Assembly (NCBI GenBank): GCA_964019425.1
Contig: OZ025819.1
Span: 968,566 to 1,032,565, forward strand
Length of the DNA stretch: 64,000 nt
Reading direction: 5' to 3'
Source: Flectonema sp. DT1601
Lineage: Eukaryota > Euglenozoa > Diplonemea > Diplonemida > Diplonemidae
Shown: positions 1-64,000 of the stretch, one piece after another
Layout of the letters: every line of letters starts with the position of its first letter
How positions within the stretch are numbered: position 1 is the first letter of the stretch
Translations under genes and position numbers: made by a program
The notes under the pieces: model-generated
Database searches by the model: none
What the model was told of the DNA's origin: nothing
The model's input: the letters and a program-made list of their open reading frames with translations, nothing else

Positions 1-2
1 CT

Positions 3-2396
3 AAGGATGATTCAGCAGAGTTCTTTGATGGTGGAATGAGAACAGAGATCGCACCTTATCAGGTAGACTACTCTTACGCACAACACCATTTTGATGATTC
101 TTCGTGGGATACTATTTCAGTACCGCACGATTTCTTAATTAATGGAACGTTCACTGACTCAGCTGACATCCGTCATGGATTCCTTCCTCGTAAAGTAGGT
201 TGGTATCGTAAATCCTTTACAATTCCAGCAACATCAAAGCGATCACTATTGTACTTCGAAGGTGCCAATCACTTTAAAGAAGTGTATCTAAATGGAGAGC
301 TTCACACTACTCACAAGTGTGGTTACACTCCATTCACAGTTGACTTAAGAAACCTGACTGGCACCCACGAAATAGCAATCAGAGCTGATGCTACATATGG
401 TTCAGGTCATTGGTATGAAGGTGGTGGTTTGTATAGAGGAGTGGAATTACATTTAATCGTAAATTCTACTTTGAGATTGAATGAAATGGGAGGAACTTTT
501 GTTGACCCATTCGCATATAATGATAACAGGGCTAAAGTATCAGCTGAAATAGTAGTTGATGACCTCCCTTATGATGTTGCAGCAACAGTAACCTTCACAT
601 TGACTGATCCTGACGACAATAGTACGATAATTGGACAGGCTGTATCAAGAACTACTATTCCATCACACTCAAAGAGAGATTCAATTATTAAAGTGAACCG
701 TGATGTAAAATGGCCGTTTGAGATGTGGTCAATGTCGAATCCAAAGCTGTATGATGTCACATTTAGTCTTTCGATAAATAATGAAGTTGTTGATTCACTC
801 ACTTCCAGAACAGGTTTCAGAGCCATCAGTTGGAACACAAAAGGAATAGAAGTCAACGGAATAAATCAAAAACTTAAAGGGTTCAGTCACCACAATAGCT
901 TTGGTGGTTCTGGTGTGATGCAATCAGCCAGACTTGATTTGTTTAGACTCCGAACAAGTCAGGCTCTTGGAGCTAATTTCTTCAGAATGAGTCACAACCC
1001 GTACGATAAGAACATGTACGCATTATTATCAGCCATGGGAATCCTTTGTTGGGATGAAAATCGTGATTTTGGTATCAAATACGTTGATGACTTCACAACT
1101 ATGATTCGCGCTCACAGATCATTCCCAGCAGTATCTGTTTGGTCGTTCTGTAATGAGTATGAGTGTGTGAAGTATCACACTGGTAATCAAACAGGAGATG
1201 CATTTCAGCTGACTGCTAAGACTCAAGATCCTTTTAGAAATACGACAGCAAACATGATACTTCAAGATATGCCGTACTCTCCAGCAATGGCAGATGTTAC
1301 AGGTTTCAGTCACAGTGCAAATTCAACATTTCTGAAGTGGCACACTGAACATCCAGAAAAGCCACTTATTCTCTCTGAATGCTGTAGTTGTATGACGACC
1401 AGAACATCTGACAGAGAAGCTGGTGAAACTTGTATGCCTGATCAGAACTCACCAATGAACCTTCCGTATGTAGCCGGAAGTATTGGAGTGTGGACTCTTA
1501 TGGATTACTTTGGTGAGAGTCATAAGTGGCCTCAGGTATCTTCTCAATTCGGACAGTTTGATGTTTCAGGTTTCCCAAAACCACACGCCTGGTATTACAG
1601 AAGACATTGGACAGACTCTTCCGTATCTTCGAAGGTCTCAAAACTAATTACGATGTTAGTTCAGAACTCCACCTCAATTAGTGGAGTTGTTGGATCTCCT
1701 TCAGCTGAGTTATTTATTGACGGGAAATCTGAGGGTGTTGTTGACGCTGGTTCAACTGGTGTAGTTCAGTGGAAGGTACCAACAGGAACTCTCTCTGTTA
1801 AGAACGCAACTCTCGTTAATATTTATGACGTCAATCCAATAAAACGAGGAGATACTTTACTCCAGCCAGAGTCTGCGGCTTCGATAAAGTTTTCTGTTGA
1901 TGTTCCATCTGCATCAACAGGAACAGGTTCTAAGTTGTATCTTGACGGTACTGATGTTGCATTGTTACACATCACGTTACTCGACTCTAAGGGTACGGCT
2001 GTTTCTCAAGATGCTGGTCAAGTGAATGTTACTTTTGAAGTTGTTTCTGGTCCTGCTAAGATATTAGGAGTTGGTAACGGAGATGTTTTAAATCATCAAA
2101 AGGTTTTAGGAAATACGATGGCATCATATGCTGGATTAGTTAGAGTAGTTGTTCAGATTACAACAGATTGTGTTTCACCATTTCGTCACTTAGTCAGTTC
2201 AGTTGATTCGATTACTGGGCCAATCACCTACGCAGATGTTTGTCCAACGGAACCTGTTGTTGTTAGAGCCACTACTCCTTCTCTTCCATCAACTACTGTT
2301 GAAATTGAAACGTCTGGACTTCCGCAATACTCTCCACTTGCAGCAGCTGCTCAGCGTCACGTCAATTACACATACATAGATGATGTGCAGTCGTAG
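3..2396 (+). CDS. Glycoside hydrolase family 2 (beta-galactosidase-like), 5' partial
   Basis: The frame is open to the window edge, so the N-terminus lies outside; the first in-window ATG is at 36 and residues are numbered from it. The protein has the GH2 order: jelly-roll sugar-binding domain (about 1-155), immunoglobulin-like domain (about 155-265), TIM barrel (about 270-540) and C-terminal beta domains. The barrel carries the family signatures: a GFSHH stretch near 282, SHNPYD near 319, the acid/base in FCNEYE (Glu374) and the nucleophile in LILSE (Glu448). The C-terminal part contains a GVGNGD stretch typical of the extra C-terminal domain of this subfamily. It should hydrolyse beta-galactosides or related beta-linked sugars. 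Location cannot be judged without the N-terminus. It ends with TAG. The exact substrate (galactose, glucuronate, mannose) cannot be assigned. Confidence 0.9.
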   Translation, partial: KDDSAEFFDGGMRTEIAPYQVDYSYAQHHFDDSSWDTISVPHDFLINGTFTDSADIRHGFLPRKVGWYRKSFTIPATSKRSLLYFEGANHFKEVYLNGELHTTHKCGYTPFTVDLRNLTGTHEIAIRADATYGSGHWYEGGGLYRGVELHLIVNSTLRLNEMGGTFVDPFAYNDNRAKVSAEIVVDDLPYDVAATVTFTLTDPDDNSTIIGQAVSRTTIPSHSKRDSIIKVNRDVKWPFEMWSMSNPKLYDVTFSLSINNEVVDSLTSRTGFRAISWNTKGIEVNGINQKLKGFSHHNSFGGSGVMQSARLDLFRLRTSQALGANFFRMSHNPYDKNMYALLSAMGILCWDENRDFGIKYVDDFTTMIRAHRSFPAVSVWSFCNEYECVKYHTGNQTGDAFQLTAKTQDPFRNTTANMILQDMPYSPAMADVTGFSHSANSTFLKWHTEHPEKPLILSECCSCMTTRTSDREAGETCMPDQNSPMNLPYVAGSIGVWTLMDYFGESHKWPQVSSQFGQFDVSGFPKPHAWYYRRHWTDSSVSSKVSKLITMLVQNSTSISGVVGSPSAELFIDGKSEGVVDAGSTGVVQWKVPTGTLSVKNATLVNIYDVNPIKRGDTLLQPESAASIKFSVDVPSASTGTGSKLYLDGTDVALLHITLLDSKGTAVSQDAGQVNVTFEVVSGPAKILGVGNGDVLNHQKVLGNTMASYAGLVRVVVQITTDCVSPFRHLVSSVDSITGPITYADVCPTEPVVVRATTPSLPSTTVEIETSGLPQYSPLAAAAQRHVNYTYIDDVQS

Positions 2397-3391
2397 AATT
2401 AATTTTATTTTTGTAGTTAGTGGTAGCTCGCACCTTCGAAGTATTTTCGTTGCGGGTTGATTTTTTTTTTTTTTTTTTTTTGTTTGTTTTATTTCTCTCT
2501 CCTGTTGCGTGCTTTAAAAAAAAAAAAAAAAAAATGAAAAAATATAATAAATAACCACATGTGACTCTAAATAACAGGGATTGGATAATAATATCAGTCA
2601 CCTTTGTTGTTTTTTCATGTTCGTTTTTTCTAATCCCTTTTGAAATCAATTTCACTTCTTTCATCCGAAAAAAAAAAAAAAAAAAGAAAAAAATCTTTTA
2701 TTGACAAAAATGTAGGAAACATCACTCATTCTATGTTTTTGTTTATTTATTTTTTTTTTTTTTTTGAGATAAAAAAAATTGTGTCCCTGACATTGAAGTA
2801 TTCTTAAGTTAAAAAAGTAAACACGAACAAATTAAAAGTTAGGCCTACCTGTGGCCTACCAGATCAATATTGTGAAGTTACTCAAACGCGACAAGTATTT
2901 TGATTTGGTAACGTCATTGGTATCTATGATTCCATTCAATTATTCTAAATTCGTGAAAAAAGAAAAAATCGATTTCTTCTAACGTTTTTCTTCTTTGATA
3001 CCGTATTCTTCAGCTGGGATGCTCTTTAATTTCCCCCAACCCTTTCCCCATTGTTGTTCCTTTTGAGCTTGAAAATACGGTATCAATTTTACCCCCCTCT
3101 TTGTGTGTTGCCAGTTAACGTTTTATACCTACGTAGCCACGTCCGATGAAGGTAAATTATTTATTGAAATTTGTTTTGAATTATTTTATGGTAAATAACT
3201 TCATTTAATAGGTTGAAGACATAATGTATAAATTGCTTGGCGAGCTCCGATGGGTTTTCACTTTGGAATGATAGCAATTTCAACATAAAGTGAAGTCCCT
3301 TAGAAATTACTGATGTAGGCCTAAAGGGGACGAACGTCACGTTACTGACGCATGCCAAACATCAACTGCTGTAAATGTTATATTCCAACAG
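2397..3391. other. Intergenic, A/T-run-rich, no gene seen
   Basis: About 1 kb between the hydrolase stop and the next gene. It holds a T run near 2461-2481 followed by an A run near 2515-2533, which could pair as a hairpin in the 3' untranslated region, and further A and T runs near 2668 and 2750. The ORFs here are short, low-complexity and unsupported. Confidence 0.6.
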
Positions 3392-3407
3392 CGAGACAAA
3401 CATAAAA

Positions 3408-4439
3408 ATGTCAACATGGAGTATGAGGAAAGTTTTAGTCTTTTCAGGGCTGCTGTTATTATCGATTGTCGGAGTAGTATTCGCAGTGAAGAAACTGACA
3501 GACACAACAGGTGACAATGAGAGGGCAGAGAAGGTTAATATTTATAACAACGCAGTAAGAGGTTGGAAAGAAGCGATAGAACCCTACGAAGGTATTGATC
3601 ACGTTGTACTGACTGGTCTTCCTGATGACTTTGGTAACAACACTCTAACACTTAGAACTGATGGGGATAACATTGCTGATCAGAATAAAGATTTATTGAC
3701 TTATGAAAGATTTTATTTTGAATTTGAAGGAAACCTTCCGTTTCACACAGCTAGTGGTGACTTCAGTCCTTGGGTGACTATGAGTACTGGAGCTGTTCTG
3801 AATATGAATGGAACTACGAGTGGTGTTTCAAATATTCATATCACAGAAGAGAAGACTTTCCCAGACTCAAACTGGAAGGATTGTGTCAACTACAACGATG
3901 GTTCGCTATTTCCTTCAGAAGGAGTTTGCAAAGTCTTTTTGAGATCAACTCATTTTTGTTTTATGGTCGGCAGAGATCCAACAAATCCAATGAAAATGGA
4001 CGACGACGGTTGCTTTGGACCATCTCGTGGATTTGTCGAAAAAATGGCAACTCTCTCAGTCGGTCACGAGTCATCAACACCATCATCAATTCAACTTGTT
4101 AATTGTAAAGTAAAAGTAAGGATTGTTGGTGATCCGTTCATTGCTGCTCTCGTAGCAACACACGACACCTTAGACTTTGGAACTACTGCCCAAGAGCGTA
4201 GAGCTCTGGGATATATTATATTAGTCGCTAGTGTTGGTACCATTGTTTTGGTTTTTATTACGTTCTTGTGTGGTCTTAGTAATAAAGGCTGGTGTGTTAA
4301 GCATCCCAAATTTCCAGATTTTCATCACGAGAAGGTACCTCCTCCTCCTTCTGAGAAATCACAACCACCAGCAGCATTGGAACCTGTTGGAAGACCTTTC
4401 TCAACGATACCAGACACGGAAGTAACATCAAATCCATAA
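3408..4439 (+). CDS. Unknown two-helix membrane protein with ectodomain and proline-rich tail
   Basis: 343 residues when started at the ATG at 3408. An upstream in-frame ATG at 3375 exists, but an acceptor-like CAACAG ends at 3391 between the two, so the later start is preferred. A hydrophobic helix at about residues 9-27 is followed by a large domain beginning with a YNNAVRGW motif, containing several Cys and N-glycosylation-type NxT/S sites. A second helix (about 268-291, GYIILVASVGTIVLVFITFL) and a Pro-rich tail (VPPPPSEK) follow. The arrangement suggests a surface or endomembrane protein with both ends cytosolic. I do not recognise a family. Two more membrane proteins follow on the same strand. 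Function is unknown. Confidence 0.75.
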   Translation: MSTWSMRKVLVFSGLLLLSIVGVVFAVKKLTDTTGDNERAEKVNIYNNAVRGWKEAIEPYEGIDHVVLTGLPDDFGNNTLTLRTDGDNIADQNKDLLTYERFYFEFEGNLPFHTASGDFSPWVTMSTGAVLNMNGTTSGVSNIHITEEKTFPDSNWKDCVNYNDGSLFPSEGVCKVFLRSTHFCFMVGRDPTNPMKMDDDGCFGPSRGFVEKMATLSVGHESSTPSSIQLVNCKVKVRIVGDPFIAALVATHDTLDFGTTAQERRALGYIILVASVGTIVLVFITFLCGLSNKGWCVKHPKFPDFHHEKVPPPPSEKSQPPAALEPVGRPFSTIPDTEVTSNP

Positions 4440-5211
4440 TTAATTGGGTGAGTCCTGGTCAAGTCTCACTCTGTAATGGTAGGAAAGCCTCACATCATGA
4501 TACCACCGTATAATCATCGAGTAGGTGGACTTATTTCCCTTTTTTAAAAAATCCTGTTTACCTGATTTTAAGTTCTCTCGGATCGGCAGCGATTTGTGTG
4601 ACATATTTGAACAAGGAACGTAAAGTGTTTCCGTGAGATGTTTCCTTTTTTTTTTTGTTCTTTCGCGTCAGCCAACATGTGCGTTCGACCGAAATACTAG
4701 TCGGAAGAAATACTTGTTGCGCTGTACGAGAGCAACGTTTTCTTTATATTTTTTCCCGTTTAGTCTCTTCAATAATTGTTACTTTTATTAGATACGTTTT
4801 GTTACTTCTCTTCGTGTGTGGTGTCGGTCTTCTGTTAGTCACGCGACTGATTCTTCGTACGCACATTTTCCTGGTCTACTTATTGTGTGAAAGTTAGATA
4901 GTTTTGTGATCCTGTTCTCGGGGATGTGTTATTTCTTTGGTAAACAAGAGAACTAAGAAAGAAAAGGAAAGAAAAAAAGAAATAAAACAAAGAGAAGTCT
5001 TGTGTCATAGTATGATATACCATCCCAGTCATTTTGGATATCTTCTTCCTCTGTTCCCTTAGAGAAGTTGCTTACTAACCACCTGCAATCATTGGGATGG
5101 TATGCTGCAGTGTTCGTACTCATGTTAGACTGCCTACCAATTAGTTCTTTTAATTGTTTTTTTGGAATAGTCAGAAAAAAGTGTTATTAGTTTTTTGATA
5201 ACTAAAAACAG
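4440..5211. other. Intergenic, no supported gene
   Basis: 3' untranslated and intergenic sequence. An 80-codon ORF at 4655-4897 has one hydrophobic stretch but no recognisable domain, and its T-rich composition matches the surrounding spacer. The right end has an acceptor-like tract, aactaaaaacag, ending at 5211, eleven bases before the next ATG. Confidence 0.55.
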
Positions 5212-5221
5212 ATACAAAAAA

Positions 5222-5986
5222 ATGCCGACCATTTGGGTTGGAAAACGTCCCCAGCCAAGACGTCCTTGGACATGGTGGTGGGAATTACTTCATCACAGAG
5301 CATCAGTTGGATCTCTTTGTTGTTGTGGAGGGTTGGGATTGATAATTATGGCTGTCGTGGTGTTGGGTTTAAAACGTGAAAATGACTTCAAAGGTGCTGA
5401 CTGTCTAGTTTTAGAGGAATCAGCAGACGATGGGAATTGCACTGTTGAAGTATTCGTTGAAAGTTGTTCTCAAAGACGAGATATAACCCACTCAGCAACT
5501 GGTACTATTCTCCCTTGCTTGGGGACTCTCAACTTCGAAATCGATGCGAATATCAGCTGCTTCGCACCAAAAAGCTGCTTACCATCTGATCCTGTTTTCA
5601 TTACGTCATCAGATCCAAATTATGAAGAAACGAATTGTAAGATTCTATCGCAGCCTTCAGGAGATGGTAATTGTAGTTTAAAAGTTCACAGCTACCACTG
5701 CAATGAGACCATTTCAATAAATGAAGAGATGGCTGGAATACCACTCTCATGTAGTACATTAAACGTGTCGATTGATAATAACATGACCTGCTATTCAGAT
5801 ATTCATTGTATTAGTACTGTTGGATTCTCTAGTGATCCACACCCAGGTGATTGGGATGATCCCACACAAGCTGATATCGTTCTCTTACTGTGTAGTCTTG
5901 GTATGATGCCTTGTCTTGCGATGGCTATCAAATTTTGTAAACAAAACTTACTCAGAGTTACGAAGTTTAGGGAACTTCCATACTAA
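5222..5986 (+). CDS. Unknown membrane protein with duplicated Cys-rich module
   Basis: 254 residues from the ATG at 5222; the acceptor-like AG at 5210-5211 excludes the in-frame codons further upstream. A Trp/Arg-rich N-terminus is followed by a Cys-rich membrane helix (about residues 32-50, LCCCGGLGLIIMAVVVLGL). The outer part consists of two tandem copies of one module of about 60 residues. Each has a Cys, then DGNC, then V-x4-C, an I, a G-x-P/L-x-C with TLN, an ID-N and two final Cys. A second hydrophobic segment (DIVLLLCSLGMMPCLAMAI) lies near the C-terminus. The regular Cys spacing implies disulfide bonds, hence an extracellular or lumenal domain. No known family is recognised. Confidence 0.7.
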   Translation: MPTIWVGKRPQPRRPWTWWWELLHHRASVGSLCCCGGLGLIIMAVVVLGLKRENDFKGADCLVLEESADDGNCTVEVFVESCSQRRDITHSATGTILPCLGTLNFEIDANISCFAPKSCLPSDPVFITSSDPNYEETNCKILSQPSGDGNCSLKVHSYHCNETISINEEMAGIPLSCSTLNVSIDNNMTCYSDIHCISTVGFSSDPHPGDWDDPTQADIVLLLCSLGMMPCLAMAIKFCKQNLLRVTKFRELPY

Positions 5987-6363
5987 GTCTCTGATGGTTG
6001 GTTTTGTGTTCTTTTATCTCAATCAGGTCTCCTTTAAGGAGTATTAGCAAAGCAAGTGTTTGTCTTTTCCAAGACAGCATTCTTAGTGTTCTTTATAACA
6101 GCTGATTAGACTGCTGGAACACATCCCCTTGTAATAATAGGGTAGTTTATATCGAGTAACCTTAGTTTTCGTGTGCAAACATAGTAACGTAGTCTTGCAC
6201 TGTCTAGGAAGGTTTCTGTTGTGGTTTGTTTTGTTATTTTGTTCTGTTTGTTGGTAGTCGATGAGATCGTTTATTACAATCAGCTGCTTAACAGAAGCTA
6301 AACCAACATGCGTGTGACCCACTTCGAATCCTGTGGCAGTAAATGAATACAATTATCAAACAG
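5987..6363. other. Intergenic, no supported gene
   Basis: Short spacer. Candidate splice acceptors are near 6292 (taacag) and at 6361-6363 (caaacag), the latter 14 bases before the next ATG. No other structure is seen. Confidence 0.5.
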
Positions 6364-6377
6364 TTGACTACTTCAAT

Positions 6378-7229
6378 ATGGATCAACCGAGTGATGATAT
6401 CGAAATGAGTGTCAACAAGGAAACGAGTTTTGGTTTAGTTGAATCGCATCCTCAGAAGAGTGGAATAGGGAGGACGGGTAAGATTAAAATATCAATAGCG
6501 GCAGTCACAGTTATTGTCCTTTCTGTCATAGTGTTGGTGGTGGTGGTAGTCATCCCGAGTACTAACTCAGGTTCAGATGATAAAGAAACGACGTCTTCAC
6601 CGACTGTCGTCATAACTAATGTGACAACTGTTCCTGTTGTACCACCACCGCCACTAAATAATAATACTGCGGCACCAGCTGTTACATTACAACCTGTTCA
6701 AGAAACTGATGTTCCAGTCATTCAGTCACTCCGCGTCTTTACACCAACTTGCGGTCCTTTCTTCGTTGCAGCAGCTTCTTCTGGTGTGATGAATATCAGT
6801 TACGAGTTGGGAACTTCTTCACCCAACAATTCCTCAGCGATTAGAATAACAGCGAGTAGTACTTCGCAAGGATATGCTGCTGTTGGATTTCGAAGTATTG
6901 AAAACTCCTCAACTGGTCACATGTTTGGAATCGACGTCGTCGCTTTTGATCGACGAGGAGGTGTTCAGAATATGAACATCACAACTCAGACGGGACCACC
7001 TGCTGCTGCTCCAAAGCCTTCGATGATCGTTCAAGACCGACTTGTGATTGGAGATCTCATTTTCGTTCGTTTCTTCCGAGATCTTGAATCAAACGATTCC
7101 TACAATATGAACCTATCGAAGGGAATGGATCTAAACATCGCTTACTCTCTTGGTGTTGGTGAAGTTGGAGTAGATTGGCAGCACCACATCTTTGCTGGAT
7201 CGCATAACATTTCACTTCGGAACTGCTGA
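6378..7229 (+). CDS. Type II membrane protein with DOMON-like domain
   Basis: 283 residues from the ATG at 6378. The open frame extends upstream to a GTG, but an acceptor-like cag at 6361-6363 and the lack of an upstream ATG favour this start. The N-terminal about 35 residues are acidic and hydrophilic. A helix of Ile/Val follows (about 37-59, TVIVLSVIVLVVVVVIP), then a Thr/Pro/Val linker (about 60-115), then a beta-rich domain. That domain carries GYAAVGFRS, GHMFGIDVVAF and late hydrophobic strands, resembling the DOMON domain that binds haem or sugar. It probably lies outside the cytosol. The ligand is unknown. It is the third membrane protein in a row on this strand. Confidence 0.7.
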   Translation: MDQPSDDIEMSVNKETSFGLVESHPQKSGIGRTGKIKISIAAVTVIVLSVIVLVVVVVIPSTNSGSDDKETTSSPTVVITNVTTVPVVPPPPLNNNTAAPAVTLQPVQETDVPVIQSLRVFTPTCGPFFVAAASSGVMNISYELGTSSPNNSSAIRITASSTSQGYAAVGFRSIENSSTGHMFGIDVVAFDRRGGVQNMNITTQTGPPAAAPKPSMIVQDRLVIGDLIFVRFFRDLESNDSYNMNLSKGMDLNIAYSLGVGEVGVDWQHHIFAGSHNISLRNC

Positions 7230-7657
7230 ACACAAGGTAATGAACAGTGAGATAACTACTACAATTGAAATATGAAATGTGAAGTAGTTCATCTCATCAG
7301 AAATCACACTTTGCGATAGACGAGTTGGTTCTGAACCCGTTCGAAGAATCGTTTTAAATGTGGTCTCCAATTTGATAGCATCCGACCCTGTCGAGTAATG
7401 AGGAGGAGGTGATTAGTTGTTGGTTGTGTCTTATCCTGAAAAAATATAAAAAAACAGGAAAGTGTTTGTATCCTTTGACCCTTTAATACCACAAAGGTTA
7501 ACCTAATTTAAATTTGTTGCTGTTGTTGTAATCTTTGAGGCTGTTGGAGACCTTCTGACCTCCCATCTGCTTCAGAAACAATTCTAACCTGACTTTCTCT
7601 CTGATATTGATGTTGGTGAAATTCTAATTTTTATCAACTGACTTTCTTCTTCTTCAG
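7230..7657. other. Intergenic; strong splice acceptor at right end
   Basis: No coding sequence is supported. The right end holds ctttcttcttcttcag, with AG at 7656-7657, a strong polypyrimidine acceptor 25 bases before the PIG-B ATG; a second candidate AG is at 7667-7668. This is one of the clearest trans-splice or 5'UTR-intron acceptors in the window. Confidence 0.6.
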
Positions 7658-7682
7658 TAATACAACAGGAGATGTGAGTGCG

Positions 7683-9227
7683 ATGTGCTACCCGTTATCA
7701 ATGTGGAAGATGTTGTTGGTTGTTAGAGTACTTACTGCTTGTCTGATATCAACGTCGGGACCACCTGATGAGTATTGGCAAGGACCAGAAGTAGCATATC
7801 ACATGATTTATGGAAAAGGTGAATTAACTTGGGAATGGAATGCCGGGATTAGAGGATACTTACACCCCACAATGTACGCAGTGTTGTTTGAAGGGTTTCG
7901 GTTAGTGGGAATGGACAGCAGAGGTGCGATTCTCTACAGTCCGAAACTATTACACGGAGTCTTAACTTTTATTGGAGACATCTACACCGTGAAATTATCA
8001 GAGAAATGGTATCCTGACAACAGCACAGTTCATAAACTAACGTTAGTATTTTGTGTTATAAATTGGTTCATATCATACTGCACTACCAGAACTCTTAGCA
8101 ACAGTATTGAGGCTGTCGTTACGGTGGTGGCGCTGACGTATTTTGACGAGTCTTCGAGGAAACAAATTCACAAAGATGCCCTCTTTAGGTATTCAGTGTT
8201 CTTAATGTTTGCTGGTCTCTGTTGTGCGATAAGACCCACAGCAGCAGTATTGTGGTTACCTTGTGTTTGCATTGCTATTGTCAACAAGCCATTGTACATC
8301 ATTCCGACAACTGTTTGTGCTGTGTTTTGGTTAACAGAAACTACTTGCATTGACTTCTTGGTTTCTGGAGAGTGGGGTGTGTCTCAACTTCGATTTTTAG
8401 AATTTAATTTTATTGAGGGAAAATCAGCAGTTTTTGGAACTCATCCGTGGCACTGGTACTTCACTCAAGGGTTCCCTGCAATGATGGGCACAATGACCCC
8501 GTTTTTTATTATTGTTTTGATTGAAGAAAAGATTCGAAATTTTGGAACTTATTTAGTAATTTGGGGACTCTTCGTTTACTCTTTAATTGGACACAAAGAA
8601 TTTCGCTTTGTACTACCTCTTCTCAATCTTGCAATGCCCGGTATTGCAGCTGGGTATGAAAGCCTTTGTAGACGACTTGGCAAACAACTTTATAACAAAT
8701 GGTTTTATATTATTGTTTTGGTACCTAATTTAATTGCTGGAGTTTATTTCTGTTTTATTCATCAAAGAGGAGCATTGATTGCCGTCATCGATCTGTCTTA
8801 TGAGATGGAGACGTATGAAGAGAGAATTAATGCATTCGAAGTTAAAGATGTACTTCGTGTTGATTCTCTATTGCCTTGTTATCAGACTCCAGGACTGTCG
8901 TACGTTCACAGTACGAAGATAACGCATATCACGCAGTGGAATTGCACTCCAATATTTTCATTGTCTGGTTCTCTTCAACCAACAGAACATTCACTGTTCA
9001 GAGAACACCCCGTTGAGTTAACTGAGTGGACGTATGGAAGACTCTCGAGGCCTAATTCTACGACTCTCCTCAAAACATTTTCTCTAATCGTTCCTCAGCC
9101 TCGTCGGATGCCACAATTCTTTCTAATTTACTCGCATCACGAGAACCTGTTTAGTGAATTCTTTAAGAGGGGGGAGTATGTGTTTTTTTTGTTTTTTCTG
9201 GTCGTGTCTGTACTGAAATATAATTAA
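7683..9227 (+). CDS. PIGB: GPI mannosyltransferase 3 (PIG-B/GPI10 type, GT22)
   Basis: 514 residues from the ATG at 7683; the frame runs on to a GTG at 7674, unlikely as a eukaryotic start. The protein adds the third mannose (alpha-1,2) to the glycosylphosphatidylinositol core from dolichol-phosphate-mannose in the ER lumen. Family-22 signatures are visible: PPDEYWQGPEVAYHM near residue 28, with the acidic pair of the first lumenal loop; LTWEWNAGIRGYLHP near 50; TTRTLSNSIE near 138; HPWHWYFTQGFPA near 257; and HKEFRFVLPLLNL near 303. The rest is a series of hydrophobic membrane helices. These motifs fit PIG-B better than PIG-Z or the ALG GT22 enzymes. Its presence implies GPI-anchored surface proteins. 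Confidence 0.9.
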   Translation: MCYPLSMWKMLLVVRVLTACLISTSGPPDEYWQGPEVAYHMIYGKGELTWEWNAGIRGYLHPTMYAVLFEGFRLVGMDSRGAILYSPKLLHGVLTFIGDIYTVKLSEKWYPDNSTVHKLTLVFCVINWFISYCTTRTLSNSIEAVVTVVALTYFDESSRKQIHKDALFRYSVFLMFAGLCCAIRPTAAVLWLPCVCIAIVNKPLYIIPTTVCAVFWLTETTCIDFLVSGEWGVSQLRFLEFNFIEGKSAVFGTHPWHWYFTQGFPAMMGTMTPFFIIVLIEEKIRNFGTYLVIWGLFVYSLIGHKEFRFVLPLLNLAMPGIAAGYESLCRRLGKQLYNKWFYIIVLVPNLIAGVYFCFIHQRGALIAVIDLSYEMETYEERINAFEVKDVLRVDSLLPCYQTPGLSYVHSTKITHITQWNCTPIFSLSGSLQPTEHSLFREHPVELTEWTYGRLSRPNSTTLLKTFSLIVPQPRRMPQFFLIYSHHENLFSEFFKRGEYVFFLFFLVVSVLKYN

Positions 9228-9709
9228 GAGAACAAACAAACAAACAGCTACTACGAGTACAAGAGATATCTTCATACCTTCACACCATTCGAAGAAGGAA
9301 CATCCACACATGTGTTGGTTTACAAAAGGAATACCACACTCCTCGCTGAAAAGACAAAAATGGGAATCTCATTTATTCAGTAAAGTAGTTATCTAAGCTG
9401 AGGTAAGTAGCTGGACAGGAATGAGGAATCTCTTTTGGATTGTTTGGTCCAGATTTCAAAAGAAAACTTCCGCATAAAATAATAACTACATCATTCCATA
9501 TGATTAATTCCGATTCGCATTCGCAACGGTGGGTGACCCAACCTGCCGGAGGTGAATGCTATCCCGTTAATGAATATTCTTTATGTTGTTTGGAATAAAG
9601 AGATGAACACATAAAATATATTTTATTTCTCTCAAAACAGTATCAGATGTCAGACAATCTCAATATTTTATAAAACAACAACAACAACAATAACCTCATC
9701 ACTCACTCA
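9228..9709. other. Intergenic, no gene seen
   Basis: 3' untranslated and spacer sequence with a short CAACAACAA run near 9677-9690. The right end, cactcactcag with AG at 9709-9710, is an acceptor-like site ten bases before the PEX11 ATG. Confidence 0.5.
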
Positions 9710-9720
9710 GATATGACAAT

Positions 9721-10305
9721 ATGGACAAAGTAGAGACGACAGTCGTCCTGTTGAGTCAGACCGAAGGAAGAGATTTGATACTGAAAGCAATCCAGAACTC
9801 TGCATCACTTTTAAGTTTAAAAGGAAACCCAGAAGATGCTTTGATATACAAAAGTGTTGTACCTGCAACATTAGATGCGAGGAGGATGTTATGGTTAGGT
9901 AAAGGAGGAGTTATGATATATCGACTACATCAGACCTTAAAGTATCCCTCAAATTGGATTCGAACCTTCGTTCTCGGTCAACTTTCATTTTTCGCTGCCT
10001 ACTTCTTTCTGGACAACATCCGACTTCTTGCGAAGTTTAAATTAATTTCTATCAGAGAGCGCACCGTCAGTAAAATCCACAAAGTCCAATGCAAACTTCT
10101 CCAATTGGGTTATCTCTCTGTTCTACTTGCGGAACTAAATCGATACTCTCGTAGTGAAACTACTCGTCTTTCTGTGTTAAAAGCAATCGTCGATGTAATT
10201 CAGGGAGTGACAACGTCTTGGAAAGTCTCTACCTGCGGACTTACTAGCAGTGTTATTGGATTGATATTGACGAGTAAGAAATTGAGTAACGGATCGCATA
10301 AATAA
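9721..10305 (+). CDS. PEX11: Peroxisomal membrane biogenesis factor PEX11 family
   Basis: 194 residues, a usual length for PEX11 proteins, which elongate and divide peroxisomes (glycosomes in kinetoplastids) by remodelling the membrane. Visible features are an N-terminal region with a LLSQTEGRDLILKAIQ stretch (about 10-25) that resembles the conserved amphipathic start of the family (Leu-x-x-Thr-x-Gly-Arg-Asp), then GKGGVMIYRL near 60, FFLDNIRLLAKF near 95 and a C-terminal hydrophobic segment (TSSVIGLILTSK, about 175-186). The assignment rests on the N-terminal motif, the length and the helix pattern. It is good but not beyond doubt. ATG 9721 directly follows an acceptor-like AG at 9710. Confidence 0.75.
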   Translation: MDKVETTVVLLSQTEGRDLILKAIQNSASLLSLKGNPEDALIYKSVVPATLDARRMLWLGKGGVMIYRLHQTLKYPSNWIRTFVLGQLSFFAAYFFLDNIRLLAKFKLISIRERTVSKIHKVQCKLLQLGYLSVLLAELNRYSRSETTRLSVLKAIVDVIQGVTTSWKVSTCGLTSSVIGLILTSKKLSNGSHK

Positions 10306-10908
10306 TTTAGTTCTTCTGAAAGATGTACACTTTTGGCAGTGATCGTTTTTTATTATCTTTTTTTTTTTTTTTGCACCAAAAAACATGCAGCACAGAGAGT
10401 GCTGGCAACACATTCTGTTAATAAGCTGACTTTACAAACAATAAAATAGTTTTTTTTTTTTTTATAGTCATCTTTACTGACAGTCACTACACTGGGAGGT
10501 GCAATTCAGAGATTGGAGGATGGCAACGCTTGTCCGCCGCGTTGGTTTGTCTCCGTCGTTGGATGCCTCTCAAAGCAAGAAGATTTTTTTTTTTGTTGTT
10601 GTTTTTCGTAGATCGTTTTGCTTTTCCTTTTCTTTCAACGTCTCTACATCATAATACTGATGTATTTCATCAGGTCTCAACCTGCCCCGTTTCAGTGACG
10701 AGTGGCAAAGGTTAATCGACCTGTTCACTGATCACTGCTGCGTTCAATTAAATAACAACATCGCTACCTTTGTTGATAAAGAAAAAAAAAAAAAAAAAAA
10801 CATGCGGTTGCTGACCAGACAGCTCCCGAACAATAATACAGTCGTTTTCCGTAAATTAATTTATCGTAATGAAAATGATATAATTAATCTTTCTCTCATC
10901 CCCAAATA
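10306..10908. other. Intergenic, A/T-run-rich, no gene seen
   Basis: Contains T runs near 10362 and 10451 and an A run near 10782-10800. A 61-codon ORF at 10530-10715 is low-complexity and not supported. The stretch ttaatctttctctcatccc before the AG at 10908-10909 is a good polypyrimidine acceptor eight bases before the next ATG. Confidence 0.55.
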
Positions 10909-10916
10909 GGAATAAT

Positions 10917-11330
10917 ATGCAAACTCTTCCAGTCGAAGAAGCAAAGACAGAGCTGAAACGATTCTACGACGAGTATGATGGAAAAGTAAATATTTTAATT
11001 GCAATCGATCACGTTAATAATTCAGAGATTCATGGCTCTGCGATAAATGTAAAAGAATGGGTGATGCAATCTATCTTGACCAGTTGTTTTGAAGCAGGTG
11101 AGGAAGCAGATCCTGAGAAGTTGAGAAGTGTGATTTCAACAACGACGTATGCTTTCGGAGATAAACTTCCTCTTCTGGTTGTTGGGACTAAGGAACATAT
11201 TTTAGTCGCGAGGAGACTTATGAAACAATTCTCACATTTAGAGAAAGGGATGAGATCAAATATCAGAACGTTGATCATTCAGGAACCAGAGCTTTCGTAT
11301 TTCTCACCTCTTCCGTCGTGTCTTCAGTGA
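10917..11330 (+). CDS. Unknown small soluble protein
   Basis: 137 residues, with an ATG eight bases after a strong polypyrimidine-AG. It has no signal peptide or membrane helix. The predicted content is mixed alpha/beta: an N-terminal helix (VEEAKTELKRFYDEY), a hydrophobic strand with VNILIAIDHV, a helix WVMQSILTSCF, a strand LPLLVVGT and a helix VARRLMKQF. The alternation of strands and helices suggests a small alpha/beta fold, but I recognise no family. It could be a conserved lineage-specific protein. Acceptor, ATG context and codon use like its neighbours support it as a real gene. It ends with TGA at 11328-11330. Confidence 0.6.
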   Translation: MQTLPVEEAKTELKRFYDEYDGKVNILIAIDHVNNSEIHGSAINVKEWVMQSILTSCFEAGEEADPEKLRSVISTTTYAFGDKLPLLVVGTKEHILVARRLMKQFSHLEKGMRSNIRTLIIQEPELSYFSPLPSCLQ

Positions 11331-11610
11331 GAAGTTCTCACCAGACTCAGACTCGGTTAGGAAAAGACAGAATTGCAAAAGTGTTTCATTTCTGATCCTC
11401 AGCTTCCGTTTGTTTTACACGGCAGGCAATCCACATTTAGGAAAACAAGAGTTTTGTCTGACTGGTTAATATAATCTTTTTTAGTTTATTACAGAAATCA
11501 CGGAATAAATAAATAAAAAAACTACCCCTCCTCTAACAGTCAACCGCGTGCAACGATCATCTCTACTTATTAAACAGTTTTCCTATTTTTTGGAAATCAT
11601 CAGCAGGAAT

Positions 11611-12486
11611 ATGTCAGTCGAAGACTACTATCCTTTGGAGTATAATTTCCATTTCATAAATCCAGCTCCTCCGGAAAAACAGTTGTGGGAGATGCCTTAT
11701 GAAAATAGAAGGCGATTGGCTAAGGATCCGAGTATTCAAAAACAGCTTCAAGACGATGAGCAATTCGAAGGAATGAATATTGAATTCATCTGGAAAAGGT
11801 TGAAAGAACACACCACTGACAATAGAGAAATGACTCACTCTGACTTTGGGCAATTCCTAAAAGTAAATCAATTGACGTCAGAACATTTAATTAAAAAACT
11901 AACGAAGATATTCGACAAAGACAACACTGGTACAATAAATTCTATTCTCCTCTGTCGTTATCTTCACATCATAATAAATGACCCAAGTGAAGAACTATTT
12001 TGTGTGACTGCTTACGATTGCTATGACAGGTCGCCGATAGAAGAAGAGATTCCTTCCAATTATTTCACAAATGTTCTTAAATTGCAGGACCCGCTCAGCC
12101 AACCTAACAAAAAAGGAAAGAAAAAACAGTCGGATTCTGCAATTGAAAAACAAGGTGACGTAACATTTCTAATGCAGGAAGCATCTAGAAAGTGTTTAAA
12201 AGTTTATCCGAGAGCTGATCCGACTTCTGTTTCTCTCTCAGATTTCAAACGCTGGTGGCAAAAAGACTCGGAGCTTGTTGCTTCCTTCACTCGAACCATA
12301 TTCGAAGTTGTGGCAGCCGTGTACTACACGAAGGACCTTCCAAAGCTACCGAATTCATTCTTTAAATCTCTGCAGCCTGTTGGTGAGCAACCATTCTGTG
12401 ATGCTGACTGGTGGCTGTTGAGAGAATATGAAAAGAAGGGAGCGAACCCTGTCGCTGAAGGAAAACCAAAGCGGAAGAAGAAGTGA
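11611..12486 (+). CDS. EF-hand-like protein with basic C-terminus
   Basis: 291 residues from the ATG at 11611. The frame is open to 11548, but acceptor-like AGs at 11602-11603 and 11605-11606 favour MSVEDYYPLEY as the start. Residues about 88-130 hold two helix-loop-helix-like units. The second has the loop DKDNTGTIN (Asp-Lys-Asp-Asn-x-Gly-x-Ile), a good canonical calcium-binding loop. The first (DNREMTHSDFGQFL) is degenerate. A Lys-rich linker (KKGKKKQ) follows, then a helical region with FKRWWQKD and a C-terminal GKPKRKKK tail that could bind nucleic acid or acidic lipid. It is likely a calcium sensor of unknown partner. Confidence 0.65.
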   Translation: MSVEDYYPLEYNFHFINPAPPEKQLWEMPYENRRRLAKDPSIQKQLQDDEQFEGMNIEFIWKRLKEHTTDNREMTHSDFGQFLKVNQLTSEHLIKKLTKIFDKDNTGTINSILLCRYLHIIINDPSEELFCVTAYDCYDRSPIEEEIPSNYFTNVLKLQDPLSQPNKKGKKKQSDSAIEKQGDVTFLMQEASRKCLKVYPRADPTSVSLSDFKRWWQKDSELVASFTRTIFEVVAAVYYTKDLPKLPNSFFKSLQPVGEQPFCDADWWLLREYEKKGANPVAEGKPKRKKK

Positions 12487-13042
12487 TGTGTTTGTTGATA
12501 ACCCGACTTGGTATCAACTTCCAGAGAGAGTTTACCTGACGAATGTTCATAAGTTCCTTTTTTCGTTACTTTTCGTGTTATTAAATTCAAATTAATAAAT
12601 CTATTTGAAAAAAATTAGTTTTTAGTTCAATTTCGCTGTCGGTCTGTTTCCACATTCTACTCACAAAGCGATACTCTTCATTGTTGAGAAATTGGACGAC
12701 TGTTTTTTAATATTAACTTCCCCCACGTCAGGTTTGGATTAAAAATGGGATCAGTCCCTAGACCCAGGGGTATGCGCCCCAAGTGGAAGAAGAAGAGATT
12801 GAAAAGGTTTGTATTATCACGTGAATGTGAAGCAAAGAGGAAATAAAAAACAAAAAAAACCAACAAACAGATTGAAGCGTCGTAGAAGGAAGATGAGACA
12901 ACGCTCCAAATAGAGTGCAACTCCATCAACGAATCCAACAAACTGAAAGATAAGAACAACTTCGCAATATTTCTACAGATTTAATTATTTTATTAAAAAA
13001 ACTGAACAGTTTTTTTTGTAATTAAAAAGTGTTTCAATACAG
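12487..13042. other. Intergenic, no gene seen
   Basis: 3' untranslated and spacer sequence. The right end gtttcaatacag (AG 13041-13042) is an acceptor three bases before the transporter ATG. The minus-strand ORFs here are low-complexity shadows. Confidence 0.5.
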
Positions 13043-13045
13043 TCG

Positions 13046-14368
13046 ATGGATTCAAATAAATTGAGGAAAAGTTTTATTAAATATGAACAATTACAATATT
13101 CACTTAATCAGTTAATCATAACAACAATGGGAACATCAGGACAAGCAACACCCTCTCTGGGTGAGAACTCTGAGCAACAACAGCAGCAACAGGTTGAAAT
13201 TGAAGTGAAGAAAGAAGAGACTCCTCAGAGACCAAAGTTATGGGGAGTCGAAATCAGATTCTTAGTTCTTCCGCTAATGACTGTTCAGAATGCTGGTGCA
13301 GTTCTGTTAATGAGATCAGTCAGAAGTCTCGAAGAAGAAAGTAATTTCAGTTCACAAACTGCAGTAATTATGCAAGAGCTCATTAAAGGAATAACTTGTA
13401 TTATTATCCTTTTGTATACTGAGGGTACCATTACATCTGCGTGGGGGAATCGTAATGAAGCTCTCAAAACCGTATGTTTAGCATTTTCAACCTTTTAAAT
13501 TTTATAAAATTTAAAAAAAAAAATAATAATAATTACAAAAACAGTCGGTACCAGCTATTCTTTATCTAATTCAGAATAATTTTCAATACATCGCCGCGGG
13601 TATCCTTGACGTTGTTGCTTACACCATCTGTGGACAAACGAAAATCTTGTGGACGGGAGTCCTGAGTGTTGTATGTGTTCTTTTAAATATTTCAAAGAGT
13701 AAGCAGCCTTCGAAATGAAAAACAAACCAACACAACTAACACAGATAATCTTATCAAGAACTCTCTCCCTGAACAGATGGTCTGCGCTACTAATTCTCTG
13801 CGGTGGTGTAATTTTAGTTAATTTGGGAGGAAAAGAAAACGCTGAAAGACAAGCCATTGAAATATCGAGTGCTCAGAGAATGGTTGGCGTGTTTTTTATG
13901 GTCACGGCAGCTGCATGTTCATCACTGGCGGGAGTGTACTTTGAAAAGATTCTGAAGGAATGTAAAGTCAGCTTGTGGACTAGAAACTTACAACTTGCAG
14001 TCTACTCCGTATTAACAGGTGTTGTTGGTCTTTACTACTCTACTAAAGATAGAGAACAAATCCTGACTGATGGATTCTTTTACGGTTACACAAAGCTAAC
14101 GTGGACTTGTATCTTAATGAACGCCTTTGGAGGTCTTCTCGTAGGCTGCGTCATCAAATACGCTGATGCCGTTCTGAAGGATGTTTCGATTGGTGCCTCT
14201 CTTTGCTTGTCTACTTTGGGTTCAGTCTTCTTATTCGGCTACCAGTTACAATTCTTAGTTGTCGTCGGTGCTTTGTTTGTTCTTTACGCTGTTTTCGTCT
14301 ACAGCGGTACAGCTCCTAGTCCTTGTGACTGCGTGCAAACAGAATCCACTGAACAACCAAAGAAGTGA
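13046..14368 (+). CDS. Nucleotide-sugar transporter, SLC35A-like, three exons
   Basis: Exons 13046-13471, 13545-13670 and 13745-14368 join in frame to 391 codons. The protein is a multi-helix Golgi antiporter exchanging a nucleotide sugar for the nucleoside monophosphate. The N-terminus is a cytosolic Gln/Glu-rich tail. The first helices follow FLVLPLMTVQNAGAVLLMR. Exon 2 carries the hallmark of the family, PAILYLIQNNFQYIA, followed by GILDVVAYTICGQTKIL, like the PA-x-x-Y-x-x-QNN and Q-x-KI motifs of UDP-galactose, UDP-GlcNAc and CMP-sialate carriers. Exon 3 has the GVYFEKILK helix and a last helix before a Cys-rich tail. The substrate cannot be chosen from the sequence. Without removing the introns the frame is broken by stops, so the splicing is well supported. 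Confidence 0.85.
13472..13544 (+). other. Spliceosomal intron 1 of the SLC35-like gene (73 nt)
   Basis: It begins GTATGT and ends TACAAAAACAG. It lies in phase 0 between AAA-ACC and TCG-GTA. Removing it joins EALKT to SVPAILYLIQNN, exactly the family motif. It is A/T-rich and contains stops in frame. Confidence 0.85.
13671..13744 (+). other. Spliceosomal intron 2 of the SLC35-like gene (74 nt)
   Basis: It begins GTATGT and ends CAACTAACACAG, with a good branch-point-like CTAAC just before the acceptor. It is in phase 0. Removal joins TGVLSV to IILSRTLSLNRW, which restores the helix expected after the QTKIL motif. Confidence 0.85.
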
Positions 14369-15319
14369 TTTTTCCAACGAGGAAAGTAGATATTCGAAGG
14401 TGCATTTCCCCCCCCCTTTTTCTGTCACCCGATCGCAAGGACAGAGAAAGCGTCAATAAACAAGTAAATAGTTTACTGTTTTTTTTAAAAGAAAAAGAGG
14501 TTAGCAAATATGACGTCCGTTGGAAGTTTAGACAAGCTGCTTTTTGTGTTTTAAGCAGAAAGTGGTTAGCGTATCTGATGTATGCGGCACTTAAGCATTG
14601 GAAACAAAAATCCAGCTAGTCAGCCAAGACCGAAAAAAAAAAGCGAAAAACAAAAAAAAGGAATGGAATATACTTTTGAGATATTTATATCATTTTCTGT
14701 TGAGTTAATTCTTTGTGAGCGTGAGTTGAGATGAAAAAGAAAGAATAAAAAAAAAAAATGTAAGGGACTGGAATTCAACAATTTTGCTGTAGTGAGACAT
14801 TTTCATTAAGTTTCTTGTCCCTTTTCAAAAATAAGCATCAGTTTATAACCTTTTCCGTGCTGCCTGTTGAAATCCATTAATTTACAATGGGTAAATAGAA
14901 TTCTTTTTTTTCTTGTTAGTTGTTTTTTGGGTGTAAGTGTCATCATCGTTAGGTAGCAAAAAAAAAAAAAAAAATTGCCCGCAACTCGTTGTGCAAAGCA
15001 GTTTTTTTTTAATTTTTTATTTTATACACACTCCCCTGATTTTGTTTTTTCTTCATTTTCCATTTTTATAAGAATGTGAAATTATGGTTTTTTTTTTCTT
15101 TTCTCCCTTTTTTTTTCTCTTAATTACTACTAGTATTGTAAGAACGAAAAAGGAATGTCAGCAGCACGTAAACCTCCTTTAGCTTTATATCAGTTTGAGT
15201 CGGTTCACGGGTTTCGTGCACAAACAAAAACTTGCACATACGAAGTCGGAGAAGAAATTATTCAGATTAGTTTAGTATTACTGTCTGCGATCAACAAAAT
15301 ACTAAGGCTTTATCTGAAT

Positions 15320-15353
<34 letters not shown>

Positions 15354-15642
15354 TTGTGTTATTCGCAGCAATGCCGTTTTCTTTCATCCAAATTGACAGC
15401 CAACTTTTGATGAATGAAATCAAATTGTTTCCTTCAATCTCGTTAAGCAAAAAAAATAAGCAAAACACTGATTCAAGTGTGTCGCTGGAATACTGCAAGT
15501 TGAAAATAATTTCTTTTTGCGTGACGTTGTTTTGATGCTTTGCACATACAAAAAACGGACAGTTTACTTCCTTTGCGCTTGAAGCCTAAAAAGCTAGTTA
15601 TCGGGTTCTGCGAGAGAGTAATTTATTTTTCACATTTTTCAG
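14369..15642. other. Intergenic with long A/T runs; splice acceptor at right end
   Basis: About 1.3 kb with an A run near 14960-14974, T runs near 15003 and a run of about 31 T near 15319-15350. A 126-codon ORF at 15155-15535 runs through the T tract as poly-Phe and is not credible. The right end has tttttcacatttttcag (AG 15641-15642), a strong acceptor 33 bases before the cyclin ATG. Confidence 0.6.
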
Positions 15643-15675
15643 TTTAAATTTTAAACAACACAAAATTACTTAGAA

Positions 15676-16383
15676 ATGTCTACCATCGAAGTTGTTGGGT
15701 CCTTCCTCGACAGTCTCTGTGAGAGTAATGAACAGCAATGTTATGCCGATACTGATCCGACTGTCTTTGATGCTGAACAATCTCCTGAGATAACACCATC
15801 GGGGTATTTAAATTTATTACAAAAAGGATTCAAGTGCTCACACGAGTGTTCTGTGATGGCGGTGATATATCTGCAGAGCAGCGGTATTATTGTTTGTCAA
15901 CGAAACGTGCACAGATTGTTGTTAGGGTGTTTACTGTTGGCAGCTAAGGTGAGAGAAGACTTTTATTACAGCAATCTTTACTACGCTCACACTGGTGGTG
16001 TTGAGTTGTCTGAAATCACTCGAATTGAGGGATCTTTGTTAACACTTTTAGATTGGGATCTTGGAGTCGATCGGGAACTCTACGATATGAAGTTACTACA
16101 GCTGACCAGCTCACAGAGTCGCTCACCAAGCATTGCCAGTTCGAGTTACTTCTCTGCTTGCTCAGACTTTTCGTTATCAGTTACAAGTACTCCAATGGAC
16201 TTTGAGTCTCCTCCTTGTACTCCTTCAAGTTCGTGTGTTGACTTTGATTTAATGGGTGAATACTACTCTCCTCCATTTGAACCAATTGATACTTTACAAG
16301 ACTCGCCTCGCCGTCGAAAAAGTTCTCTTTCGGTGACAGTTGCTAACTACATTTTGAAATGTTTTTGTGTCGGTGGACGATAA
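15676..16383 (+). CDS. PHO80-like (P/U-type) cyclin
   Basis: 235 residues with a single cyclin box at about 40-135. Diagnostic stretches are VMAVIYLQSSG (helix 1), NVHRLLLGCLLLAAKVRED (helix 3, with the conserved Lys of the cyclin/CDK interface), YYSNLYYAHTGGVEL and EITRIEGSLLTLLDWDLGV (helix 5). This order is that of PHO80/Pcl, plant CYCU and kinetoplastid CYC2-type cyclins, not of A/B cyclins. It should bind and direct a cyclin-dependent kinase. The C-terminal about 95 residues are Ser/Pro-rich with several SP or TP sites (STPMD, ESPPCTPS, QDSPRRRKS), likely phosphorylated. It ends with TAA at 16381-16383. Confidence 0.85.
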   Translation: MSTIEVVGSFLDSLCESNEQQCYADTDPTVFDAEQSPEITPSGYLNLLQKGFKCSHECSVMAVIYLQSSGIIVCQRNVHRLLLGCLLLAAKVREDFYYSNLYYAHTGGVELSEITRIEGSLLTLLDWDLGVDRELYDMKLLQLTSSQSRSPSIASSSYFSACSDFSLSVTSTPMDFESPPCTPSSSCVDFDLMGEYYSPPFEPIDTLQDSPRRRKSSLSVTVANYILKCFCVGGR

Positions 16384-18077
16384 GTCGAAGTGTCAATCAT
16401 TCCCCGACGCATAGGTGCTGAAATTGTTCCTTCTTTACAATATATTGATTCTTGGACTGACAAGAAGTTTTCAATTGTTTGTTTAGTTTTCTGCAGAACA
16501 ATCCTTCCCACGGATGACTCTTGAGTCGTTGAGGATTGCAGTTAATCAGGAACAGCACGTTGTTGGGGTAAAGACGAACATTTGGTAGAAAGAATAGGTA
16601 ATGGAAATTAGAAAGAAAATAAAAAAAAAAGATAAAAAAAAGAAGAAATCAGAGTTAGCTTGAAGAGGTTAATGCTGTGCTCTCCGCTGTGAAGTCAGAT
16701 TATGGAGAAGCCTGCTACCCTTGTTAGTTAGTTGTGAAGCAATCTTTCGTAATACCTCTCTTCAGTCGAAACCTTCGGGTTCGGCATTTCAGTTATTTTT
16801 ATCATTCTGTTCTTGTTTTAGTTCAAAAAGATAATGAGCGTTAACCTTATGTGGCCTCGACCACTGTGGTAATACTCCCCCTTTTGTTTTTTTTAATTTT
16901 TTTATATTAAGCAGACAGCTACTTGTGAAGCATAAAGCTAAAAGAGGACGACACACTTCCTAATAAACAACTTAACGGATTGTTGATGTGCACAACAAAA
17001 AGTTTTTCTGATTTTATTCTTTTCGGATAGTGTTCCTGCCTAGTTTTTTTTTTTTCTTTTTTTACCTTTCTTATCCGGTAACTAATGAAACTTTGGTTAC
17101 GGGGATTTGTCAAAAAAATTCAGCTTAGCGGTGCTGTGCACCCGACCAATCATCTCTCCCGCCCGATTACTGTTAACGTTTGTTTTCCATTTTTATTTCT
17201 CAGTTGTGAGCTGATATCGGAAAGTAATCAATCGGTTTAGTCGTTGTTCCCTAACTTTACGTCCTAATTGAATAGCCATTTTGAAGTGAAATATAACAAC
17301 TTGTGTTCTTCAGCACCCTTCTTCCCATGCTGTAAAATGAGTGTCTTAGTTTCTCTTGTTTTCGATTTAAGTTCTGGTGTCTGAGTTGAAAATTGTTGTC
17401 GACCTATTTAACGAAATTAATAAGAAGTTCAGTTGATTGATTCTCTGCTTACTTTCCCTCTTTCATTTCGTAAGGATAATGTTTCTGATAGAATCAGATT
17501 TGTTAAGTGCATCCTACGGATTGATAAAGGAGGTGACGATAGTGTACGCTTTCGGATACCACCACCACACCCGTCTAATTCCCTGATTTTATCGCCAATT
17601 GCGACATCTCATTTCTCATAGTCCCTTATTGCTTTTTGTTATTTGTTTACAGAGAAGCCTTTGACAACGAAAGCAATCTATTAAGGTTTTCTTTTTTTTG
17701 TTGTTGAGGTGCTTATCTTACTGAACCATAGTGACTGGTAAGAAAAGTATAAGGTTATTCTCTTTTTTTGTTTTCTTTTTCTTTTTTTTTTTTTTGTATG
17801 TTTTTTTTTTTTTAAAAAAAATTCTTTTATTCCATTCTATCACTTCCCAAAGGGTATAAACTTTTTGAATACATAAAAAGGTGCCGAGTAACTTACGTGG
17901 TGTGACGCCCGTATGTGAAATTTGATGTTAACTAATTAAATAAGTGTAGTAGTAGTTTAACTGAACCATGTCCCCACCTATCCTTTCCTCCCTGCTGTGA
18001 TATTCCCACACGCAGTTAGGGACCGTTTTTGTTATTCGTACTACTCTATTGAAATATGGTAGCTGTTTGTTTTTTCT

Positions 18078-18110
<33 letters not shown>

Positions 18111-18372
18111 TTTTTTTCCGGATTTGTTGTTGAGGATAATTGTAACCTTTGCTTCAACCAACTTGATGGAGCTGTTACGCATTCACGAAAACGTCTTTCA
18201 GCCTCACTAGTCAATCATCCTTCCCATTTTATCATTTCGTAATATAACAACCAATGTTTCGAGAAAAGAAAAGAAAAGAAAAGAAAAGAAAAAAAAAGAA
18301 AGATTTTGTATTCACTACTTGCAAATTTGCGTCGTCGGTTGCACTCATGTCACATGAATGACACAAATTATT

Positions 18373-18412
<40 letters not shown>

Positions 18413-20795
18413 TATAACATTTCATCGCAAAGATAAAAATCAATAATTAATCAAAGTTGCAATACTTTCTAACTATTTACTTTTTCGCAGTCTCTTTCTG
18501 CTGGGAATTGCTGCTATCTCCACTTGCTCGTGGGTATACCTTTTCTCCCATATTTCCCATATTTGAGTAACATTGTACGAACGAACTTACGGAGCCAGAG
18601 AAAAGCTACATTTCATTTCTTCTTCTTCTTCCTTTTTTTTCTTTTTTTCTTTTTGTAAGGTATACATGTGGTATACATTGTCTTGCTTTCTATTACGCTA
18701 ACACCTCATCATCTTGTTGGTGTTGTTTATTTTTATGACAATTGGTGTTGTGTGTAATCCAAGAGTTGCAGGCACCCACTGTCCTGTTGTATTTTTTGTT
18801 CTGTTTACTACCGGTATCAGCTTACCCGGATGCAATAAAAATTTATTTTGATATTTCCTCCCGTGGCTGTATTATTACGTATTATATGTTGCTTGCCACG
18901 GGGATCAGATTGGCGTAGTGACAGTGCATAGCACGCCTTCTTTGGAACAGTTTTCCTTTTTAATTTATTTTGTCAGAAACTAGGTCTGAACCAAGCAGCC
19001 ACAACCATTGTAAAAGGTGCAAGTTATAGATCTTCCTTTTGAGGGATAGTTAAGCGGTTCAAACTTGATACAAGCTTTGTTCCGCTCTGTTCGTTGAGTG
19101 TGTTGTAGGTACTTGGCATTGACTTTATATTTTTGCATTCTTTTTTTTTTTCTTCTCGATATCACTTCCCCAGTTTATGTTTAAAAAGCATAGTCTACTT
19201 GAAATCGCCAAGTTCTTGAGCTACATCTGCATAGAGCTCATGAATCGAATCGAACGCTGATAAGAATAAATTTGAAAACCGCCTTTTTTTTTTTTTTTTT
19301 GGGAACTAGTGATGCACCTCTTGTGCCTCCAACACCAATTTCATTTTGAATTGAAATAAATGTGAACAGACAAACGTACCATTCATTAACCACAGTGAAC
19401 AGTGGGAACAGAAACCGAACTGCTGGGCAATTGAGCAAATGAATTTTCATAACTTTGCGTAAGTCGTTCTCTCTCCTCATCTCTTCCACCCAATGTCTTT
19501 CACAATGTATTTATCATTAGCAAACATTAGCGTAGGAACGAAGCTTTACTTAGAATATCAGAGTCTTTTCGTAGAAAGAAATAAGCAAGCCTGGGAAAAG
19601 AAAATTGGCTTTGGCATATTATGTGGAAGAGTTTATTGATATTTAGGCGTGAAGAAGTTGCTAGTGCTGCGGGGCAGTATTGTTTACGTTTGGCACTTCA
19701 CGTCGTGAAAATGAACTAGGAACGGAACTGGAATGAATTTGAACACGCAAATGAAAATTTACGTGAACCAACCAACCAACAGGTGAATAACTGTGAACTT
19801 CATTAAAACATTTACACCAAGGAATCGAACCAACTTTGTGAACAACTACATCGTGTCAACATTATGTGTTTATCAGGAGAATCGGAGCGAGACCTCCGTG
19901 TACTTGCACTGCAAACGTAACTCGCAATTAACACTACACTAGTTCTTCATCCTTCTGAGTAACTCAAGTACTCGGCAGTCGAGATACACATTATGTGATA
20001 CTTGTGTGTCATCATCAGGAAACCTGGAGACCAGTAAGCCGTGATTATTGGAACTTAATCATAAATAAATAAATAATTTTTAAACGAACGTGAACTGTTG
20101 ATGATTATTTTTCTTTTTTATTTATAAGAACGGAACTTGTGAAACAATATTTCTTCGAAATACTCCCTCGAGGAGCGAAGTAAGGAATCTCTCTCCGACT
20201 TGTTCAACTAATAAAAGCCAATCTTTTAGAACGTGAGTATTAATACTTGTAATGTTTTCTTACACCGCCTTCTTCTTACACTTTTTCAATATAGCTCTTT
20301 TCTTTTCACTTAGTTGTTTTATTTAAGAAAGCAAAACTGTAGAGAGACACTGTTACAAACATCTCACAGGAACTCTCTCAGTCGGGTGAGTAGTTTTGCA
20401 TTTTTTAACAGTCTTGGGGGCTAATGTCACAGGTCTTCAACTAAGTTCGGTTTCTTTTTCGCATTTTTGGGTTCTCGCCTACTTGCTCTTTGAGAAGTTA
20501 GTAGGATTTGAACTTGAAATGTATTTAGTTGATGCAAGTACGAGAGTAGGTGGTACTTGGCATTTTAACCACAAACTGAAAAGCTTCTCCTACTCACGAA
20601 TCCTCCTTTCTGCACAAGAAACCCACTCCTGAAGGTTCTGGTTACATGAACCTTTGAATCATACCTCCTTGAATAACAATTTGAACTATGCACCAGGATT
20701 TTATGTCTTTCCTTTCCCAGGCAAATGCGCATGTCTTCGACTCTAAAATATGATGTTTTAGCTGTCTTGTTTTTATTAATCAAGCAATCCTTTCA
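16384..20795. other. 4.4-kb gene-poor, low-complexity stretch
   Basis: I find no protein domain on either strand. It has many A and T runs (near 17788, 18078-18110, 18373-18409, 19285), an AAAAG repeat near 18263-18295 and TCTTCTTCTTCC near 18618. Two donor-like sites precede the next gene (gtgagtat at 20233 and gtgagtag at 20386), and the acceptor atcctttcag ends at 20796, so part of the right end may be 5'UTR exons of that gene. Structured RNA genes cannot be excluded by eye. Confidence 0.5.
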
Positions 20796-20796
20796 G
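20386..20796 (+). other. Possible 5'UTR intron before the MIB/HERC2 gene
   Basis: A donor GTGAGTAG at 20386 and an acceptor caatcctttcag ending at 20796 bracket 411 bases containing no plausible coding sequence. The ATG is at 20805, eight bases after the acceptor. Alternatively, the acceptor receives a spliced leader in trans. The sequence alone does not decide. Confidence 0.4.
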
Positions 20797-20804
20797 AATA
20801 CACA

Positions 20805-22253
20805 ATGATGCCCCGCAGCCCTCAGAAGACAACCATGAAGGCTGCGCCGCGGGGAACTAGATCCCCGTCACCCACGAGAACCCCGGGAGCTTTGTCGTTG
20901 AGTGGGTCTTCAGCACATAAGTTGCCACCGCATAGTCTACATGGAGTGCCCAGCCCTGAGAATAGATTCTCGGGGTTTGCCAAGTCCCCGACGAGAAATT
21001 TTACCAAGTCCCCGACGAGAAATTTTACCAAGTCGCCGACAAGAAACTTTGCCAAGTCGCCAACAAAAAGCTTTCCCAGATCACCTCAGAGAAGTTATAT
21101 TAAATCCCCTACCAGGTTGTCTGCTGTAAAACAGCAAAAAGACACAACTCCTGTTGATAGGCTCCCAATTGGATCAGCAGTTGAAAGAAACCCTGCATTT
21201 TGGAAGTATGGCGATCAAGATGGAGGAGAAGGTTCTATCGGAATTGTGACTGCTGACGATCCAACAAACGGTTATGTTTGTGTGCTCTGGTCAGGGAATG
21301 TAACTCGGAATTACTACAAGTACGGACTGCAAGCGGAATACGATGTCATGCGTTCAACACGCTATGATATAATGGGATATCTATATTTTAACACACCGGT
21401 TTCATCATTTACTGACCCTGGAGCGCTGGGTGACTGCATTCGCTGTGACATTAGTGAATACTTTAGTATACCTTTGGCCATGACAACAATAAGCTTCCTT
21501 TCTACTCATGAGCATAACATTGTGGGTGTTAAATTCGTTCTGAAGAGAGATTCCGATAAACATGACCTGCAAGGGCTGTCTGATTTTGTACCAGCAAAGA
21601 CACTGCTGTTGGATAGATCACTGCAGATTAACTTGGATAAATCTTATATTAAAAATGGATCTGAAGTCTATTCTAACAATGCCACACCTGCGCCTGTACC
21701 GACGCCTGTCCCTGCGCCTGCACCTGCACCTGCACCTGTCGCTCCAGCGCCTGTTGCAAAACCGCGATTTTCAGTACCTGCAAATAGGCAAATAAACAAT
21801 TTTAGCAACAATCAAGTTGCTTGTATGCCAACTCCTCTGAAAGTGGAACCAACGGTACCGACTGACCTGGTAGAACTTGCTCCAATGGTGACTAGAATAG
21901 ATGTTATAAGTCGTGTATCCCCCAGCCCCCGCTTGTACCAGCTAACACTTAGAGGTGACATAAGCCAAATGCCTGTTGCTGCGATCAAAAAATCACTCGA
22001 AGCGCATACAGGTGTTCCGTCTTCTGCACAAGTACTTGAAAAAGAAGGATATGTTTTGTATGACAATGCAACAGGAAGCGCTGCTGGATTAAAAAGCGGG
22101 TCAGTTTTGACACTCAGGCTGGGAAATGAAGGATCAACGCCCACTAAGTCATATTATGTTTCAGAGGCTGCTCAAGTTTATACGAACCCCAATTCCCCAA
22201 CCACCTGGACAGTTAATGGGGAAAGAAGATCTGTTTCCCCTCCAAGACGTTGA
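20805..22253 (+). CDS. MIB/HERC2-domain protein with SPTR repeats and ubiquitin-like domain
   Basis: 482 residues. The N-terminal about 115 are basic and Ser/Pro-rich, with at least five tandem copies of a KSPTRNF-type heptad-to-decad (about 64-105). Such SPxR/K units bind DNA or microtubules and are cyclin-kinase targets. Residues about 125-182 match the MIB/HERC2 domain: RNPAFWKYGDQDGGEGSIG, then a strand with VLWSGN, then YYKYGLQAEYDV. A middle region (about 185-290) is not recognised. An Ala/Pro repeat linker (about 302-325) follows. Residues about 375-440 look like a ubiquitin-like fold (LRGDISQMPVAAIKKSLE, then HTGVPSSAQVL, then GLKSGSVLTLRL). A scaffold or ubiquitin-pathway role is plausible; no RING or HECT domain is present. 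Confidence 0.75.
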   Translation: MMPRSPQKTTMKAAPRGTRSPSPTRTPGALSLSGSSAHKLPPHSLHGVPSPENRFSGFAKSPTRNFTKSPTRNFTKSPTRNFAKSPTKSFPRSPQRSYIKSPTRLSAVKQQKDTTPVDRLPIGSAVERNPAFWKYGDQDGGEGSIGIVTADDPTNGYVCVLWSGNVTRNYYKYGLQAEYDVMRSTRYDIMGYLYFNTPVSSFTDPGALGDCIRCDISEYFSIPLAMTTISFLSTHEHNIVGVKFVLKRDSDKHDLQGLSDFVPAKTLLLDRSLQINLDKSYIKNGSEVYSNNATPAPVPTPVPAPAPAPAPVAPAPVAKPRFSVPANRQINNFSNNQVACMPTPLKVEPTVPTDLVELAPMVTRIDVISRVSPSPRLYQLTLRGDISQMPVAAIKKSLEAHTGVPSSAQVLEKEGYVLYDNATGSAAGLKSGSVLTLRLGNEGSTPTKSYYVSEAAQVYTNPNSPTTWTVNGERRSVSPPRR

Positions 22254-24030
22254 GTTTTGTATTGTAATTGTAATGATGAACTAATTTTTTTCTTTGCTGA
22301 AGTATTTCGAACAAGATTGTGATTGTATGTACTTTTCACTTGTTTGTTAATGCATATGACTCATTTTTTTTCAACCCAGTGAACAAATTGAAATTATGGC
22401 AACGGAAAGAAATATAAAATAAAAAATGCTGCATCGCTTGCCCTTGTTGCCCTATCTGTTGTTGCACTGCACTGATAACTGTTTATTTATTCGAACTCTT
22501 CAGGAAGCAAAAACTGATTCACCTAAAAGAAAATACAAGATACGAAAAAATAAATGACACCTAAAGATGAATAATAAACTAAACTATCATCAACAAGAAA
22601 GCAATCTCCAATGCAGGCTCTCCATATGAATTCGATTTAATTTTGATTTATTTAACAGTGTTTCAATTAACATGCGAAGTGATGTACCGTGATGTCAATA
22701 GGTGTGGACTTTTGCAAGATATCCGAAGCTTTTGAAATGCCAGTAGAAGAAGAACTTTGCTTCGAGTACAGGTAGAAAGAGGTTTCTTATTCTTTTTCAT
22801 TCTTGTGATTTGTGTGTTGTGGTGCAGGGGATATAAATCTTTTTGAGATCGGCCTTCCCTTTCCACATTGCCATGGAGCGTCTTCATCCATCATCTCCAA
22901 TCGATACCGCTCTGTGCGACTGCGGTGAGCGGTGAGAAAGAAACAAAGAAGTAATGGTGCAAACCTGTTTGTTGTGTTTGTTTTTGGCTAAGGTCAACCG
23001 CAAAGTCGCACAGAGACATCGAAGAATCAGCATCATCATTCAATGTGGCAAGCTCTCCGTCCCTCATCTGCACTATCTCGTCTGCAGACCGTGTAGGATA
23101 CATATGTGCACGAGGGCAAAGTTCTGTATTGGTGCACGTTTGTGAAAGTCTTCGATCCTACGGGAAAGCTGCTATCCAAATGTTGTATTAATGCAGCGCC
23201 ACCCCCGCAGTGCACACACCAGACGTAGCGATCTTGCACTACCCGTCTTGAAACACGGACCCTCTTCTCTTCCCTGCAAGCACACTTGGTCATGAGGTGG
23301 ATGACATGTGAAGTTGGAGAAATCTGCCTCATGACCCAAGTGACTCACGCTGCTACATCAACTAAGCCAGGCTTAGGCAGCGGTCCAGGTGGACAAGTGT
23401 GCTAGGGCGCTCGCAATTATATTTTACATTAAGATGGGTAGGGTTCTGCGCTGTTGTGTTGTGGCGGTTGAGATGCTTGATCAGTTTATCAGGAACAACA
23501 AAAGACACAAAAACAGAACAACAGAATACAGAATATAACTACAGAATACTTGTTGAATGCAAAAAAAGAATCAGCAAACTTCACTTTCTTACTTCTCACT
23601 CACACTTTTACTTGTTTGTGTAACAATTCCCACAAAACAATCTGCAACATTTTTGTCACTGTGTCATGAGTTTTTTAATTTTATTATTTAGCTTTGACAA
23701 TACAGAAATTCAACATACTGCAACTATAAATATCATGGTGTATAAAAAAGTCTCCAAATCGCCAAAAAATGGCCAAATCCACCATCTTTGTTATATCCAA
23801 AGTTTTTTTAGTACAATTATTCACAAAAAACACTTAGCAAAATTCGGTTCCAGAAAAAAAAAAATTTTTTTTTTTGGGCAAACTAGTGTTTACTACACAA
23901 ATAGTTTCAGAACTAACCATTCATTACAAAATCCAAAATGGCTGGGGGACCCAAAAACTGTATATGGGATGCATCAAGACCCGCACCAACTATTTGTGTA
24001 GGAAAGACCCTTTACCCTTTTTTTTTTGAC
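22254..24030. other. Intergenic, no gene recognised
   Basis: About 1.8 kb. Overlapping minus-strand ORFs at 22891-23332 have slightly higher G+C than the surroundings, but I see no domain. A homopolymer block aaaaaaaaaaattttttttttt lies near 23862. This is the transition from host genes to mobile DNA. Confidence 0.5.
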
Positions 24031-24043
24031 CTTTTTTTTTAAA

Positions 24044-24646
24044 CTAGTCATAAACTGCGAGGCCAGGGTGATCCGATTCAAGTCCCAGCTCCTGGCGTTT
24101 TTTAATAAAGTATGGGACTATTGCCTTCAGAAGGTACTCAATGGTTGTTGTTTCGTTTGCCCACCGTCTTAGATTACTGGTTAACAACAGCACATCATTT
24201 CGGTGTTTGAGACAAGGGCGCTGTGTGGAGTCGACCGTCTTTCCCTTGTAGACCTGCATTGGGAGCAAGTCCCCTACTGAATCGAGCAACCCAGTACGCT
24301 GACGCCCCGCTTATCATCGGTGAATGATATCGGCACGTGGTTCCACGACGGTGTGCCAACCCTTCCGTTCCAGGAACTTGTAGCCCATACTTCTTGTAGG
24401 GAACTAGAATCCACGCGTTCCGGTGTATCACTATCCCCTTGCTGTGCTTGAAACCAGAGAAGCAAACACACAGCCACCATAAGCACGGATATTCTCAATT
24501 AAATCGAGCACCCTTGCTTCCTCATCAGTGGTTAAGATGGTGGGTCTACCAGATTTCACCTGCCCTTCTTTTAGTGGTTCTCCCTTCGTCTGGCAATAAA
24601 GAGCTTTATTGCCCTGCCTGCACTGTTGATCTCGCCTTTGAAACAT
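24044..24646 (-). pseudogene. Decayed pogo/DDE_1-type DNA transposase
   Basis: Minus-strand fragments in several frames read in order as a DDE_1 (pogo-like) transposase. First comes a SGRPTILTTDEEARVLDLI stretch with IRAYGGCVF, like the region that precedes the catalytic core. Next comes SWNHVPISFTDDKRGVSVLG, like the DDKR-x-x-T/S motif after the first catalytic Asp. Then come LLPMQVYKGKT, RRWANETTTIEYL and IVPYFIKKRQELGL. The last fragment ends in LAVYD, the position of the second catalytic Asp, immediately followed by a stop. Several frameshifts separate the pieces, so it is dead. I did not find terminal inverted repeats. Confidence 0.7.
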
Positions 24647-24792
24647 TGGTAGCAGAGCACCATCTCACCGATGTTAAACAACTCCTCCCTTGACCACTTC
24701 TATAACAGCGAGGTTGCTCTTTCACCCGCTGCTCTTGCCTTATCAAATCCAGCTCCACCTACTATTGGCACAACTTTGGAAAAAATAAAATC

Positions 24793-24873
24793 GCGGACGG
24801 CAGGATTTGAACCTACGCGGGCTAAGCCCAATGGATTTCAAGTCCACCTCCGTAACCACTTGGATACATCCGC
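24793..24873 (-). tRNA. tRNA-Ser(UGA)
   Basis: Read on the minus strand, 81 bases fold as a type II tRNA. The acceptor stem GCGGATG pairs with CGTCCGC (one G-U). The D stem is TCC/GGA, and the anticodon arm GTGGA-CTTGAAA-TCCAT has anticodon TGA. The long variable arm is GGGC-TTA-GCCC, and the T arm GTAGG-TTCAAAT-CCTGC contains the B box. There is no intron. All stems are intact. It lies next to a SINE poly-A tail. Confidence 0.9.
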
Positions 24874-24881
24874 TCCGGCAA

Positions 24882-24887
<6 letters not shown>

Positions 24888-24930
<43 letters not shown>

Positions 24931-25170
24931 TCAACCCCCTTAGCAGACCTTTCACCCACCCGCTACAGTGGGCGCCTTATAGGTGTGGTCTTTAGATTTT
25001 CAACATACCCTGGAGGGACTTCCAGTCCGTGAAGAGGGGCCTGGCCAATGACCAGTTCGGTACCGGCGGCTTTCGCCTGTGGCTGTCCCAAATTAGCTCA
25101 GTGGCGGAATCGAACCGAAGATCGTCCGAGTGGAGGGCCAACCCACTCACCACTGCGCCATAACTGGCCC
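24888..25170 (-). mobile_element. tRNA-derived SINE with poly-A tail
   Basis: On the minus strand the element starts GGGCCAGTTATGGCGCAGTGG. It contains an A box (TGGCGCAGTGG, 25150-25160) and a B box (GGTTCGATTCC, 25106-25116) at tRNA-like spacing, so it has an internal RNA polymerase III promoter. A unique body of about 170 bases follows, ending in 41 A (T run 24888-24928 on +). No ORF is present. The head does not fold as a good tRNA. The A-tail implies mobilisation by a poly-A-recognising non-LTR element. It abuts the tail of element A. Confidence 0.75.
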
Positions 25171-25177
25171 TATTCTC

Positions 25178-27280
25178 TTTTTTATTTATTTATTTAGTCA
25201 CATCCCCCCTGTCTTTCCACTTTATTTTTCTTCATTCTGAGCATTCTTGCCCTTCTTATTTTTTGATAAAGTAAACAAGTAAAAACAAGCGCAACTGTCC
25301 TGAGTCCGTTGGAGGACTTCCCCGGATAGGAATCTCAAGACACAGTTAATATAAAGCGAAGGATCAGTACAGGGACGGTGGCCAAAGACCACTGGGTTAC
25401 CTACGAGCCATGAAGCTCTGCGGATGTCCTCAGAGAAATTAGGAGTTGATTAAGGAGTGTGATAAGGAAGAATGATACTAATGAATTAGCAACTACCAAT
25501 CAGTTAACAGTTTGATAAGCCTGTTCGTTGTTCCAAATGCCATAAGTAGCCGGCTAGGGCGTGAAGATTTCTCGTCGCAAACATTATTGAAAGATTTAGT
25601 TTGGTCTCGGAGATTCTCGCTTCCTGAATGTTTGATCTAATTGTTCCTTCTCTAATGCGGACCACGTCACCATCCTCGCAATCAAATATTAGATGTCGGG
25701 CAGAAGAGTCTGTTCTTTTGCAGAAGGGGCACTTTATCGGTAGTTCATTTACCCTGAGCAGGGGGTGAGAACCCGTTCTGAACCTGGCTATCCTTATCTC
25801 TGATTCTCTCAGCATGTCCTTGGGGTATCGAGCCGCTCTCAGGCCTCCGGTAGCATCAAGATATTGCCTAAGCATCACCCGTTTGATCGGTGGTTTCGCC
25901 CTTGTTGAACCCTCCATAATCTTACCAAACAGCTTTCTGTTAGCTTCCCTCGCTATCCTTGACTTATGTGCGAAGAAGTCCATAGTCGTTGACACCGGCT
26001 TGCTCTTAACATCTTTTGAGATCTTTTTCGCCAGTTCATCTGCCTTGTCATTCGGTTCAATTCCCACATGAGCTGGGATGAATTGAAGGTGAACGAATGA
26101 GTCTAATTTTCTTATCCCTTCTAGTATCGAGAGAGAGTTCAGCTTCCTCTGAGCCGCAATTCCACCACGCAGCTCATCCAGATTGGATTTAGAATCACTG
26201 AAGACTCTCGTGATTCCAGATCTGGGACCCAAGACAGAGGTTGCTTTTTCAAATTCACTTATTAACAGCTTCAGAGTTACCTGTTCAGCTTTATAACTAC
26301 TTTCCGTTGCAACTAGTCTCGATGCCATGGTCCGTTCACACGGCGTGATCTGCACTGCCGCTGCGCCTGCCGTGTAGTTGACAGGGTCGTGGGATCCGTC
26401 AACAAAAATGGACGAGGTACATGGCCTAAGTTCGCTGCAGTACTCCTCGAACTTAGCCTTGTCCACTTCAGCAACACCGGTCTTCGAATGTCCATATCCG
26501 CAAGATATCTCCAGGTTCGGAACATCTATCCATGGCTCGATGCTGTCAGGCATGACAATCCCCTGGATCTCCATATTACGGTCCTCGGCCGGTAAAGTTG
26601 AACTCCAAGTTCCACTAGCGATTCCCTTCGTAGAAGGAACCCAATCCAGTGACCGATACCTAAATAAAGCAATCCTGGCTTGCTTCTCAATCTGCAGTCT
26701 CATCGGTAGTATGTTCGCCTCCCACAGTAACGGAAGGGACCTTGTGTTGAAGCCGCAGCCGGTGATCTTTCTTGCTATCTTCCTCAGATTCAGGTCAATA
26801 GGTTTTAGCTGTTCATCTGTCAGGAAAGGTCCATAGCTCTCAAGCCCATACAGAATCCTTGAGAGGATGTATAAGTTCTTGATCATGTTCAGCGTTTTGA
26901 AATCAAAGTTGAATAGCTCCAACTTTCGAAGCAGAACAAGTCCCTTCCTCGTCTCATCCAGTAGTTTATCCACTTGTGTACCATATGTAAGGTCATCGTC
27001 AATATGGACACCCAAGTACTTAACACTATCCACCATCGGCATGAGTACGGCAGTCAGCAACTTCACCCAGGTCGGATCCGGACCCACTGGCATCAGTTCA
27101 AGAAGTTCACTTGCCTTCGTAACCTCCGTATCACCCAGCTTGAGGATCATCGCCCCATTTCCAAGTAATGGCCTACCTTCTTCATTTGACCGAATCATCC
27201 CAGCCAGTTCCTCCCTACTGATCCGAAAGAAGTTCTCTCCTGACGTTCTGGGGAATCCCAGTCTCCAATACATATTACCT
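25178..27280 (-). mobile_element. Non-LTR retrotransposon copy A, 5'-truncated
   Basis: Reads right to left. It starts within the end of the reverse-transcriptase domain (MYWRLGFPRT near 27270) and runs through RNase H and zinc finger. It ends with a 3'UTR (25503-25200) and a (TAAA)n tail at 25178-25197. The 3'UTR and tail match those of element F (35228-35534), so the two are one family. The right end is an inverted junction with element C. Confidence 0.8.
25504..27280 (-). pseudogene. ORF2 C-terminal part of element A: connection, RNase H, zinc finger
   Basis: About 590 codons, stop at 25504. The thumb region has DSVKYLGVHID and GLESYGPFL. RNase H residues are seen in IFVDGSHDP (Asp), ESSYKAEQ (Glu), RVFSDSKSN (Asp) and FIPAHVGIEPNDKADELAK (His, Asp). 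A CCHC finger, CPFCKRTDSSARHLIFDC, is near the C-terminus. The open frame continues about 45 codons further right, but that part is antisense to element C and not part of the protein. The endonuclease and RT catalytic core are absent, so this copy is inactive. Confidence 0.8.
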
Positions 27281-27798
27281 TTGACGCGATAAAATATCCT
27301 CCCGACATGAAAAGGAGCGATGAAATCACAAATTTCAGAACGGGGTGTCATCCACTGATGCAAAACTGGCGGAAAGCCATCAAATGTCCATTCTGCCATA
27401 GCGCTCCATCCAACCAACCCCACCTACTCGTAGGCTGTCCATCACAGAAACTCGATGCAGCCAGATATGAAATCCTTGGCTTTTCTACATTGACAGGCGA
27501 ATGGGACCGATCAAGTGATCTAATCCTCATCAACGGCATTCCTGCCAGTCTTGGCTCAATCTTTGCCACCAGCTGGCTTCCTTCAGTAGCGATGTTGATC
27601 AGGTGGATGGAACAAGCATCCAACCTGAGACTTTGGAATTGTGTAGGTGACACGTAGTCGCCACTTAATTTAAATATAAGTTTTCTTGTGATGAAGACAG
27701 GGGTGTGAGAACTGATAAAGGGATAGAAATATTTGATATCGTCAGAAAACTAATAGAGACATTGACCTATATAAATAAATAAAGGAACGGCGATTATG

Positions 27799-27874
27799 TG
27801 GCTACATAGCTCAATTGATAGAACGCCGGTCTGAAAGAATGGCGGTCGAGGGTTCAAAACCCGCTGACGGCGGT
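27799..27874 (+). repeat. tRNA-Phe-like sequence (degenerate tRNA or SINE head)
   Basis: Contains an A-box-like TAGCTCAATTGATAGA, an anticodon-loop-like CTGAAAG (GAA, Phe) and a B-box-like GGGTTCAAAACCC, followed by a TTTTTGTTT terminator-like tract. The T arm is near complete, but the anticodon stem and the acceptor stem do not pair well. It lies inside the 250-bp segment present in C and absent from D. I read it as a decayed tRNA or a tRNA-derived SINE rather than a working tRNA. Confidence 0.5.
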
Positions 27875-27924
27875 TTTTGTTTGGTGCTCAGTTTCGGTGG
27901 CAAATTACCTAAATGGAATTTTGA

Positions 27925-28370
27925 TGTTTTATCAATATTTAGTATTTTCATCATTATCAATCATCTCCTGGTTGGGTAACTGCACATCACCTTCGGTGTT
28001 GTCTCAGTGTCCCTTCCAATACTCCTTTCTCCTTCTTCTCCTATTCTCCTTATAAATTTCTCCTGAGGCAGGCCTTCGGGCTGTTCAAGTGGTCTTTGAC
28101 CACCGCTCTAGTTATATGCTCGATTCTTTGTTTTCCTTATCGATGGTAGGAATGGCAACCGAATTAGCTTCGTGTGTCCAATTTCAAGGACGCATGACCA
28201 TTTATTTTTTTTCCGTTGCCGCTCTTCTTACGTCCTCAGCGGAGCCTACCTATGTTTCCCGTGTTTTCCAATTTGTCAGACTTAAATCAAAAGAAAGTAT
28301 AAAAGAAAGACAAAACAAAGAAGTGAAAAGAACAAAAACAAAGAGTCTGGATGCACAGACGAGTGTAACC
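27925..28370 (+). repeat. 446-bp direct repeat, copy 1 (3'UTR of element C)
   Basis: Nearly identical to 31224-31669, with the same length. Both are the 3' untranslated end of the C/D family, ending gagtgtaacc. This copy is followed by A10. Confidence 0.85.
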
Positions 28371-28380
28371 AAAAAAAAAA

Positions 28381-31202
28381 GAGACGCTGGTAAGGACATC
28401 AGCGTATCAAATATATCTGAGAACGATTTACCTGCAGCATTTCTGGACCTCTTTGTGGCCGATGGGGATGCTGCTAAACTCGAAGCCCCTTCATTGAAGA
28501 AAGAAGACTTGGAATTGGACATCTGTTGTGACTTCACAGATACCGAGATATCAGCAGCAATTAAAAACCTGAAGCCTCGCAAAGCAGCAGGCCCTGACGG
28601 TATTCACAACGAAATGCTTAAGAACTTATCTCAGAAGGCAGTTGACTGTTTATTAAAGGTGATCAATTCTTCGTGGAGATCCTCCAATGTTCCATATCTT
28701 TGGAAACAGGGGTTAATCAAACCGATGTTCAAGTCGGGCAAACCGCGGAACGATATTAAAAGCTACAGACCAATCACACTCACTTCGGTTGTTGGCAAAC
28801 TGGCTGGGAGGTTGGTGTACGACAGGCTCATGCATTGGCTTACCGAAAACTCAGCACTCAGTCCGATTCAAGCTGGCTTCAGACGGGGCAGAAATACCTG
28901 CGAACAAATCACAATTCTGGTGGACGCCATGGCAAACAACCACACGAAGGGGAGGAGGTCAGTCTTCTTGTCATTCGATTTCACAGCAGCCTTCGATAGG
29001 ATTAACCATCGAATTTTACTTTCAAAACTACAAAGAATGGGCATCCCAACCTTCATCGTTCGATGGATAACGGACTTTCTAACCAATAGGAAGGTCAGAG
29101 TTGATGCAAATGGACATTTCAGTAAGTTTCGTACGCTGTCAAAAGGAGTGCCTCAAGGATCAATCTTAGGCCCACTACTCTATTTAATATATGTTGACGA
29201 TCTGTGTAAGATTCTCCCACAAGAGAAGGAAACGACTTTGACCGCACTGTATGCAGACGACACCGCTTGTGCAGTATTTGGCTCGACCATGGGCGAAGCA
29301 ATCTCAAACGCTCAACGAATACTTGACATCGTTGACAAGTGGTGCCGTGATAATGACATGGCACTTTCAGTCTCCAAGACTTGCGCTCTGAAAATGGATA
29401 TTCAATCGAAAGAAGTAACCCTGACTGATACTAGCGACCGCGAACTCTTATTCTCAAAATCACTGGAAGTACGTTCGTTAGATATTGACTATTTTGATCT
29501 AGACAGCGTGGTCAACACGACGACGACAAGGCCCACTTTACTGAGTGGTGAAACGATCCTCGAAGTAGAGGGGAAACCCATCAGGACTCAACAAGAATTA
29601 GAAGATTTACTGATGTTGAACATCCACGACGAGATGAATGTCAAAGCGAAAATTAAAATTGCCTTCCTACTGCCGATCACGGACTCAGTGAGATATCTGG
29701 GTGTTTACATTGATAACAGGCTCAGGTTTGATAAACAGTTAGAGAAAATACACGACGAACTGAAGAAAGGGATCTCCCTTCTGCAGTGCCTCCAGCCATA
29801 TGAATTGGACTTCAAGACCCTAAAGATGGTTAAAAACTTGTACGTGACAGCGACGATTTCCTATGCACTGGACAGCTTTGGTTGGTTGCTCAACCAGCAT
29901 AAAACGGATGCTATCGACTTCGAGATGAGAAAAATAGCGAGACTTGTAACAGGATGCAGCAGATGTACTCCGAGGGAGTTGCTCCTTTGGGAAGCCGACA
30001 TCTTACCGTTTAAAAGGCAAATCGAAAAGCAGACTAAAATTGCCTATTTCAGGTACAAAGCCATGACCTGGGTGCCGGACACCAACTCACTCGCATCGCC
30101 TCGAAGCTTCTGGGGTGGCCTCATTCCCCGTTCTGAAGGTCAACTAGAAAGTGTGGGGATCGTTCAACCTGACTCTATCAAACCTTGGATTGCTTCGGAC
30201 AATGTTCAAATCAGCAACAGCTGCGGTTTTACAAAATCCCCTGATCCCGCAGTGGACAGGGAGAAATTCCTTACCTACAACGCGACACTTCCTCCGGTGG
30301 ACATGGTGATCAACTGTGACGGTTCATACTCTTCGAATGCGTCAGGCGCGGCTCTCATTGCTAGGTCACGAGACGGAAAGAAACGTGCTCATGCGACCAG
30401 ATTAGTGCGTGCGGATTGCAGCTACAGAACTGAGCAACATGCCTTGAAAAATGCGGCAAACTACTTAAACTGGAAGGTACAGAAAGACGGGCTAACTAAG
30501 TCAGTCAGAATCTATACCGACTCAAAATCATTGTTGGACGAGTTGAAGGGTGGCAGGTGTAAACAGAGAAACACCAGATCCCTCGGCATCCTCGAGAACC
30601 TACGGAACTGCGGTATGAAAGTACATCTTCAATTCATCCCTTCTCACATGGGGATAGAAGCACACGACGAAGTTGATGAACTTGCTAAGAAATCGGCTCA
30701 CAACAGATACCTCCCTCAAATCCCAATCCGAGGATCCTTCTTCTATCACAAATCCCGAGTGAGGAGGGGGATCACGAAGGACATTTGGAACAGAATTGGT
30801 TACACTTGCTATAAAAACACCGTCAAAGGTGCCGCGATAAAATATCCTCCCGACATGAAAAGGAGCGATGAAATCAGAATTGCGAATTTTAGAACGGGGT
30901 GTCATCCACTGATGCAAAACTGGCGGAAAGCCATCATATGTCCATCCTGCCATAGCGCTCCATCCAACCAACCCCACCTACTCGTAGGCTGTCCATCACA
31001 CAAAGTCTCAGGTTGGATGCTTGTTCCATCCACCTGATCAACATCGCTACTGAAGGAAGCCAGCTGGTGGCAAAGATTGAGCCAAGACTGGCAGGAATGC
31101 CGTTGATGAGGATTAGATCACTTGATCGGTCCCATTTGCCTGTCAATGTAGAAAAGCCAAGGATTTCATATCTGGCTGCATCGAGTTTGGAATTGTGTAG
31201 GT
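28381..31202 (+). pseudogene. ORF2 of element D: RT, RNase H, zinc finger
   Basis: The open frame runs back to 28089, but its first about 97 codons are 3'UTR and poly-A of element C; real coding starts about 28381. RT motifs: KAAGPDGIHNEMLK, LSFDFTAAFDRINH, GVPQGSILGPLLYL and LYADDTAC (YADD catalytic box). RNase H: INCDGSYSS (Asp), YRTEQHALK (Glu), IYTDSKSLLDEL (Asp), FIPSHMGIEAHDEVDELAK (His, Asp). Zinc finger: CPSCHSAPSNQPHLLVGC. The frame is then disrupted by the inverted segment 31005-31185, giving an early stop at 31037. In copy C the same stretch is in direct orientation and encodes about 60 further residues. The endonuclease domain is missing. Inactive. Confidence 0.8.
31005..31185. 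other. 181-bp in-place inversion in element D
   Basis: The sequence is the reverse complement of 27451-27631 in element C, with identical length. The flanks on both sides (cacaaa on the left, tttggaattgtgtagg on the right) are collinear in the two copies. Only AAA/TTT is inverted at the boundaries. Confidence 0.85.
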
Positions 31203-31223
31203 GACACGTAGTCGCCATTTAAG

Positions 31224-31669
31224 TGTTTTATCAATATTTAGTATTTTCATCATTATCAATCATCTCCTGGTTGGGTAACTGCACATCACCTTCGGTGTTG
31301 TCTCAGTGTCCCTTCCAATACTCCTTTCTCCTTCTTCTCCTATTCTCCTTATAAATTTCTCTTGAGGGCAGGCCTTCGGGCTGTTCAAGTGGTCTTTGAC
31401 CACCGCTCTAGTTATATGCTCGATTCTTTGTTTTCCTTATCGATGGTAGGAATGGTAACCGAATTAGCTTCGTGTGTCCAATTTCAAGGACGCGTGACCA
31501 TTTATTTTTTCCGTTGCCGCTCTTCTTACGTCCTCAGGCGGGGCCTACCTATGTTTCCCGTGTTTTCCAATTTGTCAGACTTAAACCAAAAGAAAGTATA
31601 AAAGAAAGACAAAACATAGAAGTGAAAAGAACAAAAACAAAGAGTCTGGAAGCACAGACGAGTGTAACC
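31224..31669 (+). repeat. 446-bp direct repeat, copy 2 (3'UTR of element D)
   Basis: Second copy of 27925-28370. Here the A-tail is reduced to AA and runs straight into the T run that is the inverted poly-A of element E. Confidence 0.85.
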
Positions 31670-31672
31670 CAA

Positions 31673-34600
31673 TTTTTTTTTTTTTTTTTTTTTTTTTGAG
31701 TGCACCACGACCCGTGAGTCTGTGATGCTGATTGCGCTGTTAGGCGCGGCTGTTCTTTTTCTTTCTTTCTTTCTTACTTTCTTTGTTTTGGGGGTTGGGG
31801 GTGGGAATCCCGTAGGCTTCGTATCTCCTTTCTTTGTTTTGATAACTTAAAACTAATACTACAGAATAAATTGTCCACTTGGACGACTTCAGATGTGTTG
31901 CAATGATGCCTTCAATGTTGATATTCGAAATGTCGATGTTTTAATAATACTACCGTCCTAATAATTGTGCCAGTCTGTCTAAGGTTGTGACAAAACCAGT
32001 CATCTGCTGTTGATTCGCAGGTAAGTAGCAGTCCTCCAGTTGGCATGCTTCCTCTCCCTTGTCATTCATCATGTGACTGATGTATTTTTCTCTCAAGGTT
32101 TCTATACACCAATGTTCGCATATAAATAATACATGATGTGCTGTCGCCTTTCCAAGTTTACAGAAAAAGCACAGCTCGTTCAGCCCTTTGATTATCAGAG
32201 ATCTGCAATGTCCCACTCTAAAGCGTGACATCAGTACTTCCTCTGGTCGTGTTAGAGCTTCGATGTACGGAGGGTGTCTTACCTCTCCCGGTCCGATCCA
32301 GTTCTCCCGTTTTCTCCGCTTGTGAAACGTCATCAATGTTCCCATGTCAAGTTGAGTGGGCAGTTGTTTAATAATAACATCTTCGTGAGGTGGGTCTTCC
32401 TTCAGGCCTGCAGCGAATTTCGCCAGTTGGTCCGCTACTTCGTTGTACCGCACGTTTCTGTGTGCCGGTACATACTGCATGTTGACTTGGATTCCCTTCT
32501 TCTCCAGTTTCATTGCCAACTTCCAGATCTTTTTGTTCATTGGGGACCTTTGTATATATGGCCCTTGTTCCAATGCCTGCATGACTGACATCGAATCAGT
32601 CAACAGGTGCGTCGTTGTTGTTAGAGATTCATGTTCATCCTCCGCCACCTGAACTAAATTTTCCAACGCCAGTTTCACTGCAATCTGCTCGGTCCTATAA
32701 GAGGAACCCGCTACTGGTATTTTATATCCAAGTAGACGCATCTTGCTTTCTTTTACTATGACCACAGCGGCAGCCGAGTCTGTCATGTAAGTCTCGGGTT
32801 TGTGTCTTATCGACCCGTCAGTGTAGACTTTCATCTCGTGAGCTGGTAGTTCAGCTTCTCGCTGTTCAGCCTCTTCCTTGTTACTAGAATATGTGAATCT
32901 CATCGCACTAGTACTTTTCCATGGAGGGAGAGTGTAGTGTTCTGGGTTCACTTCCAGGTTGGTAATGCTCCGGTAATTGTCAAGGCCAGGGACACCAGAG
33001 ACATAGTCTATCCAGACATTCCATCCCCATTTTGATTTTTGGTATAATTCTGAACTCCCTGTTCTCGTCAGCTTGCGAGTCGGTAAGAACGGACTCAATT
33101 TGAAACGTTCGTAAGTTCTACACATCTTATACTGGATGTGTTCCTTTAGTCTTGGCGTATCGGCTTCTTTGTAAAGTCTCTGTAGTTTGGTGCTCCGCAG
33201 ACATCCAGTTACCAGCCTCACTGCCCTGTTTACCAGTAATTCCAGTTGTTCGAGGCACTCTTTTGGTAGCATCCAAGCAAAGCTTTCAACACCATAAAGC
33301 ACCCTTGCTAACACCACCGTCACCAGTATACTAATGAGTGTCCTCTTTCTGCAGCCTATCCTGGTGAGTCTAACCAACAAGCCTAGACCCTTGGAAGCAG
33401 CTGTCATCATCTTTTGAATTTGCGACTTAAAGGTTAACTTCTCGTCATAATGTACACCCAGATACCGCACGGTATTCGTCTTGTGAACTTTTCGTCCAAC
33501 CGCATAGGCAAATCCGTGTAGTCCGGGTCCCACTCTTTCCAGCATCTTATCTATTTCTGCCTTGTTGTGGACTTTCTTCAGTTGTGAGAAGCTGGCACTC
33601 ATCTTCATTGTTTTCAGTACCGCCGGTTTATTCGGTAGCTTGACTTTGATCTTATGTTTTGGAACGACGTACAGGTGAGTGATGGCGAATTCTTCTTTTG
33701 AAACTACAGTTGTTGAGTTATCATCCTTCACAAGGTTACTCATTTGTTCTGCCGTGGCCACCACATATTTAAATGTGTGTTCTTCAGAGTATACTACTAC
33801 TGGGGACTTGTCATGTGTTCCTCTTGGCCTCACGTGAATGTATTCCGTCTTGCCAGGGTTCTTATTGATTTTGATGTGTGAGTCAAGTGCCCACCTTTCA
33901 AATATTTTGACTGTGTTGTTAACCTTGCTTTCTAAACAGCTGACAGTGCCCGCGGTTATTACTATTCCAACATCATCTGCAAAGACAGTCGGTTCGTACA
34001 TCTCTAGTTTATCTATCAAATCGTTTATGAAGATAGAGAATAACTGGGGTCCCAGCACGCTTCCTTGTGGCACTCCTACTCGAATGTTCCGGAATGCTCC
34101 CTTCACTCCATTCACCCTTGTTGAAATCTTCCTGCTAGTCAAGTAGTTTTGAACCCACCGTAGATATTTCGTTGATAATCCTATTTTGGACATCTTATTT
34201 AGAAGAGTTACCGGTTGAACTGCATCGAAGGCTTTTTGTAGGTCGAAGGTGATTAATATCGCTTCTTCTCCCATTGCCTTGGCACTTTTGAGTTTGTCTG
34301 TAACTATACAGAGATTTTCAATGGAATCCCGTCCTCGTTTGTAGGCTGCTTGCCTCGGATTCATTCTGTCTTTCAACAGGTGGTGCATCCGTTCCACGAC
34401 CATTCTTTCAAAGAGTTTCGAGACGGTCGAGGTTAGTGCTATCGGTCTGTACGATAAGACTTGTTTCTTGTCTTTATCAGGTTTCAGTATGGGTATTACC
34501 ATTCCACTTTTCCAGCACCTGGGTACTGCTGATCGTTGCCATGGGAGGTTGAATAGTCTTAGTAGTTGCTCGAGGAAAGCTTTTGGAAGTTGTTTTAACA

Positions 34601-35165
34601 TCGGGTTCCAGATGTGGTCAGGTCCAGGTGCCTTCTTCTCCTTTGTTTTTGAAATTTGTCGTTCCAGTTCAGGCATTCCAAATTCCACCGAGTTGTCATC
34701 AGGTATTCCTTGTAAGGTTGGTTCACCGTCTTCGAATTTGAATTGGTCTGCGTATGTTTTGGTGAAGACATCTGCCATTTCCCGCGGGTCGGTTAATTCC
34801 TTCTCACCATCGACAATCTTAGTAATTGAATGGTCCATCATTCTACCTTCCAGTTGTTTAACTTTTCTAAAGGCCCATCGGTAGTCCATTCCAGTCATGT
34901 CGCACTCAGTGATCTTCTGTTTGATCATATTGATACCTCTTTCAATTGCTTCTGAGTCTGTCTTATCAGGGTCAGTCTCTGCCATTAAATCTTCCAATTC
35001 TGAATCCCTCACAGCGAAGGTACTACTTGACTTTTTGTTGTAGCCTGGGATGGCCCTTCTCGCTGCTCTCAGAATCTCGTTGTTGATCCTATTAGCTAGT
35101 TTCTGCACATTCTTAATTCTTTCTAATTTGGGCGCTGCCCTTTCCAACAATATTTTATAATAATT
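31673..35165 (-). mobile_element. Non-LTR retrotransposon copy E (distinct family), 5'-truncated
   Basis: Reads right to left: 5' truncation near 35165, ORF2 35150-31950, 3'UTR 31949-31698 with a CTTT microsatellite near 31760-31783, and poly-A of about 25 (T run 31673-31697). It differs from A, C, D, F and G in sequence, zinc finger and tail type (poly-A rather than TAAA). It meets D tail to tail. Confidence 0.8.
31950..35150 (-). CDS. ORF2 of element E: RT with FADD box, RNase H, zinc finger (endonuclease missing)
   Basis: 1066 codons with no internal stop, the longest intact frame among the non-LTR copies. RT motifs: KAPGPDHIWNPMLK, ITFDLQKAFDAVQP, GVPQGSVLGPQLFS and FADDVGIV, where Phe replaces the usual Tyr of YADD. 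RNase H: VYTDGSIRH (Asp), YRTEQIAVK (Glu), LLTDSMSVMQ (Asp), YVPAHRNVRYNEVADQLAK (His, Asp). A CCHC finger CFFCKLGKATAHHVLFIC is at the C-terminus. The N-terminal part is helical and the apurinic-type endonuclease is absent, so the copy is 5'-truncated. RT followed by RNase H and a finger places it in the broad I group (I, Ingi and relatives). The open frame suggests recent insertion. Confidence 0.85.
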   Translation of the reverse strand: MLERAAPKLERIKNVQKLANRINNEILRAARRAIPGYNKKSSSTFAVRDSELEDLMAETDPDKTDSEAIERGINMIKQKITECDMTGMDYRWAFRKVKQLEGRMMDHSITKIVDGEKELTDPREMADVFTKTYADQFKFEDGEPTLQGIPDDNSVEFGMPELERQISKTKEKKAPGPDHIWNPMLKQLPKAFLEQLLRLFNLPWQRSAVPRCWKSGMVIPILKPDKDKKQVLSYRPIALTSTVSKLFERMVVERMHHLLKDRMNPRQAAYKRGRDSIENLCIVTDKLKSAKAMGEEAILITFDLQKAFDAVQPVTLLNKMSKIGLSTKYLRWVQNYLTSRKISTRVNGVKGAFRNIRVGVPQGSVLGPQLFSIFINDLIDKLEMYEPTVFADDVGIVITAGTVSCLESKVNNTVKIFERWALDSHIKINKNPGKTEYIHVRPRGTHDKSPVVVYSEEHTFKYVVATAEQMSNLVKDDNSTTVVSKEEFAITHLYVVPKHKIKVKLPNKPAVLKTMKMSASFSQLKKVHNKAEIDKMLERVGPGLHGFAYAVGRKVHKTNTVRYLGVHYDEKLTFKSQIQKMMTAASKGLGLLVRLTRIGCRKRTLISILVTVVLARVLYGVESFAWMLPKECLEQLELLVNRAVRLVTGCLRSTKLQRLYKEADTPRLKEHIQYKMCRTYERFKLSPFLPTRKLTRTGSSELYQKSKWGWNVWIDYVSGVPGLDNYRSITNLEVNPEHYTLPPWKSTSAMRFTYSSNKEEAEQREAELPAHEMKVYTDGSIRHKPETYMTDSAAAVVIVKESKMRLLGYKIPVAGSSYRTEQIAVKLALENLVQVAEDEHESLTTTTHLLTDSMSVMQALEQGPYIQRSPMNKKIWKLAMKLEKKGIQVNMQYVPAHRNVRYNEVADQLAKFAAGLKEDPPHEDVIIKQLPTQLDMGTLMTFHKRRKRENWIGPGEVRHPPYIEALTRPEEVLMSRFRVGHCRSLIIKGLNELCFFCKLGKATAHHVLFICEHWCIETLREKYISHMMNDKGEEACQLEDCYLPANQQQMTGFVTTLDRLAQLLGR

Positions 35166-35534
35166 TAACCCAAAGAAAAAGAAAGAGAAAAAAAAAGGGG
35201 AAAAAAGAAAAAAGGAAAAAGAAAAAAAAGATTTTTTTATTTATTTATTTAGTCACATCCCCCCTGTCTTTCTACTTTGTTTTTATTCTTTCTGAGCATA
35301 CTCGCTCTTCTTATTTTTTAACTAATTAAATAAGCAACAACGAGTGCAACTGTTGTGAGTCCGTTGGAGGACTTCCCCGGATAGGAAGCTCACGACACTG
35401 TAAGTACAAAGCGAATGATCAATACGGAGACGGTGGCCAAAGACCACTGGGTTACCTGCGAGCTATGAAGCTCTACGGATGTCCTCAGAGAGTTATTAGG
35501 AGATGAATTAGGAGTGATGTATGAGTATGATATA

Positions 35535-37160
35535 CTAAAAAGATAGTAACTTCTGATAACAGCTTGTTGCCGTCCATTGTTCTAAATGCCATATGAAGCC
35601 AGCGAGGGAATGTAAGTTCCTCGTAGCGAACATAAATAGCAGGCTGTGTTCCTTCTTTGAAATCTTCGCTTCTTCCATGACAGATCCAATTGTTCCATTT
35701 CTGATGCGTACCAGAGCAGAGTTCATGCAGTTAAACATCAAGTGTCTAGGTGATGAGTCCGTCCGTCTACAAAAAGGGCACTTCAGTTGTACGCCTTTGT
35801 CTCTCAGCAAGGGGTGTGAACCCGTTCTGAATTGTGCAATTCTTACTTCCGAAGCTCTCAGCATGTCTTTCGGATATCTAGCAGTTCTCAATCCTCCGGT
35901 CGCCTCCAGATACTGTCTGAGCATCACCCGTTTCATTGGAGGCTTTGCCTTCTCGGAGGCTTCCATCATCTTTCCTATCAACTTCCTGTGAGACTCCCTC
36001 GCTACCCTTGATTTGTGGGCGAAGAAATCCATGGTCGTTGAGACCGGTTTACTTTCGGCATCCTTCGAGACTTCTTTGGCCAGCTTATCAGCCTTATCGT
36101 GTGGTTCAATCCCCACATGGGCCGGGATAAACTGGAGATGCACCTGTGTCTTCAGATCCCTAATGCTTTCCAGTATTAACAGAGAGTTCAACTTCCTCTG
36201 GGCAACAATCCCTCCATTGAGTTCCTCCAGGTTGGATTTCGAGTCACTGAAGATTCTGGTAATACCTGACCTGGGACCCAAGATCGAGTCAGCTTTGCCA
36301 ATTTCTCTCATCAGCAGTTTGAGTGTTACCTGTTCAGCCTTGTAGCTGCTTTCAGTAGCTACAAGTCTTGACGACATCGTTCTCTCAGTTGGTGAGACCT
36401 GTACTGCTGCCGCACCCGCAGTGTAGTTAACAGGATCATGTGAGCCGTCCACATATATAGCCGAGTTGCAAGGGACTAGGTCCCTGCAGTATTCCTCAAA
36501 TTTGTTCCTGTCCACATCTGCATCACCGGTCTTGTTATGACCATACCCACAGGATATCTCTAGATTTGGTACATCCGCCCAGGGTTCGATGCTGTCAGGT
36601 TGAACTATTCCTTGGAGGGCGATGTTACAATCTTCCTGCGGCAACTTAGAACTCCAGAATCCTTTCGCTATTCGGTTCGTCGAACGTACCCACTTCAGCG
36701 ATCGATACCTAAACAGAGCAGTTCTGGCCTGTTTTTCTATTATCAACTTCATCGGGAGCATGTTCGCCTCCAAGAGCAGTGGGAGAGACCTGGTGTAGAT
36801 GCTGCAACCCGTTATCCTTCTCGCAATCTTCTTCAGATTCAAGTCCACAAGATCAATCTGACCCTCAGATAGGAAAGGACCGAAGCTCTCCAGCCCATAT
36901 GACAGCCTTGAAAGTATGTACAGGTTCTTGACCATGCACAGCGTCTTAAAATCAAAATCATACTGTTCTAGTTTCCCCAGGAGTGCAAGACCCTTCCTGG
37001 TCTCATCCAGCATCTTTCCGACCTGTGTTCCATAAGATAAATCACCATCAATGTGCACCCCCAGGTATTTAACGCTGTCTACCATCGGCATCAGTACTGC
37101 GGTTAACAACTTTACTCTCAGCTTACTTGATCCATCGCTTGAGAATGGTTTCCTTGAGAA
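35535..37160 (-). pseudogene. ORF2 of element F, part 2: RT thumb, RNase H, zinc finger
   Basis: Continues ORF2 in another frame after the break near 37150. DSVKYLGVHIDGDL and GLESFGPFL mark the RT-distal region. RNase H: IYVDGSHDP, ESSYKAEQ, RIFSDSKSN, FIPAHVGIEPHDKADKLAK. Finger: CPFCRRTDSSPRHLMFNC. Compared with copy A, about two dozen codons are lost at the break. A 15-bp tandem duplication (gagaatggtttcctt-type) sits there. Confidence 0.8.
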
Positions 37161-39387
37161 TGGTTTCTCCACTACCCAGAATTGGCCTTCCAAACTCGTT
37201 CGGTCTGATCATCTTAGCCAGATCTCCCCTGCTTACAACGTAATAATTATCCTTTGCAGTCCTGGGGAAGCCCAGTCTCCAGTAGATATCCTTTGGGCAG
37301 CGCACAGGCATACCACATGTCTTAGAGACGGACAGTGCCATATCATTGGTTTTGCACCAGCTATCCACAAGTCCAAGGATCCATTGCGCTTTCTTATTGG
37401 TTAAATTAACGTCCTTATCAGAGACTACACAAGCGGTGTCATCTGCATAAAGAGCCGAAACTGAGCCAGTCTTCTCCAACAACTTCGCCAGGTCATCAAC
37501 ATAAATCAGGTATAGCAGCGGACCGATAATCGATCCTTGGGGAACCCCCCTCGTTACCGTTCTGTAGGAGCTAAGGTTGCCATTCGCACTCACCCTTGCC
37601 TGCCTGCCCTTCAGGAAGTCAACTACCCATGCAATGAACGGGGAGGGAATACGCATGTTCTTCATCTTCTTGATCAGTTTCTCATGATTAATTCTATCAA
37701 ATGCTTCCGTGAAGTCGAACGACAGCAGAACAGAGCTCTTGTTCTTTTCACTGGCCTCATGAAGAGCGTTGACTAACATTGAAATCTGCTCACACGTATT
37801 CCTTCCTCTTCTAAAACCCGCCTGGATAGACGACAGGGCATTGTTCTGGGTAAGCCAATACATCAACCTATCATAAATCACTCTTTCAAGTACTTTACCC
37901 ACCACCGAGGTCAACGTGATCAGTCTGAAACTTGCGATCTTATCCTTTGGCTTACCTGGTTTGTAAACTGGCTTGATAAGACCCTCCTTCCAGATCCTCG
38001 GTACCTTTGACGTTAGCCACGATTCATTGAATAACGCCAGGAGGAAATCCATTCCTATCACCGATAAGTTCTTCAACATTATCCCATGGATTCCATCTGG
38101 ACCTGGTGCTTTCCCGGGCCTTACCTTCTTGATGGCTCGCTTCAGTTCAGTCATTGTTAGATTCCCTCCGATTTTGGCGAAGTCGCTGCTCTTCGTATTC
38201 GGAGGTCCTAGTTTACGTTTTGTCGGGGTCTTAACAAATTGTTCCAAGAACTTCACAGGTAGTTGGTTCTCGTCAAACTCCGGAATGTGAATTTCACGTC
38301 CTTCATCCGTCTCAAGGTCCTTTATCTTTTTGAACGCATATGCAAAGCCTTCACCTTTTGCTAGCCGTTCAGCGATAAATTTTCCCTTCGCACGCTTGGT
38401 ATCTGGGGTGGAAGCGTTCCACATTCTTCTTCTCTTCCCTTTGATCCGAAGCCTTCTCCTAACGTACCTCTTCGCTACTCCAAGAACGATTCTGTTGAAC
38501 GTTACTGCTCTTCTCCCAACGCTCGCAGAGTTGTTTACCTTTCCAAACCTGTAGTCTAGTTCATGTTCATATGAGTACCAATCAGCTGTATTGAAGTCCC
38601 AGACCGATCTCTTCGTCGCGTGGTTGCCCGAAGGCTCAAGGGGTGAGAGCGTATCGAAGGTAGCAGAGAGTGGTGTATGATCCGAACCGTGCTCAATTCC
38701 TTCACCTACCAGCTCAAAGTTAAGCAGCTGAATCTCCTCGTGGTGCAGGATCAGATCGGGCGAGGTCCCATGTCTCGGCAGTGTCGCTAGACCTGGCGGG
38801 TTCGCAATCAGGAGGTCCTCTTGCCCTGTCCAGTTGAGAAGGTCACAGCCTTTTACGTTGGTTTTCTTGGACCAGTACCTATGGTGTGCGTTGAAGTCAC
38901 CAGCGAGAATGAACTTGCCAACACGTTTCAGGGAGAATAGTTCAAAATTAATCCTCGAGCTCGGTGGGGAGTAGATGTTGAGAATACTTACGTCTTCGTT
39001 AATTCTGACACCCATCGACTCGACGGTTCCTCTCATCGACGGTATGGAGATATCAAAGCAATCATGTTGAATTCCTCGTTTTATTAAAGTGATCAGGCCA
39101 CCTCCCCTTCCTGGCCTATCCCTCCTGTAGCAAACGTAGTTCCAATGAAACAATGCCATCCTGCAAGAAGTCTCCTGAAGGCAAAGTACGTCGGGGTCAA
39201 GCTTACTCAGGATGTGTCCAATGAACTCCATTTTGTTCGAGATGGTGCGACAATTCCAACTGATTACATTTAATTTGCAAGAGGGACCATCCTTTCTCCT
39301 ATTCGGCCCTGGGTTTCGTTCAACGTCCCCTGCTATCAGCAAGAGACGTCTTCGAGTCTCAGCCCAGTTCCTTCCATCTACGTGCCG
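37123..39387 (-). pseudogene. ORF2 of element F, part 1: 2A peptide, endonuclease, RT
   Basis: Follows the ORF1 TGA (39388-39390) in the same frame. The first about 20 codons lead into AGDVERNPGP, a 2A ribosome-skipping motif (DVERNPGP at 39304-39327). The apurinic-type endonuclease starts at LNVISWNCRTI and has LQETSC, GDFNAHHRYW and GSDHTPLSA. RT motifs: KAPGPDGIHGIMLK, LSFDFTEAFDRINH, GVPQGSIIGPLLYL and LYADDTACVV. No in-frame ATG exists before the endonuclease: the first is in SNKMEF, after the essential N-terminal strand. Translation by reading through the ORF1 stop is therefore the simplest model. The frame fails near 37150. Confidence 0.8.
39304..39327 (-). other. 2A ribosome-skipping peptide, element F
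   Basis: Encodes DVERNPGP, matching the 2A consensus D-V/I-E-x-N-P-G-P, preceded by a Leu-rich stretch (RRRLLLIAG) as usual for active 2A. Peptide-bond skipping would occur between the last Gly and Pro. It separates ORF1-side sequence from the endonuclease. Confidence 0.85.
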
Positions 39388-42300
39388 TCATTTACCTTCC
39401 AAGAATCTCGTCATCAGCATCTCTAAACGATCCATCCTCCGTTCCATCGTATCCTGTTCAGCTGTCGACTTCTTCACAGTTTTCTTTGTCACAACCTGCT
39501 CTACAGGACCTACTTCCTTCAAGGCTCCTTTCCTCTCCTCAATCTTCACACCCGCTTCCCGCCAGAGTCTCTTCCCCTTCCCCTTACCATGAAAGGATAA
39601 GAATTCTGCTCGCAAGTAGCAACGATTAGAGGCCTCCCCCTCTGTTGGATCACGTCTCTTCTCCGGCGGAGTAAGGCCTTTTTCCGGTGTGCTCTCCGCA
39701 GTTGACGTTGGCTGAGTTTTCTCCTTCACATCCACCTCTCTGGCAGCTTGGCGCTTCTTACGATTTTGTCTTTGAACTACCTCAACCGTACATGCCCTAC
39801 CGTCGATTAATACCGTGTCGTCATCCGGCACTTCAGCACGCACCCTCATCCATCTGTATCCAGTCCTTACTCCATCCACGGTTGCTCTCACATGCCACCC
39901 ATCCTTCGCCAGCAGCGCTACCGCTTCACGGGGAAGTACATCTAACGGAATTCCCGAGATTTCTAATTCAGGGAGCTTTGCAGGGATTCCCAGTTTTTCC
40001 CTGGTTACATCTTCCAGCTCCGGTGAAACTCTGATACCAAAACCTTTAGGGTTTTCGACTAATCCCAACGATTCCAAGGAATCAGAGTGTTCAACTGCCT
40101 CCTTCAAAGAGCACTCGTCCTGAAGCCAAATAACTGTATCCTTCGGAGCCTCCCCTTCGTCTTGGATCCACAAGAACCTCCCATCTTTGCCGGAAGTTCT
40201 TAGCAGTTCCACCGCCCCGGATTTCCTCAGTCGGATGACAGCCGACACCGTACTCTTCGTTACCCTGAAGTTGTACGCTTCCATGAAGCCGGGTGTGTCC
40301 TTCATTTCTTTTGTGATGAGGTGCTCAGGCTTACTCGCTAACTCAAGCCACTTATCATCCTTCCACCTTCTTTTAGGAGCGGTCACTATTGCCTTCACCG
40401 ATTTAATACCCCGCTTACCCTTTGGTAGAGCAGCCTCACCCAGGTCATGAATGAAGATGCGATGTACCTTGTTTCCATCCTTGCTCGATAATAGCACGTG
40501 TTCCCTTCTTCCTTGTCCATTCACTTGGTCCAGCGTTACCACGCTGCACGTTTTCCATGCAGGAACCTCCGGCTTCATCCCCAGAAGATCTCTTGCCTCC
40601 GAAGGCGTCGCAAGGGCTACTCCTTGATTCCCTTTCGATACCTCCTCAAACTTCGTGACCGGAATGTTCCAATCAGCTTCCCTCAGGCTCCAGGAGTTCA
40701 ACACTTCCCTCTCCTTCTTGTTGGTTTTCTCCCAGAGACGTCTGGCTTTTTCAACAGCTTTCATCGACTGCGTCGCTTTCTTTTCCAGTGATTCCCACTC
40801 GGATGTGCAGTTCCTCTGTACAGCTGATCTAACCTTTGACTCATCAGTGGTGAGGCCGTAGGAGCGAGAGTAAGTCAGACCGTTCACTAAGTTGGCAATT
40901 CCCAGTGGTGGTTGGCTCGGGGCTACTACGACCTCATTCACTTCTTCGCTTCTCTGCGCTCTCGATGAGGCCAACTCCTGTCTCAGTTCTTTCAGCTGAG
41001 TCTGGAGTTCCATGAGCAACTTCCTCAGCTCACCCTTCTCTTCTCTCTCTTTCTGGAGCTCCAGTCGGAGTTGTTCAATTCCCTGTTGTTGCGGAAGTAC
41101 CGGCGGGTACGGTTGCCTTTGATGCATCGGTGCATAAGGCTGGTGCTGCATGTAGTAGACCGGAGGTTGGCTTACTGCATGCGTTTGCTGACGGAGGCTG
41201 CTTTGTTGGAGTTGGAGCTTCTGTTGCTGTTGTCGCAGTTTTCCTTCTTGAAGTTCCAGATCTAGCTTTGACTTCTGGTCTTCTTGTTGCTGTTGTTCGA
41301 ACTCCTTTCCAAGCTCCCGTTGAAGTTGGAGCAGTTCCTTCCTCCCTTGTTCCTTCTCCTTTTCTTGTTGTTGTTGGAGTTGATGGCTACGCAGCTTCTG
41401 TTGTTCGAACTCCATGTCTAGCTTGTTCCTGAGACACTGGAGTTCCTTCCTACCCTTCTCCATCTCGTCCTCCTGCTGGCGTTGTAGTTGGAGTCGTTGA
41501 TGCTCAAGGTCATCTTCCTGCTTTTTGATTTCTTCCCGTCTCTGTTGTTGTTGCTGCTGGTCCAGTTTGCCCTTTTCCAACTCCACATTCAGTTGATGTT
41601 GAAGCAGCTGCTGTTTTTCCTCCAGGCTAACCTGTTGCAGTTGCAGATTCTGTTGAATCCTGGACTGTTCTTGTTGTTGTTGGCGTTGGTCTTCTTCGAG
41701 TTGGCATCTTCTTCTTCGGAGAGATTCATCCTCGACAGCCTTCTCCCTGCTGTGCTGCTGTTCGAGCTGCTGTTGTTGGATCAGTATTTGTTCCTGCTTC
41801 TGTTGTAGGTCTGCTTTATATTGTAGCAGTTCTTGTTGTTGTTGGTTTAACAACTCTTGGCTATGTTGTTGGTTTTGATGTTGTTGTTGGACTTGATGCT
41901 CAAGTTGTTGTTGCTGTTGTATATGCTTATCCTGCTGTTGTTGGACTTGTTGATCAAGTTGCTGTTGCTGCTGCTGTTGGATTTCCTGCTGCTTTTTGAC
42001 TTGATGGCTAAGTTGCTGTTCTTGCTGTTGTTGCTTCAGACAGAGTTCATCTTCGTACTGAGTAAGAGCCTTCTGTTGTTGATGCAGATGTTCCTGGTTT
42101 TGTTGCTGTTGATGGTCCAGTTGTTTCTGGTTGACAAGTTGTTGCTGTTGATGGTTAGTCAGTACTTCCTCAAGCTGTTGTTGCTTTTGGAATAATTCTT
42201 CCTGTTTCTTCTGGAAGTTAACTTCTAGCTCACTCTGTTGTTTGCAGAGGAGCTCTTGCTGTTGCAGCAGTTCGTTCTTCTCTTCTTCCTGCTCTGCCTG

Positions 42301-42552
42301 TTTTTTCTTGAGGACCTTCTCGTCCTTCTTCCTGTCTTCGTCCCGATCCAGCCTTCTTAGGCCATCCCGTGCGAGTCTCTCCCTCAACTCGTCTCGTTCC
42401 TTCGTGTCTACGCTCGTCTTCCTGTCTTTCTTACCGTTCCCGTTCTCTGTGTGTGCTTTCCGGTTCCTTTCCTTCCGTGAGAGTATTTCACCTCCCATCT
42501 GGTTGCAAAATTTAGTCGGTCTCTGCCGTCCGAGACCGCCGCGTGGAGGCAT
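39388..42552 (-). CDS. ORF1 of element F: Gln-rich coiled-coil nucleic-acid-binding-type protein
   Basis: 1054 codons from the ATG at 42552; the five codons upstream start with TTG and are the leader. The N-terminus MPPRGGLGRQRP is basic. Residues about 40-520 are an almost continuous Gln/Leu/Glu coiled coil with long QQ runs, including a repeated LDQQVQQQQ/LEHQVQQQ unit. Then come a Pro/Tyr/Gln spacer (QPPVYYMQHQPYAP) and a globular part with Trp-rich stretches (about 600-950). A basic helical end, ERRMDRLEMLMTRFLEGK, follows. It probably forms oligomeric RNA-protein particles like other ORF1 proteins. It lacks zinc knuckles. The terminal stop is TGA followed by C, in frame with ORF2. Confidence 0.8.
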   Translation of the reverse strand: MPPRGGLGRQRPTKFCNQMGGEILSRKERNRKAHTENGNGKKDRKTSVDTKERDELRERLARDGLRRLDRDEDRKKDEKVLKKKQAEQEEEKNELLQQQELLCKQQSELEVNFQKKQEELFQKQQQLEEVLTNHQQQQLVNQKQLDHQQQQNQEHLHQQQKALTQYEDELCLKQQQQEQQLSHQVKKQQEIQQQQQQQLDQQVQQQQDKHIQQQQQLEHQVQQQHQNQQHSQELLNQQQQELLQYKADLQQKQEQILIQQQQLEQQHSREKAVEDESLRRRRCQLEEDQRQQQQEQSRIQQNLQLQQVSLEEKQQLLQHQLNVELEKGKLDQQQQQQRREEIKKQEDDLEHQRLQLQRQQEDEMEKGRKELQCLRNKLDMEFEQQKLRSHQLQQQQEKEKEQGRKELLQLQRELGKEFEQQQQEDQKSKLDLELQEGKLRQQQQKLQLQQSSLRQQTHAVSQPPVYYMQHQPYAPMHQRQPYPPVLPQQQGIEQLRLELQKEREEKGELRKLLMELQTQLKELRQELASSRAQRSEEVNEVVVAPSQPPLGIANLVNGLTYSRSYGLTTDESKVRSAVQRNCTSEWESLEKKATQSMKAVEKARRLWEKTNKKEREVLNSWSLREADWNIPVTKFEEVSKGNQGVALATPSEARDLLGMKPEVPAWKTCSVVTLDQVNGQGRREHVLLSSKDGNKVHRIFIHDLGEAALPKGKRGIKSVKAIVTAPKRRWKDDKWLELASKPEHLITKEMKDTPGFMEAYNFRVTKSTVSAVIRLRKSGAVELLRTSGKDGRFLWIQDEGEAPKDTVIWLQDECSLKEAVEHSDSLESLGLVENPKGFGIRVSPELEDVTREKLGIPAKLPELEISGIPLDVLPREAVALLAKDGWHVRATVDGVRTGYRWMRVRAEVPDDDTVLIDGRACTVEVVQRQNRKKRQAAREVDVKEKTQPTSTAESTPEKGLTPPEKRRDPTEGEASNRCYLRAEFLSFHGKGKGKRLWREAGVKIEERKGALKEVGPVEQVVTKKTVKKSTAEQDTMERRMDRLEMLMTRFLEGK

Positions 42553-42568
42553 TTTGTGTGGTCCCAAT

Positions 42569-42671
42569 AAATAAAAGCTTTTTCAATAAAGTACAGAAAC
42601 TGTAGCTTTAGAATCGTTGGTATAAATAAAAAAAGAGATTTTTATTTTTATTTATTAATAAAAAAAAGAGA
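42569..42671. other. AT-rich spacer between head-to-head elements F and G
   Basis: About 100 bases, almost only A and T, separate two divergent start codons (42552 on -, 42690 on +). Sequences such as ataaataaa and tataaataaa occur. It could serve as target DNA only, or as a shared divergent promoter. No transcript evidence is available. Confidence 0.4.
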
Positions 42672-42689
42672 ATTTGGGGACCACACAAA

Positions 42690-44284
42690 ATGCCTCCACG
42701 CGGCGGTCTCGGACGGCTGCGGCCGACAAAAAATTGTAGGGATGAAGCAAGAGGACGACCAGCTAACCGGACGCTCTCTAGCAAACAAAGGAACAAGCTT
42801 GCTCACACGATCAACGGAAATGGGCCTAAGATAGAAGAAAGGGAAAGGCTGGACCGAGACAACACCCGGGTAGACCGGGGAGAAACGAGGAAGAAACCGG
42901 CGGAGAGGAGACTCAAGAAGCAGCAAGAGGACCAGGAGGAAGAGAGGAAGGAGCTGCTCAGCAAACATGAGCTCCTTGAAGCACAACAAAAGAAGCTGGA
43001 CGAGCAGCACAGGCAGCAACAATTAGATCTCTTTCAGGAAAAGCTCCAACTGGAACAAGACTTGGAGGATCACAAGAATCAACAAGTGGAGAAACAACAA
43101 CTACTGGAACAACAACACCAGCAGCAGCAGCTTGAGCTTCACCAAACGAAGCATCAGATGCAACAGGAACTGGAGAACCAACAACAACAACAGCATGAAA
43201 AGCAACAACAGCAGCAACAGCAACTTGATCATCAAGTCCAACAGCAGCAGGAAATTCAACAGCAGCAGCAACAGCAACTTGATCATCAAGTCCAACAACA
43301 GCATCTAAACCATCAACAGAGCCAAGAACTATTTAACCAACAACAGCAAGAATTGCTTAAGTTCAAGGCAGACCTCCAACAAAAACAGGAGATAATCCTG
43401 AACCAACAGCAGCAACTCGAACAGCAGCACAGCAAGGAGAAGGATATCGAGAGAGAGTCTCTCCGCAGGAGAAGATGTCAACTCGAGGAAGACCACCGTC
43501 AACAGCAACTTGAACAGTCCAGGATTCAACAGGAACTGCAACTGCAACAGACAAGCCTGGAGGAAAAACAGCATCTGCTACAACAGCAATTTAATGTGGA
43601 ATTGGAAAAGGGTAAACTGGAGTTACTGGACTTACAGCAACAACTGGAGAAGAAAAACCAGGAAGGTCTGAAGGAGCAGGAGGTGGCTCTACAGCTTAAA
43701 CAACGGCTGCTTATCGAACAGCACAACAAGGAGAAGGAGGACGGGAAGCAGGAGTTATTGGTCCTGCAACAGCAACTAAGCGAGCAACGTCTGCATGATC
43801 AGCAGCAACAGCAACAGAGAAGCGAGGAGTTAAAGAAGCAAGAAGAAGACCTCGAACTTCAACGACTCCAACTGCAACGCCAGCAGGAGGATGAAATGGA
43901 GAAGGGCAGATATGAGCTCCAGAGTCTCAGGGACATGCTGGGTATGGAGTTTGAGGAACAGAAGACGTCACTAAAAATCCAAGGGGATAATCTTCGCCAT
44001 CAGCAATAAGGGATCCTTCGGAGGGCACGGACAAGTGGTATACGCGTGTGGAATTCATTGCGTACCACGGTAAGAAGAAGGGAATCCGTCTGTGGGGGGA
44101 GGCATCGCAGAACGCACAGGAAGCTTCGGTGAAGCTGGAATCGGTATCGACCCCTGAACAGCAGAAACAGAACAAGAAGGAAAAGAATACACCTCCAAAG
44201 AATGATGAACGGAAGAAGTGTTCAGTCGAGGATAGACTGGAACGTCTTGAGCGTCTGCTCTTGTCGCTTGTAGGGAGCAAGTGA
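42690..44284 (+). pseudogene. ORF1 of element G, internally deleted and frameshifted
   Basis: Codons 42690-44009 encode the basic start MPPRGGLGRLRP and a Gln/Glu coiled coil like F. Then the frame ends (TAA at 44007-44009) and a second frame from about 44012 resumes with DPSEGTDKWYTRVEF, matching DPTEG and AEF near the end of F ORF1. The central globular region of roughly 500 residues is missing. The last part ends LERLLLSLVGSK and TGA at 44282-44284, in frame with ORF2. Confidence 0.8.
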
Positions 44285-46363
44285 CTTGACGGGCGGGATT
44301 GGGCGGAAACGCGAAGGCGTCTTCTGCTACTGGCGGGTGACGTAGAGAGGAATCCGGGACCGAGACGCCGTCATGATGGACCCACTTCGGAGCTGCGAGT
44401 TATCAGCTGGAACTGCAGAACGATCAACGGAAGAGAGGAGTTCATAGGAAATATCCTGGGAAAGTACAGCCCTGATGTATTATGCCTGCAGGAAACCTCA
44501 GTTCGGAAGCCTCTACATCACTGGAATTACATCACGTACAGGAGAGATAGACCGGGTAGAGGTGGCGGTATAATCACCATGGTGAAGAGAGGCCTTCAGC
44601 ATGCTTGCTATGAAGTCTGTATCCCTTCGGTTAGAGGAATTGTTGAGACATTGGGTGTCAGGATTAATGATGAGATAAATGTTCTCAACGTGTATTCGCC
44701 GCCAAGTTCTAAGATAGATTTTGATCTCTTCCCTTTGAAGCGTGATGAAAGGTTTATATTTGCTGGTGACTTCAATGCCCATCATAAACTCTGGTCGAAG
44801 AAGACGGATACGAAGGGCTGCCAGCTTCTGGAGTGGTGCAGATCTAATAACCTTCTAATTGCAAACGATCCGGGATTTGTGACGTTGCCGAGACACGGGA
44901 CTTCGCCGGATGCAATCCTACACCACGAGGAGTTACTACTACTACACTTCGGGCTAATAGGTGATGGCACTGAACATGGATCTGATCACTTACCTCTTGC
45001 TGCTGTCTTTGATACGTTCTCACCTCTGGAAACAGTTAACAACCAGGCATCGAAAAAATCAGTCTGGGACTTTAATACAGCTGATTGGTACTCGTTCCGT
45101 CATGATTTGGATTACCGACTTAGCAAGGTGAACAGTCCTCCGAAGGTGGGTATCAGAGCGGCAACATTTAACCGTATCCTGCTTCATGTGGCGAAGAAGA
45201 ACATCCGCAGAAGGCTCAGGATCCAGGGTAAGAGGAGGAGAATGTGGAATTCCTCAACCCCTGAGACCAAACAAGCGAAGGGAAAATTCGTTGCTGAGAA
45301 ACTTGCACAAGGTGAAGGTTTTGCATTCGCCTTTAAGAAGATTAAGGACTTGGATGCCGATGGGGGACAGGACGTCCAAATCCCTGAATTCAGTGAGGAC
45401 CAACTCCCCAGTAAATTTCTCGATCAGTTCGTTAAGACCTCTGTCAGGAAACAACTGAAATCTTCGAAGCTGAAGCCAAGTGATTACGTAGGTGCTTGTG
45501 GACCTCTGGTGATGTCTGAGCTTGAGCGCGCCATCAAGAAGGTTAAAACTGGTAAGGCTCCTGGTCCTGATGGAATCCACGGGGCGATGCTGAAGAACCT
45601 TTCTGCAACCGGTAGACGTTTTCTCTTAGCGGTGTTCAACGACTCCTGGCTCTCAGCTAGAGTTCCGAAGGTCTGGAAAGAGGGTATGATCAAACCGGTA
45701 TACAAACCGGGTAAACCCAAAGAAAAGCTATCCAGCTACAGACCGATCACGTTGACATCTGTAGTCGGTAAAATGCTTGAACGGATAATTTACGACAGGC
45801 TAATGTATTGGTTGACGTCAAATAATGCCTTGTCCTCCATTCAGGCAGGCTTCAGAAGGGGTAGGAATACTTGCGAGCAAATCTCACTGCTGGTCAATGC
45901 GCTTCATGGTGCGAGAAAAGGTGGCAAGAGTTCGATACTGCTCTCTTTCGACTTCACTGAGGCATTTGATAGGATAAATCATGTTAAACTGATTGCTAAA
46001 ATGGTGACGATGGGGATTCCTTCACCATTCATCGGATGGGTCGCTAACTTTCTGACGCGAAGGAAGGCAAAGGTTAGTGTCAATGGCAATCTGAGCGCAT
46101 ACAGAACTGTGACGAAAGGTGTTCCGCAAGGGTCGATTGTTGGGCCTCTCCTTTATCTGATATATGTCGACGACCTGGCTAAGAAACTTGAGAAGACCGG
46201 ATGTGTTTCAGCACTCTACGCAGACGACACAGCTTGTGTGGTTTCGAATAAGGATTTTAAAGTAACTTACCGGATGGCGCAATTAGTCCTTGGGTTAGTA
46301 GATCGTTGGTGCAAAGATAATGACATGGCACTGTCGGTTTCGAAGACCTGCGGGATGCCGGTG
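44285..46363 (+). pseudogene. ORF2 of element G: 2A peptide, endonuclease, RT (truncated)
   Basis: Open directly after the ORF1 TGA in the same frame. The leader has DGRDWAETRRRLLLLAG, then the 2A motif at 44339-44362, then the endonuclease: VISWNCRTI, LQETSV, GDFNAHHKLW, GSDHLPLAA. RT: KAPGPDGIHGAMLK, LSFDFTEAFDRINH, GVPQGSIVGPLLYL, LYADDTACVV. The first in-frame ATG is at 44579, already inside the endonuclease, so no AUG start fits. Coding ends a few codons after KTCGMPV, where foreign inverted sequence brings a TAG. Confidence 0.85.
44339..44362 (+). other. 2A ribosome-skipping peptide, element G
   Basis: Encodes DVERNPGP with the same upstream Leu-rich context as element F, but with different synonymous codons. 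This indicates that the peptide is under selection. Confidence 0.85.
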
Positions 46364-46397
46364 TTTTTATAGCAGGTGTAACCAATTCTGTTCCAAA
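46364..46397 (-). mobile_element. Inverted fragment of the RNase H end of a D-type element
   Basis: About 34 bases are the reverse complement of element D near 30785-30824 (the coding stretch NRIGYTCYKNT), with one or two differences. It is fused by a few shared bases (ccggtg) to G on the left and (aaa) to the 8-bp array on the right. Confidence 0.75.
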
Positions 46398-46567
46398 CCC
46401 GCAAACCAGCAAACCCGCAAACCCGCAAACCCGCAAACCCGCAAACCCGCAAACCCGCAAACCCGCAAACCCGCAAACCCGCAAACCCGCAAACCCGCAA
46501 ACCCGCAAACCCGCAAACCCGCAAACCCGCAAACCCGCAAACCCGCAAACCCGCAAACCCGCAAACC
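46395..46567. repeat. Array 1 of CCCGCAAA (about 21 units)
   Basis: 173 bases of the 8-bp unit, with one substitution near the left end (A at 46408, giving CCAGCAAA). The left edge is fused to the retrotransposon debris; the right edge is element H. Confidence 0.9.
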
Positions 46568-46888
46568 CCGTTACGTGGGAATCAACCATCCGTCGGCCAC
46601 GTCTACCTCTCCACGTATATAAATACATTATCGTTTATCCAAAAGAAAGCATAAACAACGCGTACGCAATATAAAATAAAGAATAAGAAAACATTTAGAA
46701 AAACAGCACCTCTTAGTTTTAGACATAAGACGCAACACGTCCGAGAAGGGAGCATCAGCGATACTTACGATCGTTAATAAACATTCGATATTTACATCTC
46801 GCTACATTAAAAGTATCCGCATTTCATCTTTCATTACTTCTATAGGCTCTCTTTCTCATTTTCGTACTCCCTTAATAAATAAAGTAAT

Positions 46889-48178
46889 ATGAGTTCAGGA
46901 GAAACACCGATGGATATAGATACTACGACGGCTGATAATAAGTTTAATTTCCACTTTCCGGAGCAATTAATGGGAGTATGGCAAGCAGAAACTTCAGAAG
47001 GGCCGATGAAAAGAGGCGTTTACAACATGTCAGATGTACGGAGAAACCTAGGCGAATGGAGTGTTCATGCTGATTCAGGTTTAGTGGATCGGGTTTTAGC
47101 AACAGCATTAAAAAGACCAGTTGAATTGCTGCCACATGTGCAAAATATTCCGATTCAAAGAAAGCAAGTGGTTCTAGCACATCTTAATAATAAAGATCGC
47201 GACTTGTTCAGAAGACTTCTACAAGAATGCGGCGTAACGCAAGGGCTCCCAGTCACAAGGGAAGAATTTTCGACAGTTTTAAGTGAAGCCTCAATTGCAC
47301 TTGGGACGACAAATCAGAGACAAGGACAACTAGCCTCAGGTCAAGCGGTGCTCGGGCAACAGCAAGCAGTACTGAACGCGAACCAACAGCATCAAGCGCA
47401 AGCAACCGCAGCGATTGGCAAACAAAGCGCTGAAGCTCACCAAGGGGTGAGCACATTAGCAAATGCAACAGACCAGGCGCTAAGAACGCATGGGGGAAAG
47501 TTAGATATGATAATGGAGAGTATTAAGGCTACCAATGCCGAACAGAATCATAGAATGAATAGCCAAGATGGAAGGATCGAGCACCTTTTCAACCTTTTGG
47601 AGAATCACATGGTTCAAAGCCAGCCGGTGCAGCCTATTCAAGACGACGTGCAAGCTTTTAGGCAAGAACAAGTGGAAGCTACACCGGATCCTGTTATTGC
47701 AAAGGAGAAATCTGCTGGGATATTCATGACTAAAAATATTGTAAATTCAGGTGATGTGTCCTCGTGGGTAGAAATAATTGCAGAGGGGGAGGCAACAAAT
47801 CTTATCCGTGATCTCCAGCAGAGATACATGAACGGTATCGGAAGGGTAAAACCAGGTGACAAGATTCTCCATCACTATTTCGAACAGTTGTGCGACTGGA
47901 TCCGTGTGGCGGAACGGGTTACTCTATGGCAAGAAATGGATGAGATGGTGAGCCTTGGGAATCGTATCTTGACGACATTGCGTATGCAGACCGGTTGGAT
48001 CGACAGAGGCCTAAAAATGGCCGATATCATTACAGAGCTGGAAGTAGATGACAACGATAGGCTCTCGAAGGCAATGCTTAATGTTGAGAAGAAGAAAAGA
48101 CCGTTTACATGGAAGAAGCCGTCAAGACCGCTCTCGGGAAACGGACGTGGGGATCAAACCCCCAGGAAGCAAAACTGA
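46889..48178 (+). CDS. Gag-like protein of element H
   Basis: 429 residues. The N-terminal domain (about 1-140) is helical and mixed. Residues about 140-215 are Gln/Ala-rich coiled coil (GQQQAVLNANQQHQAQA). A helical region and a basic C-terminus (VEKKKRPFTWKKPSRPL) follow. No zinc knuckle or protease motif is seen. By position it is the structural protein of the element. Its 3' end overlaps the recombinase gene by 70 bases in the -1 frame, suggesting frameshifting or reinitiation. Confidence 0.65.
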   Translation: MSSGETPMDIDTTTADNKFNFHFPEQLMGVWQAETSEGPMKRGVYNMSDVRRNLGEWSVHADSGLVDRVLATALKRPVELLPHVQNIPIQRKQVVLAHLNNKDRDLFRRLLQECGVTQGLPVTREEFSTVLSEASIALGTTNQRQGQLASGQAVLGQQQAVLNANQQHQAQATAAIGKQSAEAHQGVSTLANATDQALRTHGGKLDMIMESIKATNAEQNHRMNSQDGRIEHLFNLLENHMVQSQPVQPIQDDVQAFRQEQVEATPDPVIAKEKSAGIFMTKNIVNSGDVSSWVEIIAEGEATNLIRDLQQRYMNGIGRVKPGDKILHHYFEQLCDWIRVAERVTLWQEMDEMVSLGNRILTTLRMQTGWIDRGLKMADIITELEVDDNDRLSKAMLNVEKKKRPFTWKKPSRPLSGNGRGDQTPRKQN

Positions 48179-49230
48179 ATGCCAACAGCAAGTGGGGGCG
48201 CCTGGGCCCAGGCGTTACCCCGTACAACAAACTGGGAAAACAAATTGGAGCAACGCATCACGGAGACTTAATAACAAGAAATGGTGTGATGGCGGAATCA
48301 GTTCTAAGAATTTTGAGGAGGCAGCCCACAAAGGTAACACATCCAGAAGATCCGGTCTCAGTCAACAGGGCACTAGGAAAGCTGGACAACGTAGTGAAAG
48401 GGATGTGGGCACCGTCAACGCTAGAACAGAGAAAACGATTATGGTCGCGGTTCATGAAATGGGCGATCGAGCGGGACCTGACGAACAATGCGGACACAGC
48501 GGTTCTGTTTACAGTTGCAACAGGGGCGAAGCCTCAGGGCCTTCTGAATTATGCGAAAGGTCTCTCGGCAATAATGAAAAAGATAGGAAGGGACAATCAG
48601 CCTCTCAGAAGCCTAGCAGCAGCTCTAAGGGCGGATGGTGCGGCGATTCCGGAGAGCCAAGCAACACCTATCAAAAAGGAAGTACTGATGCAGTGGGCAT
48701 TGGAACAAAAGCCCGACCTCAAAGCAACAGCGATCATAGCATGGAAGACAATGTCCCGATGGGGGGAAGTGGCAAAGTTATCGTCAGTGCAATTCATAAA
48801 CCTAGATCCACTGCAAGTTATAATAGACTGGGGGCAAACACCAAAGGGAAAGAAGAGAAACCCTTACACAACGTCAAGGTTCGTTGTGATCAGTGGCGAC
48901 CAAGTCCAAGAAATCAACAGACTTATAAGGAAGCTCTCACCGTTCGAAACCCTTTGCAGCACCGATACGGCGAGGGTCGGGGTCTTGTGGAAGCGGGACC
49001 CAGCTATGAAGGGCTACAGCGGCCACAGTGTGAAGAGAGGTGCGATCCAACACATATTCAATTTCAATGCGGAGAACCCGAGGAGGGCCATCCCAACGTA
49101 TCTCATCAGCAGGCTGGCGAAGCACGAGACGTCAAACGAACAGGTTTCAGAAACAACGTTGCGGTACGCAGGGTCCGACAAGAGCATCGCGGTGTCTCTA
49201 CAAACCCAGCGGGTAACAAATCACCTATGA
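48109..49230 (+). CDS. Tyrosine recombinase of element H
   Basis: 373 residues with the catalytic set of the family: Arg217 in TMSRWGEVAKL, His306 and Arg310 in GHSVKRGAI, His339 in SRLAKHETS and nucleophile Tyr353 in LRYAGSD. An N-terminal helical core-binding domain covers about 95-190. It would integrate a circular DNA intermediate into the target without duplication, which fits the clean insertion into the repeat. The TGA overlaps the ATG of the RT gene as ATGA (49227-49230). The set is complete, so the protein could be active. Confidence 0.85.
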   Translation: MEEAVKTALGKRTWGSNPQEAKLNANSKWGRLGPGVTPYNKLGKQIGATHHGDLITRNGVMAESVLRILRRQPTKVTHPEDPVSVNRALGKLDNVVKGMWAPSTLEQRKRLWSRFMKWAIERDLTNNADTAVLFTVATGAKPQGLLNYAKGLSAIMKKIGRDNQPLRSLAAALRADGAAIPESQATPIKKEVLMQWALEQKPDLKATAIIAWKTMSRWGEVAKLSSVQFINLDPLQVIIDWGQTPKGKKRNPYTTSRFVVISGDQVQEINRLIRKLSPFETLCSTDTARVGVLWKRDPAMKGYSGHSVKRGAIQHIFNFNAENPRRAIPTYLISRLAKHETSNEQVSETTLRYAGSDKSIAVSLQTQRVTNHL

Positions 49231-50912
49231 GTGCAACGATGGTTAGGCGGGTGATGCAGAACTTCACACGAAAGTCGAAGATTACTAGAATACCGACGAC
49301 GGAGGAGGAGCGATCGAGTCCACTTCACGTTCACCCTGTTAAGCCGCTGGAGATTCAGAAGGTGGAGAAGATGATGACAAAAGAAACCCTCAAAAGATTT
49401 AAAGAAGTCTGCAACTTAACATTTAACCCAAGAAAAGGCAAGATTAGCTACAGAAAGGGGAATAAGAGGTCGGAATTACAAACTGAGCACGCGAACAAAC
49501 TTGTAGAGGCAGGTATTGCTACCCAGGCAGGCGGCCCTGGAGAACTCGAATCGATTCCATTTACTGTATTAGAAGAGCGGCAAGGAGCAAACAGACAAAG
49601 GTTTATATTATGGACAAGGGAGGCAAACCAGCAGGCTAGGAGCTTAGGCTATGATCCGCAAGTTCCACTTGGACACATTTCATGTTATCTTGATCGGACG
49701 GAGAAGGAGGTCGCATCCCAATGGGATTTAAGAACAGGCTTCTACCAAGTACCGATCCCTCAGGCATCGAGAAGATTCTTCAGGTTTCAAGATAGTGCAC
49801 ACAATTGGTTTGAACTAGCAAGGCTGCCAATGGGACACGTAGCAGCGCCCGAAATCATGCACACCTTGACCGCAACAGTGGCAGGTGATCCAACATATGC
49901 TAAGCCTGAGTTTACTTACAAAGGTGTCGTAACTGACATATGGATAGATAATATTAGAATATCTGGTGATCTTGATAGAGTCGAGGCAGCTACTGATGGT
50001 GTTAACAAAATAGCAGCTGACTGTAATGTGACATGGAAAGCAGCTGAAACTATCCGGGCTGCTACAGACTATGATTTTTTGGGTGTTCATTTTAATCATC
50101 TTGACCACACGGTATCAGTAGCGAAGAAGCTACGCAACAAGATCCAGGACTCAGATCTTACTAATCCTACAGCAGGGGGTGCTGAAAGCTTAGCAGGAAG
50201 GCTTCTGCATGCTTCTGCAATTACGAGGGTTCACCCAGGGAACTTCTGGTATGCGTTAAAGTTCTTTCGAAGGATAACAAATTCACTTAATCGAGGCGTT
50301 TGCGACGTTAACGATTGCATTAGCATTCCGATCTCGGTCAGGAAACAGATAGAGCAGTGGGTAGGTGAGGTATCACAGGTTCGCGAGATCAAATCATTCT
50401 CTGATGACGGCTCTATAATGATGTTTGTTGATGCTTCCAACACCGGTTGGGGTGCAGTTATTATTACTAAGCAAGCAGAGATGAAGATACTCGGGCAACG
50501 CTGGACTACGATGGAGGGCGAGAAGCACATCAATATTCTCGAGGCCAAGGCGCTGCATCTCTCGCTGCAGACAGTTACAGAAGCATCTCATATCGATATC
50601 TACGTTGATAATACTACAGTTGCTTTCTCGACCAAAAAGGGCATGTCTTCACGGTCTTACGACCTAAACAGGGAGGTGATAGGATCTCTCAATCACTTAC
50701 AAAGGATAGGTTGCGCATACACAATCTCATGGGTGTCAACAAAATGCAATCCCGCAGATTATCCTTCACGGGGCACTCCGACTAATCTTAACCAGCTAAA
50801 GCTACTTGCCGATGCAAAACTTGCGCTGGGGCGATTCTTCAACTTGCGCGGTGGTGGTGGGAGCCGGGTCGTGGCCAAGCGCCATTACTCAGTAACCACC
50901 CCTACGCATTAG
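49227..50912 (+). CDS. Reverse transcriptase-RNase H of element H
   Basis: 561 residues from the ATG in the ATGA overlap; the frame is open further upstream only as an overlap with the recombinase gene. RT motifs: WDLRTGFYQVPIP (first Asp), LARLPMGHVAAPEIM, and the catalytic box WIDNIRI, where Asn replaces the second Asp of YxDD. DFLGVHFNH follows. RNase H: MFVDASNTGWGAVI (Asp), INILEAKALHLS (Glu), IDIYVDNTTVAF (Asp) and NPADYPSRG, the N-x-AD-x-x-SR end typical of DIRS-like elements. The frame is intact. Confidence 0.85.
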   Translation: MSATMVRRVMQNFTRKSKITRIPTTEEERSSPLHVHPVKPLEIQKVEKMMTKETLKRFKEVCNLTFNPRKGKISYRKGNKRSELQTEHANKLVEAGIATQAGGPGELESIPFTVLEERQGANRQRFILWTREANQQARSLGYDPQVPLGHISCYLDRTEKEVASQWDLRTGFYQVPIPQASRRFFRFQDSAHNWFELARLPMGHVAAPEIMHTLTATVAGDPTYAKPEFTYKGVVTDIWIDNIRISGDLDRVEAATDGVNKIAADCNVTWKAAETIRAATDYDFLGVHFNHLDHTVSVAKKLRNKIQDSDLTNPTAGGAESLAGRLLHASAITRVHPGNFWYALKFFRRITNSLNRGVCDVNDCISIPISVRKQIEQWVGEVSQVREIKSFSDDGSIMMFVDASNTGWGAVIITKQAEMKILGQRWTTMEGEKHINILEAKALHLSLQTVTEASHIDIYVDNTTVAFSTKKGMSSRSYDLNREVIGSLNHLQRIGCAYTISWVSTKCNPADYPSRGTPTNLNQLKLLADAKLALGRFFNLRGGGGSRVVAKRHYSVTTPTH

Positions 50913-51012
50913 CATTTCGTGTAATTATCTTTACATTAGTTCATTCAAACAAGTTACAATACTTCGTTCTATAGTTTCAAATAAATATGGCAGACTGATT
51001 AGGGTGATTCCC

Positions 51013-54000
51013 CGCAAACCCGCAAACCCGCAAACCCGCAAACCCGCAAACCCGCAAACCCGCAAACCCGCAAACCCGCAAACCCGCAAACCCGCAAACC
51101 CGCAAACCCGCAAACCCGCAAACCCGCAAACCCGCAAACCCGCAAACCCGCAAACCCGCAAACCCGCAAACCCGCAAACCCGCAAACCCGCAAACCCGCA
51201 AACCCGCAAACCCGCAAACCCGCAAACCCGCAAACCCGCAAACCCGCAAACCCGCAAACCCGCAAACCCGCAAACCCGCAAACCCGCAAACCCGCAAACC
51301 CGCAAACCCGCAAACCCGCAAACCCGCAAACCCGCAAACCCGCAAACCCGCAAACCCGCAAACCCGCAAACCCGCAAACCCGCAAACCCGCAAACCCGCA
51401 AACCCGCAAACCCGCAAACCCGCAAACCCGCAAACCCGCAAACCCGCAAACCCGCAAACCCGCAAACCCGCAAACCCGCAAACCCGCAAACCCGCAAACC
51501 CGCAAACCCGCAAACCCGCAAACCCGCAAACCCGCAAACCCGCAAACCCGCAAACCCGCAAACCCGCAAACCCGCAAACCCGCAAACCCGCAAACCCGCA
51601 AACCCGCAAACCCGCAAACCCGCAAACCCGCAAACCCGCAAACCCGCAAACCCGCAAACCCGCAAACCCGCAAACCCGCAAACCCGCAAACCCGCAAACC
51701 CGCAAACCCGCAAACCCGCAAACCCGCAAACCCGCAAACCCGCAAACCCGCAAACCCGCAAACCCGCAAACCCGCAAACCCGCAAACCCGCAAACCCGCA
51801 AACCCGCAAACCCGCAAACCCGCAAACCCGCAAACCCGCAAACCCGCAAACCCGCAAACCCGCAAACCCGCAAACCCGCAAACCCGCAAACCCGCAAACC
51901 CGCAAACCCGCAAACCCGCAAACCCGCAAACCCGCAAACCCGCAAACCCGCAAACCCGCAAACCCGCAAACCCGCAAACCCGCAAACCCGCAAACCCGCA
52001 AACCCGCAAACCCGCAAACCCGCAAACCCGCAAACCCGCAAACCCGCAAACCCGCAAACCCGCAAACCCGCAAACCCGCAAACCCGCAAACCCGCAAACC
52101 CGCAAACCCGCAAACCCGCAAACCCGCAAACCCGCAAACCCGCAAACCCGCAAACCCGCAAACCCGCAAACCCGCAAACCCGCAAACCCGCAAACCCGCA
52201 AACCCGCAAACCCGCAAACCCGCAAACCCGCAAACCCGCAAACCCGCAAACCCGCAAACCCGCAAACCCGCAAACCCGCAAACCCGCAAACCCGCAAACC
52301 CGCAAACCCGCAAACCCGCAAACCCGCAAACCCGCAAACCCGCAAACCCGCAAACCCGCAAACCCGCAAACCCGCAAACCCGCAAACCCGCAAACCCGCA
52401 AACCCGCAAACCCGCAAACCCGCAAACCCGCAAACCCGCAAACCCGCAAACCCGCAAACCCGCAAACCCGCAAACCCGCAAACCCGCAAACCCGCAAACC
52501 CGCAAACCCGCAAACCCGCAAACCCGCAAACCCGCAAACCCGCAAACCCGCAAACCCGCAAACCCGCAAACCCGCAAACCCGCAAACCCGCAAACCCGCA
52601 AACCCGCAAACCCGCAAACCCGCAAACCCGCAAACCCGCAAACCCGCAAACCCGCAAACCCGCAAACCCGCAAACCCGCAAACCCGCAAACCCGCAAACC
52701 CGCAAACCCGCAAACCCGCAAACCCGCAAACCCGCAAACCCGCAAACCCGCAAACCCGCAAACCCGCAAACCCGCAAACCCGCAAACCCGCAAACCCGCA
52801 AACCCGCAAACCCGCAAACCCGCAAACCCGCAAACCCGCAAACCCGCAAACCCGCAAACCCGCAAACCCGCAAACCCGCAAACCCGCAAACCCGCAAACC
52901 CGCAAACCCGCAAACCCGCAAACCCGCAAACCCGCAAACCCGCAAACCCGCAAACCCGCAAACCCGCAAACCCGCAAACCCGCAAACCCGCAAACCCGCA
53001 AACCCGCAAACCCGCAAACCCGCAAACCCGCAAACCCGCAAACCCGCAAACCCGCAAACCCGCAAACCCGCAAACCCGCAAACCCGCAAACCCGCAAACC
53101 CGCAAACCCGCAAACCCGCAAACCCGCAAACCCGCAAACCCGCAAACCCGCAAACCCGCAAACCCGCAAACCCGCAAACCCGCAAACCCGCAAACCCGCA
53201 AACCCGCAAACCCGCAAACCCGCAAACCCGCAAACCCGCAAACCCGCAAACCCGCAAACCCGCAAACCCGCAAACCCGCAAACCCGCAAACCCGCAAACC
53301 CGCAAACCCGCAAACCCGCAAACCCGCAAACCCGCAAACCCGCAAACCCGCAAACCCGCAAACCCGCAAACCCGCAAACCCGCAAACCCGCAAACCCGCA
53401 AACCCGCAAACCCGCAAACCCGCAAACCCGCAAACCCGCAAACCCGCAAACCCGCAAACCCGCAAACCCGCAAACCCGCAAACCCGCAAACCCGCAAACC
53501 CGCAAACCCGCAAACCCGCAAACCCGCAAACCCGCAAACCCGCAAACCCGCAAACCCGCAAACCCGCAAACCCGCAAACCCGCAAACCCGCAAACCCGCA
53601 AACCCGCAAACCCGCAAACCCGCAAACCCGCAAACCCGCAAACCCGCAAACCCGCAAACCCGCAAACCCGCAAACCCGCAAACCCGCAAACCCGCAAACC
53701 CGCAAACCCGCAAACCCGCAAACCCGCAAACCCGCAAACCCGCAAACCCGCAAACCCGCAAACCCGCAAACCCGCAAACCCGCAAACCCGCAAACCCGCA
53801 AACCCGCAAACCCGCAAACCCGCAAACCCGCAAACCCGCAAACCCGCAAACCCGCAAACCCGCAAACCCGCAAACCCGCAAACCCGCAAACCCGCAAACC
53901 CGCAAACCCGCAAACCCGCAAACCCGCAAACCCGCAAACCCGCAAACCCGCAAACCCGCAAACCCGCAAACCCGCAAACCCGCAAACCCGCAAACCCGCA

Positions 54001-54124
54001 AACCCGCAAACCCGCAAACCCGCAAACCCGCAAACCCGCAAACCCGCAAACCCGCAAACCCGCAAACCCGCAAACCCGCAAACCCGCAAACCCGCAAACC
54101 CGCAAACCCGCAAACCCGCAAACC
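51013..54124. repeat. Array 2 of CCCGCAAA (389 units)
   Basis: 3112 bases, exactly 389 units of 8, with no variant that I could see. It lies between elements H and I. All reading frames on both strands are open because the unit has no stop in any phase; this is not coding. Confidence 0.95.
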
Positions 54125-54312
54125 TAACTACAGCGGGGGAACCGGAACTTCGAAGTACAGCCGTCAGCATCATTTTCTCGCCATCGTTTGGCGCATCGAT
54201 ACATCCTATCAGAATATATTTCATTTTATTTAGAGCTGTTTAACTCATGTTTACCTTTCCTTTTCTTTCAGCCGACGGGTTCGACCTATTAAACACTTAA
54301 ACAAAAAGAAAA
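54125..54312 (+). repeat. Split direct repeat A1 of element I
   Basis: 188 bases, matching A2 (56627-56813, 187 bases); A1 has one extra G in its first G run. It contains a polypyrimidine-AG, cctttccttttctttcag, with AG at 54270-54271. Confidence 0.9.
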
Positions 54313-54737
54313 GAGTGGAGAGGGAGGAAGTGATCATCGACTGGCTCAGCACGCCGAAGCTTCGATCAGCAAATCCATTCGTCCCGTCACGTTGGACTGT
54401 GATACGGGGGAGCATGACGGGAGAGATCTGGTTGCTTTTAAAGGACAAGATTCCATTCGGGGCACTCACAAACAGAACAACAGAAATGTTGGATCGGATG
54501 TGGGGAAGGGATCCGAACATGAAGGGATTTACAGCACACTCGATAAAGCGCGGCGCAGCAACAGTACTTTACGAAAACCTTGCAAAGGGAGCGGACTTAC
54601 CGGAGCACATTATCTCTCGGACCCTGAAGCATGCGGAGAAGGAGACAGGGATATCATCAACATCGCTGAGGTACGGGGGTGCGCCAGCCGACATGGCAGT
54701 TGCTCTACAGACTTGGAAAGCCACCCAGCTCTTGTAA
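54313..54737 (+). pseudogene. C-terminal half of the tyrosine recombinase of element I
   Basis: 140 codons from the first ATG at 54315 to TAA. It keeps His75 and Arg79 (AHSIKRGAA), His106 (LKHAEKE) and Tyr120 (SLRYGG), numbered from 54315, but lacks the N-terminal domain and the first catalytic Arg. The left edge joins A1 directly, so the deletion removed gag and half of this gene. Inactive. It resembles the recombinase of H but is clearly a different family. Confidence 0.85.
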
Positions 54738-56365
54738 AACATGCACCGCATAGCATCTCGAGAAGGGGCCAGCGGACGAGGCTACCTGTCACAGCGGAAG
54801 AGAAGGCATCACCGCTTCATGTTTCTTCTATAAAACTAATGAATGTTGACGGGCTTCGAGGGAGGCTGAACGACTCGGCAAGGGTGCGGTTTGATAGTGT
54901 CTGGGATATGGTATTCCCAAGGCAAACACCACCTTCGCGAAGCAGCACACACTCGAAACACTCAACTCTCCAGCCTAGCCATGCTGACGAACTGGTTAGT
55001 CGTTCTATCGCACGCCATGCTGAAGCAGGGGGGGTAATGCAAAATGTGCCGTTCACTGTTGTTGAGGGGAAGGCTGAGGGCTTACGCCAGCGATTCATAC
55101 TCTGGACAAAGGGACTGAACGACTGGGGCGAGGGTACTGGGTACCAAGCCGCCGTTCCACTGAAGCACATCTCAGCTTATCTTGGTGCTGTCAAGCAGGA
55201 GTGCGCCACAACTCGTGACTTCAGAACAGGATTCTTTGCGATTGAAATTCCAACATATGCAAGACATCTCTTCAGGTTCCAAGATAGCTCTGGAAGATGG
55301 TTCGAGATGCAACGACTACCGATGGGACATATTGGCGCCCCGGAACTAATGCACACGCTCGCCGCATCCGCTGCAGGACATCCCGACTACGTTAGAAGTG
55401 ACATTGCCGTGCACTCCGTTGGTATTGACATCTTTATTGACAATATAAGGTACACAGGGGAGCGGAAGCATATTCTCGATGCGACGACAGTGCTTGATGA
55501 GACTGCTTCGGGTATGTCTATTACATGGAAGGCTTCCGACTCACATACTGCTGCGACAACTTACACGTTCCTCGGGGCGGACTTTAATCATGAGCTTCGT
55601 ACGGTAAGGGCTTCTGAGAAAATTCGACGCAAGATAAGTGGTGTGAATCTTTCCAACTGCACAGCTTCACAGCTCGAGTCACTCGGAGGAAGACTTGTTC
55701 ACGCAAGCGCAATTGCAGGCGTTCCGATGGGTCAGTTCTGGTATGCAGTGAAGTTCCTTCGAAGGCTTGTCAACGGTCTCAATAGGGGGACCCGCCGTCC
55801 AGAAGCGAATGTTAACATCCCGCCGTCAGTTACCGCACAACTCTCTGCATGGTGCACTGCGGCTCTCAAGCAACAGACGATCTTCCAGCATGATAGCAGA
55901 AATTCAGTTACAACGTTCATCGACGCTTCTATGACGGGATGGGGCGGCGTTATTATTGATGACTCAACAGCTGAAATTATTATCCTCGGCGGCTCCTGGA
56001 CGCCATCAGAAGCACGCCTCCACATCAACGTTCTCGAATCTCTTGCATTATCTAAGACGCTTTCTCAGCTTCCCGTAAGATATAAGGGTGGCACCCTATC
56101 ACTCTGGATCGATAACACTTCTGTTGTTGGTGCACTTCGAAAGAAACTCTGTGCTAGGTCAGCAGACTTAAACAAGAATGTCGTTCTTTCTTCTATAATA
56201 TTCAAGAACCTCCAGCTCGATGTTAACATCGGATGGGTCGCGTCAGCTAACAATCCAGCTGACATCCCATCACGCCTCCCAGAACACAAAATCTCATCGG
56301 CATCAACACTGCATACTGTCGAACTTGCGCTGCGGAGGTTTATTACAAGCGACGGGGTGGAGTGA
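54738..56365 (+). CDS. Reverse transcriptase-RNase H of element I
   Basis: The frame is -1 relative to the recombinase and overlaps it; no ATG of this frame lies close to the recombinase stop, so a frameshift or a later start (near 54840) is possible. RT: RDFRTGFFAIEIP, MQRLPMGHIGAPELM, and the box FIDNIRY, again Asp-Asn. RNase H: TFIDASMTGWGGVI (Asp), INVLESLALSKT (Glu), LWIDNTSVVGAL (Asp) and NPADIPSRL. The coding frame is intact to TGA at 56363-56365, directly followed by B1. Its motifs match those of H; the rest is strongly diverged. Confidence 0.8.
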
Positions 56366-56626
56366 GGCAGGCCAACCGGTGCCGCTACTCGGACTGCTCA
56401 CTCACATGGCTTTCTGCCACGCTCAGCCGATAGCGACCACCACCTGCGGTCTACTTACCTCACTTCGTGAAAAGAATTTGTGAACTCCTATAGTTTAATT
56501 TCTCTATCCTTCCTAGTGATAGACGAGCTACTTAGTTTTATCCATAGTTTCATGTTTTACTATTACATTTCTTCTACTCTTATCTTTCCTTCCTTTCTTT
56601 CAGGCTGTACAGGAGTTATGGTTCCC
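56366..56626 (+). repeat. Split direct repeat B1 of element I
   Basis: 261 bases, the same length as B2 and apparently identical. It starts right after the RT-RNase H stop. It contains a polypyrimidine-AG, ctttccttcctttctttcag, with AG at 56602-56603. Confidence 0.9.
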
Positions 56627-56644
56627 TAACTACAGCGGGGAACC
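56620..56644. promoter_or_regulatory. Candidate recombinase core site at the B1/A2 junction
   Basis: GGTTCCC (56620-56626) and GGGAACC (56638-56644) form 7-bp inverted arms around the 11-bp spacer taactacagcg. This junction equals the end-to-start joint of a circular form of the element, where the recombinase would cut. The ends of element H, if joined, give the same design. Confidence 0.6.
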
Positions 56645-56813
56645 GGAACTTCGAAGTACAGCCGTCAGCATCATTTTCTCGCCATCGTTTGGCGCATCGA
56701 TACATCCTATCAGAATATATTTCATTTTATTTAGAGCTGTTTAACTCATGTTTACCTTTCCTTTTCTTTCAGCCGACGGGTTCGACCTATTAAACACTTA
56801 AACAAAAAGAAAA
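56627..56813 (+). repeat. Split direct repeat A2 of element I
   Basis: 187 bases, copy of A1. It is followed by a short spacer (cccacccaccgaccccct) before B2. Confidence 0.9.
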
Positions 56814-56832
56814 CCCACCCACCGACCCCCTC

Positions 56833-57093
56833 GGCAGGCCAACCGGTGCCGCTACTCGGACTGCTCACTCACATGGCTTTCTGCCACGCTCAGCCGATAG
56901 CGACCACCACCTGCGGTCTACTTACCTCACTTCGTGAAAAGAATTTGTGAACTCCTATAGTTTAATTTCTCTATCCTTCCTAGTGATAGACGAGCTACTT
57001 AGTTTTATCCATAGTTTCATGTTTTACTATTACATTTCTTCTACTCTTATCTTTCCTTCCTTTCTTTCAGGCTGTACAGGAGTTATGGTTCCC
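56833..57093 (+). repeat. Split direct repeat B2 of element I
   Basis: 261 bases, copy of B1. Its right end GGTTCCC abuts array 3 at CGCAAAC. Confidence 0.9.
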
Positions 57094-60000
57094 CGCAAAC
57101 CCGCAAACCCGCAAACCCGCAAACCCGCAAACCCGCAAACCCGCAAACCCGCAAACCCGCAAACCCGCAAACCCGCAAACCCGCAAACCCGCAAACCCGC
57201 AAACCCGCAAACCCGCAAACCCGCAAACCCGCAAACCCGCAAACCCGCAAACCCGCAAACCCGCAAACCCGCAAACCCGCAAACCCGCAAACCCGCAAAC
57301 CCGCAAACCCGCAAACCCGCAAACCCGCAAACCCGCAAACCCGCAAACCCGCAAACCCGCAAACCCGCAAACCCGCAAACCCGCAAACCCGCAAACCCGC
57401 AAACCCGCAAACCCGCAAACCCGCAAACCCGCAAACCCGCAAACCCGCAAACCCGCAAACCCGCAAACCCGCAAACCCGCAAACCCGCAAACCCGCAAAC
57501 CCGCAAACCCGCAAACCCGCAAACCCGCAAACCCGCAAACCCGCAAACCCGCAAACCCGCAAACCCGCAAACCCGCAAACCCGCAAACCCGCAAACCCGC
57601 AAACCCGCAAACCCGCAAACCCGCAAACCCGCAAACCCGCAAACCCGCAAACCCGCAAACCCGCAAACCCGCAAACCCGCAAACCCGCAAACCCGCAAAC
57701 CCGCAAACCCGCAAACCCGCAAACCCGCAAACCCGCAAACCCGCAAACCCGCAAACCCGCAAACCCGCAAACCCGCAAACCCGCAAACCCGCAAACCCGC
57801 AAACCCGCAAACCCGCAAACCCGCAAACCCGCAAACCCGCAAACCCGCAAACCCGCAAACCCGCAAACCCGCAAACCCGCAAACCCGCAAACCCGCAAAC
57901 CCGCAAACCCGCAAACCCGCAAACCCGCAAACCCGCAAACCCGCAAACCCGCAAACCCGCAAACCCGCAAACCCGCAAACCCGCAAACCCGCAAACCCGC
58001 AAACCCGCAAACCCGCAAACCCGCAAACCCGCAAACCCGCAAACCCGCAAACCCGCAAACCCGCAAACCCGCAAACCCGCAAACCCGCAAACCCGCAAAC
58101 CCGCAAACCCGCAAACCCGCAAACCCGCAAACCCGCAAACCCGCAAACCCGCAAACCCGCAAACCCGCAAACCCGCAAACCCGCAAACCCGCAAACCCGC
58201 AAACCCGCAAACCCGCAAACCCGCAAACCCGCAAACCCGCAAACCCGCAAACCCGCAAACCCGCAAACCCGCAAACCCGCAAACCCGCAAACCCGCAAAC
58301 CCGCAAACCCGCAAACCCGCAAACCCGCAAACCCGCAAACCCGCAAACCCGCAAACCCGCAAACCCGCAAACCCGCAAACCCGCAAACCCGCAAACCCGC
58401 AAACCCGCAAACCCGCAAACCCGCAAACCCGCAAACCCGCAAACCCGCAAACCCGCAAACCCGCAAACCCGCAAACCCGCAAACCCGCAAACCCGCAAAC
58501 CCGCAAACCCGCAAACCCGCAAACCCGCAAACCCGCAAACCCGCAAACCCGCAAACCCGCAAACCCGCAAACCCGCAAACCCGCAAACCCGCAAACCCGC
58601 AAACCCGCAAACCCGCAAACCCGCAAACCCGCAAACCCGCAAACCCGCAAACCCGCAAACCCGCAAACCCGCAAACCCGCAAACCCGCAAACCCGCAAAC
58701 CCGCAAACCCGCAAACCCGCAAACCCGCAAACCCGCAAACCCGCAAACCCGCAAACCCGCAAACCCGCAAACCCGCAAACCCGCAAACCCGCAAACCCGC
58801 AAACCCGCAAACCCGCAAACCCGCAAACCCGCAAACCCGCAAACCCGCAAACCCGCAAACCCGCAAACCCGCAAACCCGCAAACCCGCAAACCCGCAAAC
58901 CCGCAAACCCGCAAACCCGCAAACCCGCAAACCCGCAAACCCGCAAACCCGCAAACCCGCAAACCCGCAAACCCGCAAACCCGCAAACCCGCAAACCCGC
59001 AAACCCGCAAACCCGCAAACCCGCAAACCCGCAAACCCGCAAACCCGCAAACCCGCAAACCCGCAAACCCGCAAACCCGCAAACCCGCAAACCCGCAAAC
59101 CCGCAAACCCGCAAACCCGCAAACCCGCAAACCCGCAAACCCGCAAACCCGCAAACCCGCAAACCCGCAAACCCGCAAACCCGCAAACCCGCAAACCCGC
59201 AAACCCGCAAACCCGCAAACCCGCAAACCCGCAAACCCGCAAACCCGCAAACCCGCAAACCCGCAAACCCGCAAACCCGCAAACCCGCAAACCCGCAAAC
59301 CCGCAAACCCGCAAACCCGCAAACCCGCAAACCCGCAAACCCGCAAACCCGCAAACCCGCAAACCCGCAAACCCGCAAACCCGCAAACCCGCAAACCCGC
59401 AAACCCGCAAACCCGCAAACCCGCAAACCCGCAAACCCGCAAACCCGCAAACCCGCAAACCCGCAAACCCGCAAACCCGCAAACCCGCAAACCCGCAAAC
59501 CCGCAAACCCGCAAACCCGCAAACCCGCAAACCCGCAAACCCGCAAACCCGCAAACCCGCAAACCCGCAAACCCGCAAACCCGCAAACCCGCAAACCCGC
59601 AAACCCGCAAACCCGCAAACCCGCAAACCCGCAAACCCGCAAACCCGCAAACCCGCAAACCCGCAAACCCGCAAACCCGCAAACCCGCAAACCCGCAAAC
59701 CCGCAAACCCGCAAACCCGCAAACCCGCAAACCCGCAAACCCGCAAACCCGCAAACCCGCAAACCCGCAAACCCGCAAACCCGCAAACCCGCAAACCCGC
59801 AAACCCGCAAACCCGCAAACCCGCAAACCCGCAAACCCGCAAACCCGCAAACCCGCAAACCCGCAAACCCGCAAACCCGCAAACCCGCAAACCCGCAAAC
59901 CCGCAAACCCGCAAACCCGCAAACCCGCAAACCCGCAAACCCGCAAACCCGCAAACCCGCAAACCCGCAAACCCGCAAACCCGCAAACCCGCAAACCCGC

Positions 60001-63000
60001 AAACCCGCAAACCCGCAAACCCGCAAACCCGCAAACCCGCAAACCCGCAAACCCGCAAACCCGCAAACCCGCAAACCCGCAAACCCGCAAACCCGCAAAC
60101 CCGCAAACCCGCAAACCCGCAAACCCGCAAACCCGCAAACCCGCAAACCCGCAAACCCGCAAACCCGCAAACCCGCAAACCCGCAAACCCGCAAACCCGC
60201 AAACCCGCAAACCCGCAAACCCGCAAACCCGCAAACCCGCAAACCCGCAAACCCGCAAACCCGCAAACCCGCAAACCCGCAAACCCGCAAACCCGCAAAC
60301 CCGCAAACCCGCAAACCCGCAAACCCGCAAACCCGCAAACCCGCAAACCCGCAAACCCGCAAACCCGCAAACCCGCAAACCCGCAAACCCGCAAACCCGC
60401 AAACCCGCAAACCCGCAAACCCGCAAACCCGCAAACCCGCAAACCCGCAAACCCGCAAACCCGCAAACCCGCAAACCCGCAAACCCGCAAACCCGCAAAC
60501 CCGCAAACCCGCAAACCCGCAAACCCGCAAACCCGCAAACCCGCAAACCCGCAAACCCGCAAACCCGCAAACCCGCAAACCCGCAAACCCGCAAACCCGC
60601 AAACCCGCAAACCCGCAAACCCGCAAACCCGCAAACCCGCAAACCCGCAAACCCGCAAACCCGCAAACCCGCAAACCCGCAAACCCGCAAACCCGCAAAC
60701 CCGCAAACCCGCAAACCCGCAAACCCGCAAACCCGCAAACCCGCAAACCCGCAAACCCGCAAACCCGCAAACCCGCAAACCCGCAAACCCGCAAACCCGC
60801 AAACCCGCAAACCCGCAAACCCGCAAACCCGCAAACCCGCAAACCCGCAAACCCGCAAACCCGCAAACCCGCAAACCCGCAAACCCGCAAACCCGCAAAC
60901 CCGCAAACCCGCAAACCCGCAAACCCGCAAACCCGCAAACCCGCAAACCCGCAAACCCGCAAACCCGCAAACCCGCAAACCCGCAAACCCGCAAACCCGC
61001 AAACCCGCAAACCCGCAAACCCGCAAACCCGCAAACCCGCAAACCCGCAAACCCGCAAACCCGCAAACCCGCAAACCCGCAAACCCGCAAACCCGCAAAC
61101 CCGCAAACCCGCAAACCCGCAAACCCGCAAACCCGCAAACCCGCAAACCCGCAAACCCGCAAACCCGCAAACCCGCAAACCCGCAAACCCGCAAACCCGC
61201 AAACCCGCAAACCCGCAAACCCGCAAACCCGCAAACCCGCAAACCCGCAAACCCGCAAACCCGCAAACCCGCAAACCCGCAAACCCGCAAACCCGCAAAC
61301 CCGCAAACCCGCAAACCCGCAAACCCGCAAACCCGCAAACCCGCAAACCCGCAAACCCGCAAACCCGCAAACCCGCAAACCCGCAAACCCGCAAACCCGC
61401 AAACCCGCAAACCCGCAAACCCGCAAACCCGCAAACCCGCAAACCCGCAAACCCGCAAACCCGCAAACCCGCAAACCCGCAAACCCGCAAACCCGCAAAC
61501 CCGCAAACCCGCAAACCCGCAAACCCGCAAACCCGCAAACCCGCAAACCCGCAAACCCGCAAACCCGCAAACCCGCAAACCCGCAAACCCGCAAACCCGC
61601 AAACCCGCAAACCCGCAAACCCGCAAACCCGCAAACCCGCAAACCCGCAAACCCGCAAACCCGCAAACCCGCAAACCCGCAAACCCGCAAACCCGCAAAC
61701 CCGCAAACCCGCAAACCCGCAAACCCGCAAACCCGCAAACCCGCAAACCCGCAAACCCGCAAACCCGCAAACCCGCAAACCCGCAAACCCGCAAACCCGC
61801 AAACCCGCAAACCCGCAAACCCGCAAACCCGCAAACCCGCAAACCCGCAAACCCGCAAACCCGCAAACCCGCAAACCCGCAAACCCGCAAACCCGCAAAC
61901 TCGCAAACCCGCAAACCCGCAAACCCGCAAACCCGCAAACCCGCAAACCCGCAAACCCGCAAACCCGCAAACCCGCAAACCCGCAAACCCGCAAACCCGC
62001 AAACCCGCAAACCCGCAAACCCGCAAACCCGCAAACCCGCAAACCCGCAAACCCGCAAACCCGCAAACCCGCAAACCCGCAAACCCGCAAACCCGCAAAC
62101 CCGCAAACCCGCAAACCCGCAAACCCGCAAACCCGCAAACCCGCAAACCCGCAAACCCGCAAACCCGCAAACCCGCAAACCCGCAAACCCGCAAACCCGC
62201 AAACCCGCAAACCCGCAAACCCGCAAACCCGCAAACCCGCAAACCCGCAAACCCGCAAACCCGCAAACCCGCAAACCCGCAAACCCGCAAACCCGCAAAC
62301 CCGCAAACCCGCAAACCCGCAAACCCGCAAACCCGCAAACCCGCAAACCCGCAAACCCGCAAACCCGCAAACCCGCAAACCCGCAAACCCGCAAACCCGC
62401 AAACCCGCAAACCCGCAAACCCGCAAACCCGCAAACCCGCAAACCCGCAAACCCGCAAACCCGCAAACCCGCAAACCCGCAAACCCGCAAACCCGCAAAC
62501 CCGCAAACCCGCAAACCCGCAAACCCGCAAACCCGCAAACCCGCAAACCCGCAAACCCGCAAACCCGCAAACCCGCAAACCCGCAAACCCGCAAACCCGC
62601 AAACCCGCAAACCCGCAAACCCGCAAACCCGCAAACCCGCAAACCCGCAAACCCGCAAACCCGCAAACCCGCAAACCCGCAAACCCGCAAACCCGCAAAC
62701 CCGCAAACCCGCAAACCCGCAAACCCGCAAACCCGCAAACCCGCAAACCCGCAAACCCGCAAACCCGCAAACCCGCAAACCCGCAAACCCGCAAACCCGC
62801 AAACCCGCAAACCCGCAAACCCGCAAACCCGCAAACCCGCAAACCCGCAAACCCGCAAACCCGCAAACCCGCAAACCCGCAAACCCGCAAACCCGCAAAC
62901 CCGCAAACCCGCAAACCCGCAAACCCGCAAACCCGCAAACCCGCAAACCCGCAAACCCGCAAACCCGCAAACCCGCAAACCCGCAAACCCGCAAACCCGC

Positions 63001-64000
63001 AAACCCGCAAACCCGCAAACCCGCAAACCCGCAAACCCGCAAACCCGCAAACCCGCAAACCCGCAAACCCGCAAACCCGCAAACCCGCAAACCCGCAAAC
63101 CCGCAAACCCGCAAACCCGCAAACCCGCAAACCCGCAAACCCGCAAACCCGCAAACCCGCAAACCCGCAAACCCGCAAACCCGCAAACCCGCAAACCCGC
63201 AAACCCGCAAACCCGCAAACCCGCAAACCCGCAAACCCGCAAACCCGCAAACCCGCAAACCCGCAAACCCGCAAACCCGCAAACCCGCAAACCCGCAAAC
63301 CCGCAAACCCGCAAACCCGCAAACCCGCAAACCCGCAAACCCGCAAACCCGCAAACCCGCAAACCCGCAAACCCGCAAACCCGCAAACCCGCAAACCCGC
63401 AAACCCGCAAACCCGCAAACCCGCAAACCCGCAAACCCGCAAACCCGCAAACCCGCAAACCCGCAAACCCGCAAACCCGCAAACCCGCAAACCCGCAAAC
63501 CCGCAAACCCGCAAACCCGCAAACCCGCAAACCCGCAAACCCGCAAACCCGCAAACCCGCAAACCCGCAAACCCGCAAACCCGCAAACCCGCAAACCCGC
63601 AAACCCGCAAACCCGCAAACCCGCAAACCCGCAAACCCGCAAACCCGCAAACCCGCAAACCCGCAAACCCGCAAACCCGCAAACCCGCAAACCCGCAAAC
63701 CCGCAAACCCGCAAACCCGCAAACCCGCAAACCCGCAAACCCGCAAACCCGCAAACCCGCAAACCCGCAAACCCGCAAACCCGCAAACCCGCAAACCCGC
63801 AAACCCGCAAACCCGCAAACCCGCAAACCCGCAAACCCGCAAACCCGCAAACCCGCAAACCCGCAAACCCGCAAACCCGCAAACCCGCAAACCCGCAAAC
63901 CCGCAAACCCGCAAACCCGCAAACCCGCAAACCCGCAAACCCGCAAACCCGCAAACCCGCAAACCCGCAAACCCGCAAACCCGCAAACCCGCAAACCCGC
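57094..64000. repeat. Array 3 of CCCGCAAA (at least 863 units, runs off the window)
   Basis: 6907 bases of the pure 8-bp unit. The only departure I find is a C-to-T change at 61901. The other strand reads TTTGCGGG. There is no recognisable sequence inside. The three long minus-strand frames and the plus-strand frame are artefacts of a stop-free unit. Confidence 0.95.

Follow-up and report, generated by a model that had tools for sequence, protein, structure and literature searches.

Two retrotransposons, H and I, interrupt an array of the 8-bp repeat CCCGCAAA in the window analyzed here, which forms the final 64 kb of contig C40 (1,032,565 bp) in an assembly of 89.5 Mb and 92 contigs. The locus raises the question of how two such different elements came to share one insertion point. 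The first-pass annotation had described H and I as strongly diverged, yet both lying between AAACC and CGCAAA; our coordinates agree, and the RT proteins of the two elements share 40% identity. For H and I alone, the chance of sharing a phase is 1 in 8. To our knowledge, target choice by tyrosine-recombinase (YR) retrotransposons is poorly understood, and most have no known fixed target. We consider it very probable that H and I are members of a group of TATE/VIPER-type retrotransposons, and that YR-driven insertion of a circle places them in the array at one exact point.

The features of the locus are as follows.

46394..46568, + strand, proximal CCCGCAAA array, ~22 copies
46568..51012, + strand, element H, 4445 bp, flanks AAACC and CGCAAA
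46569..46888, + strand, repeat A1 of H, 320 bp, 99% identity to A2 of sister copy L010
46889..48178, + strand, gag-like ORF of H, 429 aa, with a sub-threshold Pfam match (Not3)
48109..49230, + strand, YR ORF of H, 373 aa, assigned by motif and context
49230..50912, + strand, RT-RNase H coding part of H, with weak RVT_1 and RNase H matches below curated cut-offs
50863..51010, + strand, single B repeat of H, 148 bp
51011..54124, + strand, middle CCCGCAAA array, 389 copies, variant-free
54125..57093, + strand, element I, 2969 bp, flanks AAACC and CGCAAA
54125..54312, + strand, repeat A1 of I, differing from A2 by one G
54318..54734, + strand, C-terminal part of the I recombinase, motifs HSIKRG, KH and LRY
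54731..56365, + strand, RT-RNase H of I
56366..56626, + strand, repeat B1 of I, 261 bp, identical to B2
56627..56813, + strand, repeat A2 of I, with B1/A2 joint ...GGTTCCCTAAC...
56833..57093, + strand, repeat B2 of I
57092..64000, + strand, distal CCCGCAAA array, reaching the end of the contig with the C-rich strand towards the 3' end

The left edge of the proximal array is an off-register joint with a truncated endonuclease-RT (INGI/L1-like) ORF, which is cut off just before 46394. Three further RVT_1 ORFs occur in the window between 31950 and 46372.

Structure of the elements

The gag-like, recombinase and RT-RNase H ORFs of H occupy three different frames. The YR ORF overlaps the gag-like ORF by 70 nt and contains the motifs SRWGEV, HSVKRG, KH and LRY, and the open frame of RT-RNase H starts at 48048, overlapping the YR ORF. 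In L010, L011 and L013, the opening 320 bp (A) and the closing 148 bp (B) of H recur 3'-terminally as A2 and B2. Whereas sister copies end in B1-A2-B2, the H copy in the window has only one B; it is a short form (A1-ORFs-B), structurally incomplete in that the A2-B2 unit is absent. Element I is internally deleted, as it lacks gag and the N-terminal part of YR, and its A1 is joined to the C-terminal part of YR. Despite this deletion, I keeps complete split repeats, and its B1/A2 joint (GGTTCCCTAAC) would be the counterpart of the circle junction.

Based on these features, H and I look like TATE/VIPER-type retrotransposons, with gag, a YR recognized by its motifs, RT-RNase H and split direct repeats. 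The gag-like ORF is followed by overlapping YR and RT-RNase H ORFs, which is the TATE/VIPER-type order, and the arrangement A1-ORFs-B1-A2-B2 is found in both lineages (for I in the window, for H in sister copies). We counted A2-B2 units in the 44 RT loci that have a phase-locked 3' end of their own: 34 carry one unit, 8 (including H) carry none, and 2 carry two. In this count, L014 was moved from none to one because it is as long as a one-unit copy, and L028 was left out, its own end being truncated. This spread of unit numbers is what direct-repeat recombination would produce.

The element ends bear short inverted arms, which are GGGAATC and GATTCCC in the H families, GGGAACC and GGTTCCC in I1, and the shorter GGGAAC and GTTCCC in I2-I4. 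Depending on the family, GGGAA lies 7 to 13 nt from AAACC; such variation in spacing is unusual for YR sites and counts against the proposed mechanism.

The recombinase motifs SRW[GA]EV, HS[VI]KRG, KH and [LI]RY are conserved in all eight family representatives. Pfam Phage_integrase weakly matched one of eight recombinase members (E 0.019), a comparison of the recombinase with PDB gave no relevant match, and hhalign of the recombinase against six phage integrases did not reach significance. As these comparisons did not confirm the recombinase, its label draws on the motifs, the order of the ORFs, the split repeats and the exactness of the junctions. A search of PDB with the RT profile found no chain.

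Insertion register across the genome

We searched the whole genome for 3' junctions with patterns that allowed all eight registers (gaps of 0-7) between the element end and the array. Elements ending in GATTC were found in one register at 19/19 places, and those ending in GGTTC occupied the same register at 63/67 places, so that both end types combined show one exact register at 82/86 places. The four GGTTC exceptions are C30:9581, C41:1006223, C83:7917 and C48:13540; at the last of these a base has changed but the register is kept. This result draws on seven kinds of 3' end (H1-H3 and I1-I4), which resemble one another only in the terminal GATTC or GGTTC and a few preceding bases.

The search for 5' junctions gave 190 matches, including nested ones; 47 of the 100 matches listed were given with letters, and these reduce to 35 distinct junctions, all of which (35/35) start at AAACC. 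By reading the rows, we counted eight kinds of 5' end, two of which (TTTCCTTGGGAA and CTTACCACTTGGGAA) have no link to an RT here. The first-pass annotation had proposed a tabulation of relatives' flanks as a check; in these searches the flanks of the H and I families are AAACC/CGCAAA with few exceptions, and insertion at one fixed position of a contig-end repeat, a feature of TATE, holds at these same proportions.

In the 60 RT loci, the CCCGCAAA phase accounts for 47/59 array starts, of which 45 come after GATTC or GGTTC; runs ≤3 nt apart were merged, and because loci overlap, a few starts were counted twice. At the other side, the array ends at AAACC or AAACCC in 30/38 cases, six further cases are a single non-coding repeat at another fixed phase, and two are of other kinds. 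Of the 12 off-phase starts, the one at L014 reflects a base variant a short way into an array that is itself locked, and four are untraced. The other seven, out of 11 off-register starts, follow elements cut in mid-sequence (L015, L028, L047, L058, L065, L066 and L067), the sequence of which continues in other copies. These cut elements and the cut endonuclease-RT ORF of the window would be consistent with repair of broken ends by adding array to them; end joining of an element to the array would look the same.

The array at contig ends

A 24-base word of the array occurs 57,242 times on one strand of the genome and 58,639 times on the other, from which we estimate about 0.9 Mb of array in total. 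Measured to the nearest contig end, the 3' junctions have a median distance of 11.6 kb (8/86 places are on contigs of interpolated length), and 84/86 point outward, the exceptions being C30:25627 and C51:16294. Among the 27 left contig ends examined, 18 open with TTTGCGGG repeats and none with the C-rich strand; the noisy C8 and C14 were taken as array in this count, and C18, with ~9 array letters, was not. All three right ends examined close with CCCGCAAA.

These placements bear on an alternative explanation, namely that the array is an ordinary telomere and the elements are TATE in telomeric repeats, as in Leishmania braziliensis. The array stands at 18/27 left and 3/3 right contig ends, and 7/11 off-register array starts cap elements cut in mid-sequence, as addition to broken ends would. 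A TERT RNA-binding domain is present in the genome, and three consecutive units of TTAGGG, TTTAGGG or TTTTAGGG are absent from the whole assembly; TTGGGG types occur once in the assembly, inside contig C80, versus four occurrences of a reversed control pattern. However, all 21 array-bearing ends examined have the array in a polarity that contradicts the telomere rule, being G-rich at the 5' end and C-rich at the 3' end, and the canonical G-rich strand at the 3' end is found at 0/21. In the part of PMC9498494 that deals with this point, telomeres are G-rich at the 3' end, and a G-rich repeat at the 5' end of a contig is read as interstitial or misassembled. We therefore regard an ordinary telomere as possible but rather less probable than not.

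Either the real telomeres lie beyond an unassembled satellite, or this is a telomere of reversed polarity. No end-to-end fusion signature (CCCGCAAA...TTTGCGGG within 30 nt) was found, and none of the literature matches listed pairs the CCCGCAAA repeat with telomeres of any organism. It is unlikely that the true chromosome ends are (CCCGCAAA)n in which the 3' end carries the C-rich strand, synthesized by a telomerase from a G-rich template, with a whole guild of YR retrotransposons adapted to such an inverted telomere. Should the array be the telomere, a general rule would be challenged by its reversed polarity, and an inverted telomere would reverse the strand bias described for telomeres; if it is not, a satellite is behaving like a second end structure.

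Base bookkeeping at the crossover and proposed mechanism

Full-length copies retain the B1/A2 joint, which by analogy may represent the junction of a circular intermediate. The number of C's in the joint is five in H1, four in H2 and H3 (which have a common joint), and three in I1, I2, I3 and I4. The target has three C's, the 5' junction has n-1 (where n is the count in the joint), and the 3' junction has four, so that the balance is exact for all six joint types, n+3 = (n-1)+4, with a fixed offset of one base. This exact balance with its fixed offset argues for a conservative exchange. The only register common to the families places TTC of the joint opposite AAA of the target, with CC shared. 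Pairing of CCC on CCC would leave a 3' junction with three C's, and the whole-genome GATTC/GGTTC searches returned no such row; this suggests that the position is set by the enzyme, base pairing alone being insufficient.

According to the first-pass annotation, the insertions caused no target duplication or loss. The bases do balance, but the statement holds only to within the shared CC, and gain or loss of a whole 8-bp unit would be invisible. As in TATE, both flanks have a two-base identity, here CC, which is indistinguishable from a shared core; the shared CC thus makes "no target duplication" and "a 2-bp CC duplication" equivalent descriptions.

In the mechanism that we propose, a circular DNA copy would be opened at the B/A joint, and the tyrosine recombinase would join the opened circle to one exact point of the CCCGCAAA array. 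Recombination would take place within the CC common to the joint (TTC-CC-N) and the target (AAA-CC-CGC), giving the product AAA-CC-element-CC-CGC with a net base change of zero, and the orientation of the array would set that of the element. The array may be favored as a harmless site of insertion.

The specificity could instead lie outside the recombinase, if a host factor on the array tethers the elements and the recombinase itself has little preference beyond CC. Such tethering would account for two lineages with 40-44% RT identity sharing one target, and for a relative with the same motif set (family M, below) being dispersed. By itself, however, it would give several CCC steps and either orientation, whereas one step and one orientation dominate, and we consider it improbable.

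The junction could also be an ancestral accident, in which a single insertion was followed by shuffling of elements and arrays through subtelomeric homologous exchange or gene conversion. Copies within families are nearly identical (RT 99-100% in I1 and mostly 98-99% in H1, with the counts of RT relatives behind these values being lower bounds), and, with a median distance of 11.6 kb to contig ends, the junctions are in a region where exchange is common. Exchange within families may indeed have spread copies, and we argue firmly for independent insertions only between families. Nevertheless, the register is common to all the kinds of element end, eight at the 5' side and seven at the 3' side, and the number of C's at the 5' junction follows each family's own joint; exchange would not be expected to yield n-1 for each of them, which makes a single ancestral event very improbable. 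Finally, although the starts of C8, C14 and C29 appear error-rich by eye and C48 and C57 begin within an H copy, the flanking arrays vary in length from copy to copy and the families differ in sequence, so that an assembly artefact from collapsed similar repeats is hardly credible as the source of the fixed register.

Dispersed relatives and the limits of targeting

Family M (L032-L038) has RT identities of 46-47% to the H families and 43-46% to the I families, whereas the H and I families share 40-44% with each other. Its motifs and split repeats are as in H and I. Six copies of M show five different flanks after the 3' end (GGACAATTAC), L036 and L037 having one flank in common; L035 is truncated. 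In an unrooted tree of eight RTs from this genome, there is support for a group of the H families and for a group of the I families; M branches off between these two groups, and the side on which it is drawn depends on the midpoint root.

As M is dispersed at unrelated flanks, targeting of the array is not universal, and it was either lost in M or gained separately. The first-pass annotation had proposed the array as a preferred safe haven for the lineage; strict one-phase targeting in the H and I lineages would fit this, but with M dispersed, "lineage" was drawn too wide. M also provides a natural comparison for the source of the specificity. One I3 copy (L062) lies in mid-contig and is 99.6% identical to array copies; it has lost B2, and its junction is unreadable. 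More RT relatives (43-49%) occur in contig interiors.

Comparison with known elements

Ngaro/PAT-like elements insert without target duplication, and in the Ngaro, PAT and DIRS-1 groups the recombinase follows RT-RNase H. In H and I, YR lies upstream of RT-RNase H, and membership in those groups was rejected on this feature. As described in part of PMC6681497, Ngaro/PAT-like elements have split direct repeats in the same order as H and I.

The first-pass annotation had likened H and I to TATE elements within telomeric repeats, and this analogy is supported: in the account of insertion sites in PMC2696322, TATE occupies a precise position within telomeric GGGTTA repeats with a TT duplication. 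TATE of Leishmania braziliensis and other kinetoplastids also resembles H and I in having gag-like, YR and RT-RNase H ORFs and the order A1...B1-A2-B2 (in the sections of PMC6681497 on these elements), and in using one position of a short terminal repeat (same sections, and PMC2696322). The two-base identity of the flanks is TT in TATE (PMC2696322, same account) and CC here. The target differs, GGGTTA in TATE versus CCCGCAAA here, and the array here has reversed polarity relative to a telomere. In addition, several families here use one target, and the host appears to have cis-introns and is probably not a kinetoplastid.

VIPER of trypanosomatids shares with H and I the ORF order gag, YR, RT-RNase H and the split repeats, based on the descriptions of VIPER within PMC12278014 and PMC6681497; array targeting is absent from those descriptions, and the dispersed family M is nearer to VIPER in behavior. 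For Diplonema papillatum, a euglenozoan outside the kinetoplastids, the transposon passage of PMC10161547 counts >60 ORFs resembling transposon proteins, TATE among them, and that passage describes no site, junction or array for the TATE-like ORFs.

We found no literature joining DIRS, tyrosine recombinase, telomeric repeat, insertion and Ngaro, telomere terms had no match in PMC8061765, and neither the array pattern nor the H RT had a match in viral contigs. As far as our literature searches show, the kind of element is already known from TATE, whereas three things are new: the target, a register that families share, and a crossover that can be read. Several families use one base step of a near-perfect array and preserve their own B/A joints beside the products, which makes the crossover readable from sequence alone.

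Features of the host

In the window, a canonical 73-nt intron at 13472-13544 lies within a host gene, and its removal keeps the frame. A second intron follows it in the same gene; the ends that we tried left the frame unrestored. According to the relevant part of PMC7859406, there are almost no cis-introns in kinetoplastids and many in diplonemids and euglenids, which makes a diplonemid or euglenid the more probable host. This single-celled eukaryote looks like a euglenozoan on the evidence of its paraflagellar rod proteins, which gave 27 matches in the genome (best E 2.4e-94) and were matched in 0/14 control genomes.

Phase-locked insertions

A non-coding repeat that begins with CTAGAGATACC follows CCCGCA of the 8-bp array in six of six cases, a phase-locked insertion of a second kind. 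The copy in locus L065 is 647 bp long and has a T-rich end.

Loci with the non-coding repeat: L010, L015, L020, L040, L044, L065

Judged by eye, the L065 copy also contains stretches resembling tRNA-derived boxes.

Near the left ends of contigs C30 and C51, two phase-locked junctions (C30:25627 and C51:16294) are directed inward, which suggests inversion, fusion or misassembly.

Off-register array starts

At 7 of the 11 off-register array starts, an element is interrupted mid-sequence and the array follows directly, with varied phases.

Loci where a cut-off element runs straight into the array: L015, L028, L047, L058, L065, L066, L067

Within the window, in the stretch 44579-46400, an endonuclease-RT (INGI/L1-like) ORF ends just past its RT domain match. 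The array adjoins this cut-off ORF directly and off-register, a junction that looks like the capping of a broken end.

Array polarity at contig ends

Of the contig ends examined, 21 carry the array, and in every case the C-rich strand of this terminal array runs towards the 3' end; this polarity is opposite to that of telomeres.

Contig ends with this polarity: contig C40 (window 57092-64000), L064, L069, L070, L073-L077, L079-L082, L084-L091

Other sequence features

Direct repeats A and B of retrotransposon I contain polypyrimidine-AG stretches (CTTTCCTT...TTTCAG) at window positions 54255, 56584 and 57051, and these stretches look like trans-splice acceptors. In family M, the dispersed relative of retrotransposons H and I, repeats of ~21 residues similar to SDLGLYRNANQLQVDLSVGTP run ahead of the catalytic part in the recombinase frame, both in L034 and in other copies.

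Among the ORFs listed (at least 150 aa) at window positions 36-22253, all lie on the + strand, and long T tracts occur close to them; directional gene clusters of Euglenozoa have the same pattern.
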